Shown one piece after another: positions 1-64,000 of a stretch of DNA of 64,000 bases. The stretch is from Phycisphaerales bacterium (GTDB lineage: Bacteria; Planctomycetota; Phycisphaerae; Phycisphaerales; SM1A02). How positions within the stretch are numbered: the stretch's first letter is position 1; each line of letters starts with the position of its first letter. Under the pieces are notes generated by a model. That model was not told the DNA's origin. It did no database searches and saw only the letters and a program-made list of their open reading frames with translations. The position numbers and the translations under genes were made by a program. The stretch spans positions 130,181 through 194,180 of the forward strand of contig JAKVBT010000005.1 in NCBI GenBank assembly GCA_022446905.1, written 5' to 3'.

Positions 1-1
1 G

Positions 2-103
2 TATCCCAATGCCGAGGAAGGGCGAGCAGTGCAGAGTGTGCTTGAAGCCATGTACCGATCAGCAGAGGGAGGGTGCGAATGTGCGGTCTCCGGAGATGCC
101 TGA
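2..103 (+). CDS. C-terminal fragment of a CDS truncated by the window start; possibly Gfo/Idh/MocA-family oxidoreductase
   Basis: Open frame from base 2 to TGA at 101-103 reads YPNAEEGRAVQSVLEAMYRSAEGGCECAVSGDA*, which resembles the C-terminus of Gfo/Idh/MocA oxidoreductases. Confidence 0.45.
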   Translation, partial: YPNAEEGRAVQSVLEAMYRSAEGGCECAVSGDA

Positions 104-274
104 TGCGCCCTAAGAATCGGGACGGCTTTCAGCAATCACAAGACTCCTTGGGATAGTGATCTTCATGCTTCTGCACAGAGGACTGATGGATGTTTGATCC
201 GCTGAGCAAGAATCTCGTGCGTTCGGTGTCTGTTGACTGGTCTGCGACCTGCAACTCGGACTTGTGATCGCAGT

Positions 275-985
275 TCAATTGGTGTTTTCAGATTCTGCGT
301 GCTTGTTGTCTGCTGACTTTTTTGGTTTGCGAAAATCAAGATCTTCAATGCGGCCAAACACTGCTGTGGCAATGTTCGCGAGGTGCGATGCGACTCGTTT
401 GTAGTGGCGCCCGAGTAGCGAATAGGCCACGGCCGCATGCGTTTCCACAGTGCGACGATCTCTTAGCAGAGTTTCCTCGATGGCATCGCATTCTCCTCGA
501 ATTCGGTCTGCTGCCTTGATGGCACGTTTGGCTTTCTTGGTACTTGATTCGCCAAATGCCTCAATGACTGCCTCGAAGAGATCCGTTGCCTGCTGTCTGA
601 TGGTCTCCAGGGGATCGTGGTATCGATCGATCTTGTACTCGCCTTCGTAGTACTGGCCAACCTCGAAGACATTCTTGCAGTAGTCACCGATCCGCTCGGC
701 ATCCTTGGCAATGCTCATTAGTGCGAGGCATCCTGATATGTCGGCGACGGGATTCACACTGAGGTGGGTCAGGATGTTGGTCCGGATTGACCTCAACAGG
801 GTATTTATTTCTTGATCCTTGCTGTAGAGAGGGTCTCTGACGTCGTCTCCATTTTTGTTCCCACGCAGTACATCATTGGCTTCGCCAAACATCCACTGCG
901 CAGCTGTCAGCATTTCACTGAACTGTGCGAAAGCTTCGTCAAGTTTGTTGTCTGTCTTGAGTGCTGCAATCAGTTGGCCAAGCAT
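275..985 (-). CDS. PhoU/DUF47-like phosphate transport regulator
   Basis: 236 aa ORF, helical PhoU-like sequence (LALMSIAKDAERIGDYCKNVFEV); directly downstream of a Na/Pi cotransporter. Confidence 0.8.
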   Translation of the reverse strand: MLGQLIAALKTDNKLDEAFAQFSEMLTAAQWMFGEANDVLRGNKNGDDVRDPLYSKDQEINTLLRSIRTNILTHLSVNPVADISGCLALMSIAKDAERIGDYCKNVFEVGQYYEGEYKIDRYHDPLETIRQQATDLFEAVIEAFGESSTKKAKRAIKAADRIRGECDAIEETLLRDRRTVETHAAVAYSLLGRHYKRVASHLANIATAVFGRIEDLDFRKPKKSADNKHAESENTN

Positions 986-1030
986 GTCAGATGCCTCCTT
1001 GATTTCTCGTTGATCATCGGGGTATCAGGC

Positions 1031-2209
1031 TTAGTCACTGTAGAAGAAGACTTCAGTAATGAAGAGCCCCACGACCGGGCAGATCACGAAGATGGTCAAC
1101 AAAAAGATAAGTGCGTACCTGGGTGCGCGGGATGCGAGTCCGCTGTACCACTTTGCAAGACGAATCGGTACGATTTTCAGTGGATACCAGATCGCGTTGT
1201 CCCCGAGGTTGAACAGAACATGCGAAATGGCGACAGTGACAGCCCCAGCAGTGGGGTTCGCTGTGGCAGCAATGACGCCAGTCATCGTGGTTCCTATGTT
1301 GCAGCCAAGCATGAATGGGAACACTCTTCGCAGCTTCACGACACCAGCACCAGCGATCGGAACCATGAGGCTTGTCGTGACGGAACTGGACTGGACCGCA
1401 ATCGTTGAGAAAATTCCGGAAATCCAGGCGAAGAAGTCATTCCGGAATAGGACTTTGCTAAACAAGCCTTCGAGACGCCGCAATAGGGCTCCTCGCAGGT
1501 TGCTCACTAGTCCAAGGAGCGCCATGAAGAGGATCAATAGCCCAAGGATGGCAACAATGACACCTGTTGCTGTCACGTTGGATGTCATCCACTCGGCTAT
1601 GTCTTTGACGAATTCCACGACCGGCTTGGTGATGGCCTTGATTGGGCTGTTTGGCTTGGTTCCCGGCTCGAATCCGATGAGTTCTGTGAGCCACATGGAA
1701 ATACGCATGAGTACGCCATGACCATTGCTACCTGGAAGCGATCGCGTTGCCCATTCCAGCGGGAATAACATGAGCACGGTCAGTACATTGGGTATCGCGT
1801 GCATCAATGCGGTGGCATAAGCACGTCGGAACTGCTTGCGAATTCGAACTGCCCCCAAGGACACGATCAGCCCGGTGATACTTGTGCCGATATTGGCCCC
1901 CATCACTGCAAAGATCGCTGTACCAACGCTTAATTCTCCAGCGGCGACCAAAGTGATGATTAGCGATGTCGTGAACGAGGAACTTTGAACAATCGATGTG
2001 ATGAGCACTGCTGTGAACAGTGCAATCAGTGGGTTGTCACCTTGGGCAATGGCAACCTGAAGCCAATCGGTTTCTTTTCCGATGGTTTTGAGCCCCGCAC
2101 CCATGATGTTGATTGCGCAGAGGAAGAAGTACAGCCACATCAGAGCAAGGACGCCGTGAGCCCAGAAGGGGCGCGTTTTTAAATTCTCTGTCGTCTTTGA
2201 TATCGACAT
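1031..2209 (-). CDS. Na+/phosphate cotransporter (NptA/PNaS family)
   Basis: 392 aa membrane protein with duplicated QSSS motifs (SIVQSSSFTTSLIITLV, AVQSSSVTTSLMVPIAG) and GANIGTS/GCNIGTT typical of Na/Pi-cotransporters. Confidence 0.88.
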   Translation of the reverse strand: MSISKTTENLKTRPFWAHGVLALMWLYFFLCAINIMGAGLKTIGKETDWLQVAIAQGDNPLIALFTAVLITSIVQSSSFTTSLIITLVAAGELSVGTAIFAVMGANIGTSITGLIVSLGAVRIRKQFRRAYATALMHAIPNVLTVLMLFPLEWATRSLPGSNGHGVLMRISMWLTELIGFEPGTKPNSPIKAITKPVVEFVKDIAEWMTSNVTATGVIVAILGLLILFMALLGLVSNLRGALLRRLEGLFSKVLFRNDFFAWISGIFSTIAVQSSSVTTSLMVPIAGAGVVKLRRVFPFMLGCNIGTTMTGVIAATANPTAGAVTVAISHVLFNLGDNAIWYPLKIVPIRLAKWYSGLASRAPRYALIFLLTIFVICPVVGLFITEVFFYSD

Positions 2210-2374
2210 GGGCCTCTGCTTCTACCTTCCATCGCCACGATTCAGCGGCGACGTGCGGGAAGTACACCCGATGAATCATAGGATTGCATGTGCTCGGGGT
2301 TAAGATTGTGTTCAGATCAAACTGGCGGAGCTTTGGGGAAAGTTAGGGCTACGCTGGTTGAAGCATTGCCATGC

Positions 2375-3109
2375 TTATCCGATCAGAACCACCAGGTCGT
2401 ATCCAATATGGGCGAGGACCGCCACGGCGAACCCTCGGAGTACATACAACGCGCCGAGGTACAGCCCCGCAGCAGCGATAAATGCAACGGTGGACCCAGG
2501 CATGGACGCGGGATCGTGGTACCAGGTAAAGGCCGCGGCCGTCAGTACGACGGCGATGATGGTGGCTGCTGCACTTGGCAGGCGACACAGGTCTGCCAAC
2601 AGAGCATGTACTGCCAGAATGCCCACCATGCGAAAGAGAAATTCCTCAGACAATCCAGCCCCAATCGCTACCGCCATGGAATCCAAGACACTGCCTGACT
2701 CGAGGGCAGGTGTGGTCAGCGGGGTTGAGTGCAGGGATCCAAGAAAGGCCGCGCCGGCGAGTAGTGGAGCGGTCGCGATGATGCCCTCAAACCAAAGCTG
2801 TAGAGGTTCGCGGAAGGTCAATTTCCATGGCGCTGCAGAAAGCCATTGCCACATGAGCAGAACGACCGTGACCAGAATGGTTGTGCCATGAAGGACGAAG
2901 ACCGGCGAAAGGCCAAAGAAGTGCAGTGTTTCGCCAATGCGTTCGTGGGCCAGAACACGGTGCGCAGTGGAGCCGTCTCCGCCGAGCATCAACACATACT
3001 CCAGAACGAGCATGCATGGCAGGAGGGCGATCAGCGTTGGCAATGGCCGTTCGCCCAGCGGCGGCAGGGGATTACTGGCATTTGTGGCAACGTGCATCTG
3101 ATTCACCAT
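2375..3109 (-). CDS. CPBP-family intramembrane metalloprotease
   Basis: Membrane protein with EExxxR (SEEFLFR), FxxxH (FTWYHD) and a later His (AHIGYD). Confidence 0.75.
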   Translation of the reverse strand: MVNQMHVATNASNPLPPLGERPLPTLIALLPCMLVLEYVLMLGGDGSTAHRVLAHERIGETLHFFGLSPVFVLHGTTILVTVVLLMWQWLSAAPWKLTFREPLQLWFEGIIATAPLLAGAAFLGSLHSTPLTTPALESGSVLDSMAVAIGAGLSEEFLFRMVGILAVHALLADLCRLPSAAATIIAVVLTAAAFTWYHDPASMPGSTVAFIAAAGLYLGALYVLRGFAVAVLAHIGYDLVVLIG

Positions 3110-3121
3110 GCATAGTGTCGG

Positions 3122-3154
3122 AAAAAAAACACGGCCCGGTTTGAAACCGGGCCG
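3122..3154 (-). terminator. Rho-independent terminator downstream of rpsT
   Basis: GC-rich hairpin CGGCCCGGT-TTGAA-ACCGGGCCG (3132-3154) followed on the minus strand by an 8-T run (A-run 3122-3129). Confidence 0.85.
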
Positions 3155-3182
3155 GGAATCTTGAAACTCATGGGTCTGATCG

Positions 3183-3455
3183 TCAGGAGGCCTGCTTCAT
3201 CGCCTTAATGCGACGGGAGAGTCGGCTCTTGCGACGAGCTGCTTGATTGCGGTGCATGGTGCTGGTGGTGCTGATGCGATCCACAGCCTTCTGAACCAAT
3301 TTGAATGCAGCTTCGGCACTCTCGACATCGCCGTCCTGGATGGCCTTCAGCGCGTCTTTGGTGTGGGCCTTGATGATGCCCATGCGCCAGCGATTGCGGG
3401 CACGACGATTGGCATCCTGACGGATCTGCTTCTTGCGGGCTTGGGTGTTTGGCAC
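3183..3455 (-). CDS. rpsT: 30S ribosomal protein S20
   Basis: Reads VPNTQARKKQIRQDANRRARNRWRMGIIKAHTKDALKAI...MHRNQAARRKSRLSRRIKAMKQAS; GTG start (CAC at 3453-3455). The supplied longer ORF (to 3779) is overextended. Confidence 0.9.
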   Translation of the reverse strand: MPNTQARKKQIRQDANRRARNRWRMGIIKAHTKDALKAIQDGDVESAEAAFKLVQKAVDRISTTSTMHRNQAARRKSRLSRRIKAMKQAS

Positions 3456-3632
3456 CAGAGAATCTCCAACACAGCCAAACCGGGCCCACCGCGGGACCGG
3501 ATTGGAATCGGGAAGTATCGCAGAATCCCTACGCAGCGTCAACCAAATCGGCTTTGGGGGCTCTGATCGACCTTGTCGAGGGGGGCATGGGGCGATACCT
3601 TTCCCCCCTGCGCCCCATTCGGGGACGCCTCT

Positions 3633-3706
3633 GCAGGTGTAGCTCAATTGGATAGAGCATCGGTCTACGAAACCGAAGGTTGCAGGTTCGAGTCCTGCCA
3701 CCTGCG
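3633..3706 (+). tRNA. tRNA-Arg (anticodon ACG)
   Basis: Complete cloverleaf: GCAGGTG/CACCTGC acceptor, GCTC/GAGC D-stem, TCGGT-CTACGAA-ACCGA anticodon arm, GCAGG-TTCGAGT-CCTGC T-arm; CCA not encoded. Confidence 0.95.
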
Positions 3707-3757
3707 TTTGGGGGCCCAGAAGGGGATTTCCTCGGGCAACGGATACCATGTCTGCGG

Positions 3758-4462
3758 ATGAACAGACCCACTCCTCCATTACAGAGAACCCACTGGTGGC
3801 GATGGGCTATGTCGATAATGCTTCTGCTGATCGCAGGATGTCAGACCTCCTCGACACACCGTGCTGAGGATTCCAGCATTTCCCAGCAGATCACCGTCAA
3901 GGTCAAAGACACAGCGCTATTGACCCTGCCCATCACAGCAGGGACTGGATACGACTGGGTGTTGGATCGCTCAAAGAACGCGCTCGCGGGGCATGTCACG
4001 GTATCACGCGCGCAGTCAGAGATGCCAACAGGAATCCTTGGTGGTACGGGGGTGGCGCGTTGGGAGGTGACAGGTGTCACGCCTGGAGTCGTATCCCTGC
4101 ACTTTATGTATCGCCGCCCTTGGGAGGCAGACCAACCACCGGTTCGGAAGGCGGTCATTTTGGTCACCGTTCAAGGGCCAGATGCCTTGGGCTTGGTTCC
4201 AGATCGATATGACCTTCAGCCTGATGGCGCCCCGGCGGGCTTGGAAGCCTTTCCCGTGATTCTGAGTACTTCCCCGCTGATGGTCATTGGGGTGAGGCAT
4301 GTGGCCGCGTTTCCATTGAACGATGATGTCAGTGGATCTCCATCTTGGTATCGCCATGGCCGCACGTTGCAATACCCGAATCCCCATTCACTGCTTCGTT
4401 CAAGGCTGTCGGACCGGTATACTGGAGCGTCTTGGACCCATGACGACGACAACCATGCCTAA
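3758..4462 (+). CDS. Lipoprotein with chagasin/I42-like peptidase inhibitor domain
   Basis: Lipobox LLLIAGC; TAGTGYDWVLD, GTGVARWEVTGVTPGVVSLHFMYRRPWE match the TGYxW / GxG / RPW loops of chagasin-family inhibitors. Start chosen at 3758 inside the longer ORF. Confidence 0.7.
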   Translation: MNRPTPPLQRTHWWRWAMSIMLLLIAGCQTSSTHRAEDSSISQQITVKVKDTALLTLPITAGTGYDWVLDRSKNALAGHVTVSRAQSEMPTGILGGTGVARWEVTGVTPGVVSLHFMYRRPWEADQPPVRKAVILVTVQGPDALGLVPDRYDLQPDGAPAGLEAFPVILSTSPLMVIGVRHVAAFPLNDDVSGSPSWYRHGRTLQYPNPHSLLRSRLSDRYTGASWTHDDDNHA

Positions 4463-5567
4463 GACTGATCAGGTCACGACACCCTCGACGGCCCAGACGC
4501 CACTGCCGGATGCAGACACGCTCCGCAAGTGGTTGCGGGACATGATGTTGATTCGGGAGTTTGAGGTCCGCTCGATGCAGGCCTATCAGAACAAGTTGGC
4601 TGGCGGTTTCCTTCATGTCTACAACGGTCAGGAAGCTGTTGCTGTGGGCTGCATTGGGGCGCTTCGTCCAGACGATCCAGTCATCACGGCCTATCGCGAC
4701 CATGGTCATGCCTTGGCACGTGGGATGGATCCCAAGGTAGGTATGGCTGAACTCTTTGGCCGGATCGGTGGATGTGCCAAGGGCAAGGGTGGTTCGATGC
4801 ACTTCTTTGATGCCGAGCACCACATGTACGGGGGCCACGGGATTGTTGGAGCGCAGGCGCCACTCGGAGCTGGACTTGCCTTTGCTACGAAATATCGCGA
4901 TGAGGTCATGGGCTCGAGCAAGAACAACCATGTGACGCTTTGCTTCATGGGCGATGGTGCCATCAATCAGGGCGCGGTGCACGAGGCGATGAACCTTGCC
5001 GCAGTGCTCAGCTTGCCAGTGATCTTCATTGTGGAAAACAACTTCTACGCCATGGGTACCGCGATTGACCGTAGTACCGCAGCTGCCGGGCACATTTGTG
5101 ATCGTGCTGCTGGATATGAAATGGAATCTGCAGTCGTTGATGGCATGGACGTTCTGGAGGTCTACCGCGGCATGAAGCCACTGGTTGATTATTGTCGGGA
5201 GACGTCAAAACCAGTCTTTGTGGACATGCGTTGCTATCGGTTCAAGGGACATTCGATGTCCGATCCACGCAAGTACCGCACACATGATGAGGAAGCCAAG
5301 TGGGAACTTGAGGATCCGATTGAGCGATTGGCGGCACACTTGCAGGGTGCTGGTGGGGTGACGGCTGAGGACACCAAGGCGATGGCCAAGACAGTGCGTC
5401 AAGAGATTCGCGCTGCGGTCGACTGGGCGAAGCAGTCACCTGAGCCACCAATCGAAGAGTTGTATCACGACGTCTACGTTGACCGTTGGGGGCCGTATAC
5501 CGGGACTTCCGTGCCGAGTTTCATGCAGCGCAGATCAAGCGACCGAGAGCAGACCAATGACGCGTGA
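4440..5567 (+). CDS. pdhA: Pyruvate dehydrogenase E1 component, alpha subunit
   Basis: MMLIREFEVRSMQAYQ, GGCAKGKGGSMHFF, GDGAINQGAVHEAMNLAAVLSLPVIFIVENN (TPP motif), RYKGHSMSD-like RFKGHSMSDPRKYR. Confidence 0.93.
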   Translation: MTTTTMPKTDQVTTPSTAQTPLPDADTLRKWLRDMMLIREFEVRSMQAYQNKLAGGFLHVYNGQEAVAVGCIGALRPDDPVITAYRDHGHALARGMDPKVGMAELFGRIGGCAKGKGGSMHFFDAEHHMYGGHGIVGAQAPLGAGLAFATKYRDEVMGSSKNNHVTLCFMGDGAINQGAVHEAMNLAAVLSLPVIFIVENNFYAMGTAIDRSTAAAGHICDRAAGYEMESAVVDGMDVLEVYRGMKPLVDYCRETSKPVFVDMRCYRFKGHSMSDPRKYRTHDEEAKWELEDPIERLAAHLQGAGGVTAEDTKAMAKTVRQEIRAAVDWAKQSPEPPIEELYHDVYVDRWGPYTGTSVPSFMQRRSSDREQTNDA

Positions 5568-6540
5568 GATTCACTTCCGAGATGCTCTTCGAGAAGCGAT
5601 GTCTGACGAAATGCGTCGGGACGAACGTGTGTTCTTAATTGGCGAAGAAGTTGCGGAATACGACGGGGCCTACAAAGTCAGCAAGGGGATGTTGGAGGAA
5701 TTCGGACCTCGGCGAATCATTGATACGCCGATTTCTGAAACCGGCTTTGCCGGCCTCGGCATCGGTGCGGCCATGATGGGCCTTCGACCAATCGTCGAGT
5801 TCATGTCGTGGTCATTTAGTTTGGTGTGTGCAGATCAGATTCTCAATAACGCACCCAAAATGCTCTACATGAGTGGTGGCCAATTTGGCTGTCCAATCGT
5901 GTTCCGTGGCAATGATGGGGCCGGTGGTCAGTTGGGATCAACACACTCTTGGTGTGTCGAATCGCTGTATGCCAACGTGCCGGGTATGAAGATCATCATT
6001 CCATCCAATCCGTATGACGCCAAGGGACTTTTGACTTCCGCCATTCAAGCGGATGACCCTGTCTTCTGCTTGGAATCGGAACGTATGTTGTCGATGGCTG
6101 GGGATGTTCCTGAAGAGTCATACACAATTCCGATTGGCAAGGCCCACATCGTGCGGCCCGGCACGGATTGCACGATTGTCTCCTTCGGTCGGGCCGTCCA
6201 CTTCTGTATGGAAGCTGTCGAGACTCTTGCCAAAGAGGGCATTGATTGCGAAGTCATTGATGGACGAAGTATCAAGCCCTTAGATATTGACACGATTGTC
6301 GCTTCTGTTCGCAAGACCAATCGATGTGTAGTCGTTGACCAGTCGTGGTCCTTCGCCTCGGTTGGTAGTGAAGTGGCAGCGGAAGTGCATCGTATGTGCT
6401 TTGACGATCTGGACAATCATGTCTATCGAGTTCATAGTGACGACGTTCCTGCGCCTTATGCGTGGAATCTGGAGCAGGAAATGCTGCCCAATGCGCACAA
6501 GATCTGTCAGGCGGTTCGCGGTGTGACCTACACCGCCTGA
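5557..6540 (+). CDS. pdhB: Pyruvate dehydrogenase E1 component, beta subunit
   Basis: REIHFRDALREAMSDEMRRDERVFLIGEEVAEYDGAYKVSKGMLEEFGPRRIIDTPISETGFAGLGIG; follows pdhA. Confidence 0.93.
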   Translation: MTREIHFRDALREAMSDEMRRDERVFLIGEEVAEYDGAYKVSKGMLEEFGPRRIIDTPISETGFAGLGIGAAMMGLRPIVEFMSWSFSLVCADQILNNAPKMLYMSGGQFGCPIVFRGNDGAGGQLGSTHSWCVESLYANVPGMKIIIPSNPYDAKGLLTSAIQADDPVFCLESERMLSMAGDVPEESYTIPIGKAHIVRPGTDCTIVSFGRAVHFCMEAVETLAKEGIDCEVIDGRSIKPLDIDTIVASVRKTNRCVVVDQSWSFASVGSEVAAEVHRMCFDDLDNHVYRVHSDDVPAPYAWNLEQEMLPNAHKICQAVRGVTYTA

Positions 6541-6554
6541 TTGGGAGTCTCCGC

Positions 6555-7868
6555 ATGCCCATCGACATCACCATGCCCCGGCTCAGCGATACGATGGAGC
6601 AAGGGACCATCATCAAGTGGCATGTCACAGAAGGGCAGGACGTGTCTGCTGGAGATGTGTTGGCAGATGTTGAGACCGACAAGGCCACCATGGAGATGCA
6701 GTCATTCGATGATGGACGCATCGCAAGCCTCTCAGTAGCCGAGGGTGAGCCGGTTGATATCGGTACCGTTGTGGCGGTGCTCTTGGAAGAAGATGAGTCA
6801 GATGACGCGGTCGCCGATACGCCGGCATCGCAACCACCACCTGTTCCACCAGCGGAAACACCTACCCCCCCAGCGGTCGTAGAAGCGCCGGCGTCTGGGG
6901 CAAGCAGCCCCCGAGGCTCGCACCTCAAGGCAACGCCTGTAGCTCGCAGACTCGCGGAAGAACATGGCGTTGATTTGCAATCGCTTCAAGGATCGGGTCC
7001 TGGAGGCCGCATTGTCAAGCGTGATGTGCTCGCCGCGGTCGGCGCTGGTCAGGAGACGCGCGCGGCGGTGCCACCGTCGGCCCGGGGTGAAGTGGTCGAC
7101 TTGGCACGCACGGACACACCGTCATTGCCTGCCACTCCGGTACAGGCAGCACCGATGACACTGACGGGAGATGATCGTCGGGAGCCCGTGTCAAGCATGC
7201 GGCAGACGATTGCACGGCGTCTGGTGCAGTCCAAGCAGGAGATACCGCACTATCAGGTATCGATGGCATTTGCCATGGATGAGTTGTCCGCGCTTCGCAA
7301 ACAACTCAATGGAGACCTTGCTGACCAAGACATCAAGCTCAGCATCAATGACTTGCTGGTTCGAGCTTGTGCCTTGGCGATGCATCAGAACCCTCTGATG
7401 AATGCATCTTGGGATGGCGATGCCATTGTGTACCACGAACGCGTGCACATCGGTGTCGCGGTGGCATTGCCCGAGGAGCGTGGTGGAGGCTTGGTGGTGC
7501 CGGTGATTCGTGATGCCAATTTCAAGAGTCTCAGGGCAATTTCTACCGAGACTCGGGCACTTGCAGAAAAGGCACGCACTCGTGGTCTCAGCGTTGAAGA
7601 GATGGAAGGCGCGACCTTCACTATTTCCAATCTTGGTATGTTCGGTGTTGACAATTTCACGGCCATTATCAACCCGCCCAACAGCGCTATCCTTGCTGTC
7701 GGCGCCACGCTGGAAAAGCCTGTAGTGCGTGATGGTGAGTTGGCCGTCGGCCTTGAAATGAACGCGACTCTGAGCAATGACCACCGTGTGATTGATGGCG
7801 CGACTGCAGCTAGGTGGCTCGGGACGTTCCGTTCATTGATCGAGCATCCAAGTTCAATTTTGGTCTGA
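6555..7868 (+). CDS. pdhC: Dihydrolipoamide acetyltransferase (E2 of pyruvate dehydrogenase)
   Basis: Lipoyl domain (VETDKATMEMQSFDDG), Pro-rich linker, E3-binding domain, catalytic domain ending LSNDHRVIDGATAARWL. Confidence 0.93.
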   Translation: MPIDITMPRLSDTMEQGTIIKWHVTEGQDVSAGDVLADVETDKATMEMQSFDDGRIASLSVAEGEPVDIGTVVAVLLEEDESDDAVADTPASQPPPVPPAETPTPPAVVEAPASGASSPRGSHLKATPVARRLAEEHGVDLQSLQGSGPGGRIVKRDVLAAVGAGQETRAAVPPSARGEVVDLARTDTPSLPATPVQAAPMTLTGDDRREPVSSMRQTIARRLVQSKQEIPHYQVSMAFAMDELSALRKQLNGDLADQDIKLSINDLLVRACALAMHQNPLMNASWDGDAIVYHERVHIGVAVALPEERGGGLVVPVIRDANFKSLRAISTETRALAEKARTRGLSVEEMEGATFTISNLGMFGVDNFTAIINPPNSAILAVGATLEKPVVRDGELAVGLEMNATLSNDHRVIDGATAARWLGTFRSLIEHPSSILV

Positions 7869-7954
7869 GCAGCAATGATGCTGTTTGGTGCTGGCGGTGA
7901 TGTCTGCAAGACATGGCGGGCTGTGTTGGAGCAACCGTAGAGAGCCGGCGATCG

Positions 7955-9736
7955 CTAACTGGTGCCCGCGAGGCGGCGCATGGTGAATACAAACGAACGC
8001 ATCGTTGTCTTGAGGATCATCCAGGTCAGGATGCACCAGATCAGGCCAGCGACGAAGCCAGATACGAGGAGTTGGACTGAGGGGCTGATCTGAGACTGTG
8101 GGTCGAGCCAAAGATCGGTGTGGAAGGCACTGAGTAACGCCGGACCAGGTGACAAGGCGTCCATGAGCGGTCCGATGATTTGCGTGCCAGTAAGTGGCAA
8201 GGCGCAGATGCCAAGCAAGCCGGCTACCGCGAGACAAATGACTGAGGAAATTGATACGGCGGTGATGCTGCTCCGGCATCGCAAGGACCAGTGCAAGCCA
8301 ACAGCAATACAGAAGGCGAGAAAACCTGGCAGACACATCGCCAGTCCAATCAGACCGCCCCATGCGACCACGCTCTGACCATCGGTGTTGACTGGAAGAA
8401 GTCGTCCTGGTGTTGCTGCCAGCGCGATGGTGGCTAGAACAGCCAAGCACAACACAGGCGCAAGCATGATGGGCAGGAGGTTGCGGCTGATTCCAAGCAA
8501 CTTGCCCCAGAGGTAGGCTCCAGGTTGGATAGGTGTCGTGAGCAGGAGATCAAGTGTGCCTTGCTCTCGGTCCATTGTGACAGAGGCCCCAGCGATGCTT
8601 ACGCTTGCTAATACGGCTACACCAATTTGGATGAACATCGCTGCCTGCAGAAGTACCGAAGTGGTCTGGGCAAGCAGGCTGCCCTGTGCAGCCAGCAGGA
8701 GGATGGTGGCGATGCCTGCCAGGCTCAATACGGCCCAAATCCACCGAGCCGTGTTGTCAATGGCGCCGCGGGGGCGTCCACTTGAAGCACGCCAGGTAAT
8801 GGGATGGCGGCCAATTGGACGATGTCGGCGGCCTTCAACTTGGCTCCGCCCACGCCCGAGCACCGGTCCGAGCAGACGGACGCGCAACATGGCCCAGCCC
8901 AACATGCCAATAGTCGCCAAAGCACTGGCGGTGAGAAATGCAAGCACAGGTTGGCCGAGCCAGAATTGGGTGATCCAGTCGGCCGCCAAGGGTGCATCTG
9001 GAATCACCTGCCCAGGCCGGAGTACCACTTCAAGCACAAGGAATGGGTTCAGTGGCGTCATGATCGTGGTATGTCGTCCGTCTGCAATGCCCGGCACGCT
9101 TTGAGCAAGCAATGCATCTGCGGCCATGGTCGCTGTCAGTGCGATGACCACACCTACGAAATAGCCAATCACCGCTCTTCGACCACCAGTCCGTGTCGCC
9201 GATAGCACCACGGCTGCAGAGGCCACCACAAGTGCGGTGGCGGCAGCAATAGCCATGGCCACCAGCACGGTTCTGGGTTGCACGCCTCCGAGAAACTGCA
9301 GTGACAAGAGCACTGGCAGACCGGCGACCAGCAGGGCGATGATGAAGAACAGGCGGCCCAGGAGATTGCCAAGCACGATGCCAGGAGCTCGCAGTGGTGT
9401 GGTCAGCAGAATGTCCCAGGTTCGTGGAGAGGATTCTTGGGCGATGGAGCCAGCCATGAAGATTGGGGTCAATAGACAGATCGCGGCAACTTCTGCAAAA
9501 ACCACCAGTTCAAAGACCCCGGCACCGGCCACGGCTAGGCTGCGTTGCGTGACTTGCCCACCAAGGCTGGTGGTGAGCAGCACCGCAATCGCGGTGATCG
9601 CAATCAAGGCTCCAAGAAACAGGCTTCGCGTGATTTGATGGCGGTGGCGTCTGGATCCTGCTCGAATGACACGCTCTGCCATGGCATTGGCCCGGAGCGG
9701 TGTTTCAAGGATGGAAATGGTTTTTTGCACGTGCAT
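7955..9736 (-). CDS. ABC-2 type transporter permease
   Basis: ~590 aa polytopic protein with repeated ABC-2 signatures (AQESSPRTWDILLTTPLRAPGIVLGNLLGRL; MDREQGTLDLLLTTPIQPGAYLWGKLLG). Start taken at MHVQKTISILETPLR. Confidence 0.8.
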   Translation of the reverse strand: MHVQKTISILETPLRANAMAERVIRAGSRRHRHQITRSLFLGALIAITAIAVLLTTSLGGQVTQRSLAVAGAGVFELVVFAEVAAICLLTPIFMAGSIAQESSPRTWDILLTTPLRAPGIVLGNLLGRLFFIIALLVAGLPVLLSLQFLGGVQPRTVLVAMAIAAATALVVASAAVVLSATRTGGRRAVIGYFVGVVIALTATMAADALLAQSVPGIADGRHTTIMTPLNPFLVLEVVLRPGQVIPDAPLAADWITQFWLGQPVLAFLTASALATIGMLGWAMLRVRLLGPVLGRGRSQVEGRRHRPIGRHPITWRASSGRPRGAIDNTARWIWAVLSLAGIATILLLAAQGSLLAQTTSVLLQAAMFIQIGVAVLASVSIAGASVTMDREQGTLDLLLTTPIQPGAYLWGKLLGISRNLLPIMLAPVLCLAVLATIALAATPGRLLPVNTDGQSVVAWGGLIGLAMCLPGFLAFCIAVGLHWSLRCRSSITAVSISSVICLAVAGLLGICALPLTGTQIIGPLMDALSPGPALLSAFHTDLWLDPQSQISPSVQLLVSGFVAGLIWCILTWMILKTTMRSFVFTMRRLAGTS

Positions 9737-10128
9737 GTTGCCTCGGGGGGCCGTTATAGTGGCTGGCCTGACCATGTGACGGGTGAGGTGCCGGTGTGTA
9801 CTGGTGCCTGAGCCCGATTTCACGGCCAGCCTTTCACACGACACAGGCTGGACCGATTCCATCGGCCGAGTAGGCCGACAGCCTCCAGAGGGGGCTGATA
9901 GATCTGATTTGCGTTTCTTACGCCCGTTGAAGGGCATTTCGGGGTGACAAGACGAAGCATCGGGGCGGCATCGATCGGTGCCGTGCTTGGGCAGGTGTGG
10001 TTGGAGAGACTGCGCCCCATGCGAGGCCAGAATTGGTCACGGGTGGATTTCGACGGATCGTCGGCCAGAAGGTGTCGTGACCTGCACCACTTGTGGTGCG
10101 CGTGGTTGGCCCATTTTGGGAGCTCACC

Positions 10129-11721
10129 ATGCCGATGCACGGCATTTCCATACTGGCATTTGACTGGACCGCTGCCTTCACAGCGCTGGCAGGCGTTCTT
10201 GTGGGTGGCGCATTGGCTGCTGTGGCGATCAGGCTTTTGACCGGATCGGTTCTTGGTGCTGCTCGGCAAGAAGCGGGCACGATTCGCAAGGCTGCAGAGT
10301 CCGAGGCCGATGCCCTTCACCAGCGTGCCAAACTGGATGCTGAGACAGCCGCCAAAGAGCGTAAGGCTCAAATCGATCAGGAGGCGGCGGAGACCAGATC
10401 GGAACTCAAGCAGCGGCAAGACCGTCTGGCAAAGCGGGAGGACTCGTTGGAGTCTTCAATGAGTCGTCTGGAAGAACGTGAGAAGGTCATCGACAAGCGA
10501 CAGAAGACCATCGATCAAAAACAACAGGAGTCGGACAGACGGTCAGAAGCACTTGAGATTCGTGACGAGGAGATCACCACGAAGCTCACAGAAGTGTCGG
10601 GCTTGAGTATCGACCAAGCACGTGATGAGCTTCTCAAACGTGTCAGTGAGGCCAGTCAGGAAGAGGCTGCCCATCTTCGTCGCACCATCATGGAGCGGAC
10701 CGAGGCCGATGCCAGACGTGATAGTCGCGAGATTACGGTCATGGCCATTCAGCGGTTTGCAGCCGAGCATGTAGCCGAGACGACTGTACGTTCGGTCAAG
10801 ATTCCCTCGGATGACATGAAGGGCCGCATCATCGGCCGTGAGGGGCGCAATATTCGTGCAATCGAACAAGCCACCGGTGTTGATGTGCTCGTTGATGACA
10901 CTCCTGGTGTCATTTCGGTGTCGTGCTTTGACCCGATCCGACGAGCCATTGCTGGTGAGGCACTGTCACGATTGGTAGCAGACGGGCGAGTTCATCCATC
11001 CCGTGTAGAAGAGATGGTTGCCACTGTGCAACGCGATATGCAGGAACGCATCGTCGAGCGGGGCAATGAGTCTGTTGTTGAAACCAAGATGCGTGGACTG
11101 CATCCAAAAATCATTGAGGCGATGGGCAAACTTCACTTTCGAACAAGTTTTGGCCAGAACGTACTTCGGCATTCAGTCGAAGTGGCCTTTCTCAGCCAGA
11201 TCATTGCCGATCAGCTTGGCCTTGATAGCACGTTGGCGCGTCGCTGCGGTTTTCTGCATGACATCGGCAAGGCGATGGACCATGAGATGGAGGGCGGGCA
11301 TCCGGCTATTGGGATGGAGTTTGCCAAACGTCATGGCGAAAATCGGGATGAAGTCCTCAATGCCATTGGTGGACACCACGGCGACATTCCTTCAACGAGT
11401 CCATACACGCCCATTGTTATGGCAGCGGATGCGATCTCAGGTGCGCGTCCAGGGGCTCGGCGTGAGTCGATGGAAATGTATGTTCAGCGCCTTCAGCAAC
11501 TCGAAGCGATCGCCAAAGAGAGCGGGGCGGTTCGAGAGGCCTTTGCGATTCAAGCTGGACGCGAAGTTCGAGTGATTGTTGATTCGGGCCGTGTGAATGA
11601 TGACGAGGCGTTTGTGATTGCAGATCGCATCGCTCGTCGGGTCGAGGATGAGATGACCTTCCCCGGAGAAATTAAAGTGACTGTTTTGCGGGAAACCCGC
11701 GCTGAGGCAACGGCGCGCTGA
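10129..11721 (+). CDS. rny: Ribonuclease Y
   Basis: N-terminal TM, long coiled coil, KH segment (IPSDDMKGRIIGREGRNIRAIEQATGVDVLVDDTP), HD domain (HDIGKAMDHEMEGGHPAIG). Confidence 0.95.
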   Translation: MPMHGISILAFDWTAAFTALAGVLVGGALAAVAIRLLTGSVLGAARQEAGTIRKAAESEADALHQRAKLDAETAAKERKAQIDQEAAETRSELKQRQDRLAKREDSLESSMSRLEEREKVIDKRQKTIDQKQQESDRRSEALEIRDEEITTKLTEVSGLSIDQARDELLKRVSEASQEEAAHLRRTIMERTEADARRDSREITVMAIQRFAAEHVAETTVRSVKIPSDDMKGRIIGREGRNIRAIEQATGVDVLVDDTPGVISVSCFDPIRRAIAGEALSRLVADGRVHPSRVEEMVATVQRDMQERIVERGNESVVETKMRGLHPKIIEAMGKLHFRTSFGQNVLRHSVEVAFLSQIIADQLGLDSTLARRCGFLHDIGKAMDHEMEGGHPAIGMEFAKRHGENRDEVLNAIGGHHGDIPSTSPYTPIVMAADAISGARPGARRESMEMYVQRLQQLEAIAKESGAVREAFAIQAGREVRVIVDSGRVNDDEAFVIADRIARRVEDEMTFPGEIKVTVLRETRAEATAR

Positions 11722-11743
11722 GTCGCGTTGGAGGAGTAAGACC

Positions 11744-12316
11744 ATGCCGATCAAAGCGACCGATGTGAAACGTGGCCAGGCGTTGCTCTTTGAGGGACAA
11801 TTGCAGGTGGTGCTTGATACTGACCACGTCAAGCCTGGCAAGGGGCCTGCTTATGTGCAGGCCAAAATGAAGAACGTGGATACAGGGACGATCAAGACCA
11901 ATCGCCTCAATTCAAGTGACAAGTTGGAAGATGTCTCCATTGATCGTCGGGCCATGTCATTTCTGTACGACGGAAGTGGTCATGGCAAGGGGCCATATGT
12001 CTTCATGGATCAAGAGACTTTTGATCAGATGGAGATTGAAGGGGACCTGCTCGGCACCGATAGTCAGTGGCTCGTTGAAAACTTGGTTTGCACCATCATG
12101 ATCTTTGACGGCAGGGCCCTTGGTGTGGAACTGCCGCCATCAGTGGAACTTGAGGTCACAGAGACGGCTCCCCAACCCAAGGGGGCCACCGCCACCAACC
12201 AGTTGAAGGAAGCTACGGTCGAGACTGGAGCGAGAGTGCGAGTCCCGCCGTTTATTGAGAATGGTCAGCGTGTGCGCATCAATACCGAATCAGGCGAGTA
12301 CCTCGGGAAGGCCTGA
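11744..12316 (+). CDS. efp: Elongation factor P
   Basis: 190 aa; MPIKATDVKRGQ..., HVKPGKGPAYVQAKMKN loop, C-terminal GARVRVPPFIENGQRVRINTESGEYLGKA. Confidence 0.93.
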   Translation: MPIKATDVKRGQALLFEGQLQVVLDTDHVKPGKGPAYVQAKMKNVDTGTIKTNRLNSSDKLEDVSIDRRAMSFLYDGSGHGKGPYVFMDQETFDQMEIEGDLLGTDSQWLVENLVCTIMIFDGRALGVELPPSVELEVTETAPQPKGATATNQLKEATVETGARVRVPPFIENGQRVRINTESGEYLGKA

Positions 12317-12328
12317 CCCATTGCACAC

Positions 12329-13141
12329 ATGCAGACGCTGAGTGAAATCAAGTCGCTGCTTCACGAACGTGGACTTCGTCCCCGTCATCGATTTGGCCAG
12401 AACTTTCTGCATGATCATCACCACCTCAGGCGTCTGGTTGAGGCTGCCGAAGTGCGTGAAGGTGATCTTGTGCTTGAGGTCGGCCCTGGCACCGGTACGT
12501 TGACCGAGGCCTTGCTGGAGCGTGGGGCAGAAGTTGTTGCGGCAGAGATTGATCGCGATCTAGCGGATCTCATGGAGAGCCGGTTTGGATCGCGCGTGCA
12601 TCTTGTGCGCGGGGACTGCCTCGGTCGCGCTCGTCATTTATCTGATGCCTTGATTGAGGTATTGGCTGGTCGGCCATTTCGCCTCATCGCGAACTTGCCC
12701 TACCAGGTAGCCAGCCCACTGATGACTGAGTTGTTGATGCACCATGCATGCTGTGTAGGACAGTTTGTCACAATTCAGCGTGAGGTTGCGGATCGGCTTC
12801 TGGCTTCGCCGGGAGTCAAGGCTTGGGGGCCATTGAGCATCATTGTGCAGGATCTCGCCGACGTGGAGTTGCTGAGCACTGTGCCGGCAACATGTTTTTG
12901 GCCAGCACCGAAGGTCACGAGCGCCATGGTCGCCATCAGGCCCAATCAGGAGCCTCGCGTCGACATCGATGGGTTTGCGTCCTTTGTGACCAAACTGTTT
13001 ACCACTCGACGCAAACAACTTGGGGGTGTGCTGGGGCGCGAGGTTGTTGATGAGGTGGGGGTGGATCCTGCATCTCGATGCGAGTCGCTGGATGTACAGA
13101 CCTTGCACCGCTTACATGATGCAGTGCGGTCAAGCGACTAG
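12329..13141 (+). CDS. rsmA: 16S rRNA (adenine1518/1519-N6) dimethyltransferase
   Basis: RHRFGQNFLHDHHHLRRLVEAAEVREGDLVLEVGPGTGTLTEALLERGAEVVAAEIDRDL; LIANLPYQVASPLMTELL. Confidence 0.93.
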   Translation: MQTLSEIKSLLHERGLRPRHRFGQNFLHDHHHLRRLVEAAEVREGDLVLEVGPGTGTLTEALLERGAEVVAAEIDRDLADLMESRFGSRVHLVRGDCLGRARHLSDALIEVLAGRPFRLIANLPYQVASPLMTELLMHHACCVGQFVTIQREVADRLLASPGVKAWGPLSIIVQDLADVELLSTVPATCFWPAPKVTSAMVAIRPNQEPRVDIDGFASFVTKLFTTRRKQLGGVLGREVVDEVGVDPASRCESLDVQTLHRLHDAVRSSD

Positions 13142-16100
13142 AACTTTGGGTTGGCAATACGCACGCCGCCGACTGTTTCGCCCCGGATCTCATCGTAATT
13201 GACATAGAAGACGAGATCGAAGTCGGGAAGACGTCTGGTGAGGACTGCGGAGAACTTCTGGAAGTCTTGCTCGGAGAAGTTGTATTGGGGGGCGAGTCGA
13301 AGCACATAGGCCTTGGAGATTTCATAAGTCACAGGGAGACCAAGCATCTGCCCACGGGCAGATTTGACCCGCGTCGGGAAGAGGGCGGCATAATCGTCGG
13401 GGACTTCAAAGTAGCGATAGGACACACCGGTCCGAAGTCGTGGCGAATGATCAATGTTCATGGCGACGGCTCCGCGAGTAAAGCCGTTGAGATCAAGATC
13501 CCAAGTACCTTCGCCGGTGAAAGTCAGCGCTTCAGCTGGGCTGATTTTATAGGTGCCGCGCACGTAGTTGCCAAATGATGATAAGAGTGGATTCGCCTCT
13601 TCCCACCGCGGGGTGTACCAGCGGCGAGTGGCTTCGTCTGTACTGAAGGTCGCTGCTACAGAGAAGTCCGCCCAATCTGCGTCGTACCACCGGCCAGCGC
13701 CACCACGCTGGGTTTGGAGCCGATGACGCATGCCCATCTGAATAGCGCTGCCCTTGGCAGTGGCATCAATGAATGGTTCGTAGTCTGGTTGTTCAAGAGG
13801 ATTGAAATTGGCTGCGGAGGTCCACCCACGGACCCATGGGTCAATCAGCCATCGAAGCCGATGGAGCCCCAGCGTGTCACTGTGAACGTCGTTATAGACC
13901 CGTTGAAATGAGGTAGTTGCATGCACGCCGACCCCACCGACCGCGCGGAAGTCAGGAAGATCAGCCCCTGGGACAGCAGTTTCGTGCTGGAAGAAATTCT
14001 GAATCTGACCGGATGCAAATGGAGTGACTTCAAATGGTCCTGCATCCACTGGCATGGTCAAGTGGTGTGTGCTGGTGACTCGTGTTGCCCAGTTAGAGTT
14101 AATTCCCTGCTGGCCCAAGGCAAAGGCAATGTCTTGGTTGGCATTCATCGCTACATCAGGTGACTGAAAGACCTGGGGCGTGATGCCATTTTCTGCCGCC
14201 GTGCCTCGAGGGATCGATGCCTTGAAGCGGTTGTATGACACATCTCCGCTCCAGGTCAGTGTCTTGAAGAGATCTGTGCCCACTTTGCGGAAGGTGAATT
14301 TTGGAAACTGATTGAGTTGGAACCCTTGTGATGCCAGCAGCCAACTATTGCTGACGTAGGGATTCATCGCGTACTCAGCGAGAAAGGACACCGACGTGTC
14401 CTCTTTGTCCTGCTTCGTAAAGAACGAGGTCTCATATTCACGGCGATTTTGAAAATCATTGTCCCGCCAGGCGCTGACGAATGTGGAATCGGAAATGAGC
14501 GAGATTTGTGACTGCATGATCCAGTCATTGCCCATTTCAACAGTGTCTTCCCAAGTCGCAATGCCGCGCCACGTCTTTGGGACTTCCTGCGTCAAACCAG
14601 TTGCAAGTCGCTGAGTGCCACTGTCGTGAATGCCCCAGAGGTCGAGGTTTCCATGATCACCCTCCCGATTGAAAGCCCAATTCAGTCCGAGGGCGACACC
14701 GCGTTTGGTATATCCAGCCGTTTCAAGTGTGAGTGTGTCGCCATGGGGGGACTGTTCGCCAAGCAAGCTAAGAAGGTTCCATCGGGCCTCAATGCCGATG
14801 CCTTGGTAGTTCTCAAAACTGGTCGACTGGCCCACGAGGGGCATGTCGTCAGGGTTGCCCTTGAAGTATGGCCAGTAGAAAAACGGCACACCGCCAGCCC
14901 GCAGGGTGTTATCCACGCCTTCGACTTCGATGTACGACTCGGTCAACTGGCCATTGTCATCAACTGATCCAGGAACTTTGGTAATCGTGACCTGTTCAGC
15001 GCCAATCGCCAGGGTTGGTACTGCAAATGACGATGCGGAGACTCTGGCACCCTTGCCGGTCCATTGATCCTCAGCAACCTGTCGAAGTTCATCGGCACGT
15101 GCATAGACTGGAACCCGTCGCTCTCGGTCATAAGTCCGAAGCACGGCATCGACCATGATGGCCCGATCCATTTGGAAGTCGTAATACATCCGCGGTGATC
15201 GGACGGTGTAATCATCGCGCTCCGCTTCGGCGACGACCGCTCCTTCCAGATACACACCTTTGACGTCACTGACTTGCAGGCTGGTTGCGGTGTCCTCGAC
15301 CTCATCGCTGACTAGGTAGAGGACCATGCGTTCGGAACTCATTCGCAGAGCGCCGAGTCGATCACCTCGGCGTCGTGGGCGGTAGTGCACAACGACATTG
15401 CCGTCAGCCAGTATCCGCGGCTGGCCGTCTTCCTTGTCCACTGTCACATGGTCAGCACTAAAATCCAGAGTCGCGCCAGGCCGCTGTAACCAACCAGCAG
15501 TGCCACTGGCCTGACCGCTGACTCGTAGTTGACCAGGGGCGATTGTCTTGCCCGGAATGGGGACAAAGTCGTCTTCGATTGCAGGTGGTGGGACGACTGT
15601 CGGATGTGTTTCAAGAATTGGTCGTGTGTTCTGTAGCGCGTCGACATAGTCCGCGAGGCGATCATCAGCGCGTTCCACAAGATGCCTGAGTTCATTAGGT
15701 AGACGCGCTGAAAACGCAGCAACATCAATGACCGTCTCGCCGCGAATGGCTCCAACGACAAGTAGGTTGTCGCCACTGGTGCCGCCGCCCGCTGCTGCGG
15801 CATGAGCCGTTGCGTCTGGTACCCAGATCGCAACCTGAGTAACAGGACCCTGGTCGGATGGAATGCGCTCGACCCATAGGACAATGGTGTCGCCCTCGAA
15901 TGACCACCCAGCCAACTCAACCCGGACGTCTCCACGCAGTGCGAGTCGTTGCGTGCTCTGCACTCGCCAATGCCAGCCCTGCAACGCGCGGACAGTCAGA
16001 TCGCCAGTGCGGGCTTCAACTGGGAGCACAAGGCCACCGAGCGTATCGCCATTTGCTGCTGGAATCGGACGGCGCGGTGCTGCCTCACTACTGGGCACGC

Positions 16101-16176
16101 AAACCATGAGACCGACGATGCTCAGGATCGTCGTGACTCCAAGTCGCCTCGGAATGGCCGTTAGTGGCCCTTTCAC
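13138..16176 (-). CDS. LptD/OstA-like LPS-assembly outer membrane protein
   Basis: 1012 aa with N-terminal signal, OstA-like segment (LADGNVVVHYRPRRRGDRLGALRMSSERMVLYL...KGVYLEGAVVAEAERDDYTVRSPRMYYDF) and a long C-terminal beta-barrel-like region. Confidence 0.75.
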   Translation of the reverse strand: MKGPLTAIPRRLGVTTILSIVGLMVCVPSSEAAPRRPIPAANGDTLGGLVLPVEARTGDLTVRALQGWHWRVQSTQRLALRGDVRVELAGWSFEGDTIVLWVERIPSDQGPVTQVAIWVPDATAHAAAAGGGTSGDNLLVVGAIRGETVIDVAAFSARLPNELRHLVERADDRLADYVDALQNTRPILETHPTVVPPPAIEDDFVPIPGKTIAPGQLRVSGQASGTAGWLQRPGATLDFSADHVTVDKEDGQPRILADGNVVVHYRPRRRGDRLGALRMSSERMVLYLVSDEVEDTATSLQVSDVKGVYLEGAVVAEAERDDYTVRSPRMYYDFQMDRAIMVDAVLRTYDRERRVPVYARADELRQVAEDQWTGKGARVSASSFAVPTLAIGAEQVTITKVPGSVDDNGQLTESYIEVEGVDNTLRAGGVPFFYWPYFKGNPDDMPLVGQSTSFENYQGIGIEARWNLLSLLGEQSPHGDTLTLETAGYTKRGVALGLNWAFNREGDHGNLDLWGIHDSGTQRLATGLTQEVPKTWRGIATWEDTVEMGNDWIMQSQISLISDSTFVSAWRDNDFQNRREYETSFFTKQDKEDTSVSFLAEYAMNPYVSNSWLLASQGFQLNQFPKFTFRKVGTDLFKTLTWSGDVSYNRFKASIPRGTAAENGITPQVFQSPDVAMNANQDIAFALGQQGINSNWATRVTSTHHLTMPVDAGPFEVTPFASGQIQNFFQHETAVPGADLPDFRAVGGVGVHATTSFQRVYNDVHSDTLGLHRLRWLIDPWVRGWTSAANFNPLEQPDYEPFIDATAKGSAIQMGMRHRLQTQRGGAGRWYDADWADFSVAATFSTDEATRRWYTPRWEEANPLLSSFGNYVRGTYKISPAEALTFTGEGTWDLDLNGFTRGAVAMNIDHSPRLRTGVSYRYFEVPDDYAALFPTRVKSARGQMLGLPVTYEISKAYVLRLAPQYNFSEQDFQKFSAVLTRRLPDFDLVFYVNYDEIRGETVGGVRIANPKF

Positions 16177-16200
16177 AGTGACGGACGATACCGCCCCGGC

Positions 16201-17121
16201 TCAGAACATGCCAGCGACGAACGCCTCTGAGTCAAAGGGTTCCACATCCTCGGGTCGTTCGCCGATCCCGACCAATTTGACCGGGATCCCAAGCTCACTA
16301 GCGATGGCTACGGCAATGCCGCCTCTGGCGGTGCCGTCGAGCTTAGCGAGAAACAAGCCGGTGACTGCGGCAGCTTCGGCAAACTGACGAGCTTGCACGA
16401 GTGCATTTTGACCTTGGGTTGCATCGAGCACCAGGAGGGTTTCATGTGGGGCCCCAGGGATCCGCTTGGCGAGCACATTGTGGATTTTTTCCAATTGCCG
16501 CATCAGGCTGGCTTCGTTGTGCATGCGGCCAGCGGTGTCGACCAGCAGCACGTCCACCCCTCGACTGATAGCGGCGTCAGCGGCATCCCAGACCACAGAT
16601 GCGGGATCACCACCTTCTTGTCCACGCACGACATCAATGCCGATCCGGTCGCCCCAAGTGACCAGCTGCGCCACCGCCCCGGCACGGAAAGTATCGGCGG
16701 CGGCCAGAAGAACAGAGCGGCCATCTTCTGCCAACGCATGGGCGATCTTGGCGACGGAAGTCGTTTTCCCAACGCCATTGACGCCGACGACCAATATCAC
16801 CTGCAGTTGGTCGCTTGCAGCCAACAGCGGACTGGATGGGCCCAGTTTGGCCTGCAGTTGCGTCTGCAAGAACGCCAACACATCTTCACCACGTTCCAGT
16901 CGTCCACTGCGGGCATCAGCGCGGAGTGCATCCATGATTGAGTGTGTCGTTGCAACGCCGACATCGGCTTCAAGCAGATGCGTTTCGATTGTTTCGATTG
17001 TGTTCGCATCGAGGGTGCGCCCATGGAGCAGGCGTCCCAATGAGCCGCCCATGGCAGAGCGTGTTTTGCTCAGTCCGCGTCGCAAGGCGCCGACTGTCGC
17101 TCGGAACAGGCCCATGTTCAC
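16201..17121 (-). CDS. ftsY: Signal recognition particle receptor FtsY
   Basis: SRP-GTPase motifs VVGVNGVGKTTSVAKIA, LLAAADTFRAGAVAQL, LVDTAGRMHNEASLM, LAKLDGTARGG. Confidence 0.95.
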   Translation of the reverse strand: MNMGLFRATVGALRRGLSKTRSAMGGSLGRLLHGRTLDANTIETIETHLLEADVGVATTHSIMDALRADARSGRLERGEDVLAFLQTQLQAKLGPSSPLLAASDQLQVILVVGVNGVGKTTSVAKIAHALAEDGRSVLLAAADTFRAGAVAQLVTWGDRIGIDVVRGQEGGDPASVVWDAADAAISRGVDVLLVDTAGRMHNEASLMRQLEKIHNVLAKRIPGAPHETLLVLDATQGQNALVQARQFAEAAAVTGLFLAKLDGTARGGIAVAIASELGIPVKLVGIGERPEDVEPFDSEAFVAGMF

Positions 17122-17567
17122 TCGACTCCATCGCTCTGAGGGGATGCAGATGCTTCTGATCCATCCATCTGATGCCAGTACCGATCGAGCACGCCATTGA
17201 CAAAAGCCCCTGAGTCTTTTGTGCTGAATTCATGTGCTAATTCAACAGCTTCGTCAATGACAACTTTCGGTGGTGCGTGTTGGGTTCGCAGTTCCCAGAT
17301 GGCCAGTCGCAAGAGTGATCGATCCACATGCGGCTGCCGATGGACCGGCCACTCCGGAGCAAGCGTAGTCACAGCGGCATCTCCTGCCGATCGTGTTTCC
17401 CACGCCTGTTTCGCTATATCCAAAGCATCTTCGATCAGCGATTCAGGGACATCAGCGGCAGCCAACCCTGCGGCGACATCCTCCATGTCATCAAGGCGAC
17501 CAGCGTCAAACTGAAACAGTGCAAGCAGGGCACCACGCCGAGTTTCATGCCGTTTGTTCATGGGCAC
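17118..17567 (-). CDS. nusB: Transcription antitermination protein NusB
   Basis: RHETRRGALLALFQFDAGRLD..., ERSLLRLAIWEL-like DRSLLRLAIWELRTQHAPPKVVIDEAVELAHEFSTKDSGAFVNGVLD. Confidence 0.9.
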   Translation of the reverse strand: MPMNKRHETRRGALLALFQFDAGRLDDMEDVAAGLAAADVPESLIEDALDIAKQAWETRSAGDAAVTTLAPEWPVHRQPHVDRSLLRLAIWELRTQHAPPKVVIDEAVELAHEFSTKDSGAFVNGVLDRYWHQMDGSEASASPQSDGVE

Positions 17568-18058
17568 GAACTCCAGTGAACATTTCGAAGTGAGTGAACG
17601 GTATCAATTGCTGCGCTCATCGCATCGGCGCCTTTGTTGCCTTTGGTGCCGCCTGCGCGATCCTGCGCCTGTTGAAGGGTGTCACATGTCAGCACCCCCA
17701 AGGTGATTGGGATGCCACTTTGTGCTCCAAGCGTTGCAAGTGCAGCACAGATACCGTGGTTGATCCAGCGATCATGTTGGGTCTCGCCCTTGATCACACA
17801 GCCAATGGCGAGGATGGCATCTGGGGGCGGTTCCAGCGTATGAACTAGTCGACCACAGGCGCTGGCCAATTCCCAAGCGCCAGGCACGGCAATGGTGAGG
17901 AGATGTTCAGGGTTGCCGCCGGCCTGGAGAAAGACATCGGTAGCCGCTGATCTGAGTGATTCGGTAATCTCCGGATGCCACTGAGCGACCACCATGGCGA
18001 CACGCAGATTGTGGGCTTGGTGGGCGGGTGTCGGGTTGGGATTCAATGAAGCGTGCAT
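17558..18058 (-). CDS. ribH: 6,7-dimethyl-8-ribityllumazine synthase
   Basis: VPGAWELASACGRL, AIGCVIKGETQHDRWI, GIPITLGVLTCDTLQQAQDRAGGTKGNKGADAM. Confidence 0.92.
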   Translation of the reverse strand: MHASLNPNPTPAHQAHNLRVAMVVAQWHPEITESLRSAATDVFLQAGGNPEHLLTIAVPGAWELASACGRLVHTLEPPPDAILAIGCVIKGETQHDRWINHGICAALATLGAQSGIPITLGVLTCDTLQQAQDRAGGTKGNKGADAMSAAIDTVHSLRNVHWSSCP

Positions 18059-18146
18059 AACGGGGCGTCTGGCAGTCCCAGAGTGGTGCGAGCGGACTAT
18101 CGTACCTCCCGAAGCTGCTATTCGAGTGCAGTTGGAGTGCCACTGG

Positions 18147-19073
18147 ATGACCCCACGACACCTAGACCGTCGCCTTCGAGCGTGTGTGGCCATTGGTTTG
18201 TCATCCAATGCTGCACTCACTGCGGTGGTGGCGCTTGATTCTGGGTCACTGGAGGTTGACATGCCCGCCTGGTTGGCCATTGCAGCCTCTGTGGCAGCGG
18301 CCATGGCGCTGCTTGGATTTGCTGCGGGGCTCTATGAGCTCTTTGCGTCGTCAGGGGATCGATCAGGGGCTGGGCATCATCCAGTGGCGCAAAGTGTCAT
18401 CGTGGCAAGTGGCTCACTGATGCTGGCCCTCTTTGCAGCCACTGCCTTGGGGCGTGATACGGCCTTTACGACCCTCGCTGTGGCGACTCTGCTTCTGGTG
18501 CATTTGGCAGCGACGCGGTTTATTCCAGCAGTGGGTCTGTTGGTTCAAGCAGCGGTCGTTGCTGGCTTAATGCTGATCCCCGATTGGAGGATGGACTTGC
18601 CAGTTGCAGTCTGGGTGGCGATGACCATCACGCTGCTGACGGTCGTCGGGGTGCATCGGTTGGCCAATCAGCGGCCCAAGTTGTCGATGCGTGGTGTGGC
18701 GGCGGTGGTCGGGGGTTGGGTACTTATGTCTGCGGTCATTCTTGGACTGCGAAAGTCCGTTGGACTGTCAATCTGGCCAGCGGAATTCCACATGGGATCT
18801 TTGGTGTGGCCGATGCTCGGTGTGTTGGTGCTTTGCGTGGCCGTTCGTTGGCGGCTGGCGGGAGTCACTCCGGATGCCCGCGCGGCATCCGGCGTGGTCC
18901 GGGTCGTAGCGCTTGGACAGCCACTGATGGCCGCTGCTTGGTGCGTTTCCATTGAACTGATGGGGGCGGCCATCAGCTTTCTTCTGGTGGCTGTGGCAGC
19001 CACCATGCTCAGTGGCCTGGCTCGCGACTTGGCGAGTTTGCACCCCGCGCACGGCCCACACTGGCGACGTTAG
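18147..19073 (+). CDS. Hypothetical polytopic membrane protein
   Basis: ~308 aa ORF with about 8-9 hydrophobic segments; no recognised family; 3' end overlaps ftsI antiparallel by 65 bp. Confidence 0.6.
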   Translation: MTPRHLDRRLRACVAIGLSSNAALTAVVALDSGSLEVDMPAWLAIAASVAAAMALLGFAAGLYELFASSGDRSGAGHHPVAQSVIVASGSLMLALFAATALGRDTAFTTLAVATLLLVHLAATRFIPAVGLLVQAAVVAGLMLIPDWRMDLPVAVWVAMTITLLTVVGVHRLANQRPKLSMRGVAAVVGGWVLMSAVILGLRKSVGLSIWPAEFHMGSLVWPMLGVLVLCVAVRWRLAGVTPDARAASGVVRVVALGQPLMAAAWCVSIELMGAAISFLLVAVAATMLSGLARDLASLHPAHGPHWRR

Positions 19074-20790
19074 TCGTTCCCTTGGAAGTGGGCTCCAGAT
19101 CCGGTGCGACACCGAGATAAGGCAGGGTGAAATCGATCAGGTCGCGAACGACTGGTCCGGCGGTTGATCCGCCGTAGTGCGATCCCTTTGACTTGTCTGG
19201 GTCTTCGATCACACACAGCACGACGAGTTTGGGCTCTTGCAGTGGGGCGCCGGCAATGAAGCTGGAGATGTAACGATCTTGGTGGTACCCGCCGCCTTCC
19301 TTCTTGGGCATTTGGGCTGTGCCAGTCTTGCCGAACATGGAATAGTGCGTCGAGCGTGCCCGGCGACCCGTACCCTCATTCATGACATCGTGCATGATGT
19401 CGCGCGTCAGTTGGGCAACGGCCGGGTCAAAGATGCGTGTGGTCACCACGCCTTCGTCGTGGGTCCGATCGCGAATGGTGACCGACGGCATGCTGCCATC
19501 TCGGGCAAAGGCGCAGAAGGCCCGTGCCATCTGCACGGGTGTGACAGCAATTTCATGCCCCATCGCAACGGATGTCTGGGTGTAGTTGGACCAGTCCTGC
19601 ACAGAGGTGACCAGTCCAGCGGTTTCTCCGGGTAGGCCACAGCCACTGATCTTGCCAAAACCGAGTTGATCGACCAAATGCTGCATGGACTGGTGGCTCA
19701 TGCGTTCCGCAACGATCGCCATGCCACTATTGAGCGACTTCACTAGCACTTTGCGCCAGGTGGACGGTCCGTAGTAATGCGCATCGCGAATGAGGCGGCC
19801 AAATGAGGTGCGGTGGCCGACTGCCCTTGGAGTTGACAAGACTTCATCACTCCTGGCAAGACCCGCTGAGGTTGCTGCAGCCCACACAAATGGTTTGAAG
19901 GTTGATCCTGGCTCGTATGGATCACTCACACTTCGAACCCGATGCAGTCGCTGTTGGGTCGGTGCATCTGGTCCATGGGTCTGCACTTCAGCAACAGTTA
20001 CGATGGCGCCGGTTTCTGGATTGATGACAATGAGACGACCGCCAGCGGCGCCCAGTTCTTTGATCGCCTGTGTCAATCTGGATTCCGCATACCGCTGCAC
20101 GACCAGGTCAATGCTGAGTCGAACATCGCGTCCATCCATGCCCGGTTCAAAACCACTGGGTGGAACCCACATCGGACGGCGGGCCGCATCTCGATAGGTT
20201 TCAAGTCGTCCATTGTGAGCTTGCAGATCACGCTCCAGCACATACTCAATGCCGGCAAGCCCCTTGTGCTCTTGGCCCACCATGCCCACCAGCGATGCAG
20301 CATCCAGATGTTGTGGGTACCGCCTCACTGGGACCGCTTCAAGAAACACGCCAGCAATGGGCTGACCTTCAAGCCGTTGAACCTGCCAAGGCTCTAGAAG
20401 ATTGGGCAGCGCGACATATCGACGATGCAGTCTGCCTGCAAGGAGTCGTTGCACCTGGGCTCCGGATAATCCAATGGCTTGATGTAACTCCGCACCAAGG
20501 ATCAAGGGGTCGTCCACCAGGCTGGGGTCAATGAAGGCACGGCGGCCCACCGATGATGTTGCCAGCACGCGGCCCCTGCAGTCGAGGACATCACCACGAC
20601 GCACTAGGGGCGTAGACCGTGACGAACTGCGTTGAATGCTGGCTTGCAGTGGCTCACTGGGTGACTGCTGAAGCCAAATGACCCGGATTGGAATGGTCAG
20701 TAGCAGGGCCGAACAGAAGAGCAGGCAAAGAAAGCCCCAGCCACGAATGCGCTGGCATTGTCGAACCTGGGTCTGCGCACCATTCTTCAT
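19009..20790 (-). CDS. ftsI: Peptidoglycan D,D-transpeptidase (FtsI/PBP3-like)
   Basis: N-terminal TM; STFK active site (EPGSTFKPF), SLN, KTGTAQ; adjacent to FtsL-like and rsmH. Confidence 0.88.
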   Translation of the reverse strand: MKNGAQTQVRQCQRIRGWGFLCLLFCSALLLTIPIRVIWLQQSPSEPLQASIQRSSSRSTPLVRRGDVLDCRGRVLATSSVGRRAFIDPSLVDDPLILGAELHQAIGLSGAQVQRLLAGRLHRRYVALPNLLEPWQVQRLEGQPIAGVFLEAVPVRRYPQHLDAASLVGMVGQEHKGLAGIEYVLERDLQAHNGRLETYRDAARRPMWVPPSGFEPGMDGRDVRLSIDLVVQRYAESRLTQAIKELGAAGGRLIVINPETGAIVTVAEVQTHGPDAPTQQRLHRVRSVSDPYEPGSTFKPFVWAAATSAGLARSDEVLSTPRAVGHRTSFGRLIRDAHYYGPSTWRKVLVKSLNSGMAIVAERMSHQSMQHLVDQLGFGKISGCGLPGETAGLVTSVQDWSNYTQTSVAMGHEIAVTPVQMARAFCAFARDGSMPSVTIRDRTHDEGVVTTRIFDPAVAQLTRDIMHDVMNEGTGRRARSTHYSMFGKTGTAQMPKKEGGGYHQDRYISSFIAGAPLQEPKLVVLCVIEDPDKSKGSHYGGSTAGPVVRDLIDFTLPYLGVAPDLEPTSKGTTNVASVGRARGANSPSREPGH

Positions 20791-21059
20791 TGCGCACCAG
20801 ATTGATTGATTCGAGATGGAGTGAGCTCGCTCACAACGGCGGGGGTCAGTGCTGGCAAATCAGTATTGGCGATGGCAGCTGGGCCAGTACGTTCGGCAAT
20901 GGTGGCATGCAGCGACCATAGGCTCGATCGGTGCTGATCGATGGTCCGATGCAGTGCGGTCATGCGGTGAATCGACTCAATGCGTTGCTGCCGCAAGGAC
21001 AGCAATGCCAGACCAATCAGAAGTGCGGCAATGATGGTGGCCAACAATCGGTGACTCAT
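20787..21059 (-). CDS. Small single-TM protein, FtsL-like by position
   Basis: 90 aa: N-terminal TM (LLATIIAALLIGLALLSL) then a heptad-like segment; lies between ftsI and rsmH, where ftsL normally sits. Confidence 0.55.
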   Translation of the reverse strand: MSHRLLATIIAALLIGLALLSLRQQRIESIHRMTALHRTIDQHRSSLWSLHATIAERTGPAAIANTDLPALTPAVVSELTPSRINQSGAQ

Positions 21060-21730
21060 GGAGTCGTGGCCGCGCGTGGTCGTGGATACCGCAGTTTCAT
21101 GCCAGGTTGCAATGCATTGGGATGGGCCAGAATCTGCTGGTTGAGTTGCAGCAGTTGATCCATGTGACGCATCGAGCCCATCACCTGCTGGGCGATTTCT
21201 GAGAGAGTGTCGCCTGATTGCACGAGGTAGGTGTCATAGCTGACCGTGGGCTCGGAACGGATGCCCGCTTCGGGCTGTGGCTTTGGTGTTTCTTCGACGC
21301 TCTGGCGACGACTTGCAAGGAGCACATTGGCTGGAGGGATCATCAGTCGTACGCCCTGCTTGAGGCGTTCCGGATTCGGAATGTTGTTGTAGGCAGCCAG
21401 TAGGGGCATGACATCTGCTCGCCCGTAGTGCATTCGGGCAATTGCATGCAGGGTTTCGCCACCAGCCACAGCGTGCAACGGCAGGTTGGCGGGGGCGTCT
21501 GGATGGCGATCCACTGCGATGACCGCCTCGACGGTGTCTTCTCCACGTGCCACCAGCAGTGGTTGGAACTCAACACGGCTGGGTTGATGGCTGGCCATGG
21601 GATCAGCCTTTACAGCGAGATTGGCCGGTTGGCCACGCGTGACCTCCGCCAGATGGTCAGACACGAGAATGCCGACCACCAAGAGAAGGGCAAAGCCGAT
21701 GATGAGCGCGAACTTGTTCTCCTGGGTCAT
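21056..21730 (-). CDS. Membrane-anchored LysM-domain protein
   Basis: TM FALIIGFALLLVVGILVSDHL; two LysM-like segments (AGGETLHAIARMHYGRADVMPLLAAYNNIPNPERLKQGVRLMIPP and VQSGDTLSEIAQQVMGSMRHMDQLLQLNQQILAHPNALQPGMKLRYP). Confidence 0.85.
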   Translation of the reverse strand: MTQENKFALIIGFALLLVVGILVSDHLAEVTRGQPANLAVKADPMASHQPSRVEFQPLLVARGEDTVEAVIAVDRHPDAPANLPLHAVAGGETLHAIARMHYGRADVMPLLAAYNNIPNPERLKQGVRLMIPPANVLLASRRQSVEETPKPQPEAGIRSEPTVSYDTYLVQSGDTLSEIAQQVMGSMRHMDQLLQLNQQILAHPNALQPGMKLRYPRPRAATTP

Positions 21731-21805
21731 CCTCACGCATCCCTGCGACAGAAGTTCCAAGCAACCGTCTTGGCCTTTCACGCGATCCTTGCGTGGCTGG
21801 CCGTC

Positions 21806-22723
21806 TCAACTTGTCGCCCGGATGGCCCGCAGCCGCGCCGAGCGACTACGCGTATTCCGGGACACCTCAATCTCGCCCGCTTGAACCGCACCGCGGGTGA
21901 GATCTTCTGCGAGGCCTCGCGCGATCAGATCGGCGAAGCAACGCTTGACCGGCCGATCCTCCAAACTGTGGAAGGAAATGATGCCCACACGGGCGGCCGG
22001 GGCGAGCCACGCATGATCACCCTGGTGCATTGCCCGCGTCAGCCGATCAAGCAGCGTATCCAACGCTGCTAACTCGTCGTTGACCGCGATCCGGAGTGCT
22101 TGAAAGGTCCGGGTCGCGGGATGCTGGCGCGAGGTGCGGGCTCGAACGCCGTAGGCCTCACGGACAATGTCCGCCAGGCGGCTCGTGGTTTCAATCGGCC
22201 GTCTGGCACGCTCCAGTGCAACTTTTCGCGCAATACGGTTTGCCAGTGGTTCCTCCCCATGCCGACGGATCAATTCTGCGAGGTCGCGCTCAGGCAGGGA
22301 GGCGATCAGTGAAGCAGCGGTGACTGGGCCCTGACGGTCGAGCCGCATGTCCAGAGGTCCATCATGGAGGAAGGACAGCCCGCGGCTTGGGTCATCGACT
22401 TGATTGGAAGCAAACCCAAGGTCTGCCAGCACGATATTGGCCTGCAAGCCAAGGTTCTGCATCGATTCTGGGCCACGGACAAAGTTCTCATGGATCGTGT
22501 GTACGGTGACCCCAGCATCCTGAAGATGTTGGCGGCTCCAATCCAGATTCTCTTGGTCAAGATCCATGCCGACCATGGTGCAGGCATCGGCTGCATGTGC
22601 CATCGCCTGGGCGTGTCCACCTCGCCCCAATGTGCAATCGAGAATGACATCCCCGGGAGCAGGGGCCAGCACTGACAGCACCTCGTCGAGTAGGACTGGC
22701 AGGTGTCCGGAGGTCTCCGACAT
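21806..22723 (-). CDS. rsmH: 16S rRNA (cytosine1402-N4)-methyltransferase
   Basis: HLPVLLDEVLSVLAPAPGDVILDCTLGRGGHA, DLGFASNQVDDPSRGLSFLHDGPLDMRLD, ISFHSLEDRPVK. Confidence 0.94.
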   Translation of the reverse strand: MSETSGHLPVLLDEVLSVLAPAPGDVILDCTLGRGGHAQAMAHAADACTMVGMDLDQENLDWSRQHLQDAGVTVHTIHENFVRGPESMQNLGLQANIVLADLGFASNQVDDPSRGLSFLHDGPLDMRLDRQGPVTAASLIASLPERDLAELIRRHGEEPLANRIARKVALERARRPIETTSRLADIVREAYGVRARTSRQHPATRTFQALRIAVNDELAALDTLLDRLTRAMHQGDHAWLAPAARVGIISFHSLEDRPVKRCFADLIARGLAEDLTRGAVQAGEIEVSRNTRSRSARLRAIRATS

Positions 22724-22745
22724 GGTGCGGCTCCAAGAGGGCGGA

Positions 22746-23951
22746 TTACATGCCCAGGAGCATGCGATGGGGGGCTTCGATGCATTCCTTGATGTGCACC
22801 AAGAATTGCACTGCTTCTGAGCCGTCGACGATTCGATGATCGTACGAAACGGCTAGGTACATCATGGGACGAAGTGCGATCTGACCTGGTTGATCTGGGT
22901 CTTCAACTGCCCGCTTGGCAATGCGATGCAGGCCCAGAATGCCAGATTGTGGGGGATTCAGGATGGGGGTCGACATCATCGAGCCATACACGCCGCCATT
23001 GCTGATCGTGAACGTCCCACCCTGCATGTCCTCCATCGAAAGTCGGCCGTTTCTGGCCTTCTCTGCCAAGGCTGCAATGTCACGTTCCATCTCAGAGAAG
23101 TCAAGGTTCTGAGCATCTCGCACCACTGGAACGACCAAGCCACGATCAGTGCCAACTGCAATCGAGAGGTTGACATAGTCGTGGTATTCGACGGCGTCAC
23201 CGTCGATCCAGCCATTGATCGCTGGGTACGCCTGCAGTGCCGAGACAGTGGCTTTGGCGAAGAAACTCATGAAACCGAGTTTGACACCGAACCGGTCATG
23301 GAAATCGTCCTTGTAGCGACTGCGCAACTTGATGACCTCAGTCATGTCCACCTCATTGAAGGTGGTGAGCATGGCCGCTGTGCGTTGGGCCAGTACCAGA
23401 CGCTCGGCGATGCGTTGACGCAGCGGGCTGAGCCGCTCACGTCTGATTCCTGTCTGCGCAGGTTGGTGAGGCGCCAGTGGCTCGCTGGCCGTTGTGGGCG
23501 TTGGGGCCATGAGGTCAGATTTCATGATTCGTCCGCTTGGCCCGCTTCCCTGAACCTCATGCAGATTGATGCCTTGATCCGCGGCCATGCGTCGGGCGAC
23601 GCCTGAAGCTCTGCGGGGCGCATCCATGGAAGCTGATGTTTCCGTGGCAACCTCCACACGGGTCGCTGGGATGTCCGCGGGAGAGTCGCTCGCCGGCGAA
23701 GCGGCAGGTTTGGCAGCTTCTGTGTCGATCGACCCGATCTCGCCGCCGACAGGAACATCATCACCTTCTTTGGCGGTAATGGTGAGCAGGCCAGCTGCTG
23801 GCGAAGGAAGTTCTTGGGTCACCTTGTCAGACTCAAGCTCAACCAGTGGCTGATCTCTTTCAACCCACTGCCCGCTTTGGCACATCCAGCGTCCAAGCCG
23901 AACTTGTGTAATGGACTCTCCAAGACTCGGCACTTGAATGTTGACGGTCAT
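22746..23951 (-). CDS. sucB: Dihydrolipoamide succinyltransferase (E2 of 2-oxoglutarate dehydrogenase)
   Basis: [16 protein letters not shown] lipoyl domain, [44 protein letters not shown]. Confidence 0.94.
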
Positions 23952-26758
23952 GTTCGAGTCTCCTTGACGAATGCAGATGTGCTGGCTGCAGCAGCTCCGA
24001 GCGCAACTTCAACAACATGTTGCTGCTCAAGGCGATGCTGTCGAGCTGAACCCACGGCAGGTGATGCATTGGCCGGACGGCCAATAAAACCGAGCGGCTG
24101 CTGCAGCGTCTCCTGGAAGCGATCGGCGATCCATGTCCATGCGCCTGCATTGCGTGGTTCTTCTTGCACCCATGTCCAGTTCGTCGCACTGGTGTACCGC
24201 TTCAAGATCGCAGCAATGCGCTCTTCAGGGAATGGGTACAACTGTTCCAGTCGGACGATGGCTGTGTCGGTGCCAATGCCATCCTTCTCGCGGGCGGACA
24301 TCAGGTCGTAGGCAATTTTGCCACTGCAGAGGAGGACTCGAGTGACATTGCTGGGATTTGCCGATGGATCATCGATCACATGTCGGAAGCATCCACCGGT
24401 CAATTCCTCCACAGCACTGGTGGCAGCAGGATGACGCAAGAGACTCTTTGGGGTAAGGACGATCAGTGGCTTGCGGAATCGTCTTCGCATCTGTCGCCGA
24501 AGCAGATGGAACATCTGTGCGGGGGTTGTTGGTTGCACGACTTCAATGTTTTCATCGGCGCACAATTGCAGGAAGCGCTCCAGCCGTGCTGAGGAGTGTT
24601 CCGGCCCCGCTCCCTCGTAGCCATGTGGGAGCAGGCAGACCAGTCCACTGTGTCGGTTCCACTTGCGTTCAGCTGAAGCAATGAACTGATCGAAATACAC
24701 CTGGCCTGCGTTGGCAAAGTCTCCGAACTGAGCTTCCCAGACGACCAATATGTTTGGGTCGCCAAGTGAATAGCCGTACTCGAACCCAATACAGCCACCT
24801 TCAGTCACTGGCGAGTTATGCACGCAGAGTCGAGATTGGCCCACATCAATGTGGTCCAGTGGTGACCATGGGGTGCCATGTTCACTGTCAAAGAGCACAA
24901 TGTGTCGGTGGCTGAAGGTGCCGCGCTGCACATCTTCGCCAGTGAGTCGTATGGGGTATCCATCGAGTAGGAGGGATCCATAGGCGAGTAGTTCACCCAT
25001 GGCCCAGTCAAGTGGCGCGTTCTCAACTACAGCGGCACGTCTGCTTGCAAGCAACCGTTCGATTTTGTGATGGGGGGTGAATCCATCGGGAACTGTTCCA
25101 AGTGTGTTGGAGATTTGTTGGAGCGTGGCCTGAGGCACCGTGGTGTCGACTCGTTCAGAATCCCAGTCAGTACTGAAGCCAGCCCACGTTGAGTCATCAT
25201 CAAAAGCTGGCGGTGTGGGGCGAACTGGTGTTTGGCGAATGCGCTCTTGCGCTTCGTGCATGGACTCAAGGAGTCGATTTTCGTCCTGTTTAGCTTGGTC
25301 CGCCGTCACCAGGCCATCTGCGGCGAGTCGATCGGCATACGACTCCACCACAGGTTGGTGTGAGCGGATGGCCTGATAGAGGGTGGGGTTTGTGAATGCT
25401 GGCTCGTCAGTTTCATTATGTCCATGCAGGCGGTACCCCCAGAGGTCGATGGCGACGTCAGAACCAAACTGTTGTCGATACTGCAGCGCCAAGCCCATCG
25501 CTGCGACGCAATAATCCGGATCGTCACCGTTGAGATGGAGAATGGGAATGTCAAAGCCTCGGAGCACATCTGTGCAGTAGGGGCCTGGGTAGCAGTCGTT
25601 CGGTTCTGCGGTGAATCCAATCTGGTTATTAATGACGATGTGAAGCACACCACCTACTTCATAGGCAGGAAGTGCTGAGGCATTGCACAATTCCTGGACG
25701 ATGCCTTGGCCTGGGAGCGCTGCATCGCCATGTACCAGCACTGGGATGCTGCGTCGACGCGACGTGTCACCGCGAAGTCGTTGTTTGGCTCTCAGTCTTC
25801 CAAGAACCACTGGATGCCCCCATTCCAGGTGCGATGGGTTGGAGGCCATGGTCAAATGAATGGCATGGCCGCTGGGCGTAGTGATGTCAGAGCTATATCC
25901 CCGGTGGTACTTCACGTCGCCGCCACTGTCGAGAAAGTCTTCGGTCCATGCTTCTTCAAATTCGGTAAAGAGTTGGCCATAAGACTTCTGCAGAATGTTG
26001 ACCAGAACATTGATGCGGCCACGATGGGCCATGCCCAACGCAATCTCCTCGACCCCATCTTCTGCAGCCTGTCGAACAAGGTGATGCAGCATTGGAATCA
26101 GGACTTCGCCGCCTGCCAAACTAAACCACTTGCTGCCAACATACCGTTTCGACAGGAAGCGTTCGAGACCAGTGGCCTCCTGCAAGTCACTGAGCACCTC
26201 GAGGCGAGTGTTGCTTGAAAGGCCACCCTGCGTTGGCATCGACTCCATCGCCTTCTGCCACCAGGCACGTCGCTCGCTGCAGCGGAGATGGTCAAACTCA
26301 ACACCGATTGGTCCACACCATGCTCGATCAAGACGCTCAACAATGTCACGCAGTGGTGCCGGAGAGGGCATTGCAAGATCACCAGTTTGAAACTGTTGAT
26401 CCAGATCTGCCGTCGAGAGTCCCACGGCATCCAAGGAGAGCATGTCCAAGCGGCGTGGTCTCCGATTCAATGGATCGATATGCGCTGCTTCGTGTCCCCA
26501 GTGCCGGTAGCGATCAATCAAGCGGGTCACGCTGGCTTGTTGAGGATCGCCACTTTGGCTGTGATCAGTGCCAGTCTGAATACCAAGTTCAAATCCGTCA
26601 AAGTATCGACACCATGACTCGGGGATGTCCTGGTCGCCCGACTTCCAGCGGAGGTACAGATCGTCAACCCACTGGGCATTCCATCCATTCACCGACTGCT
26701 GCGCCGGCGTGACGCCTGGCGGTGGCAGCGGATTCTCGTGGTCGTTGGAGGCCGTCAT
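23948..26758 (-). CDS. sucA: 2-oxoglutarate dehydrogenase E1
   Basis: [95 protein letters not shown]. Confidence 0.95.
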
Positions 26759-26846
26759 AGGGGCTCCAGAACTTTCGTGAAAGGTGGTGTCACAGTGGAC
26801 GATGTCGCAGGGGATCAGAAGCCGTGCATTGTACCTCAGTCCACAG

Positions 26847-29144
26847 TCATGCAAGGGCGTATGCATCGACATCTACGGAAACGAATCGCTCACGAAATGC
26901 TCCTGCGTGCAGGCAGGCATGCAACCATGATTGCAGTGTGCCAGCGTCAGCACAGCTCAAGAGCGTTTCAAAACGATGGCGTCCCCGAAGCCTCGGATAG
27001 GTGCATGGGGCAGGTCCAGTGATCGTCACACCTGGAGGGGCAATCGCCTTGATCGCCTCGGTGACGCGGCCAATCAGGGCCTGCCCCTGGTCTAGGTCTG
27101 GGTGTTGCACCGTGACTCGGGCGAGCCGGGCTATTGGCGGGAGTGCTACTTGCTGCCGGAGTTGCAGTTCTTCGTCGGCAAACTGCTCATAGTGGCCGTT
27201 GATCGCCGCTCGAATTGGCGCCGCTGTGGGGTCGAGCGTCTGCACCAGTGCCAAGCCAACACTGGCGCCCCGGCCACAGCGGCCAGTGACTTGGCTAATC
27301 AGTTGGCAGGTGCGTTCGCTCGCTCTGAAGTCAGGAAGGTTTAGCGCGGTATCAGCATCGATCACGCCAACGAGTTGCACTGTGGGCACATCGAGCCCCT
27401 TGGCGATCATTTGAGTTCCCAGTAGAACTTGAATCTCACCACGTTGAAAGCGTCCAAGAACGTCATGGAAGTCTTGGGCCGATCCCATGGAGTCGGTGTC
27501 TACACGGCAGAGTGTCTTACCCCGCACCAGTGATGGGCAGATCTCGAGGACCTCATCCTCAACACGTTGTACGCCTGTGCCGAGCCGAGCCACGCCACTG
27601 CCACAGTCAGGACATTGGCGTGGGAGTCGGACTTCTGCTTGACAGTGATGGCAGCGCAGATAGCCACTGGTGGGAAGGTCACCTCGGCGGTGGTAGATCA
27701 TGGTGGCGTCGCATTGATCGCAGCGCATGACCCAGCCACACCGCTGTTGTCGACATGAAATCCAGGTTGCCCAGCCGCGGCGGTTGAGCAGAAGCAAGGC
27801 TTGCTTTTGCTGTTCGAGGGTGCGTCGCAGGGCGGTGCGCATCGGTGGGCTGATGGCGTGTGTGTATGCCATGCCCTCGCGTCGCTGCTGCGCCATGTCA
27901 ATGACGCGCACAGTTGGGACTTCCAGCCCCGGGGCCCGCTCCGGAAGCCGGTGCAAGGTTGCTTTAGAAGTCACGGTGGCGTTCTGCCAACTCTCGAGTG
28001 ATGGTGTGGCGCTGCCGAGCAGTACAGGGCACCCTGCCATCTGAGCCCGTCGAATGGCGACGTCGCGGCCGTGATAGCGGGGGGCGGAGTCCTGTTTGTA
28101 CGAACCATCATGTTCCTCGTCGACAATGATCAGGCCGAGTTGATCGGAAGTCATTGGGGCGAAGACCGCACTGCGGGCACCGAGGACGACACGGGCTTGG
28201 CCCTGCGCAATTGCAGACCAGTGCGCGTTTCGTGTGGCACCAGGCAGTGCTGAGTGCAATACAGCAACTTGTTCGTTTGGAAATCGTGCACTCAGGCGAG
28301 CGCCAGTCTGAGGCGTCAGTGAAATCTCGGGAACCAGCATGATCACAGACTTGCCTGCTCGAAGCACCGCTTCGATCAGTCGGATGTAGACCTCTGTCTT
28401 GCCCGATCCTGTGACGCCAAGCAGTAGGTGGGTTGAGAACCCACTGGTCAGTACACCTCCAACATCATCAATAATCGTTTGTTGGGCGGCAGTTGGTATA
28501 GGCGTTTCAGGGACCTCGAGTGCTTGGGCCGACCATCGATCATCAATTTCTGTGCGGCATTCCTGAATCAGGAGTCCATTATCAACCAACTTGTCAATCG
28601 GGCCAAACGTCTTGATGCCCGCGCGTGTTCGCAACACTCGACGCTCAATGGGGAGTGCTTCGGATGGGAGTGTGCGGAGGATGTCCAGCACGGCCCGTTG
28701 TGCTGGTCCCCGGGCAGTTTGCTCCTTGGCATCGGGGGCCAGATGAAGGAGTCTGCGTTCGACGGTGCCCGTGCCGCGTGTGACTGCTGCTGGGACCATG
28801 CCGCTGAGTGTGAGACCTGGCGCAGCAAGGTAGTAGTGCGCGATCCAGAGTCCCAGATTGATGAGATCTTCTGGAAGTTGTGGTCCCCCAGCACGGCGTA
28901 GGACAAATTTCCAGGTCTCCGGTAGTGGCTGTGGTGCTTCGGCCGCCAATCCGACCACCCAACCATTGGTTGGCGAGCCACGGCGGCCAAGTGGCACGAC
29001 GACCCGCTCGCCGAGTTGGAGATCAGCCAGTTCAGTTGGAATCGCCCAGGTCAGGCCACCACCGCCCACATCAATGGGGCGATCCACAGCCACCGTGGCC
29101 CACGCGGCGACAGGTTCTGGGAACAACTCTTGCACGGCCGGCAT
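26847..29144 (-). CDS. priA: Primosomal replication protein N' (PriA helicase)
   Basis: LLLGVTGSGKTEVYIRLIEAVLRAGKSVIMLVPEISLTPQT, DEEHDGSYKQDSAPRYHGRDVA, zinc-binding Cys pairs, GTQMIAKGLDVPTVQLVGVIDAD. Confidence 0.94.
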   Translation of the reverse strand: MPAVQELFPEPVAAWATVAVDRPIDVGGGGLTWAIPTELADLQLGERVVVPLGRRGSPTNGWVVGLAAEAPQPLPETWKFVLRRAGGPQLPEDLINLGLWIAHYYLAAPGLTLSGMVPAAVTRGTGTVERRLLHLAPDAKEQTARGPAQRAVLDILRTLPSEALPIERRVLRTRAGIKTFGPIDKLVDNGLLIQECRTEIDDRWSAQALEVPETPIPTAAQQTIIDDVGGVLTSGFSTHLLLGVTGSGKTEVYIRLIEAVLRAGKSVIMLVPEISLTPQTGARLSARFPNEQVAVLHSALPGATRNAHWSAIAQGQARVVLGARSAVFAPMTSDQLGLIIVDEEHDGSYKQDSAPRYHGRDVAIRRAQMAGCPVLLGSATPSLESWQNATVTSKATLHRLPERAPGLEVPTVRVIDMAQQRREGMAYTHAISPPMRTALRRTLEQQKQALLLLNRRGWATWISCRQQRCGWVMRCDQCDATMIYHRRGDLPTSGYLRCHHCQAEVRLPRQCPDCGSGVARLGTGVQRVEDEVLEICPSLVRGKTLCRVDTDSMGSAQDFHDVLGRFQRGEIQVLLGTQMIAKGLDVPTVQLVGVIDADTALNLPDFRASERTCQLISQVTGRCGRGASVGLALVQTLDPTAAPIRAAINGHYEQFADEELQLRQQVALPPIARLARVTVQHPDLDQGQALIGRVTEAIKAIAPPGVTITGPAPCTYPRLRGRHRFETLLSCADAGTLQSWLHACLHAGAFRERFVSVDVDAYALA

Positions 29145-29161
29145 TGTCTACACTTCTGAAC

Positions 29162-30313
29162 ATGACGGCGCGATTGGCAAGACTGGTGCTCGAAGATGGT
29201 TCGATCTTTCGCGGTGGTGGATGGGGCTCGTCTGGCCGGCAAATTGGCGAGGTTGTCTTCTGCACAGCAATGACGGGCTATCAGGAAGCGTTGACTGATC
29301 CAAGTTATCGCGGGCAGATTTTGGTCTTGACCACTGCTCACGTGGGTAATTACGGCGTATGCGCGGATGATGTGGAGTCAGATTCTCCGCAGGTGGCGGG
29401 ATTTGTCGTGCATGAGGCTGCGCCGCTGCGGTCCAACTGCAGGGCTGATGAGGGCCTGCCCGAGTGGTTGGCACGGCACGGGATCCCTGCGCTCGATGGG
29501 GTGGATACACGGGCGTTGGTCTGTCGCCTTCGCAGTGGCGGGGCAATGCGGGGGGTTTTGGCTGTCGACGATGCGGCTAGTGATGAGGAATTGCATGCCT
29601 TAGTACAGGCCAGTCCTTCCATGTCAGGTCTGGATTTGGCTACGGAGGCCGGGGCAGGAGCTTCTGGTGAACGAACCGAGACGCTGGATGCGTTCTGGCC
29701 GGCACCACCTCTTGTGGATGGTCCGCCCTGTCAGGTGGTAGCCATTGATTGTGGAGCGAAACGAAACATCTACCGTCACTTGGTATCTGCGGGGTGTGCT
29801 GTGCGAGTTGTCCCGCCGACAGTCACGGCCACTGAGATTCGCGCCATGGAACCTGAAGGGGTATTTGTTTCAAACGGTCCTGGTGATCCTGCGGCAGTGG
29901 AGGGTCTTATCGAGACCCTGCGGGAGATTGCAGGAGAGGTGCCTACTTTTGGCATCTGCCTTGGGCATCAACTGCTGGCATTGGCCCTTGGGGCCAAGAC
30001 CTGGAAACTGCCCTTTGGTCATCGAGGAGCGAACCAGCCGGTTCGTGATGTGCAGCGAGGCCGAATCGCCATTACGAGCCAGAATCACGGCTTTTGTGTG
30101 GATGCAGACTCGTTGGAAGCCTGTGGGTGCACAGTGACGCATTGGCATCTCAATGATGGCACGGTCGCTGGGTTCCGCCATCAATCCAAACCAATCATGG
30201 GGGTCCAATTCCACCCCGAGGCCTCTCCGGGCCCGCATGAGGCTGCAGACCTCTTCGGCCAGTTCGTCGAATCGATGCATCTTGCCCGCTCGAATGCCGT
30301 TGCAGGCCGCTGA
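29162..30313 (+). CDS. carA: Carbamoyl-phosphate synthase small subunit
   Basis: LVLEDGSIFRGGGWG...GEVVFCTAMTGYQEALTDPSYRGQ; GATase triad region FGICLGHQLLALALGAKTWKLPFGHRGANQPV; VQFHPEASPGPHEA. Confidence 0.94.
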   Translation: MTARLARLVLEDGSIFRGGGWGSSGRQIGEVVFCTAMTGYQEALTDPSYRGQILVLTTAHVGNYGVCADDVESDSPQVAGFVVHEAAPLRSNCRADEGLPEWLARHGIPALDGVDTRALVCRLRSGGAMRGVLAVDDAASDEELHALVQASPSMSGLDLATEAGAGASGERTETLDAFWPAPPLVDGPPCQVVAIDCGAKRNIYRHLVSAGCAVRVVPPTVTATEIRAMEPEGVFVSNGPGDPAAVEGLIETLREIAGEVPTFGICLGHQLLALALGAKTWKLPFGHRGANQPVRDVQRGRIAITSQNHGFCVDADSLEACGCTVTHWHLNDGTVAGFRHQSKPIMGVQFHPEASPGPHEAADLFGQFVESMHLARSNAVAGR

Positions 30314-30470
30314 TCGGTCGTTTAGGGTATCGATCTCATAGTCCGCCATGCCCACAGGATGTGGCTTGGAGGGCATGAGCACACATGTCCATCGTTCGTG
30401 GACATCGTGGGGAATACCGCTGTTGTCTGTCATTGCAGGCATCAGCTTTGAGCGAGTGTGGAGAGCACTT

Positions 30471-33383
30471 ATGAATGGTCGCCTGATCAGGCGGAACGCA
30501 AGTTGGGTTCTTCTGTTGGTCTTCTGTGTTTCGCCCATGGCGATGCCAGTGCACGCCGCAGATGATGATGGCAGCGGATCGTCAAGTGAAGCGCAAGTTG
30601 ATCAGGCCACCGAGTTGGCCGCCAAAGTCAACGCGCTGATTCTGTCAGCTCGAAGGATGGAATCTCAGGCCCGTTGGCGTGACGCCGCCGACGAGTTTGC
30701 CCAAGCGCTCAAGCTCATGCCTGACAACGAAGCAGCCAAGCGTGGGTATCAGCAAGCCATGGCAATGCTTGACGATGGCTCGATGCTTTCAAACGCTCCG
30801 GCAAAGGGTGTTCTAAGTGTTCAACAGAGACTCGATGAACAGCGTCAACGTGCGCAACTTGAGTTTCAAGAGAGTTATCAGCGTGGCCAAGAGTTGCTCG
30901 GTCAGCAGGACTACGAGGGCGCACAATTAGCAGTGCTCTCGGCGCAGATCAAACTGCGGCAGGATCGTCAGTATTTGGATCAGGCTGAATTGGATGAGAT
31001 GTCACGGCAGGCAGAAGACCTGTTGTCGCTGATTCATGAGCGACGGATGGCTTGGGAGCAGGTCAAGGAAACCGCGGCCCGTCAGGAAGCAGTTTCAAGT
31101 CGCTTGAATCAGCAGTCCAAGCAGGATGCCGAGAAGGCACGCATCATCCGTGAGAACCTGATTCGGATTCAAGAACTCCAGAGAGAACTCCGCTATGAGG
31201 CGGCTCTCAAACACGTGGACCAGATCCTATTTGTTGATCCAATCAATCCAGCAGCGCTGGCGCTTCGCGATGTATTGCGTGCAAACATGATTTATCGCGA
31301 GTACAACGATGAGCAGCGTGAGAAGGAGTTTGGCTTCTCAAAGCAAACGCTGGAGATTCAGCAGTCACTCACGCTCCCTGGGAAAAATATTAGTGGTCCT
31401 GGCGATAAGTCAGTCAGTGGTCTCTTGACCTACCCATCTGACTGGCCAGCGATCACCCAGCGCCGACGAGGTAGCTGGCCTGAGCCGACATCTGCCCGCT
31501 TCTCGCTCCCGCAACGCGATCAGTTTGTACTTGAGAAGCTCAACTCAATTGATCTGCCCATTGACTTCCCTGAAACGACAACCTTTGAGCAGGCGCTTGA
31601 TTTTCTTGAACAGGTCTCTGACGTCAAGATCTATACCGATTGGAACGGACTCAAAGATCTGGGGATTACCCGCGAGAGCACCTTGCAGTTGAATCTTGCC
31701 GATCAGCGGCTGACGGTCGTCTTTGATCGCCTCATGGAGCAGGTTGGTGGGGAAGATGCGCATCCTCATTGGGACGTCCAGGATGGCATGCTCTTAGTCG
31801 CCACGAAGGAGGCGCTCCAAAAGCGGACCGTGCTCTGGGTCTACGACATTCGTGACCTCATCATGCCAATCCCAGACTACCTCGATCCGCCCAACCTGAA
31901 TCTCGGCGGCGGCGGCGGGGGGGGGGGCGGCGGTGCGGGCGGTGGCGGCGGTGGTGGCGGTGGCTTCGGCGGCGGCGGTAGCGGCGGCGGCATGGGCGGC
32001 GGCGGCGGTGGCGGTGGTGGCGGCAACCAAGGCGGCATCTATGGCGAGTTTGCTGAAGATGAAGGCGCTCTGCTTGAGACTTTGCTTGACCTGATTCGCC
32101 GGAATGTAGATCGTCCGAGTTGGGAGGTAGAAGGTGGCGATGTGGGGTACATCAGCTCCTTCAATCGCAACTTGGTGATCAAGCAAACCCAACAGAATCA
32201 TGTTGAGATCGGCCGTCTGCTGGAAATGCTGCGTGAAGCGCGGTCGGTCATGATCAGCGTCGAAGCACGCTTCTTGCGTGTGGAAACCGATTGGTTTGAG
32301 GAAATTGGCGTTGATTTGGATCTGTACTTCAGCACCAATAGTGCACTGCGTGACCAGGCAATGGGGCCCAATGGGGCAGACCCCAACGGCCGTCTGAGTG
32401 ACTTCTTTAATACCGATGGCACACTCAAGGATGCCTTGATCTACGGAACTATCAATCAGTTGGATGCCAATGGCAACCTCATTGCACCTGCCAACACAGT
32501 CAACTCTGGCGTGACGACTGGCTTTGCTGCTGGCGGGGCGATTGACTATTTGGTGAACAGGCCAAATGTCGGCCCAGTCATTCGCCAGACCAGTGGTTGG
32601 AGCCCTATTGGTGTCGTGAACAACAGTCTCAGTATGGTTGAGGGGATTGCCAAGGGTGGAGCGACTGGCTTTGGTCAGGACATCCTGAACTCCTATTCAC
32701 CGGCGATGTCTTTTGGGCTGCGATACTTGGATGACATTCAGGTTGATCTCCTCGTCAAGGCAACGCAGGCTGATGAACGCACCATCGAGTTGTCCGCGCC
32801 AAGATTGACCTTCTTCAATGGACAAAGTGCGTGGATTGCCATTACCGAGGCGGAGGCTTATGTACAGAGTCTGCAAGGTGTTGCTGGTGATGGCTCCGGA
32901 CTGTTTACGCCTGTGCCTGGCATTCTCAATACCGGCATCATGTTGTTCTTGAAAGGTGCAGCATCGGCGGATCGACGGTACGTCACACTCAATGTGAACT
33001 TCCAGAAATCGGAACTCAAGACCTTCAATTCTGGCTTTGCGACCGGTGCTGCTGGCGGCGGCTTTGGCGGCGGTGCGGATCCATTTGTCGGAATCATTGA
33101 TCTTCCAGCAGTCAATATTCAACAGTTGCGAGTGACCACATCGATTCCCGATCGTGGTACTGCGATGCTTGGTGGTCAGCGAACCACCGAAGAGTATGAG
33201 ACTGAGGCCGGCGTTCCCGTTCTGTCCAAGATTCCATATCTCAATCGGTTCTTCGCCAATCGCATCACAGCGACATCTGAGAGTTCGCTCTTGATTCTCC
33301 TCCGCCCGGAGATCATTCTCCAGCACGAGAGTGAGGAGCAGTTGTTCCTGTCCGAGAGTGCCAATCTTGGCATGGCTCGCTGA
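30471..33383 (+). CDS. Secretin-family protein (GspD/PilQ-like) with internal poly-Gly region
   Basis: Signal peptide, N-terminal TPR-like helical repeats, STN-like segment (FEQALDFLEQVSDVKIYTDW), poly-Gly tract, C-terminal secretin domain (VLSKIPYLNRFFANRITATSESSLLILLRPEII). Start may be 30348 or 30471. Confidence 0.85.
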   Translation: MNGRLIRRNASWVLLLVFCVSPMAMPVHAADDDGSGSSSEAQVDQATELAAKVNALILSARRMESQARWRDAADEFAQALKLMPDNEAAKRGYQQAMAMLDDGSMLSNAPAKGVLSVQQRLDEQRQRAQLEFQESYQRGQELLGQQDYEGAQLAVLSAQIKLRQDRQYLDQAELDEMSRQAEDLLSLIHERRMAWEQVKETAARQEAVSSRLNQQSKQDAEKARIIRENLIRIQELQRELRYEAALKHVDQILFVDPINPAALALRDVLRANMIYREYNDEQREKEFGFSKQTLEIQQSLTLPGKNISGPGDKSVSGLLTYPSDWPAITQRRRGSWPEPTSARFSLPQRDQFVLEKLNSIDLPIDFPETTTFEQALDFLEQVSDVKIYTDWNGLKDLGITRESTLQLNLADQRLTVVFDRLMEQVGGEDAHPHWDVQDGMLLVATKEALQKRTVLWVYDIRDLIMPIPDYLDPPNLNLGGGGGGGGGGAGGGGGGGGGFGGGGSGGGMGGGGGGGGGGNQGGIYGEFAEDEGALLETLLDLIRRNVDRPSWEVEGGDVGYISSFNRNLVIKQTQQNHVEIGRLLEMLREARSVMISVEARFLRVETDWFEEIGVDLDLYFSTNSALRDQAMGPNGADPNGRLSDFFNTDGTLKDALIYGTINQLDANGNLIAPANTVNSGVTTGFAAGGAIDYLVNRPNVGPVIRQTSGWSPIGVVNNSLSMVEGIAKGGATGFGQDILNSYSPAMSFGLRYLDDIQVDLLVKATQADERTIELSAPRLTFFNGQSAWIAITEAEAYVQSLQGVAGDGSGLFTPVPGILNTGIMLFLKGAASADRRYVTLNVNFQKSELKTFNSGFATGAAGGGFGGGADPFVGIIDLPAVNIQQLRVTTSIPDRGTAMLGGQRTTEEYETEAGVPVLSKIPYLNRFFANRITATSESSLLILLRPEIILQHESEEQLFLSESANLGMAR
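31905..32036 (+). repeat. GGC/GGT-rich low-complexity tract encoding ~44-codon poly-Gly linker, including a G11 homopolymer (31917-31927)
   Basis: Direct reading: GGCGGCGGCGGCGGGGGGGGGGGCGGCGGT...; in frame with the secretin CDS. Confidence 0.95.
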
Positions 33384-33411
33384 CCGTCATCCCCTCAGGA
33401 GTTGACCCGGC

Positions 33412-33780
33412 ATGGCTGGATCGTCGCATATTCGATCTCGGACTTCAGATGGCATCATCGAAGCAGAATTGCTTGACCAGCACATTCTCGACGAAGTTGT
33501 GATTCGAGAGATTGGGCAGTCGCTTACAGATCTTGTGGATGCCGGTGGTGATTCCGTGGATGTGGTTGTGGACTTCTCTCAGGTCGCGCATCTCTCATCA
33601 TCAGCCTTGGGCATGCTCATCACACTGAATTCACGTGTGCAAGAGCGTGGTGGCCGGCTCATGCTGACTCATATCTCGGAACCCATTGGCGAGGTGTTTC
33701 GGATTACTCGTCTTGACCGGGTGTTGGAGATCCATGACACCGTTGTGGATGCTCGGGCGGAACTTCGTGGGGATTCTTGA
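33412..33780 (+). CDS. STAS-domain anti-sigma factor antagonist
   Basis: 122 aa; VDVVVDFSQVAHLSSSALGMLITLNSRVQERGGRLMLTHISEPIGEVFRITRLDRVLEIHDT. Confidence 0.88.
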   Translation: MAGSSHIRSRTSDGIIEAELLDQHILDEVVIREIGQSLTDLVDAGGDSVDVVVDFSQVAHLSSSALGMLITLNSRVQERGGRLMLTHISEPIGEVFRITRLDRVLEIHDTVVDARAELRGDS

Positions 33781-34262
33781 AGGGGCCACCCCGCGTGGGA
33801 TCTGAATCGAACAGATCGATGAAGTGGCAACGATCCTGGCATGTGTCAGGTACACATCAGGCCTGTGGCAATATTGTGGCCGAGGTATGTCAGGCGATCG
33901 AGTCCCATGGGCATGCAGAGGTCGTCGTTTTTGCCGTTCGGCTGGCCTTGGAAGAAGCGTTGGCCAATGCCATTCGCCATGGGCATCAGGGTGATGAGTC
34001 GATGCAACTTGGCGTGGAGGCAGCGGTCGATGCGGAGTGCATCGACCTGATTGTCTGTGATGAGGGGCGTGGATTTGATCCGCATTGTGTGCCTGATCCA
34101 ACTCGGGATGAAAATCTCATGATTGCTTCAGGCAGAGGGCTGGCCCTGATGCGCGCATTTATGTCTGACGTCCATATCGATCCACCAGGAAACCGCATCG
34201 TCATGCGTTATGACATTCATTCGCCTCCGCCTCAGGCAGAGGGCGGTCACACCACCGTTTGA
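33777..34262 (+). CDS. RsbW/SpoIIAB-like serine kinase / anti-sigma factor (HATPase)
   Basis: RLALEEALANAIRHGH (N-box), VCDEGRGFDP, GRGLALMRAFMSDV; true start may be TTG 33777 or ATG 33819. Confidence 0.85.
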   Translation: MKGPPRVGSESNRSMKWQRSWHVSGTHQACGNIVAEVCQAIESHGHAEVVVFAVRLALEEALANAIRHGHQGDESMQLGVEAAVDAECIDLIVCDEGRGFDPHCVPDPTRDENLMIASGRGLALMRAFMSDVHIDPPGNRIVMRYDIHSPPPQAEGGHTTV

Positions 34263-34294
34263 ATCTGCGTTTCGGTAGGCAACTGCGATAGTCT

Positions 34295-36148
34295 GTGTCG
34301 ATGCACACCGCCACGGAAGGCACAGTTGCACATGGGCAATGCGTTCTTGGCGTGGTACGTCGCGTTTGGGGCTGGCCTGCCCTTCGTGAAGGACAGCAGG
34401 AAACCATTGGGGCCGCACTGGCACACCAAGACTCGCTTGTGGTTATGCCAACCGGAAGTGGCAAGTCTTTGTGCTATCAGGTTCCGCCGCTACTTGATCA
34501 ATCATTGACGGTGGTCGTATCGCCTTTGATTGCGCTGATGAAGGACCAAGTCGATGGCCTGCAAGCAGCGGGAGTGGCTGCTGGTGCCCTCTATGCCACT
34601 CAGGATCGGGCTGCGCAACAGCACATCTTTGGGCAACTGCGTGAGGGCACTTTGCGTTTGCTTTATGTCACCCCCGAGCGTTTGCTTCACCGATCTTTCG
34701 TCTGTCGATTGCAGGGATGGGGACCAACGCGTTTGGTGGTTGATGAGGCGCACTGCATTAGTCAATGGGGGCACGACTTTCGTCCGGAGTATCGTCGGCT
34801 GGCTGATCTGCGGTCATGGCTGCCAGATGCATCGTGGCATGCCTGTACTGCCACGGCCACCAAGCGTGTTCAGGGGGACATCATCGAGCAACTCGGACTC
34901 GAGGATCCATGGGTATATGTAGGGGCGTTTGACCGCCCAAATCTGACCTACCGCGTGATGCCACGGGCAGATGTCACCAGGCAAGTCTGTGGGGTACTCC
35001 AGCAATACCGAGGCCAAGCGGCCATCGTCTATTGCGCTACCCGTCGGCAGACCGAATCACTTGCCGCAACGCTTCGCAGTCGTGGCTGCGCGGCGCAGTC
35101 CTATCACGCGGGGCTTGAACCACATGCGCGGTCAAGGGTGCAAGAGTCGTTTGCGACAGAGCAGATCGATGTTGTGGTTGCGACGGTCGCCTTTGGCATG
35201 GGTATTGATCGATCGGATGTGCGGTGCATTGTCCACACCTCCATGCCAGACAGTCTTGAGCGTTATCAGCAAGAGACCGGTCGAGCTGGCCGTGATGGTC
35301 TGCCGGCTGAATGTGTGCTGTTCTACTCGGGTGGTGATGCTGTGCGATGGAATCAGCTTCAGCAAAGTGAAGATGCAGGCTCGATTGAGTTGTCACGTCG
35401 TCACATGGTTGATGCCATGCAGGCATTTTGTGGAGGGGCTGGGTGTCGACGCCAAGTATTGGCCAGCCACTTTGGACACGCAGTGCCGAGTAAGCCGTGT
35501 CATGCCTGCGATGTCTGTCTTGGCGAAGTTGAGTTCATGCCCGACGGCGACATTGTGGCCCAAAAAGTGCTGTCGGCTGTAGCTCGCACCGGTCAGCAAT
35601 ATGGACTCGGTTATGTGGTCGACGTGCTGCGTGGAACTGGAGCAGAGCGGGCCGCCACTCGTGGGCATGTGGGCCTCGCTGTCTTCGGTCTGCTTGGTCA
35701 TCATTCCAAGCAGGTTGTCACCCACATTGTTTGGCAGCTTGTGCATCAAGGTCTGTTAATCCGCGTAGGCCACGAGTACCCAGTGCTCCATCTGACAGAC
35801 CTAGGGTTAGCAGTCATGCGTGGTGTGCAATCGGTGTCCTTGTTTGCGCCACCGAGAAAGCCTCGGCAGATCACGGCAGCTGAGGCTGATTCCTGGGTGG
35901 GCGTCGATCGCGATCTTTATGAAGCACTCCGGGCACTGCGTCGTGGACTGGCTCAGGAACGCGGTGTGCCGGCATACGTCATTTTCGGTGATGGCACGCT
36001 GCGGTCCATGGCGACACACAAGCCTCCCACTCTGGCTGCCATGATGGAGATCAAGGGTGTGGGGGAGAAGAAACTGGAGATCTGGGGCGAACGCTTCCTC
36101 CATACCATTGGGCAATGGGTTCAATCTCAGGATTCAATCTCCGATTGA
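34295..36148 (+). CDS. recQ: ATP-dependent DNA helicase RecQ
   Basis: VVMPTGSGKSLCYQVPPL, VVSPLIALMKDQVDGL, VDEAHCISQWGHDFRPEYRRL, QETGRAGRDGLPAECVLFY, C-terminal HRDC-like segment. Confidence 0.93.
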   Translation: MSMHTATEGTVAHGQCVLGVVRRVWGWPALREGQQETIGAALAHQDSLVVMPTGSGKSLCYQVPPLLDQSLTVVVSPLIALMKDQVDGLQAAGVAAGALYATQDRAAQQHIFGQLREGTLRLLYVTPERLLHRSFVCRLQGWGPTRLVVDEAHCISQWGHDFRPEYRRLADLRSWLPDASWHACTATATKRVQGDIIEQLGLEDPWVYVGAFDRPNLTYRVMPRADVTRQVCGVLQQYRGQAAIVYCATRRQTESLAATLRSRGCAAQSYHAGLEPHARSRVQESFATEQIDVVVATVAFGMGIDRSDVRCIVHTSMPDSLERYQQETGRAGRDGLPAECVLFYSGGDAVRWNQLQQSEDAGSIELSRRHMVDAMQAFCGGAGCRRQVLASHFGHAVPSKPCHACDVCLGEVEFMPDGDIVAQKVLSAVARTGQQYGLGYVVDVLRGTGAERAATRGHVGLAVFGLLGHHSKQVVTHIVWQLVHQGLLIRVGHEYPVLHLTDLGLAVMRGVQSVSLFAPPRKPRQITAAEADSWVGVDRDLYEALRALRRGLAQERGVPAYVIFGDGTLRSMATHKPPTLAAMMEIKGVGEKKLEIWGERFLHTIGQWVQSQDSISD

Positions 36149-36194
36149 GCGGTCCTGACTTGCATCCACCGCCCTTTTAGGGTCGTATGGAGTA

Positions 36195-37874
36195 TTGCAG
36201 GCCATGCCGGTCTGGAGAGGAAGTTCCATGAGTTCGCAATTTCGCATGTTGAGCCTCGCTTGTGCTGCAGTGGTGTATTTCGTCTTGGCCGCAGGGGTCA
36301 AGGCGGCTGAGCCGCTGCTGATTGATGGGACCTTGGTATTTCCGGAGGGGTTGGCGGTCCCCAAGGACATGACGCCGATCGAAAGTCGCTTTATTCAGGA
36401 GCACCCACTCGGGGCTGTTCGTGGAGCAACCCCGCCACCTCCCACGGCTGATGTGCGTTGTGCTAGTGAATACGAATCCATGGGTGGCATTCTGCTGGCT
36501 TATGAAGGTGGAAGTAGTTTTACCAGCATCATTCGTCAGATGGCCGTTGCAATCACGACTATTGGCGAAGCCAATGTCTATATCGCCTGTGACAGCAACA
36601 GTGAGGCGAACAGTGTGCGTTCTTCATTGGCATCTCAAGGCGCGGATATGGACCGAGTTATTACAGTCGTTCGTAACACGGATACAGTGTGGATTCGTGA
36701 CTATGGGCCACGCTACGCCTACGTGGGGGAAGGTGAAAACGCGTGTCGTGTGATTATCGATCATGTCTACAATCGCCCCCGGCCGAATGACGATGCGTAC
36801 TCATCTTATTTTCGGAATGTTGTTGATCATGGGTACTACCAGCATGATCTGATTCATGGTGGTGGCAACTATCACGTGAACTCAACTGGCATAGCAGCTG
36901 CGACCGAACTTATTGTGGATGAAAATCCAGGTATGAGTGAGGCTCAGATTGTTGAGGTCTGGCGTCAGTATCAGAATGTCGAGACCTATATCCATGATGC
37001 ATTTCCAACATCAGTTGATGCAACGCAGCACATCGACATGTGGATGCAGATTGTCGGTGATGAGTCAATCATCATCAGTGACTGGCCAAACAGCTCGGGC
37101 AGTACCCAAGACCAGATCTGTGATGCTGCAGCAAACTACTACGCGGCTCTTGGCTGGACTGTCCATCGCACTCCTGCGTTCGCTAGTGGATGGACCCACT
37201 ATACGTACACCAACATGGTGCTCTGCAATGGTCTTGTCTTGCTCCCGGAGTACAACGACATCAGTAACACCTACGACAATCAGGCATTGGCAGCCGTCCA
37301 GAGCGCGATGCCCGATCGACAGATCGTGCAGATTGTCTGTGACAATTTGGCATACTCGGCTGGAGTGATGCATTGCATTACGATGCATATGCCAAGCCAC
37401 GCAGGAGGCATCTATCCCTCGAGCCATGTGCTATCGCCAACTGGTGGTGCATATGAGCCTGGCGATTTTGTTGCAGTGACGTGGTTATCTGATGATGATC
37501 AGCACGACGTTGTCAGTGTGGACATCGAGTTGTCAGTCGATGGTGGTGCTTCTTGGACTAAGCAGGTCGAAGCGACGCCCGATGATGGGAATTGGACCTG
37601 GACTGTGCCAGATGTAGCAGCTCAATCGGCCACTTTGCGTGTGTTGGCGCGGGATGGTGATGGGAATGTGGGTGGGGGGTCCAGCAATCCCTTTGTCATC
37701 AATGGCACGGCCGTCCCCGGCGATTGTGATGGGGATGGTGTGTGTGACGTCAACGACATTCTGATTCTGATTGGGTCGTGGGGGCCGTGTCCTGGCTGTC
37801 CAGCAGATCTCAATAGTGACGGAGTGGTCGATGTAAATGACGTGCTCTTAATACTGAGCTACTACCAACTCTGA
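36195..37874 (+). CDS. Secreted agmatine deiminase / peptidylarginine deiminase-like enzyme with C-terminal dockerin-like repeat
   Basis: N-terminal signal; guanidino-modifying enzyme motifs WIRDYGP, HGGGNYHVN, HIDMWMQI, SAGVMHCITMHMP; two Ca-binding-like loops at the C-terminus (DCDGDGVCDVNDILILIGSWG / DLNSDGVVDVNDVLLILSYY). Confidence 0.85.
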   Translation: MQAMPVWRGSSMSSQFRMLSLACAAVVYFVLAAGVKAAEPLLIDGTLVFPEGLAVPKDMTPIESRFIQEHPLGAVRGATPPPPTADVRCASEYESMGGILLAYEGGSSFTSIIRQMAVAITTIGEANVYIACDSNSEANSVRSSLASQGADMDRVITVVRNTDTVWIRDYGPRYAYVGEGENACRVIIDHVYNRPRPNDDAYSSYFRNVVDHGYYQHDLIHGGGNYHVNSTGIAAATELIVDENPGMSEAQIVEVWRQYQNVETYIHDAFPTSVDATQHIDMWMQIVGDESIIISDWPNSSGSTQDQICDAAANYYAALGWTVHRTPAFASGWTHYTYTNMVLCNGLVLLPEYNDISNTYDNQALAAVQSAMPDRQIVQIVCDNLAYSAGVMHCITMHMPSHAGGIYPSSHVLSPTGGAYEPGDFVAVTWLSDDDQHDVVSVDIELSVDGGASWTKQVEATPDDGNWTWTVPDVAAQSATLRVLARDGDGNVGGGSSNPFVINGTAVPGDCDGDGVCDVNDILILIGSWGPCPGCPADLNSDGVVDVNDVLLILSYYQL

Positions 37875-38342
37875 TCATTCGACGATCTCGATGATCTCAA
37901 AGGTCTTGTCGCCTATTGGCAGGTCGACATGGATTTTTTCACCGACCTTTGCCTTGAACAGCGACTGTCCGAGATTTGATCCGCTGGTGACCTCGACATA
38001 GTCCATGTCAAATCGCCCGGAGGACTCGCCAACGAGTTTGTACAACTCTTCCTCGTCTGTGTCGACATCTCGTAATTTGACGATGCTGCCCAGAAAGACG
38101 AGGTCTTCTGGGATCTCGCTCGAATCAGCAACGACGGCGTTGGCGAGTTTCTCCTTGATCAGATCCATCTTGGCCTGATTCATGGCCTTCTCTTCTCGAG
38201 CGGCGTGATATTCGGCATTTTCACGGAGGTCACCCATCTCGCGTGCACGAGCAATCCGCTCTGTGATGACGGTATCGGCAGAGAGACGTTCCTTGAGTTC
38301 CGCCTGCAAACGTGCTTGATCGTCCCCTGTGATGTATTCCAT
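37875..38342 (-). CDS. greA: Transcription elongation factor GreA
   Basis: RIARAREMGDLRENAEYHAAREEKAMNQAKMDLIKEKLANA; SGSNLGQSLFKAKVGEKIHVDLPIGDKTFEIIEI; SD GGAGG on the minus strand just upstream of ATG. Confidence 0.93.
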   Translation of the reverse strand: MEYITGDDQARLQAELKERLSADTVITERIARAREMGDLRENAEYHAAREEKAMNQAKMDLIKEKLANAVVADSSEIPEDLVFLGSIVKLRDVDTDEEELYKLVGESSGRFDMDYVEVTSGSNLGQSLFKAKVGEKIHVDLPIGDKTFEIIEIVE

Positions 38343-38363
38343 CAGCGCCTCCAAAAAAGGATT

Positions 38364-38383
38364 CGTCCCGAGCGATCGGGACG
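38364..38383 (-). promoter_or_regulatory. Leader hairpin plus U-run between upstream gene and greA
   Basis: Perfect 8-bp stem CGTCCCGA-TCGC-TCGGGACG (minus strand) followed by AATCC then T6 (38353-38358), immediately before the greA SD. Confidence 0.5.
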
Positions 38384-38475
38384 ATGATGTGATGAGTGTG
38401 GCGAAGGAAGCCTGATCCGTCAAGGCACAGCACTCAAAAGAACTGATTCGGGCCAATCAAAGGCGGTTTTTCTCG

Positions 38476-38838
38476 TTATCTGCTCATTGGCAGATCCCTA
38501 TTTGGATGGGGGCGGAAGTCCCTCGATGTGACTGGTATGGACTGGCCGTTGATCTTGGCGGCGACCGTCATGGTGTCGCCATCAGGTAACACGGAGATCT
38601 GCAGTTGGAATGCAGGACCATCGAGCAGGATCTCAGCGGACTCGCCACGTTTGACAACCAAACTGGGCGACGCCACCGGCAAAAATCCTCCCGAGTGCAT
38701 TTCTTCTTCAACGAGCACATCAACTTGTAGCACTTCTAGGGACTGCTGTTGGATGGTCGCGATACACCGCCATCTTTCGCTGCGGCAACCAGAGAGAAGG
38801 AGCATGGTGATGAGCACGAGCACTCGACACATGAACAT
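38476..38838 (-). CDS. Hypothetical small lipoprotein
   Basis: 120 aa; signal/lipobox VLVLITMLLLSGC, rest unrecognised. Confidence 0.55.
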   Translation of the reverse strand: MFMCRVLVLITMLLLSGCRSERWRCIATIQQQSLEVLQVDVLVEEEMHSGGFLPVASPSLVVKRGESAEILLDGPAFQLQISVLPDGDTMTVAAKINGQSIPVTSRDFRPHPNRDLPMSR

Positions 38839-38861
38839 GGGCCTGACGATACGCTGGACTC

Positions 38862-39812
38862 ATGTCGCAGTCAATACACCCGAAGTTGATATCAACTTGG
38901 TCGATGGCACTTGGTGGACACGAACAAGTATGGCCTCAATTTGTTGCTGGCGGATCATCCGTTGATGCTGTCGAAGAGGTGTGTCGGGTCACCGAAGATG
39001 ATCCGAGTGTGGACTCAGTTGGCTATGGCGGGTTACCAGATGCAGATGGTGATGTCACCGTCGACGGCTGCATCATGTGCAGTCCTAAGAGACTAGGTGG
39101 TGTTGCCGCGATGAGACATCACCGCCATGCCGTGACGGTTGCTCGGCGCGTGATGGAGCAGTCCAAGCACCTCCTTCTAGTCGGTGAAGCGGCTGATGAA
39201 TTCGCCGAACGTCATGGCATTGAAGCGACGCCAATGTGCACTGAAAAAGCGCGGCAACTGTGGGAGCAATGGCGTTCGGATGGAAGCATGCCGCCCCAGG
39301 GCATGGATCGATCGTTGCAATCCCATCAACAGGTCAGGCCTATTCAAGGCAGTGAAGGCGAGGTGGAGTGTCCACATGACACCATCGGCACCTTAGCGAT
39401 TGATTGCTCCGGTTCTATGGCAGGGGCATGCAGCACCAGCGGGATGCCTTTCAAGACACCAGGACGAGTCGGGGATTCGCCGATCATTGGTCATGGGCTC
39501 TATGTCGAACCGGGCGTAGGTGCTGCGACTGCAACTGGTGTTGGCGAATTAGTCTCTGCTGTTTGTGGCTCATTTCTTGCTGTTGAAGCGCTGCGTGAGG
39601 GCTGTAATCCCATCGAGGCTGCTGGGCGAGTGATTGAGCGTATTGATGAAGTTGCATCACCCGCTGCAGATGACCAAGTGGCTGTGATTGTTCTGGCTGC
39701 TGATGGGAGTATTGGTTCCGCAGCACGTCTGCCAGGATTCCGCTTGCTGGTCTCGAGCGAGCAAGGGCATCAGTGCATGTCACCTGATCTCGGAGAGGGA
39801 GGGGCGGGATGA
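38862..39812 (+). CDS. Glycosylasparaginase/isoaspartyl peptidase-family Ntn-hydrolase
   Basis: VAGGSSVDAVEEVCRVTEDDPSVDSVGYGGLPDADGDVTVDGCIM; autocleavage/catalytic HDTIGTLAID; GRVGDSPIIGHGLYVEPGVGAATATGVGE. Confidence 0.88.
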   Translation: MSQSIHPKLISTWSMALGGHEQVWPQFVAGGSSVDAVEEVCRVTEDDPSVDSVGYGGLPDADGDVTVDGCIMCSPKRLGGVAAMRHHRHAVTVARRVMEQSKHLLLVGEAADEFAERHGIEATPMCTEKARQLWEQWRSDGSMPPQGMDRSLQSHQQVRPIQGSEGEVECPHDTIGTLAIDCSGSMAGACSTSGMPFKTPGRVGDSPIIGHGLYVEPGVGAATATGVGELVSAVCGSFLAVEALREGCNPIEAAGRVIERIDEVASPAADDQVAVIVLAADGSIGSAARLPGFRLLVSSEQGHQCMSPDLGEGGAG

Positions 39813-40753
39813 CTCGTGTTTCTTCGCACAAACGTGTGGCAGCCATTGATGTGGGCACCAATAGTGTCAAACTGACCGTTGCCGATGTTGGGCCAGATCG
39901 CACACTTGAGCTGATTGAGACTGTTCGTGTGCCGTTGCAACTTGGAGCTTCAGTGATGCGCCAAGGTCGATTTGGGGGTGCGACCATTGAGATGGTGGCG
40001 CAGTCCATCCAGGAATTGACCATGCGTGCACGTGTGCATGGAGCTGTGTCGATTGCAATCGTTGCGACCAGCGCTGCGAGAGAAGCTTCCGACACCACTG
40101 AGTTGCAAAAAGCGATTCGTCTGGTGGCCGATGCAGAGCTTGAAGTCATCTCAGGGGAAGAGGAAGCAATTTTGTCCAGTATGGCGCTTTCTCATCGAGT
40201 GCAGGCGACTCGTATTGGCCTCGTAGATGTGGGTGGTGGCAGTACCGAGGTGGCAGTGTCCCATGATGGAATCATTGAGTTGGCGTTGAGTGTGCCAATC
40301 GGCGCGGTACGGCTGAAAGAGGCATGCGGCACACCATTGCAGTTTGATCAGGAACAACTTCAGATTATTGATGGCATGATTCTCAGTGCACTGAAAGGTC
40401 AATTGCCAGATGCTCTTGAGGATCCAAAGGAGGTGTTTGCAACTGGTGGAACTGTCACTGCACTTGCGATGCTGGACCGCTCTGGCATGCCGCTGGGAGC
40501 AGCGCGTCCCTCGGACGTTGAAGACCACAGTTTGACGGTCGACTCGATTGCTTCGATCTCAACCACCATTGCCCAATGGGCGCCTGCAGATCGAGTCGCT
40601 CAAAGTGGACTATCCGCAGCACGCATTGATGTCTTGGTTCCTGGTGCGATGATTCTGAAACATGTCTTGGAGATGCTTGGGGCCCGGGTGTGCCGGGTTC
40701 ATGAGCAGGGGCTTCGCAGTGGACTGCTCTTGCGGCTGGCAGGGTTCAGTTGA
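39809..40753 (+). CDS. Exopolyphosphatase / Ppx-GppA family phosphatase
   Basis: AAIDVGTNSVKLTVAD, ATSAAREASD, ISGEEEAILS, LVDVGGGSTEVAV. Confidence 0.9.
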   Translation: MTRVSSHKRVAAIDVGTNSVKLTVADVGPDRTLELIETVRVPLQLGASVMRQGRFGGATIEMVAQSIQELTMRARVHGAVSIAIVATSAAREASDTTELQKAIRLVADAELEVISGEEEAILSSMALSHRVQATRIGLVDVGGGSTEVAVSHDGIIELALSVPIGAVRLKEACGTPLQFDQEQLQIIDGMILSALKGQLPDALEDPKEVFATGGTVTALAMLDRSGMPLGAARPSDVEDHSLTVDSIASISTTIAQWAPADRVAQSGLSAARIDVLVPGAMILKHVLEMLGARVCRVHEQGLRSGLLLRLAGFS

Positions 40754-41372
40754 TCTGACCGGTCCAAAATGGCCGGGAAGCGATCGGGCGGTGATCCACC
40801 GCGGGCCTCGGTGCTGGGCAGACCTGCACACAGACGCCACAGCCGGTGCATCGTTGTGAATCAATGGAAGGGCGACCAGTTTCATCTGTGGTGATGGCTC
40901 CGGGGACCGGGCAATGATCCACGCAAAGCGTGCATGGTTGCCCTTGCCATGGCAGGCAGGCCATCTGATCAATGGAGGCATCTGCCATCTTGAGTGGGAA
41001 ATCAAGGCGCAGTACTCCTGGATCACACGCACTGATACACGGAGTATCACTGCACATGACGCAGGGCTGCCGAACGGCGTTGATCATCGGTGTGCCTGAT
41101 CGGCGTGGTCCAGCAGACTCTGGTGCTGGTTCAATGGCACGAGGAGGGCAGGCATCAATGCAGTCGCCACATCTGGTACATGACTGGAGGAACTGTCCTT
41201 CAGCCACAGCGCCAGGCGGTCTTTGCAGAATAGAAAGTGCGATTTCTCGTGACGCACGTCTTCGTTGCAACCCGCGGGCCGCAGCATCCCGGAGGGGCTG
41301 AAAGATGCGGCCTCTGAACAATTCGCGCCGACTGAAATCGGGTTGTTCCGGCAGGTCAGCCATGGGGTCCAT
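40746..41372 (-). CDS. NapF-like multi-[4Fe-4S] ferredoxin
   Basis: Cys motifs CTRCGDCIDACPP, CVMCSDTPCISACDP, CTLCVDHCPVP, CTGCGVCVQVCPAP; N-terminal RRELFRGR. Confidence 0.83.
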   Translation of the reverse strand: MDPMADLPEQPDFSRRELFRGRIFQPLRDAAARGLQRRRASREIALSILQRPPGAVAEGQFLQSCTRCGDCIDACPPRAIEPAPESAGPRRSGTPMINAVRQPCVMCSDTPCISACDPGVLRLDFPLKMADASIDQMACLPWQGQPCTLCVDHCPVPGAITTDETGRPSIDSQRCTGCGVCVQVCPAPRPAVDHRPIASRPFWTGQIN

Positions 41373-41404
41373 GGTACCGATGCACTCATCGGTACACTTC
41401 GGAA

Positions 41405-42712
41405 GTGACCCCGTCGCCTAAGAACGAATGTGTGGCTGAGCCCCCGTGCGATCTGCGACGGGAGTATCCCGCGGGCCGGTACAAAGCATGGCTGTTCTGG
41501 TCGCTTCCAGCCCTTTTTTTCCTGTATGAGTTCATGTTGCGTGTGTCGCCCGGTGTGGTGGAGGACACACTGCAGTCGGAGTTCCATGTTGATGCTGCGA
41601 CCTTTGGGTTCAACATGGGCATGTATTACTACGCATACGCTCCGATGCAGTTGGTGGTTGGTCTGCTGCTCGATCAATTTGGCAGTCGGCGGCCATTGGC
41701 CTTTGCCTGCCTCGTGTGTGGGCTTGGGGCATTGCTCTTTGCCTTGGCGGACACGATTGGTGTGCTTGGTGCTGGTCGCCTTCTTGCCGGTTTTGGTTCT
41801 GCTTTTGCCTATGTCGGCACGATCTATGTCGCCAGTGTGTGGTTTCCGGAGTGTCGGATGGCACTGCTTGCAGGTGTGACTGCGGCGCTTGGAATGGCAG
41901 GTGCGGTACTTGGCGAAACAGTTCTTGGATGGCTGGATTCCATGCTGACTTGGCGCCAGGTGTTCTGGGGATTTGCAGGCCTTGCAGTCATCATTGGAGC
42001 ATGTATCTGGTACATCGTGCCACAACGGCCTGACTGGTTTGCTGCGCGGATCACGCAGGCAAAGGCGCAGCACTCACAACGCGCCTTCTCGGGCATTGGT
42101 CATGTGTTGAAGTCATGGCGGCTGTGGGTACTTGGCGGGGCTGTGGGTCTGCTGTACCTCCCTGTTGGTGTTTTTGCAGCATTGTGGGGGACACGATTTC
42201 TGGACAAGGCCATGGGGATGGGGGGTGAGGAAGCATCCTCCGCCGACGCCATGTTGTTCATCGGGCTTGGCATTGCCGCACCATTGACGGGTTGGCTTGC
42301 GGATCGAACAGGCCGGCAGACTTTGATTTTGCGTTCTTGCATTGTGATCTCACTTGCCTGCACTATTGGGATGTTGGTATTGCCTCCAGCACATGCCAAC
42401 TGGGCCTTTGCACTCCTCTTTGGTATGGGATTCGGCGTGGGATCAATCGTTTTGGCATTCCCCATGGCGATGGCACTGAGCCCACATCACGCTCGTGGGG
42501 CAGCCATCGCCTTTATGAATTTCTTCCAAATGTTGCTCGCGGGGATTGGTCAGTGGGGCATCGGCGCCTTGCTTGACAGCCATGGGAGCTCAGAAAGCAC
42601 GGTCTATGGGCTCAGTGACTTCAGAACGGCATTTTTGATTTTGCCCATTGGTCTGACCATTGGCTTCCTCTTGACTCTGCTGATCCGCGATTGTCATCAG
42701 AGAGACTGTTGA
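41405..42712 (+). CDS. MFS transporter
   Basis: 435 aa, ~12 TM segments; FFLYEFMLRVSPGVVEDTLQSEFHVDAATFG, GWLADRTGRQTLILR. Confidence 0.85.
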   Translation: MTPSPKNECVAEPPCDLRREYPAGRYKAWLFWSLPALFFLYEFMLRVSPGVVEDTLQSEFHVDAATFGFNMGMYYYAYAPMQLVVGLLLDQFGSRRPLAFACLVCGLGALLFALADTIGVLGAGRLLAGFGSAFAYVGTIYVASVWFPECRMALLAGVTAALGMAGAVLGETVLGWLDSMLTWRQVFWGFAGLAVIIGACIWYIVPQRPDWFAARITQAKAQHSQRAFSGIGHVLKSWRLWVLGGAVGLLYLPVGVFAALWGTRFLDKAMGMGGEEASSADAMLFIGLGIAAPLTGWLADRTGRQTLILRSCIVISLACTIGMLVLPPAHANWAFALLFGMGFGVGSIVLAFPMAMALSPHHARGAAIAFMNFFQMLLAGIGQWGIGALLDSHGSSESTVYGLSDFRTAFLILPIGLTIGFLLTLLIRDCHQRDC

Positions 42713-42770
42713 CCGGGCTGAAATGGGCGTCATACTTGTTGATGTTGGGGCAAAGTGAGATTCCCTACCT

Positions 42771-44243
42771 ATGAGCATGCGGTCTTGGATGTTTTTGGCA
42801 ATGCTGGCAACCCCCCCCATGGCGTGGGGGTGGGATTCTGCGGACACACAGGTTCTGCAACTTGATCAGGTGAATGTGCTGCGGATCGTGTACTCGCCAA
42901 GTACCGGGGGCGCAGATGTGCAACAGATTCGGGGAGCGTGTCCACCAGAAACGGTGACACACACGGATTCTGATTTTGGGCCAGGTCAGTACGTTGTGCA
43001 GGCGGGCTTTGCAGAGGGTGAAGCCGCTGCGGCTTCTTGGACGCTGCCTCTGGACCACTTTCCACTCCGCTTCGAGTTAGCGGAGATGCTCTTTGCAACC
43101 TCGGGCGCAACCCAATCGACCACGACTGAGTGGGGGGTGGAGATTTGGCAAGGATCGCCGCAGACCGGTTCGCTGGTGGCGGCCTTTCAGTCTGATGATG
43201 TCATCATCCCGCATCTCACCATGCCGCCGGGGACTTCGGGGACCATCGTGCAATTCATGGTCGATCCTGATGACCCGGATCAGATCTATGTATCAGATAA
43301 TGGCGAGCACAGTTACTCGGTTGCATTTCGAGTCATCGCGCATCATCAGCCTGGCAGCCCATGTATTACCTCTCCACCTTCGACGGCAAATGCGTTCCCG
43401 ACGACTGATGTCGGCGGCTTAGCGGCTCCGGGTGGCAATTGGATTGACATGGTCACAGGCCCCTTCTGTGTCTGTGGTGCAGATTGGACTTCCTTTCAAC
43501 AACTCCCAGGCATCTGTACGCCAAGTGGCGACTGGGTACTTCGAAGTACTTACACACCATTTGGCTGTGCGCCGGCATCTGGGGCGTGCTGCGTTGGAGA
43601 CGGTTCATGCGATGTGACGACTGAGACCGCATGTGCTGTCGAGGGTGGCGATTACCAGGGTGATGGCACGTCCTGTGACGGCATCAACTGTCCGCAGCCT
43701 CAGGGCGCATGCTGTATCGCTTCGAACGGCAACTGTGTTGATTCAGAGATTGAGGTCTGCGCTGCGTTTGGTGGAGAGTGGTTCTTTGGAGAAACATGTG
43801 CAACGTACATCTGTTTCCCAGAGGGGGCATGCTGCCTTCCTGATGGCTCGTGTGTGGAGGCGTCGAATCCCGAGTCATGTGCGGATGCTGCAGGGGTGTT
43901 TCAGGGAGATGGCACCGAATGTTCTGCAATCGAATGTCCGGCGCCAACAGGAGCGTGCTGTACGGATAATGGCGATGACTGCTTTGTCTTGGAAGAGGCC
44001 GACTGTGTATTGTTCGGGGGCTCTTGGTTGGGTGCGGGAACCAACTGCGATGATCCAAGCATCTGCAATCCGTCACCGTGCCCTGCCGACGTCGATGGTG
44101 ACGACGTCGTGGGTGTCGATGATCTTCTGGAGATTCTCGGGACCTGGGGTCAGACGGGCAGTCTGCCCGGCGATGTCAACGGCGATGGGATCATCAATGT
44201 TGATGATGTGCTGATCGTCATCGGCGCTTGGGGGCCGTGCTAA
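42771..44243 (+). CDS. Secreted protein with four Cys-rich GACC repeats and C-terminal dockerin-like repeat
   Basis: Signal peptide; GACC...C...E.C...GG..G.GT.C...C repeated four times; C-terminal DVDGDDVVGVDDLLEILGTW / DVNGDGIINVDDVLIVIGAWGPC. Confidence 0.8.
   Translation: MSMRSWMFLAMLATPPMAWGWDSADTQVLQLDQVNVLRIVYSPSTGGADVQQIRGACPPETVTHTDSDFGPGQYVVQAGFAEGEAAAASWTLPLDHFPLRFELAEMLFATSGATQSTTTEWGVEIWQGSPQTGSLVAAFQSDDVIIPHLTMPPGTSGTIVQFMVDPDDPDQIYVSDNGEHSYSVAFRVIAHHQPGSPCITSPPSTANAFPTTDVGGLAAPGGNWIDMVTGPFCVCGADWTSFQQLPGICTPSGDWVLRSTYTPFGCAPASGACCVGDGSCDVTTETACAVEGGDYQGDGTSCDGINCPQPQGACCIASNGNCVDSEIEVCAAFGGEWFFGETCATYICFPEGACCLPDGSCVEASNPESCADAAGVFQGDGTECSAIECPAPTGACCTDNGDDCFVLEEADCVLFGGSWLGAGTNCDDPSICNPSPCPADVDGDDVVGVDDLLEILGTWGQTGSLPGDVNGDGIINVDDVLIVIGAWGPC
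43581..44066 (+). repeat. Four tandem ~41-aa Cys-rich repeats (protein level)
   Basis: GACCVGDGSCDVTTETACAVEGGDYQGDGTSCDGINC / GACCIASNGNCVDSEIEVCAAFGGEWFFGETCATYIC / GACCLPDGSCVEASNPESCADAAGVFQGDGTECSAIEC / GACCTDNGDDCFVLEEADCVLFGGSWLGAGTNCDDPSIC. Confidence 0.92.
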
Positions 44244-44268
44244 GACTTTGTCTGTGCAGGGCCGCACA

Positions 44269-44994
44269 TTAGTGGCGGCGGCGACGCGGCTGCAAGCCAT
44301 ACAGCAGTAGCAGGGCAAGGCTCGCAGGTGCGGGGATCTCGATAATGGTGGTGGTCGATGAGATCACATTGTCGGTAAAGGCATATGTTGCAGCTACAGA
44401 CCAATCCCCGTTCGTAAATGTCAGGAGATTGAAAATCTGTTCATTCATGCCAGACATGCCCAAATCGTAGAGCGTGCTCATGACATTCTGGTTCGTATTC
44501 AATTCGGTCAGTGCCAGAGCCTCATAGGTGAGTTCGTGCCGCCATTGAAGGGCCCCTGCGCCAACCTGCGTGCCATCGCCAAGATCGTTTACCGCCCAGT
44601 TGCCACCTCCATCAAGGTTGGCCAGACTCGTATCTTCACCTTCCCAGACTGCCTCAACGCCGAGTAAGCAGAGTGGTGGGTCGCTGCTTGGCTGACCGGG
44701 TCCATCCGCTAATAAGATCAACGACGTTCCCCGCGCAGTGTCTGCCAGCATCATGGTGATCTGCCCGACTGTGTTGATGCCACCAGCTTGCAGTTCATCA
44801 TGGATGGCATCGACATCGGCATTGGTAAAGACATTGCCAGGGGTGGACAGCAGTCCAGGGAGCGTGGCGGCTTGAATGGTGGTTTCCGCACCATTGACCA
44901 CGACGGTGGCCCAACCAGCGGATGCAGCAGCACTCCAGCCCCCAAGGGCGGCCGTTGCGACAGACCACATCAGCATCCGATGATTGTTCAGCAT
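44269..44994 (-). CDS. Secreted protein with PEP-CTERM-like sorting tail
   Basis: N-terminal signal; C-terminus EIPAPASLALLLLYGLQPRRRRH = PxP + hydrophobic helix + Arg cluster. Confidence 0.75.
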   Translation of the reverse strand: MLNNHRMLMWSVATAALGGWSAAASAGWATVVVNGAETTIQAATLPGLLSTPGNVFTNADVDAIHDELQAGGINTVGQITMMLADTARGTSLILLADGPGQPSSDPPLCLLGVEAVWEGEDTSLANLDGGGNWAVNDLGDGTQVGAGALQWRHELTYEALALTELNTNQNVMSTLYDLGMSGMNEQIFNLLTFTNGDWSVAATYAFTDNVISSTTTIIEIPAPASLALLLLYGLQPRRRRH

Positions 44995-45128
44995 CAGTCT
45001 TCTTCTCAAGGTGTGCCCAGGCTGGACAGGCACCATCTTCCACCGGTCAGGGTACGTCGCAACTGCTCATCCAGCAAGGGGATAGAGACATAACAGGGCC
45101 TTCGAGGGGGGCGAGGCCCTTGGAATCC

Positions 45129-46613
45129 CTACAACAGGGGGCTGAAGAGTCCTGCCAGGTTGTACTTCATTCGGCCAAGGGCTGGCTGGCTCAGCCAGCG
45201 GGCAGTGTCCACCGGTTGACACTGATTCAGATAGGAGGTCTGGAGAAATCTGAGGGTGCTGGCAAACGCCTCAGACCAGCCCAGCATCGAGACTTCGAAG
45301 TTCAACTCAAGGCTTCTGCGGTCCAGATTGGCTGAGCCAATCATGAACAGGCTCCCGTCAATGGTCATCGTTTTGGCATGCAGCAGACCCGCTGTGAACT
45401 CTTGGATCTCAACGCCGGCTTTGATCAGCGTGGCGTAGTGACTGCGGCTGGCGAGGGCCACAAGATGTGAGTCATTGCGCGAGGGCACAATCAATAGGGT
45501 GCGTACACCACGCAAGGCGGCACCGCGAAGGGCCGCCTCCGTAGCCGAATCAGGCACGAAATAAGGCGTCGTCAAGATGATCTCATGCTGAGCGGCATAG
45601 AAGCAATTCTGCAAAATCTGCTGCAGGGCTTCGTTGTTGAAATTGGGACCCGTCCCCATGATCTGGCAGCAGGCAGTTCCGCTGGTCGGCTTGATGGGTT
45701 CATTGAGATATTCTTCATGGCGCTCTTCTGTTGCCATGAACCAGTCTTCCAGAAAGAGGGTCTGCAAATCATGAATGGCAGGGCCAAGCACCCGCGCCAT
45801 GCAATCTACCCATGGAGCAAAGCGGGCCTTGGGCGCAAAGGATGGTGAGGCAATATTGCGGCTACCGACCCAGCCGATTCTGTTGTCAAACACGGCGATC
45901 TTGCGGTGATTTCGAATGTCCACTCGGGCAAAGAGCACCCGAACGATGTGGGCCGGCAGCATCTCTCCGACCTGCACACCTTCATCCCGAAGGCCTTTGA
46001 TCGTCTGTGACTTCAGAAAGTTGCGTGAGCCAACAGAGTCAACCAGAAGTCGAACAGTGACACCGCGATGAGCGGCGCGAATCAGGGCATCAGCAACAAC
46101 GCGGCCGGTTTCATCATCAAGGTAGATATAGGTCAGGAGATGAATCGTATCGGTCGCGGCATCAATATCGGCGATGAACTCGTCGGCAAAGGTCTTTGGC
46201 TCACCGATTAAGTGCAATTCATGGCCGCCGGTGACATCGGTATTGGTGACGGCTCCTGCAAGGGAGAAAACCTGCCGCCAGTGGTCCGGCATATCGACTT
46301 CCATGGCCTGCAGTGACTGCACATCATCCCGTCGAATATCCGAGTAGGAGCGATGAATCTCACGGTGACGTCTTCGGCGAATGCCGCCGATGCGTTGTCC
46401 TCCGAAGAGGAGATAGGCAGCGGCACCAAAGAAGGGAGCGAGTACGACGAAGACAATCCAAGCCAGTCGTGCATCGCTGGTGCCAGATTCACGTAGCAGA
46501 ATGACAGAGATCAGTGCAATGATGATGGTGATGTGCGCTACCACGAGCATGGCTGGCAGGACGATGTGCAATCCAGTCGAGGTGGTTGCAGATGCGATCA
46601 GCAGCATGGTCAA
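45129..46613 (-). CDS. Cardiolipin synthase-like phospholipase D protein
   Basis: N-terminal TMs (PLDc_N-like) and two HKD motifs: HRKIAVFDNRIGWVGSRNI, HAKTMTIDGSLFMIGSANLDRRS. Confidence 0.9.
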   Translation of the reverse strand: MTMLLIASATTSTGLHIVLPAMLVVAHITIIIALISVILLRESGTSDARLAWIVFVVLAPFFGAAAYLLFGGQRIGGIRRRRHREIHRSYSDIRRDDVQSLQAMEVDMPDHWRQVFSLAGAVTNTDVTGGHELHLIGEPKTFADEFIADIDAATDTIHLLTYIYLDDETGRVVADALIRAAHRGVTVRLLVDSVGSRNFLKSQTIKGLRDEGVQVGEMLPAHIVRVLFARVDIRNHRKIAVFDNRIGWVGSRNIASPSFAPKARFAPWVDCMARVLGPAIHDLQTLFLEDWFMATEERHEEYLNEPIKPTSGTACCQIMGTGPNFNNEALQQILQNCFYAAQHEIILTTPYFVPDSATEAALRGAALRGVRTLLIVPSRNDSHLVALASRSHYATLIKAGVEIQEFTAGLLHAKTMTIDGSLFMIGSANLDRRSLELNFEVSMLGWSEAFASTLRFLQTSYLNQCQPVDTARWLSQPALGRMKYNLAGLFSPLL

Positions 46614-47542
46614 TTCGCCAAGACGTGCGATCCGCTTCGAAGGTCGATGGTCCCTCGATGGTGCGCGTCAATGCGACCGTGGTCCCGGTGGAATTGATCC
46701 AGCCACTGGATCTTGTGATCCGCCAGGGACTCAAGTGGGGTCTCTTCGCCCGGAGCAGAGCCCCATTGCAGTGTGGCTGGAAGATCGGTCTGGATCAGCA
46801 GACTGCCCGTTCGGTCAAACTCTGAGAGATCGATTGCAGTGATCTGACTTGTCCATGTGTGGTGTTCGAGCAAGGCATGCAGCCGCATGGCAGCAATCAT
46901 GTCGTCTCCGGGCCAAGGCCGACCAGGTCGGCGTGGGCGACTCTCTCTCGGATTGACGATGCGAATGATCGGTCCATCATCAACCATGCGGCTTCCCTCA
47001 GGAAGTGGCCGGCCCAGGGCATCGATCACGACATCACCAAATGCGTCGGTGACGATTGTGGTGGGCTGGAGAAAGACTGCGTCGATTTCAATGTCGCCAG
47101 TGACGGCGCGTGAGACCTGAGCGACAGATTCGAACCATCCTGATCGCTGGAGGGCTTCTCGGGCAGCTACCAGATCCGCTCGATCCAGCGGATCCCCTTG
47201 GATCTGTCGGATAGCGACCCGCCCGAGGTGGTCAATCAGTGATTGACCGACCCATTCGGGGGCCTCGATGAATCGGACTGTGGCTGGCTGGCTCGTAGGA
47301 GGTTCGATCGTTCGTCGAAGTAGGGGCGTGGTGATGCCCGCAAGCAGCACAAAGGCCAGCAGCAGCAGCCAGGTGGGGCCGTCGCCTTGGAGCATGTGTC
47401 GACCAGCAACTTTGGCAAGGCCCATCATCCGGGTCATGCGTGAAGGTCGAGCGGTCCGTGTTCTGCGAGAGTTGCGGCTCATGGCTGCGAATGGGTCATA
47501 TCGACCATTGGGGCCTGATGACCCCAATTCCTGATGCAGCAT
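46610..47542 (-). CDS. FtsQ-like cell division protein (POTRA-type, by position and architecture)
   Basis: Basic N-terminus, single TM (WLLLLAFVLLAGITTPLL), POTRA-like segment (DLVAAREALQRSGWFESVAQVSR); lies immediately after murC-murB-ddl. Confidence 0.6.
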   Translation of the reverse strand: MLHQELGSSGPNGRYDPFAAMSRNSRRTRTARPSRMTRMMGLAKVAGRHMLQGDGPTWLLLLAFVLLAGITTPLLRRTIEPPTSQPATVRFIEAPEWVGQSLIDHLGRVAIRQIQGDPLDRADLVAAREALQRSGWFESVAQVSRAVTGDIEIDAVFLQPTTIVTDAFGDVVIDALGRPLPEGSRMVDDGPIIRIVNPRESRPRRPGRPWPGDDMIAAMRLHALLEHHTWTSQITAIDLSEFDRTGSLLIQTDLPATLQWGSAPGEETPLESLADHKIQWLDQFHRDHGRIDAHHRGTIDLRSGSHVLAN

Positions 47543-47586
47543 TCAATGAAAATGACATTCAATGCACAACCGGTGATCTGGTGCGT

Positions 47587-48519
47587 TTAGTCGCTGCTGG
47601 CTGCAGTGTTGGTCTGGGGTGGGGCTGTCCGCATCATGGCAGACTCCACCAATGCCTTGCACAGGGCTGGCATGGGTTGGCCGGCGGTTGCGGCGGCCTT
47701 GGGGAGCAAGGAGTGGTCGGTGAAGCCGGGCATGGTGTTGATTTCAAGCAGCCAGGGTCCAGTTTGGTCGACCAGGAAATCTACGCGTCCCAGATCCCGG
47801 ACACCTGCTTGGCGGCACAATCTGATTGAGGTCTCTTGGAGGGCTTCAATCAGACTGGACTCCAGTGGTGGATGCACGATATAGGCCGTGTCATTGCGGT
47901 CATACTTCGCTTCGTAGTCATAGACGCCATGACAGGGCTGAATCTCAATGATGGGCAACGCTGTATCCAGCACGATGCCGACGGTCAGTTCTCGGCCATC
48001 TACGCGACGCTCGATCAAGACTTCATCGTGAATGGGCAGAAGCGCATGCACCGCTTCGAGGATCTCTGCTTCCGAGTCGCACAAATGCAGGCCTAGGCTG
48101 GATCCATCAGCAGCAGGTTTGACAACTGCTGGGGCACCAACAGTGATGGGCGAGTCTGCTGAAGTACACCATTGCCAGTCTGGTGTGGGGATGCCCAGCG
48201 ATGTGGCCAACTCCTTGGTGTGATGCTTATGCATGCATCGGCGTGCTGCATCTGGTCCACTGCCGACATACGGCCGCCCATCAGCCTCAAGCACCTCCTG
48301 TAGCGGTCCTCCTTCACCCCATGGCCCGTGAATGACGGGAAAGAAGACATCACCAGGTATCTGCTTGAGTGCAGGGACATCGATGGTATCGATGGGCAGG
48401 GAGTGGACCGACAGGCCGGCATGCTCCAAGGCCGCCACCACAGCCTGCCCTGAGGCGAGGCTGACTTCGCGTTCTCCGTCAGGGCCGCCCATCAGGACGG
48501 TGACCAGTGGTAGGGTCAT
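47587..48519 (-). CDS. ddl: D-alanine--D-alanine ligase
   Basis: VLMGGPDGEREVSLASGQAV, FFPVIHGPWGEGGPLQEVLE, GRVDFLVDQTGPWLLEINTMPGFTDHSLLPKAA. Confidence 0.94.
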   Translation of the reverse strand: MTLPLVTVLMGGPDGEREVSLASGQAVVAALEHAGLSVHSLPIDTIDVPALKQIPGDVFFPVIHGPWGEGGPLQEVLEADGRPYVGSGPDAARRCMHKHHTKELATSLGIPTPDWQWCTSADSPITVGAPAVVKPAADGSSLGLHLCDSEAEILEAVHALLPIHDEVLIERRVDGRELTVGIVLDTALPIIEIQPCHGVYDYEAKYDRNDTAYIVHPPLESSLIEALQETSIRLCRQAGVRDLGRVDFLVDQTGPWLLEINTMPGFTDHSLLPKAAATAGQPMPALCKALVESAMMRTAPPQTNTAASSD

Positions 48520-49442
48520 GGACGCACACCGCGTTGCCAGATAACGACTTCAGGTTCGAGCGTGATTCCATGGACTGCAGCGACACGCGCCTGCACGTCA
48601 TCGATGAGTTTCCGAATGTCGGTACTGCTGGCGCCTGGCTGAGCGACGATGAAATTGGCATGCTGATCACTCACGACAGCGCCACCAATGCTGTGACCCT
48701 TGAGCCCTGTTTCATCAATGAGTCGGCCTGCAGACTGTGTAGTGCCCTCTGGATTGCGAAAGGCGCATCCGGCACTGTGATCGGCCATTGGCTGACTGGC
48801 ACGCTTGTGTTGGAAGATCTGTTTCACTTTGTCACGGACTTCGACTGGGTCAGCCTCATGGAGCGTCAAGATGACCTCGGTGACGATGCACGGAGGCAGG
48901 TCGCTTCGTCGGTATTGAAAGTAGAGGTCCGCCGCTTTCCAAGATCGCAACTCGCCGTCGAAGTCAACTGCCGTGATGGTATCCAGCGCATCACTGAAGG
49001 CGCCCCAGCTGCCACCGGCATTCATTCGTACTGCGCCGCCAACAGTCCCCGGAATGCCTGCCATCATTTCAAGTCCAGCAAGGCCTCTCCTTGACATGTC
49101 TTGGACTAGGCGGAAGAGGTCCACCCCGGCAGCCACTCGGGCCGCTGTGACATCTCCTACAGCATTAAATGCAGTGCTGCGAAAGTGCTCATGGTCGAGC
49201 CGAATCACAACCCCATCAACGCCTGCATCATCGACCAACAAATTGGCGCCGCCGCCGAGCACTCGGACAGGCATTTCTTCTGACTGGCAGCGGCGTATGA
49301 AGAGCTCCAGTGCCTCTGCCGATCGTGGTGAAACCAGCATGTCGGCGCGGCCACCGATGCCGTACCAGGTCATGGCTCCAATGGGGGCATCGAGCGTGAC
49401 GTCGAGGTCTAGATCACCCACAAGTGATGAGCGCGCCGTCAT
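48516..49442 (-). CDS. murB: UDP-N-acetylenolpyruvoylglucosamine reductase
   Basis: TWYGIGGRADMLVSPRSAEAL, VLGGGANLLVDDAGVDGVVIRL, GIPGTVGGAVRMNAGGSWG, AGCAFRNPEGTTQSAGRLIDETGLKG. Confidence 0.94.
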   Translation of the reverse strand: MTARSSLVGDLDLDVTLDAPIGAMTWYGIGGRADMLVSPRSAEALELFIRRCQSEEMPVRVLGGGANLLVDDAGVDGVVIRLDHEHFRSTAFNAVGDVTAARVAAGVDLFRLVQDMSRRGLAGLEMMAGIPGTVGGAVRMNAGGSWGAFSDALDTITAVDFDGELRSWKAADLYFQYRRSDLPPCIVTEVILTLHEADPVEVRDKVKQIFQHKRASQPMADHSAGCAFRNPEGTTQSAGRLIDETGLKGHSIGGAVVSDQHANFIVAQPGASSTDIRKLIDDVQARVAAVHGITLEPEVVIWQRGVRP

Positions 49443-50914
49443 GATGCCAACACATCAGCCATCAGATCTCGTCCAATGGTCCAGACTGGCCCAGCTCCCA
49501 TGACGATGAGCAAATCATCGGGCCGAAGCTGGTCGCGCAACTCCCCGAGAATGTCATCGAAATCCGCGATGTGGCGAGCCGAGATCCCGCGTTCAGTGAG
49601 GCGATCGACCAAGTCAGATGCGGTGATGCGTTTGCGTTCAGCATCAGAGTCACGCACGAAGTAAATCTCTGGCACAAGCACTTCGTCGGCAGCAGAGAAG
49701 GCCTCAGCAAATTGCTCCAACAGAAATCGAGTGCGGCTGTGTTGATGTGGTTGAAATACACAGACGAGGCGTTCAGGATCTTCTGCGGCGCGCAGTGCTC
49801 GAAGCGTATGGTCAATTTCCGTTGGGTGGTGCCCGTAGTCAATGTAGACGGTGGCAGCACCTGTCGGTTGGACTGGATATTGGCCAAGTTTCTCCATTCG
49901 GCGGTGCAGTCCGCGGAATGATTCAGCCGCGGAAGCCGCTTGGTCCCATTCAGTTCCGAGTTGATGGGCCAAGATGACCGCTGCAGCAGCATTGAGCGCA
50001 TTGTGTGCTCCAGGCTGGGCATTGGTCCATTGAGTCACCCACATGCCGTCGCGAAGGATCCCAGCACGCTGTGCGGCAGCATCCCACGCCACCTGATAGT
50101 CGGCCTCAGGATGAAAGCCAAATGTTGAAACATGGCATGTGAGCGAGTGGGTGATCTGTTGTCGGTGGGCACCGTCGTGTGCGATCAGCAGTGAGCCGCC
50201 CTGATCTGCTGGCGGGATCAGCGCCGCAAAGCCTTGGAATGCTTCGATGATGGCATCGATCGACCCATAGATGTCCAGATGGTCTTCTTCTACATTGTTG
50301 ATCAGGCCAACAACTGGCCGCTGGCTGTGAAATGACCGGTTGAACTCACAGGCTTCGGTAATCAGGATGCCAGGCTCACCTGCATGGGGACCAGCGGGGA
50401 CCTCCGCACTTCCAGTCCGGCAGCCGCCTCCGAGTTGCTCGCAGGTGGCCCCGATGATGAAACCGGGATCAAGGCCGGTATCAACCAGAATCCAACTGAG
50501 TATGGCTGCGGTGGTGCTTTTGCCATGCGTGCCAGCGATGCTCACGCCAAGTCGGTCTTTTTGCACCATCCCAAGTGCTTGTGCATAGAACGCGCATGGC
50601 ACCTGACGTGCTTGGGCCTTGGCGACTTCCGGGTGTGATTCTGGAATCGCAGCGGATCGAATGACCAGGTCTAGTTCGTTCGGGACATCATTGGGTCCGA
50701 TGTGTACCTCAATGCCATCTGCAACCAAGGACCGCGTTGTTTCCGATTCGCACATGTCCGAACCAGATACTTGGTAGCCCCGGGCAGTGAGCATGCGAGC
50801 GAGGCCGCTCATGCCGCATCCCCCAATGCCGGTCATCCAGATCCGTGCGCCCAGTGGCGGCAGGTCGGGAACCTCGTTCGGCGGCATGGTGGAGGGGGTA
50901 GATGGCAGCGTCAT
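49439..50914 (-). CDS. murC: UDP-N-acetylmuramate--L-alanine ligase
   Basis: MTGIGGCGMSGLARMLTARGYQVSGSDMCES, SIAGTHGKSTTAAILSWIL, VYIDYGHHPTEIDHTLRAL. Confidence 0.94.
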   Translation of the reverse strand: MTLPSTPSTMPPNEVPDLPPLGARIWMTGIGGCGMSGLARMLTARGYQVSGSDMCESETTRSLVADGIEVHIGPNDVPNELDLVIRSAAIPESHPEVAKAQARQVPCAFYAQALGMVQKDRLGVSIAGTHGKSTTAAILSWILVDTGLDPGFIIGATCEQLGGGCRTGSAEVPAGPHAGEPGILITEACEFNRSFHSQRPVVGLINNVEEDHLDIYGSIDAIIEAFQGFAALIPPADQGGSLLIAHDGAHRQQITHSLTCHVSTFGFHPEADYQVAWDAAAQRAGILRDGMWVTQWTNAQPGAHNALNAAAAVILAHQLGTEWDQAASAAESFRGLHRRMEKLGQYPVQPTGAATVYIDYGHHPTEIDHTLRALRAAEDPERLVCVFQPHQHSRTRFLLEQFAEAFSAADEVLVPEIYFVRDSDAERKRITASDLVDRLTERGISARHIADFDDILGELRDQLRPDDLLIVMGAGPVWTIGRDLMADVLAS

Positions 50915-50969
50915 GATCGAAACCGGATGGTACGGCGGCGAACCTGTCTGTGCCGTATCCTTTTCGACC

Positions 50970-52352
50970 ATGAGCCAGCGCGATCTGCACGATGTTGTCC
51001 ATGCCCAGATCCTGGTGGTCGATGATGAAGCCGACCACGCAGACACCATGGCCGAGGCACTTCGCCGTCTTGGTCATGTCTGCACGATTGTGACCAGCGC
51101 CCAAGCCGCAACTGACGAACTTCAGTACGGCAATTTTGATGTCGTGATCACAGATCTGTCTATGGAGCACGAGTCATCCGGTCTCGATGTGCTTTCAGCC
51201 ACCCGGGAGCATCAGCCAGATGCGGAGGCAATCATGGTCACTGCGCACGGTGACATTGCCACTGCCAAGGCAGCCTTGCAAGGTGGAGCGTATGACTTTA
51301 TTGAGAAGCCACTGGATTTGGAGGTATTTCGAAATCTGGTGCAGCGAGCGATTGAGACTGTTCGGCTCCGCCACTCAAACACTCAGTTGCAGTCCAAGGT
51401 GGATGCGGCCCATGGCTTCGAGGGAATCATTGGAGAGTCGCCAGCTATTCGAAAGGTGATTACGACCATTCGTCAGGTCGCGCCTAGCACTATCCCGGTA
51501 CTGATCACAGGTGAGTCTGGCACAGGCAAGGAACTGGTCGCCCAGGCGTTACACAATCAATCCAAGCGAGTCAACAAGCGTTATGTCACCTTTAACTGCG
51601 CTGGGCAGAGTGAAAGTCTTTTAGAAGATCAACTCTTTGGACATGCCCGTGGTGCTTTTACAGGTGCGGATAAGGATCGGGAAGGTGTCTTTGAGTACGC
51701 TGATCAAGGAACGCTATTTCTTGACGAAATCGGCGACATGCCATTGCCCATGCAATCCAAATTGCTCCGCGTACTTGAAAGTGGTGAGGTTGTTCGACTG
51801 GGAACCAATGCAGCACATCATGCCGATGTTCGGTTTGTCAGTGCAACCAATCGCGATCTAAAAAGTATGATCGATGATGGGAACTTCCGCGAAGATCTTT
51901 ATTTCCGTATCAACGGTGCGGAAATTCACCTGCCACCGCTCCGCGAGCGACGTGAGGACATTCCGATCCTAATCACGCATGCGGCCGGGCGATTTGCCGC
52001 TGAACTCGACCGGCCCGCGCCAGACTTTACCGAGCCAGCCATGATGCGGCTGTTGTCTTACAACTGGCCTGGCAATGTGCGGCAACTCTTCAACATTGTG
52101 CAGCGCATCATTGTGATGACTGAGGGCGCAGTTGTTGATGTGCGCGATGTGCCCGATGAGATTCGCCTGCACGAGGATGAGGAGCATGTTCATCTTGGAA
52201 GTTTGGCTGGCATCGGACTTGATCGGCTGGAAAAGGAAGCCATTCGCCAGACACTGATCATGACCGGATCAAACCGTGAGCAAGCAGCTGAGATGCTGGG
52301 CATCGGCGAGCGCACGCTCTATCGGAAACTCCGCGAGTATGGATTGAAGTAG
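50970..52352 (+). CDS. Sigma-54-dependent response regulator (NtrC family)
   Basis: Receiver domain (ILVVDDEADHADTMAEAL), AAA+ GESGTGKELVAQALH, GAFTGA loop, Fis-type HTH (GSNREQAAEMLGIGERTLYRKLREYGLK). Confidence 0.93.
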   Translation: MSQRDLHDVVHAQILVVDDEADHADTMAEALRRLGHVCTIVTSAQAATDELQYGNFDVVITDLSMEHESSGLDVLSATREHQPDAEAIMVTAHGDIATAKAALQGGAYDFIEKPLDLEVFRNLVQRAIETVRLRHSNTQLQSKVDAAHGFEGIIGESPAIRKVITTIRQVAPSTIPVLITGESGTGKELVAQALHNQSKRVNKRYVTFNCAGQSESLLEDQLFGHARGAFTGADKDREGVFEYADQGTLFLDEIGDMPLPMQSKLLRVLESGEVVRLGTNAAHHADVRFVSATNRDLKSMIDDGNFREDLYFRINGAEIHLPPLRERREDIPILITHAAGRFAAELDRPAPDFTEPAMMRLLSYNWPGNVRQLFNIVQRIIVMTEGAVVDVRDVPDEIRLHEDEEHVHLGSLAGIGLDRLEKEAIRQTLIMTGSNREQAAEMLGIGERTLYRKLREYGLK

Positions 52353-52368
52353 GCAGTGGCCTTGTGGT

Positions 52369-53148
52369 TCAGGCGTTAGCCTGAAAAATCACACTCTTGC
52401 AGGTCAGGCTGCCTTCGGCCTTTGCCAATTCAGTACTAGGTACTTGAATGAGTTGGATGCCTCGCGCCTCCAATCGTCCAGCCGTGTGCGGAAACTGTTT
52501 TGGAAACAGCATCACTTCGCCGATGCGAACGACGTTGCCTGCGAACGGTTCATCAGGATGGACGGCAATTAATTCGAGGTCTTCCAATCCATCCATATCG
52601 ATCCACTCGGGATTAGCCAGCAGGCGACCCTCGCCGAGATAGGTAGCCGCCGTCTTCAGATGCAGCGCGCCGGGGACATCCACGGCCACCACCTCATAGC
52701 CATACGGTGTGACAATGGATCGGAACTGATCAATCCCAGCATCATTGGTGCGACTTGAGCGGCCGATGTAGAACGTCCGTTCAGCAAGCAGCACATCGCC
52801 ACCTTCCAATGTGGCTGGGTCTTCAATATGTGCAAGGGGTCGATGGGCCGACAGGATTGGGGTGATCGATTCCACCTCACCGCGGCGGCTCTCAGCCCCA
52901 GGTCGGGTCAGAATGGCCACATCATCACATACCACGGCGATGTCCTCCACGAAGACAGCGTCAGGATGATGGTGGAGCGGGTCCAACTCAATGACAGTCA
53001 CGCCAAGGGATTCCAAGGCCTCCACATAGGCCTGATGCTGGGCGCACGCCGTTTCATAACAGATCGGATCGCGATCCATGTGGGTCAACTCACACTCCTG
53101 GATTGAGCGGCTGACCGGACGGATGATGGCGGTGGTCATGGGCGGCAT
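52369..53148 (-). CDS. Dimethylarginine dimethylaminohydrolase-like amidinotransferase-fold enzyme
   Basis: DAVFVEDIAVV, LTRPGAESRRGEVE, EGGDVLLAERTFYIGRSSRTNDAGIDQF, LHLKTAATYL, LAKAEGSLTCKSVIF. Confidence 0.85.
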   Translation of the reverse strand: MPPMTTAIIRPVSRSIQECELTHMDRDPICYETACAQHQAYVEALESLGVTVIELDPLHHHPDAVFVEDIAVVCDDVAILTRPGAESRRGEVESITPILSAHRPLAHIEDPATLEGGDVLLAERTFYIGRSSRTNDAGIDQFRSIVTPYGYEVVAVDVPGALHLKTAATYLGEGRLLANPEWIDMDGLEDLELIAVHPDEPFAGNVVRIGEVMLFPKQFPHTAGRLEARGIQLIQVPSTELAKAEGSLTCKSVIFQANA

Positions 53149-53189
53149 GGTACTCGCCAAGAGGGTCAAAAACATGCCACAATGTCCTC

Positions 53190-55115
53190 ATGAACCACTC
53201 AATCATCTTGCTGTTGTGTCTTCTGTCTTCTGAGGTAGCTACAGAGTCCAATGACATTCATACCAGTCGTGAATCGGCTCAGGTGATGCCGTCGGTTCCG
53301 GTTGAAGAGGACATGTTCACATTTGTGGTCTTTGGAGATCGCACCGGTGGTCCCGCAGAGGGCATTTCGGTGCTGGCCCAAGCAGTACAAGACACCAACC
53401 TCATCGAACCAGATCTGGTGATGACGGTAGGTGATCTTATTCAGGGATACAACACCCGTGAGGCATGGGTGCTTCAAGCTGCACAGTTCCGATCAGTTAT
53501 GGATGAATTGATTTGTCCATGGTTTCCCGTTGCAGGGAATCACGATGTGTACTGGCGCGGGGAAGGTCGTCCACCAGAAGAACATGAAGGCGATTATGAG
53601 GCGTGGTTTGGTCCGCTGTGGTATGCCTTTGATCACAAGGGTTGCCGTTTCATTGTTTTGTATACAGATGAGGGCAATCCGGAAACCGGTGTTCGTTCCT
53701 TTGGCGATCCCGATAGCCAACGAATGAGCGACGCTCAAAAGTCATGGCTGCGTCAGACGCTTCATGATGCCAATGACATGAATCATGTCTTTGTGTTCTG
53801 TCATCATCCTCGCTGGCGCGGTGGTCAATATGGGGATGATTGGGAAAACGTCCACCAGATGTTCGTGGACGCAGGAAATGTCACAGCGGTGTTTGCTGGC
53901 CATGTACACCAACTCAGACACGATGGATGGCGCGACGGCATCGAGTATCTATCGATGGCGACGGTGGGTGGCGGACTCCCGCGTGAACTTCCTGCTGCTG
54001 GACATCTTCACCACATCAATTTGGTGACCGTCCGTGATGACCATATTGCGCAAGCGACCATTCCAGTTGGAGGTGTGATCGATCCGCGGGCATTAACCGC
54101 AGATCACATCGCTGCAGTCGATCGTCTGCTGGTGAATGGTGCCAAAATTACGCATCCGGTTGCCGTGGATGCGGCTGGTCGGGTGGATGCCCAGCCAGTG
54201 CTTGAATTGAATGCTCCTCAAGGTCAGCGTGTGACCTGGACGGTGTGGTCAGATGCATCAGATCATCGCTGGTCAATTGGACCGGACCATATTCATGAGG
54301 TGCTTGAGCCTGGTTCCAGCGTCGAGATTCCACTGCGCGTCCGGCACGATGGACCACTGGATGATCTTTGGACAGCACCAGCAGTCATGGTTCAGGCGGA
54401 GGTTGATATGGGTGGCATGGCGTGGACGCTTCCCAGGCAGGTGTTGCCAGTGCCCGTCGTGCCGGAAAGTCTGAAGCCACTGGAATCGTCACAGATGTTG
54501 TTCTGTGATGGTCGTGATGGTGCGGTGACTATTGACACTGGATCGACTGTCATTCCAAAGGGCCCCTTGACGGTCGAGGCGTGGATTCGCCCTGAACAAG
54601 TCGATGGGTCAAGGGGCATTGTGGCCAAGACAGAACAATCAGAGTTTGGTTTGTTCATAGAAAAGGGTATTCCTTCCTTCTGGGTATTTGCAGGAGACAA
54701 GTACGCAATTGCTCGCAGTGATGCGCCCATCGCTTGGGGGCAATGGCATCATGTGGCAGGCGTGCATGATGGGGAGATGGTGCGCCTCTTTGTCGATGGA
54801 CAGCCGGTCGGTTCGGCGCCAGCCAAGGGGTCTCGCAGGACCAATGCGCTTCCACTTGTCATTGGTGCCGAGGTCAATGGGGCCGGTCAGCCGGTATCAC
54901 CATTTCGGGGGGGCATTGATGAGGTTCGTGTGTCAGCACGGGATCGATATCCAGCGCTCGGCTTCGCTCCTCAACGAAGGCATGTTCGTGATGCAGACAC
55001 GGTGGTGTTGATGCACCTCGATGGTCGCCAGGGGCCGTTCATTTTCAACGACTCTGATCGAGCACCCCACGGGATACAGTCTGGTTCGATCAAATTCAGG
55101 GCGTCTGAAGACTGA
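53190..55115 (+). CDS. Secreted metallophosphoesterase with C-terminal LamG/concanavalin-like domain
   Basis: Signal peptide; GDRTGG, GDLIQGYN, VAGNHDVYW, CHHPRWRGG, AGHVHQ; later LTVEAWIRPEQVDGSRGIVAKTEQSEFGLFIEKG...GQWHHVAGVHDGEMVRLFVDGQPVGS. Confidence 0.85.
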   Translation: MNHSIILLLCLLSSEVATESNDIHTSRESAQVMPSVPVEEDMFTFVVFGDRTGGPAEGISVLAQAVQDTNLIEPDLVMTVGDLIQGYNTREAWVLQAAQFRSVMDELICPWFPVAGNHDVYWRGEGRPPEEHEGDYEAWFGPLWYAFDHKGCRFIVLYTDEGNPETGVRSFGDPDSQRMSDAQKSWLRQTLHDANDMNHVFVFCHHPRWRGGQYGDDWENVHQMFVDAGNVTAVFAGHVHQLRHDGWRDGIEYLSMATVGGGLPRELPAAGHLHHINLVTVRDDHIAQATIPVGGVIDPRALTADHIAAVDRLLVNGAKITHPVAVDAAGRVDAQPVLELNAPQGQRVTWTVWSDASDHRWSIGPDHIHEVLEPGSSVEIPLRVRHDGPLDDLWTAPAVMVQAEVDMGGMAWTLPRQVLPVPVVPESLKPLESSQMLFCDGRDGAVTIDTGSTVIPKGPLTVEAWIRPEQVDGSRGIVAKTEQSEFGLFIEKGIPSFWVFAGDKYAIARSDAPIAWGQWHHVAGVHDGEMVRLFVDGQPVGSAPAKGSRRTNALPLVIGAEVNGAGQPVSPFRGGIDEVRVSARDRYPALGFAPQRRHVRDADTVVLMHLDGRQGPFIFNDSDRAPHGIQSGSIKFRASED

Positions 55116-55596
55116 CAAAGCCCGTGTCAGGGTCAACGGCAATGATTCGCACAGCAAGCGGCCCCGTTACGGTGAGGGTCTTGTCTGGTCCACCTGGTGT
55201 ATTGAGTCCCCCAAGTGGGTCAAAGATGATCTGACGTCCACTTGGCGAAATTGTGACATCCTCACAGGCTACTGCGCGTTGCTCTCCGAGCCGCACCCAC
55301 AACGACCGCGCGTTGCTATTGCTATCTAAGGCGTCGGTGAGTGGAACCGTTGGGTTGTCCAGATCAATAATGCGCCAGCCACCACCGTCACCATCAACCT
55401 CTAGTGCTACTCGAGTGTTTGGTCGGGCGATGGCAAGCATCTGTGCATGCTCCAGGTCGGACCACAAGAGCCGCGCAGTGGTATCAGCCATGCCGGTTCG
55501 TGAGGCGGCGACCATTGGTGTCATGATGGCACCGAAGATCGCGATGATGGCGATGACCACAAGTACTTCGGTCAATGAGAATCCACGTCGTCTCAC
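55096..55596 (-). CDS. GspH-like pseudopilin
   Basis: Prepilin motif RRRGFSLTEVLVVIAIIAIFGAIMTPMV; GTG start overlapping upstream stop. Confidence 0.8.
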   Translation of the reverse strand: MRRRGFSLTEVLVVIAIIAIFGAIMTPMVAASRTGMADTTARLLWSDLEHAQMLAIARPNTRVALEVDGDGGGWRIIDLDNPTVPLTDALDSNSNARSLWVRLGEQRAVACEDVTISPSGRQIIFDPLGGLNTPGGPDKTLTVTGPLAVRIIAVDPDTGFVSLQTP

Positions 55597-57083
55597 GGCC
55601 GCGCTCCATCTTCATCAGCGAGCACCATGGCGTTGTGTTCCCATGCGTCCACATCTCCGCCGCATCGTCGCATGACATAATCAACAGGAATCGGACGATG
55701 TACCCACCACCCTTCGACAGGAGCAGTGACACGAGCTGATTCTGGAGAGTCAAGCATGGTGCCGAGCCTTTCCAGCATGTCCGCACACGCCCATTGATCC
55801 AAGCCATCGCTTCTCAGATTCATGAGGTCCAGACGATCAACCAGCTCAGTCAGATGAGATAAGCCGGTTCTTGAATCCATGCGGTGGTCATATAAGAGCC
55901 GTGCATTTCGAGTCAGACTGACATCATGGGCCGCAATTCTTCCCATCACTGTGGATCGGTCGATCAGCACATCGCATCCCGGCGCATGCATCGTGCCTTG
56001 AATGAGACTGCCGCGGTCGATTTCCCATGATGCTTGGGGATGGCCAACCGTGCAGACTGTGATCATCTCTGGATCAGTCCAGTTGATGTGACGTTGTTGC
56101 CAGGCATTTCCGCTGCGCCTCCGTGCCTGTTCGGTGCCGATGACCGCGCCGCTTAGTTCAATATCGCCTCCAACTGCAATGCGAACGCGGACGCCTGGCT
56201 CAATCACAATGGCACTGCCACGATTCATGATGAGTTCGCCATGTACAGTTAGGTCTGACGCATTGGTGATATGCAGAACAGCATCCCGTTCCATCACCAG
56301 ATCACCACTGATAGACAGATGACCTGTCACATCATGCCGCTGTCCGCGGGGGAGTTCCAGAGAGTCGATGACATCGCCATGGGTCAGTTGGGGCATTGGT
56401 GCAACTGGCAGGCCGACGCTGCCGATGATGTTTGGGATCGTGACTGAGCGTCCATCCTCACTTCCCACTCCGATTGGAATATGCACGCTTAGATCACCGG
56501 AAGAGATGTCCCGGCGCGCTCGTCCGGTGGCGTGCAGATCGCCTAGGCAGGCCAGCACCCGCGCACCGTGCCCCGAGTCAGTCCATGATCGAACGCGTGC
56601 ATTTCCTTGTATTTGAAGATTGCCCGCGGCCCAGACGGCATACCCACTGAGATCCCCTCGGGTGTCGGCGTCGAATGGATGAACGGTGGCTAACGCTGAG
56701 GCAGTTTGCGTCATGCCATCCAAGGTGGCGGTGGCCTCGACGAACAACAAACTCGATCCGATGTGTGGTGGTTCGCCAGTGGCCTCATCCATCAAGCGGA
56801 TATCCACGATCGCATCGGCGATGGCGTGCCCCTGAAGCAGCCAACCATCCGTATGGGCAGTCTGCCATGGGGCCTCGGACTCGAGTACAGCAGCAGCTAG
56901 ATCCAAACCGCTTTGAGCAGCCGCACGCGCCGCAGCGGCCCGGGCTGCATTGCTACCCACCAATGCAGAGTTGTCCTGCGCAGCGAGCCAGCCCATGACC
57001 AGTGTCAATGCAGTTGCCATCGAAATGAGCACCAGCAGCAGCGCAACGCCGCGGCGAGGAAGTCTTCGTTGAGCGTGGATCAT
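55593..57083 (-). CDS. GspK/PilX-like pseudopilin with extended beta-helix-like region
   Basis: RRGVALLLVLISMATALTLVMGWL (no Glu5); repeated short-strand segments such as GHLSISGDLVMERDAVLHITNASDLTVHGELIMNRGSAIVIEPGVRVRIAVGGDIELSG. Confidence 0.7.
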   Translation of the reverse strand: MIHAQRRLPRRGVALLLVLISMATALTLVMGWLAAQDNSALVGSNAARAAAARAAAQSGLDLAAAVLESEAPWQTAHTDGWLLQGHAIADAIVDIRLMDEATGEPPHIGSSLLFVEATATLDGMTQTASALATVHPFDADTRGDLSGYAVWAAGNLQIQGNARVRSWTDSGHGARVLACLGDLHATGRARRDISSGDLSVHIPIGVGSEDGRSVTIPNIIGSVGLPVAPMPQLTHGDVIDSLELPRGQRHDVTGHLSISGDLVMERDAVLHITNASDLTVHGELIMNRGSAIVIEPGVRVRIAVGGDIELSGAVIGTEQARRRSGNAWQQRHINWTDPEMITVCTVGHPQASWEIDRGSLIQGTMHAPGCDVLIDRSTVMGRIAAHDVSLTRNARLLYDHRMDSRTGLSHLTELVDRLDLMNLRSDGLDQWACADMLERLGTMLDSPESARVTAPVEGWWVHRPIPVDYVMRRCGGDVDAWEHNAMVLADEDGARP

Positions 57084-57718
57084 CCGCCACCTCCACTAGG
57101 TTGTTGATGCCGCCGCATCGACTCGCCCATGCAGTGGGTCCGGATTGAACCCTCTACATTCAGGTCGTAGGTTGCAAGTACTGTTCGTTGCTGCTGCGCT
57201 GCCAGACGTCGTTGCCGGGGGTCGGTGTACGGACCGACATCAAAGGACCAGTTGGCGATGCTGGCGGCCAAATCGAGCGCGCCGTGTTTCAATCCCGAAG
57301 TTGTTTCATAGGTTGATTTCAGGGTCCACCAGTCGATGTCCTCCAGTTCCGACAGGGGGGTATCCAGCAGTTCAGCAGGATCTGCAAACCAGTGGATGGA
57401 GAGCACATCGTGTGTTGGCGACCATTCAAGCCAACGCACCTCAGTGCCGTCGACTGCTTCATCACCGTCGGTGTCCTCCAGCCACATCACGACGCGATGA
57501 TCCTCAAGATCCAACAGGCATCGTGCCCGGGCGATGTACGACGAAACACGCGTCTGGGACAGGCCTGCCCGCAAGATCGAGGCTCTGGTGTCGCGTTGAT
57601 CAATGATCCCATTGGTCAGGGCATCCATCATTCCCACAATGCCCAAGGCCACAGTTGATGTCACTGAGACCGCCAGGAGCAATTCGAGCAGGGTCATGCC
57701 GCGCCGAATCCGTTTCAT
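57080..57718 (-). CDS. GspJ/PilW-like pseudopilin
   Basis: RRGMTLLELLLAVSVTSTVALGIVGMMDAL. Confidence 0.78.
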   Translation of the reverse strand: MKRIRRGMTLLELLLAVSVTSTVALGIVGMMDALTNGIIDQRDTRASILRAGLSQTRVSSYIARARCLLDLEDHRVVMWLEDTDGDEAVDGTEVRWLEWSPTHDVLSIHWFADPAELLDTPLSELEDIDWWTLKSTYETTSGLKHGALDLAASIANWSFDVGPYTDPRQRRLAAQQQRTVLATYDLNVEGSIRTHCMGESMRRHQQPSGGGG

Positions 57719-58359
57719 GGCGTGGACTCCAGCACTTGTGGCACTGGAACAAAGCGGCGGACTGTCGCAATGGGGCGTGCTTCATCGTCGCGGGCCTCAA
57801 CCTGCACTTCGACGCCCTGAATGGCGACCGACAGTGGTGGTCCGACCGATGCGACATGGCGATCCGCATCAACATGAAGGGAGAACTGTTGATAATCCTT
57901 AGGGAGGTAGCCGAGTGCTTCAGATCGTCCGGCGCGAATCTCTCCCTGGGCTTCGAGATAGCCATCCCATCCGCCGCTCTGCTCGGGTCCAGCGATGGCG
58001 TCATACCATTGTTGACTGGTGGAGAAATCCGTTGGGTCCAGGCCTGTGACGCGGGCCATCAGCATCTCACAGGCGATCGCCGCCGAAAGCATGCGGCGTG
58101 CTTGCGTCGACTGCCCCCGGCCGGCGGTCAGGGCGGAAACCACTGCAGTGGTCACCAGCAGGAGGATGACTACCGCCAACAGGGTCTCGAGAAGGGTCAG
58201 CGCGCGGCGACCGCGGGGGTGGACTGACGTGTCAAAGATGGCTGAATCGTGTTCAGGGGGCACGGATAGAGATCCTCGGTCTTCCATAGTCACCGTCGGA
58301 TCCTTGATTGGCGATCCCAAGCGGGGATTCGGGCTTGGTTGGCGATTACAGCGGCCCAA
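57715..58359 (-). CDS. GspI/PilV-like pseudopilin
   Basis: RGRRALTLLETLLAVVILLLVTTAVVSALTAG; first gene of the overlapping pseudopilin operon; exact start uncertain. Confidence 0.72.
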   Translation of the reverse strand: MGRCNRQPSPNPRLGSPIKDPTVTMEDRGSLSVPPEHDSAIFDTSVHPRGRRALTLLETLLAVVILLLVTTAVVSALTAGRGQSTQARRMLSAAIACEMLMARVTGLDPTDFSTSQQWYDAIAGPEQSGGWDGYLEAQGEIRAGRSEALGYLPKDYQQFSLHVDADRHVASVGPPLSVAIQGVEVQVEARDDEARPIATVRRFVPVPQVLESTP

Positions 58360-58420
58360 GCCCTACAAACGGAACAGGAGGGACGATCGGTGGGCAATGA
58401 GGCCCTGAAGCGACGATACT

Positions 58421-60064
58421 GTGCATATGCCGCTCCGGCTTTACCGGCACATGCTGGCGGAATTGCTTCGCGTGATCTTCCTCACGGCCGCCGTGTTGGT
58501 GGTCGTGATTGCATTCGGGGCCATCATCAAGCCATTGACCGGGGATGCCCCATTCTCGGCCATGCAGGCAATCAAATTCATCGCTTTATCCATGGTGCCG
58601 ATGTCGCAGTACGCGGTGCCATTTGCAGCAGGCTTTGGGGCCACATTGGTGATGCACCGAATGGCTGCTGACAACGAGATCTTGGCGATGTCGACATCAG
58701 GGCTGCGTTACATCGCAGTCTTGATGCCAGTGATGTTTCTTGGGCTGGTTCTCTCGATCATCATGATGATCATGGTGCAGGTCTATATTCCCAAGACTTA
58801 CGCTGTGATGGGACGGGTGCTCGCAGGCGATGTCACGGCCATGATTCAACATGCGGTTGATCAGGGCCGGCCCATTCGTTTTGGCGATATGGAAATCTGG
58901 GCTGAGTCGATGCGCGTGACTGAACAGCCGGAAACAAGTAATGCCTCAGAGCGTATTGAACTTCGCCGCATGGTTGCTGCGCGCATGAGCAGGGATGGAT
59001 CGATCGACTCAGATGTCTCGGCGGTTGGCGCTGTACTCGATCTGCATGAACGTGACGGAGTGGTATTGATTCGTATGGCCATGGACGATGCAGTGTCCTG
59101 GGATGCCGCTGGTGGTGGCCTGCGTGGATTCCCTCGGATCGAGCCCACGCATGCCATTGCCGTGCCGCTGCCCGAGCGCACCGAGCCGATGGCAATGACC
59201 TTTACCGAATTGCTCGAAGTTGATGCTTCCCCGGAACGATTCCCCGAGATAGAGCGACTTCGTCGTCAGGTTGGAGAGGCGCTACGGAAGTGGTCTGAGC
59301 GGCAGGTAGTCGCCGCGGAGTTGCAACGACAGGGTCGCGTCTTGCTGTCAAGTGCGGACCCATTGGGTAATGATTGGGAGATTGAGGCAACCGGTCTACG
59401 ACATGGCACACTGATTGCGCCCAAGGGTGGTCGGGTTCGCATCATCGAGCGGGAGCGAGATGGCCGTGCCGTGCGTTCTTTCATTGCCAGGAAAGCAATT
59501 CTGGAGGTGCAGGACTCGGGTTTGGATGCAAGTCGCCGACGCTTGCTGCTTAGCCTTGACGACGTCCGTGTCCGTGATCTTCCCGATGGCCGCCGAGACA
59601 ATCAACGGGCCACGGTGGTCATTGCCAATCTTCAGCCCCTTCCACTGGATCCCGAGGTACAAGCGGAAGTCTCGGGAAATGAAGAGGCGATGTTGGCTCG
59701 GGCAGCATCGGTTGCCGACCAGGCGCCACGTGTTAAGCGAGCGATTCGGCTCGTGGACCAAGCAACCAGCAATTTGCACGGCCAGGTCGTGAGCCGATTG
59801 TGGCGGCGTTGGGGGGTTGCGGTGTCGGCAGGATTATTGCCGCTGCTCGGGGCCGTGCTTGCTTTAAACATGAGGCACGCCCAGCCTTTGTCGATCTACT
59901 TGGTCGCATTCATCCCCTCGCTGTTGAACCTAGTACTGATCACTGGTGGCAGTGGGTTCATGCGACAGGGTGACGAGATGAGCGGGTGGTTGGTGCTATG
60001 GAGTGGCAACGTGATCCTGCTGGGCATCATTGTGGCTGGGTGGCGACGGTTGGCGAGGCACTGA
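58421..60064 (+). CDS. LptF/LptG-family permease
   Basis: N-terminal LYRHMLAELLRVIFLTAAVLVVVIAFGAIIKPL, conserved AADNEILAMSTSGLRYIAVLMPVMFLGLVLSIIMMI; C-terminal TM cluster. Confidence 0.82.
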   Translation: MHMPLRLYRHMLAELLRVIFLTAAVLVVVIAFGAIIKPLTGDAPFSAMQAIKFIALSMVPMSQYAVPFAAGFGATLVMHRMAADNEILAMSTSGLRYIAVLMPVMFLGLVLSIIMMIMVQVYIPKTYAVMGRVLAGDVTAMIQHAVDQGRPIRFGDMEIWAESMRVTEQPETSNASERIELRRMVAARMSRDGSIDSDVSAVGAVLDLHERDGVVLIRMAMDDAVSWDAAGGGLRGFPRIEPTHAIAVPLPERTEPMAMTFTELLEVDASPERFPEIERLRRQVGEALRKWSERQVVAAELQRQGRVLLSSADPLGNDWEIEATGLRHGTLIAPKGGRVRIIERERDGRAVRSFIARKAILEVQDSGLDASRRRLLLSLDDVRVRDLPDGRRDNQRATVVIANLQPLPLDPEVQAEVSGNEEAMLARAASVADQAPRVKRAIRLVDQATSNLHGQVVSRLWRRWGVAVSAGLLPLLGAVLALNMRHAQPLSIYLVAFIPSLLNLVLITGGSGFMRQGDEMSGWLVLWSGNVILLGIIVAGWRRLARH

Positions 60065-60067
60065 CTC

Positions 60068-61183
60068 ATGACTCGTATGGATCGGCACATCATGACCCGG
60101 CTTCTGCTGAACTTCGTGTTGTTATTTGCCGTGCTCTATCTCTTTGCAGCCACCATTGATGTCATTCTGAACTTGGATGAATTCATGAAACTCGCCAAGC
60201 AGTCGCTCGGCGAGGATGCGGGCTGGCTATCTACGTTGGTGACGGCCATGGGCTACGCAGTGGGCTATCACCTGCCCCAGTTGTCCCAGTTCTATGCCTG
60301 GCTGTACGGTGCGGTGCTTGTTGGCGCCATGTGTTTCACATTGGCGCAGATGAGCCGGCACCGAGAACTCGTGGCGCTGGTGGCTTCAGGGATCAGTTTG
60401 CGACGTGTTGCAGTCCCATTTATTGCCGTCGCGGTCGCATTGGCGGGCTTGCAGGTCATCAATCAGGAATTGATTCTTCCAAATCTCGCCAGTCGCCTGC
60501 TTCGATCTCACAATACGTCTCATCAGGAGACGGTGGATGCGTTTCCAATTCGATTCACAGATGATGCAGAAGGAATGTTGGTTCAAGCATCTAGTTTTGA
60601 CCCGGCGACCAAGCGTCTGATCAAACCCAGTTTCATTGAGCGCGATCAAGACGGTCGAGCCTCTCGACGTTCATGGGCGGTGTCTGCAACTTGGGATCAA
60701 GAGGAGGAGGCTTGGGTCCTCGAGAACGGTTTCTCAGTGCAGATTCACGCTGACGGAAGTGGGTCTTCGGCACCTCGGGCGGCAGCCCCAGTCAGGACGG
60801 ATCTGTCACCGACCAAGTTGACGATGCGGCGACATGGGCAGATTGCCAGCATGCTGTCTTTGGGACAGATTGCAGACATGCTTCAATGGCCTGACGCTCG
60901 AGAGGCTGCGGCCCTGCGTCGAAGTGCCATGGCTCGATTCGCCATGCTGGGGGTCAATGTGTTGGTGCTTCTGATCGCTCTGCCATTCTTTCTTGATCGC
61001 ATACCTGGACAATTGCTTGTCCGATCGGTTTGGTGCGCTCTGGTAGTGCTGCCAGCCTACTTCACTGCTGCAGGCTTCATGCTGGTGCCGCTGCCGAGTC
61101 TGAGTGTGGCTTTAGGGGTGCTCTTGCCGGTGCTGATTCTCCTTCCCGTGGGCCTGGCTCGGCTCGGGATGGTGCGCACCTGA
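60068..61183 (+). CDS. LptF/LptG-family permease
   Basis: RMDRHIMTRLLLNFVLLFAVLYLFAATIDVILNLDEF; SRHRELVALVASGISLRRVAVPFI; C-terminal TM cluster. Confidence 0.85.
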   Translation: MTRMDRHIMTRLLLNFVLLFAVLYLFAATIDVILNLDEFMKLAKQSLGEDAGWLSTLVTAMGYAVGYHLPQLSQFYAWLYGAVLVGAMCFTLAQMSRHRELVALVASGISLRRVAVPFIAVAVALAGLQVINQELILPNLASRLLRSHNTSHQETVDAFPIRFTDDAEGMLVQASSFDPATKRLIKPSFIERDQDGRASRRSWAVSATWDQEEEAWVLENGFSVQIHADGSGSSAPRAAAPVRTDLSPTKLTMRRHGQIASMLSLGQIADMLQWPDAREAAALRRSAMARFAMLGVNVLVLLIALPFFLDRIPGQLLVRSVWCALVVLPAYFTAAGFMLVPLPSLSVALGVLLPVLILLPVGLARLGMVRT

Positions 61184-61312
61184 GCTCTGCAAGCTCACAA
61201 GCCAATACCGCGCCCAAGGCTTCTGGGGGTCTACTGGTCTGCTATTTTCGGACCTGAGAAATCATCACGCCAACGTTGGAGAGCAATGCCGTTCTGGGCC
61301 GAAGTGATGCTT

Positions 61313-61335
61313 CGGCGCGAGGTGGCCTCGCGCCG
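61313..61335 (+). promoter_or_regulatory. Strong hairpin in the fliW-csrA leader region
   Basis: Perfect inverted repeat CGGCGCGAGG-TGG-CCTCGCGCCG. Confidence 0.6.
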
Positions 61336-61444
61336 CGCTTCAAGATGGTGACGCAATCGACCATCTCCTGAAGTCGGGCAGGACGCCATCCGACCCTGTC
61401 GGAATGGGCCATGAGGGCCTCTGATTGCACGAGAGGGCGACGTG

Positions 61445-61906
61445 ATGCGCGTCCAGACGACTCGATTCGGAACTGTTGAGGTCAGTGATGACCGAATTCT
61501 GAATTTCCCTGCTGGTTTGCTTGGGTTCTCCAGTTTCACCAGTTTTGCGTTGCTGCAACCTGATCAGGATGCAGTCTTTTATTGGTTGCAGTCCACGGAC
61601 TCTCCAGAGTTGGCCTTTGTTGTCACCGACCCCGCCCTGTGGTGTGAGGAATACGAGGCCACGGTCCGGCAGGACCACATGGACATCCTCGATCTCAATG
61701 GGGTCAACGATGCACGGGTGTTCGTGATCGTCAACAAGTATGACGATTCCCTCACTGCGAACCTCCAGGGACCACTGGTGGTGAATCTTCGCAATCGCCG
61801 AGGCATGCAAATCGTGCTGGCGGATCAGCGTTGGACAACGCGGAAAGAAATCGCCAAGTTGCAGCAGTCGGAATCCACACCACGCGCGGTTCGGGCAACG
61901 GCCTGA
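61445..61906 (+). CDS. fliW: Flagellar assembly factor FliW
   Basis: RFGTVEVSDDRILNFPAGLLGFSSFTSFALL, LAFVVTDPALW, NLQGPLVVNLRNRRGMQIVL; followed by csrA. GTG at 61442 is an alternative start. Confidence 0.92.
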   Translation: MRVQTTRFGTVEVSDDRILNFPAGLLGFSSFTSFALLQPDQDAVFYWLQSTDSPELAFVVTDPALWCEEYEATVRQDHMDILDLNGVNDARVFVIVNKYDDSLTANLQGPLVVNLRNRRGMQIVLADQRWTTRKEIAKLQQSESTPRAVRATA

Positions 61907-61934
61907 CACCTTCATCTGCAGAGGAGATGCCGAG

Positions 61935-62150
61935 ATGCTTGTGCTGTCACGCCGCCGCGATGAGACCATCGTCATTGGAGACGACATTCAGATCACTGTG
62001 GTCGATATTCGTGGAGATAAGGTCCGTCTGGGCATTCAAGCCCCATTCAGCGTAGGTGTGCACCGCAAAGAGTTGCGGGAAGCGATCGAGCGTGAGAATG
62101 CACAGGCCTCAACGATTCCATCGATGCCCGATCTGCAAACTGGGACCTGA
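61935..62150 (+). CDS. csrA: Carbon storage regulator CsrA
   Basis: MLVLSRRRDETIVIGDDIQITVVDIRGDKVRLGIQAPFSVGVHRKEL. Confidence 0.96.
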   Translation: MLVLSRRRDETIVIGDDIQITVVDIRGDKVRLGIQAPFSVGVHRKELREAIERENAQASTIPSMPDLQTGT

Positions 62151-62163
62151 ATTTGCTGATGAT

Positions 62164-62388
62164 TCAGTTTGGGTGACACCCACAACCGCCGCCGCCACAG
62201 CAGCCACCAGCAGGGCTACTTGGTGCAGTTTTGATGGATGCAGCATCAACTGAAAACACGCTGTGGATTCGCTCAAAAGTCCGCCCCTTGCTATCGGGAT
62301 CTTCCACCGGGGCGTCGGCTTCGGCCATGGGCCGCAGGAGGCTGATCAGGGTGCCGTCTTCAATGGCTCGGTACTCGTAGAGTGGCAT
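62164..62388 (-). CDS. FmdB-like small protein lacking the N-terminal zinc-ribbon cysteines
   Basis: MPLYEYR start and F.R.HSVF body as in FmdB proteins; only cysteines are in the C-terminal GGCCGGGGCGCHPN tail. Confidence 0.65.
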   Translation of the reverse strand: MPLYEYRAIEDGTLISLLRPMAEADAPVEDPDSKGRTFERIHSVFSVDAASIKTAPSSPAGGCCGGGGCGCHPN

Positions 62389-62405
62389 GGTGGATTCCGT
62401 GGAGG

Positions 62406-63605
62406 CTAGATGCGATCAAGCGCTTGGGTAAGGTCATCGACAAGATCTTGTGGTGTTTCGATGCCCATGGACAAACGAACCAAAGTATCGCTGATGCCCA
62501 GGGCGGCGCGTCTTTCTTGCGGGACAGAGGCATGGGTCATGATGGCCGGATGATTGGCCAGTGACTCAACTCCACCGAGTGACTCGGCCAATGCGAAAAT
62601 CCTCAGCGACTCGAGAAAGCGGGCGCAGCCTTCGGTGTCGGCATCCAAATCAATGGTGATCATGCCACCGCCGCCGGGCTGTCCATCGAGTTGCATCTGG
62701 CGGGATGCGAGATCAAACTGAGGATGACTCTCGTGCCCTGGCCAGCACATTCGTGTGACTTTCGGGTGGGCTGCCAGCATCGGGGCGATGATTGCAGCTG
62801 ATTCACAATGCCGCCGCATGCGCACGTCAAGTGTTTTGATGCCACGAAGCACCATGTACGAATCGAATGGACCGAGCACAGATCCGACAGAATTCTGGTG
62901 AAAGCGAAGGCGTTCCGCCAAAGGCTCATCGCCAGTGACCAGCAGGCCTGCGACCACATCGCTGTGACCACCCAGATACTTGGTGGCAGAGTGCATAACA
63001 ATATCGATGCCATGATCCATTGGCCGTTGCAGCATCGGTGTGGCAAACGTGTTGTCACAGGCCGTGATGATGCCGTGGCGTTTTCCAAGCGCTGCGATGC
63101 CATCCAGATCTGCCAGTTTCAGCATTGGGTTTGTAGGTGTTTCTACCCAAATCAAACGCGTGCGATCAGTGATGGCCGCTTCAGCAGCTGAGAGGTCTGA
63201 CAAGTCTGCAATGTCAAAGTGCAGTCCTGCCGAGCGTGCGCGTACCTGCTCAAACAGTCGGTGGGTTCCTCCGTAGAGGTCATCCATTACCAGCACATGA
63301 TCTCCGGATTCCAAGATGTCTAGTAAGGTCGCGATCGCAGCCAGGCCACTGGAAAATGCGAACCCCCCGCATGAGGGGTCGGTTGACTCTGCGATCTGTG
63401 ATCCTTCAAGTGTGGCAATGCATCGCTCTAGCGCGTAGCGTGTTGGGTTGTGGCTTCGGGTGTACTCAAAGCCAGCGTGTTCGCCGGGCCGCCGCTGGGC
63501 ATAGGTGGAACTTAGGGAAATGGGGGGCATGACCGCGCCCGTGATGGCATCAGGATGCTGCCCACCATGAATTGCGATTGTTCCGAGGTTCTTGCTCTGG
63601 GCCAT
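62406..63605 (-). CDS. Cystathionine gamma-synthase/lyase-like PLP enzyme
   Basis: EYTRSHNPTRYALERCIATLEGS, FSSGLAAIATLLDIL, DNTFATPMLQRPMDHGIDIVMHSATKYLGGHSDVVAG, SLGGVESLANHPAIMTHASVP. Confidence 0.92.
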   Translation of the reverse strand: MAQSKNLGTIAIHGGQHPDAITGAVMPPISLSSTYAQRRPGEHAGFEYTRSHNPTRYALERCIATLEGSQIAESTDPSCGGFAFSSGLAAIATLLDILESGDHVLVMDDLYGGTHRLFEQVRARSAGLHFDIADLSDLSAAEAAITDRTRLIWVETPTNPMLKLADLDGIAALGKRHGIITACDNTFATPMLQRPMDHGIDIVMHSATKYLGGHSDVVAGLLVTGDEPLAERLRFHQNSVGSVLGPFDSYMVLRGIKTLDVRMRRHCESAAIIAPMLAAHPKVTRMCWPGHESHPQFDLASRQMQLDGQPGGGGMITIDLDADTEGCARFLESLRIFALAESLGGVESLANHPAIMTHASVPQERRAALGISDTLVRLSMGIETPQDLVDDLTQALDRI

Positions 63606-63609
63606 GAAT

Positions 63610-63999
63610 TCAGCTCATTGTCTTTTTGCGGAGGTAATTGATCAGGTCGATTCTGGTGATCAGCCCGAGGTACTGACCATTGTCCATGACAATGGCGACT
63701 CGATCAGATTCAAAGATCGGAATGAGGTCGCGGACATCTGCATCGGGGGCAATGGTTACCAGCCGTGTGGTCATGTAGTCAGAAACAGGGTTCGCGAAGG
63801 CATGGTCATTCTCCGAGACCGCCATGAGTACATCAGATTCATCGAGGATGCCCTGTAGCTGGTGCGACTGGTCGAGTACTGCGAGTTGGCTGATGTCATA
63901 CAAACGCATCATGCGTACGGCTTGCATGACTGGCATGTCCGGCGAGATGGTGTAATCCTCATGTTCGCTGTGTCGGCGAGCGATGAGGTCGCCAAGATC
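63610..63999 (-). CDS. C-terminal CBS-domain part of a cystathionine beta-synthase-like protein (runs off the window end)
   Basis: Frame stays open to the window edge (DLGDLIARRHSEHEDYTISPDMPVMQAVRMMRLYDISQLAVLD...); ends GLITRIDLINYLRKK; adjacent to the metB-like gene. Confidence 0.75.
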   Translation of the reverse strand, partial: DLGDLIARRHSEHEDYTISPDMPVMQAVRMMRLYDISQLAVLDQSHQLQGILDESDVLMAVSENDHAFANPVSDYMTTRLVTIAPDADVRDLIPIFESDRVAIVMDNGQYLGLITRIDLINYLRKKTMS

Positions 64000-64000
64000 A

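Follow-up and report, generated by a model that had tools for sequence, protein, structure and literature searches.

Cysteine-rich GACC modules of planctomycete proteins and their predicted likeness to the iRhom homology domain

Four tandem cysteine-rich modules, here called GACC modules, occur in an apparently secreted protein of 490 amino acids encoded in the window, i.e., the whole 64,000-nucleotide stretch of Phycisphaerales DNA that was analysed. By structure prediction, these modules fold like the second module of the iRhom homology domain (IRHD), and this identity of fold is well supported. That the likeness probably reflects homology, and that four modules in a row form a stiff rod for binding and spacing at the cell surface, is the combined reading that we favour, with more confidence than doubt. 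GACC is a large, abundant and unnamed extracellular domain family, and the IRHD is its sole structural relative found so far.

The reading frame of the 490-residue protein extends over 42771..44243 (+), and all its parts are given on that strand. It begins with a putative Sec signal peptide (MSMRSWMFLAMLATPPMAWG; 42771..42830), read directly off the sequence, which suggests that the protein is secreted. The N-terminal domain that follows (42831..43571, about 247 residues) is strongly conserved in orthologs, which have the motifs FaTs..TTT.W, DP.DPeQI, NAFP.TD and PsGDWv.R in common; searches of Pfam and NCBIfam with this domain gave no match to a known family. A C0 region (GCAPAS...; 43563..43580), with a Cys six residues ahead of the first CC, leads into module 1 (GACCVGDGSCDVTTETACAVEGGDYQGDGTSCDGINC; 43581..43691), which is followed by module 2 (43704..43814), module 3 (43824..43937) and module 4 (43950..44066), all delimited on the sequence. 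The preliminary description had placed four tandem repeats at 43581-44066, and these are real: their end points, their period of 41, 40 and 42 residues and their six Cys per repeat are exact in the translation, to which C0, a seventh Cys position about six residues ahead of the CC, can now be added. The C-terminus consists of a dockerin/EF-hand-like pair of DxDGD segments (DVDGDDVVGVDDLLEILGTWG ... DVNGDGIINVDDVLIVIGAWGPC; 44082..44240), ends with WGPC and is conserved in orthologs. Against Pfam this region reaches EF-hand_6 at a sub-threshold E of 0.18 and does not reach the Dockerin_1 cut-off, while a paralog (L202) matches Dockerin_1 with E 6.6e-6; the pair is a putative element of surface attachment. 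The convergent neighbour at 44269-45036 (-) encodes a secreted protein of 255 residues with a PEP/MYXO-CTERM-like tail (PAPASLALLLLYGLQPRRRRH), which scores below the cut-off of TIGR03382 and belongs to no family. The neighbours of the locus are ordinary chromosomal genes with no sign of a mobile-element or phage origin, and such an origin was rejected on this ground.

The module follows the pattern C0-x6-[GA]CC-x5-C-x7-C-x13-C-x4-C, and the modal spacing over 675 repeats is C0-x6-CC-x5-C-x7-C-x13-C-x4-C6, where C0 in an array is the last Cys of the preceding module. At least one of C0 and C6 is present in 481 of 485 modules and both are absent in only four, which fits a third disulfide that can be closed by either Cys. 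Paired losses of C3 and C5 (loci L039 and L049), of C1 and C4 (L033 and L043) and of C2 together with C0/C6 (L024) are suggestive of the pairing C1-C4, C3-C5 and C2 with either C0 or C6; covariation was rejected as full proof of the disulfides, since the double losses are too few. Apart from the cysteines, GA is conserved ahead of CC, G ahead of C3, T where the strand ends, GG-x-aromatic-x-G after C4 and D-G-T ahead of C5, while the loops are variable in sequence.

Homologs were collected by tblastn and profile searches, including a natural three-repeat query, and amount to 801 distinct repeats in 171 proteins, with 1 to 24 copies per protein. The module recurs in more than 20 other reading frames of the same 2.58-Mb genome and, within the class Phycisphaerae, in 99 of the 298 genomes sampled (14 of 294 for the phylum), so that the four repeats are not a product of chance. 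Several families have dozens of copies per genome, and one genome has at least 150. Most of the named loci come from metagenome-assembled genomes (MAGs) of Phycisphaerae and other Planctomycetota. The module is not confined to planctomycetes, however, since an Eisenbacteria MAG carries more than 90 copies and 18 of the 47 genomes of that phylum contain it. A few GACC-like matches, two and six per genome, were also seen in a Desulfomonile MAG (L091) and a deltaproteobacterial MAG (L111), and these scattered matches could be due to contamination or transfer. Two contigs of a viral collection (IMG/VR; L115 and L116) encode GACC repeats as well; tblastn searches of phage and plasmid collections did not find the module, and because no phage record carries it, these contigs may be misassigned bacterial DNA. 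In another planctomycete family, a protein of 692 residues (L032; G003:C226:73711-75597) consists almost entirely of 15 similar GACC modules. No model in Pfam or NCBIfam matches the repeats, neither those of the 490-residue protein nor a set of 88 diverse ones, and the family is as nameless as had been suspected.

The N-terminal domain is strongly conserved within the family and order: of 61 related genomes, 25 have it in a single copy, the source genome among them, and the others of these have 42-76% identity. All these orthologs carry GACC modules, mostly four (range 1-5), followed by a dockerin-like tail. The modules stand in a fixed order, in which module 3 is the best conserved (CFPxGACCLPDGxC) and module 2, which diverges most in the source protein, is usually also the weakest and most degenerate; the copies have thus kept their individual identity across orthologs. 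Outside this four-repeat family, isolated single modules are common.

AlphaFold2 without templates gives a compact and confident model, with a mean pLDDT of 90.6 for the four-repeat array and 89.4 for a single module. In both models the predicted fold is beta-beta-alpha-beta, with a first strand at GACC, a second at C3, a helix that carries C4 and a last strand at GGxYxG. The compact model, a signal peptide, an even count of Cys and fusions to secreted domains all agree with the earlier proposal of a disulfide-bonded extracellular module. A Foldseek search of the viral fold library BFVD gave nothing above probability 0.38 and no credible match.

The relation to the IRHD emerges from the sequence profiles as well as from the fold. 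When profile A1, built from 38 repeats of the source genome alone, is searched against 177,635 PDB sequences, the top four matches are iRhom1 (RHBDF1) and iRhom2 (RHBDF2), with E from 1.9e-4 to 1.7e-3 and all six Cys aligned, together with a second half-match within the same chains; the next match is an antibody at E 0.74. The four chains are not independent, as iRhom1 and iRhom2 are paralogs. A broader profile that includes C0 (A2, used for profile searches only; its row 88 has one residue V for I) finds nothing except iRhoms up to E 10, with E of 0.012-0.12, so that the richer profile scores iRhom lower than the seed profile does. Even module 1 of the 490-residue protein, as a single sequence, finds iRhom2 and nothing else (E 0.18-0.21). 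A reversed profile gives one unrelated match at E 8.7, and a profile in which the Cys columns are kept and all other columns permuted gives no matches in the PDB; Cys spacing alone does not, therefore, yield the iRhom match. Of 3000 Cys-preserving shuffles of the iRhom segment none reaches the real score with A1, and 0-1 do so with A2. Weak HMMER matches to filamin, OXA1L and antibodies were rejected as partial and lacking the Cys pattern.

When the single-module model is compared with the PDB by Foldseek, the same four iRhom chains rank first, with TM on the query of 0.69-0.73, deviations of 1.7-2.2 A over 39-43 columns and probabilities of 0.91-1.00; the best of these has TM 0.73 and 2.0 A over 43 residues at probability 1.00. 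The Foldseek E values of 0.09-0.76 are not significant alone for so small a domain. The next fold, the Kazal inhibitor 2kmo (LDTI), has TM 0.41, 5.5 A and probability 0.08. The four-repeat model retrieves the same iRhom targets with probabilities of 1.00, 0.98, 0.94 and 0.57. AlphaFold2 was trained before the matching iRhom entries, which were released from 2024 onward, and this makes it unlikely that the model was drawn from a memory of them. The outcome is divided with respect to the question whether the repeats belong to a characterised Cys-rich family, a strong match of which kind the preliminary description had named as refuting its reading: the fold does match a described domain, but no such family in Pfam is matched.

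The IRHD has been described as unlike any known domain (PMC6451368), as unique to iRhoms (PMC10148629) and as having an unprecedented fold (PMC11248996). The library searched contains no paper linking iRhoms to planctomycetes, and the two papers in it that mention both are, by title and abstract, about other matters. To see how the modules lie in the IRHD, consider a 146-residue stretch of iRhom1, verified letter for letter against 9xy4 and used here for numbering, in which 15 IRHD Cys fall on two GACC-like series. With C0-6-CC-6-C-7-C-13-C-4-C, the second half makes up a full GACC-type module. The first half, CC-7-C-7-C-29-C-6-C, has a long insert before C5 and scores over half its length only; as a working hypothesis it would be a second, modified GACC-type module. 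The disulfide C527-C548, which closes the iCERES loop (PMC10148629), would in this numbering be C6-C7 of module 1, and such a use of C6 agrees with the rule that the core can do without C6 if C0 is present. In iRhom2, mutation or cross-linking at D475/S477 alters the retention of the ADAM17 prodomain, and mutation of D475 releases ADAM17 activity (PMC11248996). The numbering used above places both residues in the CC-C3 hairpin of module 1.

From one fold two histories could follow. Either the GACC and IRHD modules descend from a common ancestor, or iRhom and GACC modules have separate origins and arrived by convergence at the same Cys spacing and the same beta-beta-alpha-beta packing. The latter is the main rival and a serious one, though we think it the less probable. 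Few kinds of small disulfide-rich module exist, the match extends over some 40 residues with modest E values, and hhalign of GACC against a two-sequence iRhom profile gives a probability of 39% (2.4% for the first IRHD module, where the match is limited to the order of the Cys and half of a profile). In addition, iRhom lacks the second G of GxYxG, conserved in 92% of GACC modules, and the leading G-A. The hosts are very different, metazoa on one side and two bacterial phyla on the other, and no rhomboid bearing GACC was seen in this genome: the 490-residue protein has no rhomboid match, and neither of the genome's two rhomboids shows GACC in the DNA examined. Against convergence it counts that the match depends on non-Cys columns, as seen with the permuted profile and the shuffles, and that among the other Cys-rich folds of the PDB even the closest, 2kmo, is far off. 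Because the Cys spacing, the fold, the similarity outside the cysteines and the specificity seen in two independent searches point in the same direction, common descent is ranked somewhat above convergence and is, for a short domain compared with human iRhoms only at sequence E values of 2e-4 to 0.01, probable.

Through the shared fold, the bacterial family provides a first relative for the IRHD and would split it into repeat modules, and the origin of the domain as well as the meaning of its hairpin loops, one of which holds iRhom2 D475, become testable. A more far-reaching version, to which we give slightly less than even weight, is that the IRHD as a whole is built of modules homologous to GACC, so that an old disulfide module, with bacterial uses that include secreted M12B metalloproteases, was acquired or kept by animals or their ancestor. 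The domain, an orphan so far and the most conserved extracellular part of a protein central to the control of inflammation, would then gain bacterial homologs. Independently of this, Phycisphaerae and a second phylum gain an unnamed, abundant extracellular domain that is worth a Pfam entry.

What the array does for the bacterium can be proposed from its parts. Each repeat would be an autonomous extracellular module of about 41 residues, in which a three-stranded sheet, made of the GACC, C3 and GGxYxG strands, and a short helix carrying C4 are closed by three disulfides. Four such modules would form a stiff, protease-resistant rod between the conserved N-terminal domain and the dockerin-like C-terminal anchor. 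At the cell surface, the array would most likely bind other proteins and act as a spacer, with contacts made through the variable CC-C3 hairpin loop; the binding role and the partner are the least certain part of this proposal. In a set of 55 proteins, GACC is joined to multicopper oxidases (6), galactose-binding-like domains (5), lamin-tail (LTD) domains (4) and P-domains (4), and further to lectins, Ig domains, nidogen-like domains and one subtilase, and the variety of these secreted partners makes GACC a general extracellular module.

The same promiscuity, with 1 to 24 copies next to many unrelated secreted domains and with variable loops, would also be expected if the array were a generic stiff spacer, comparable to EGF and TSP3 arrays, which keeps the N-terminal domain off the surface and has no specific partner. 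This we regard as rather unlikely, since orthologs preserve the order and individual character of the modules beyond what a free spacer needs, and since single isolated modules are common elsewhere.

A more specific use is brought to mind by five secreted proteins (L002, L065, L078, L086 and L127) in which an M12B reprolysin catalytic domain is followed by at least three GACC modules, the first of them 54-66 residues after HExxH; the one of this genome is L002:679-3105 (-). ADAM17, the client of iRhom, is an M12B protease as well. Conceivably, then, GACC on bacterial reprolysins retains or restrains the protease, for instance through its prodomain, as the IRHD does with ADAM17, and this would be the ancestral use. 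Besides the five fusions, it speaks for such a role that iRhom2 D475, with its mutation effect (PMC11248996), lies within the CC-C3 loop of the first IRHD module. It is nevertheless improbable, as most GACC proteins are not proteases, the 490-residue protein has no protease domain, and in the DNA examined only one of the five reprolysins of this genome carries GACC. An enrichment of GACC on reprolysins is by that count unsupported in this genome, and the link is a lead rather than a statistic. The protein at L065:1597-4341 has, beside reprolysin and GACC, Dicty_CTDC repeats (PF00526), another Cys-rich repeat with a eukaryotic name in a planctomycete. Finally, that the cysteines bind metal or store thiols in the manner of metallothionein, instead of forming disulfides, has their high number alone in its favour and is very improbable in view of the secreted context, the strict even parity and paired co-losses of Cys, the confident globular fold and the cystines, 8 disulfides in all, of the matching iRhom structures.

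Returning to the favoured reading of a binding and spacing rod with a fold shared with the IRHD, the known systems can be compared as follows. IRHD module 2 (8snl_B 571-606; 9xy4_A 201-236) and GACC have the same order of six Cys at nearly equal spacing, a C0, a beta-beta-alpha-beta fold that matches at 1.7-2.2 A, an extracellular location, G-x-aromatic after the helix and T before C5. The IRHD differs in several respects: it is metazoan, it is placed in a rhomboid pseudoprotease after TM1 and ahead of TM2, its first half contains a long insert, and it has an additional C6-C7 disulfide closing the iCERES loop. GACC modules, for their part, occur in arrays of 1-24 in proteins that bacteria secrete. 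In the EGF-like, TSP3, Kazal and knottin families, too, short Cys-rich units are secreted and stand one after another between other domains, but GACC matches none of them in Pfam or NCBIfam, and the nearest solved alternative fold, 2kmo, stays at TM 0.41. Proteins with type I dockerins share with this protein, and with many GACC proteins of the genome, the C-terminal pair DxDGDGxVxxxDLLxxxxxW, though the C-terminus of the 490-residue protein itself scores below the Dockerin_1 cut-off of Pfam.
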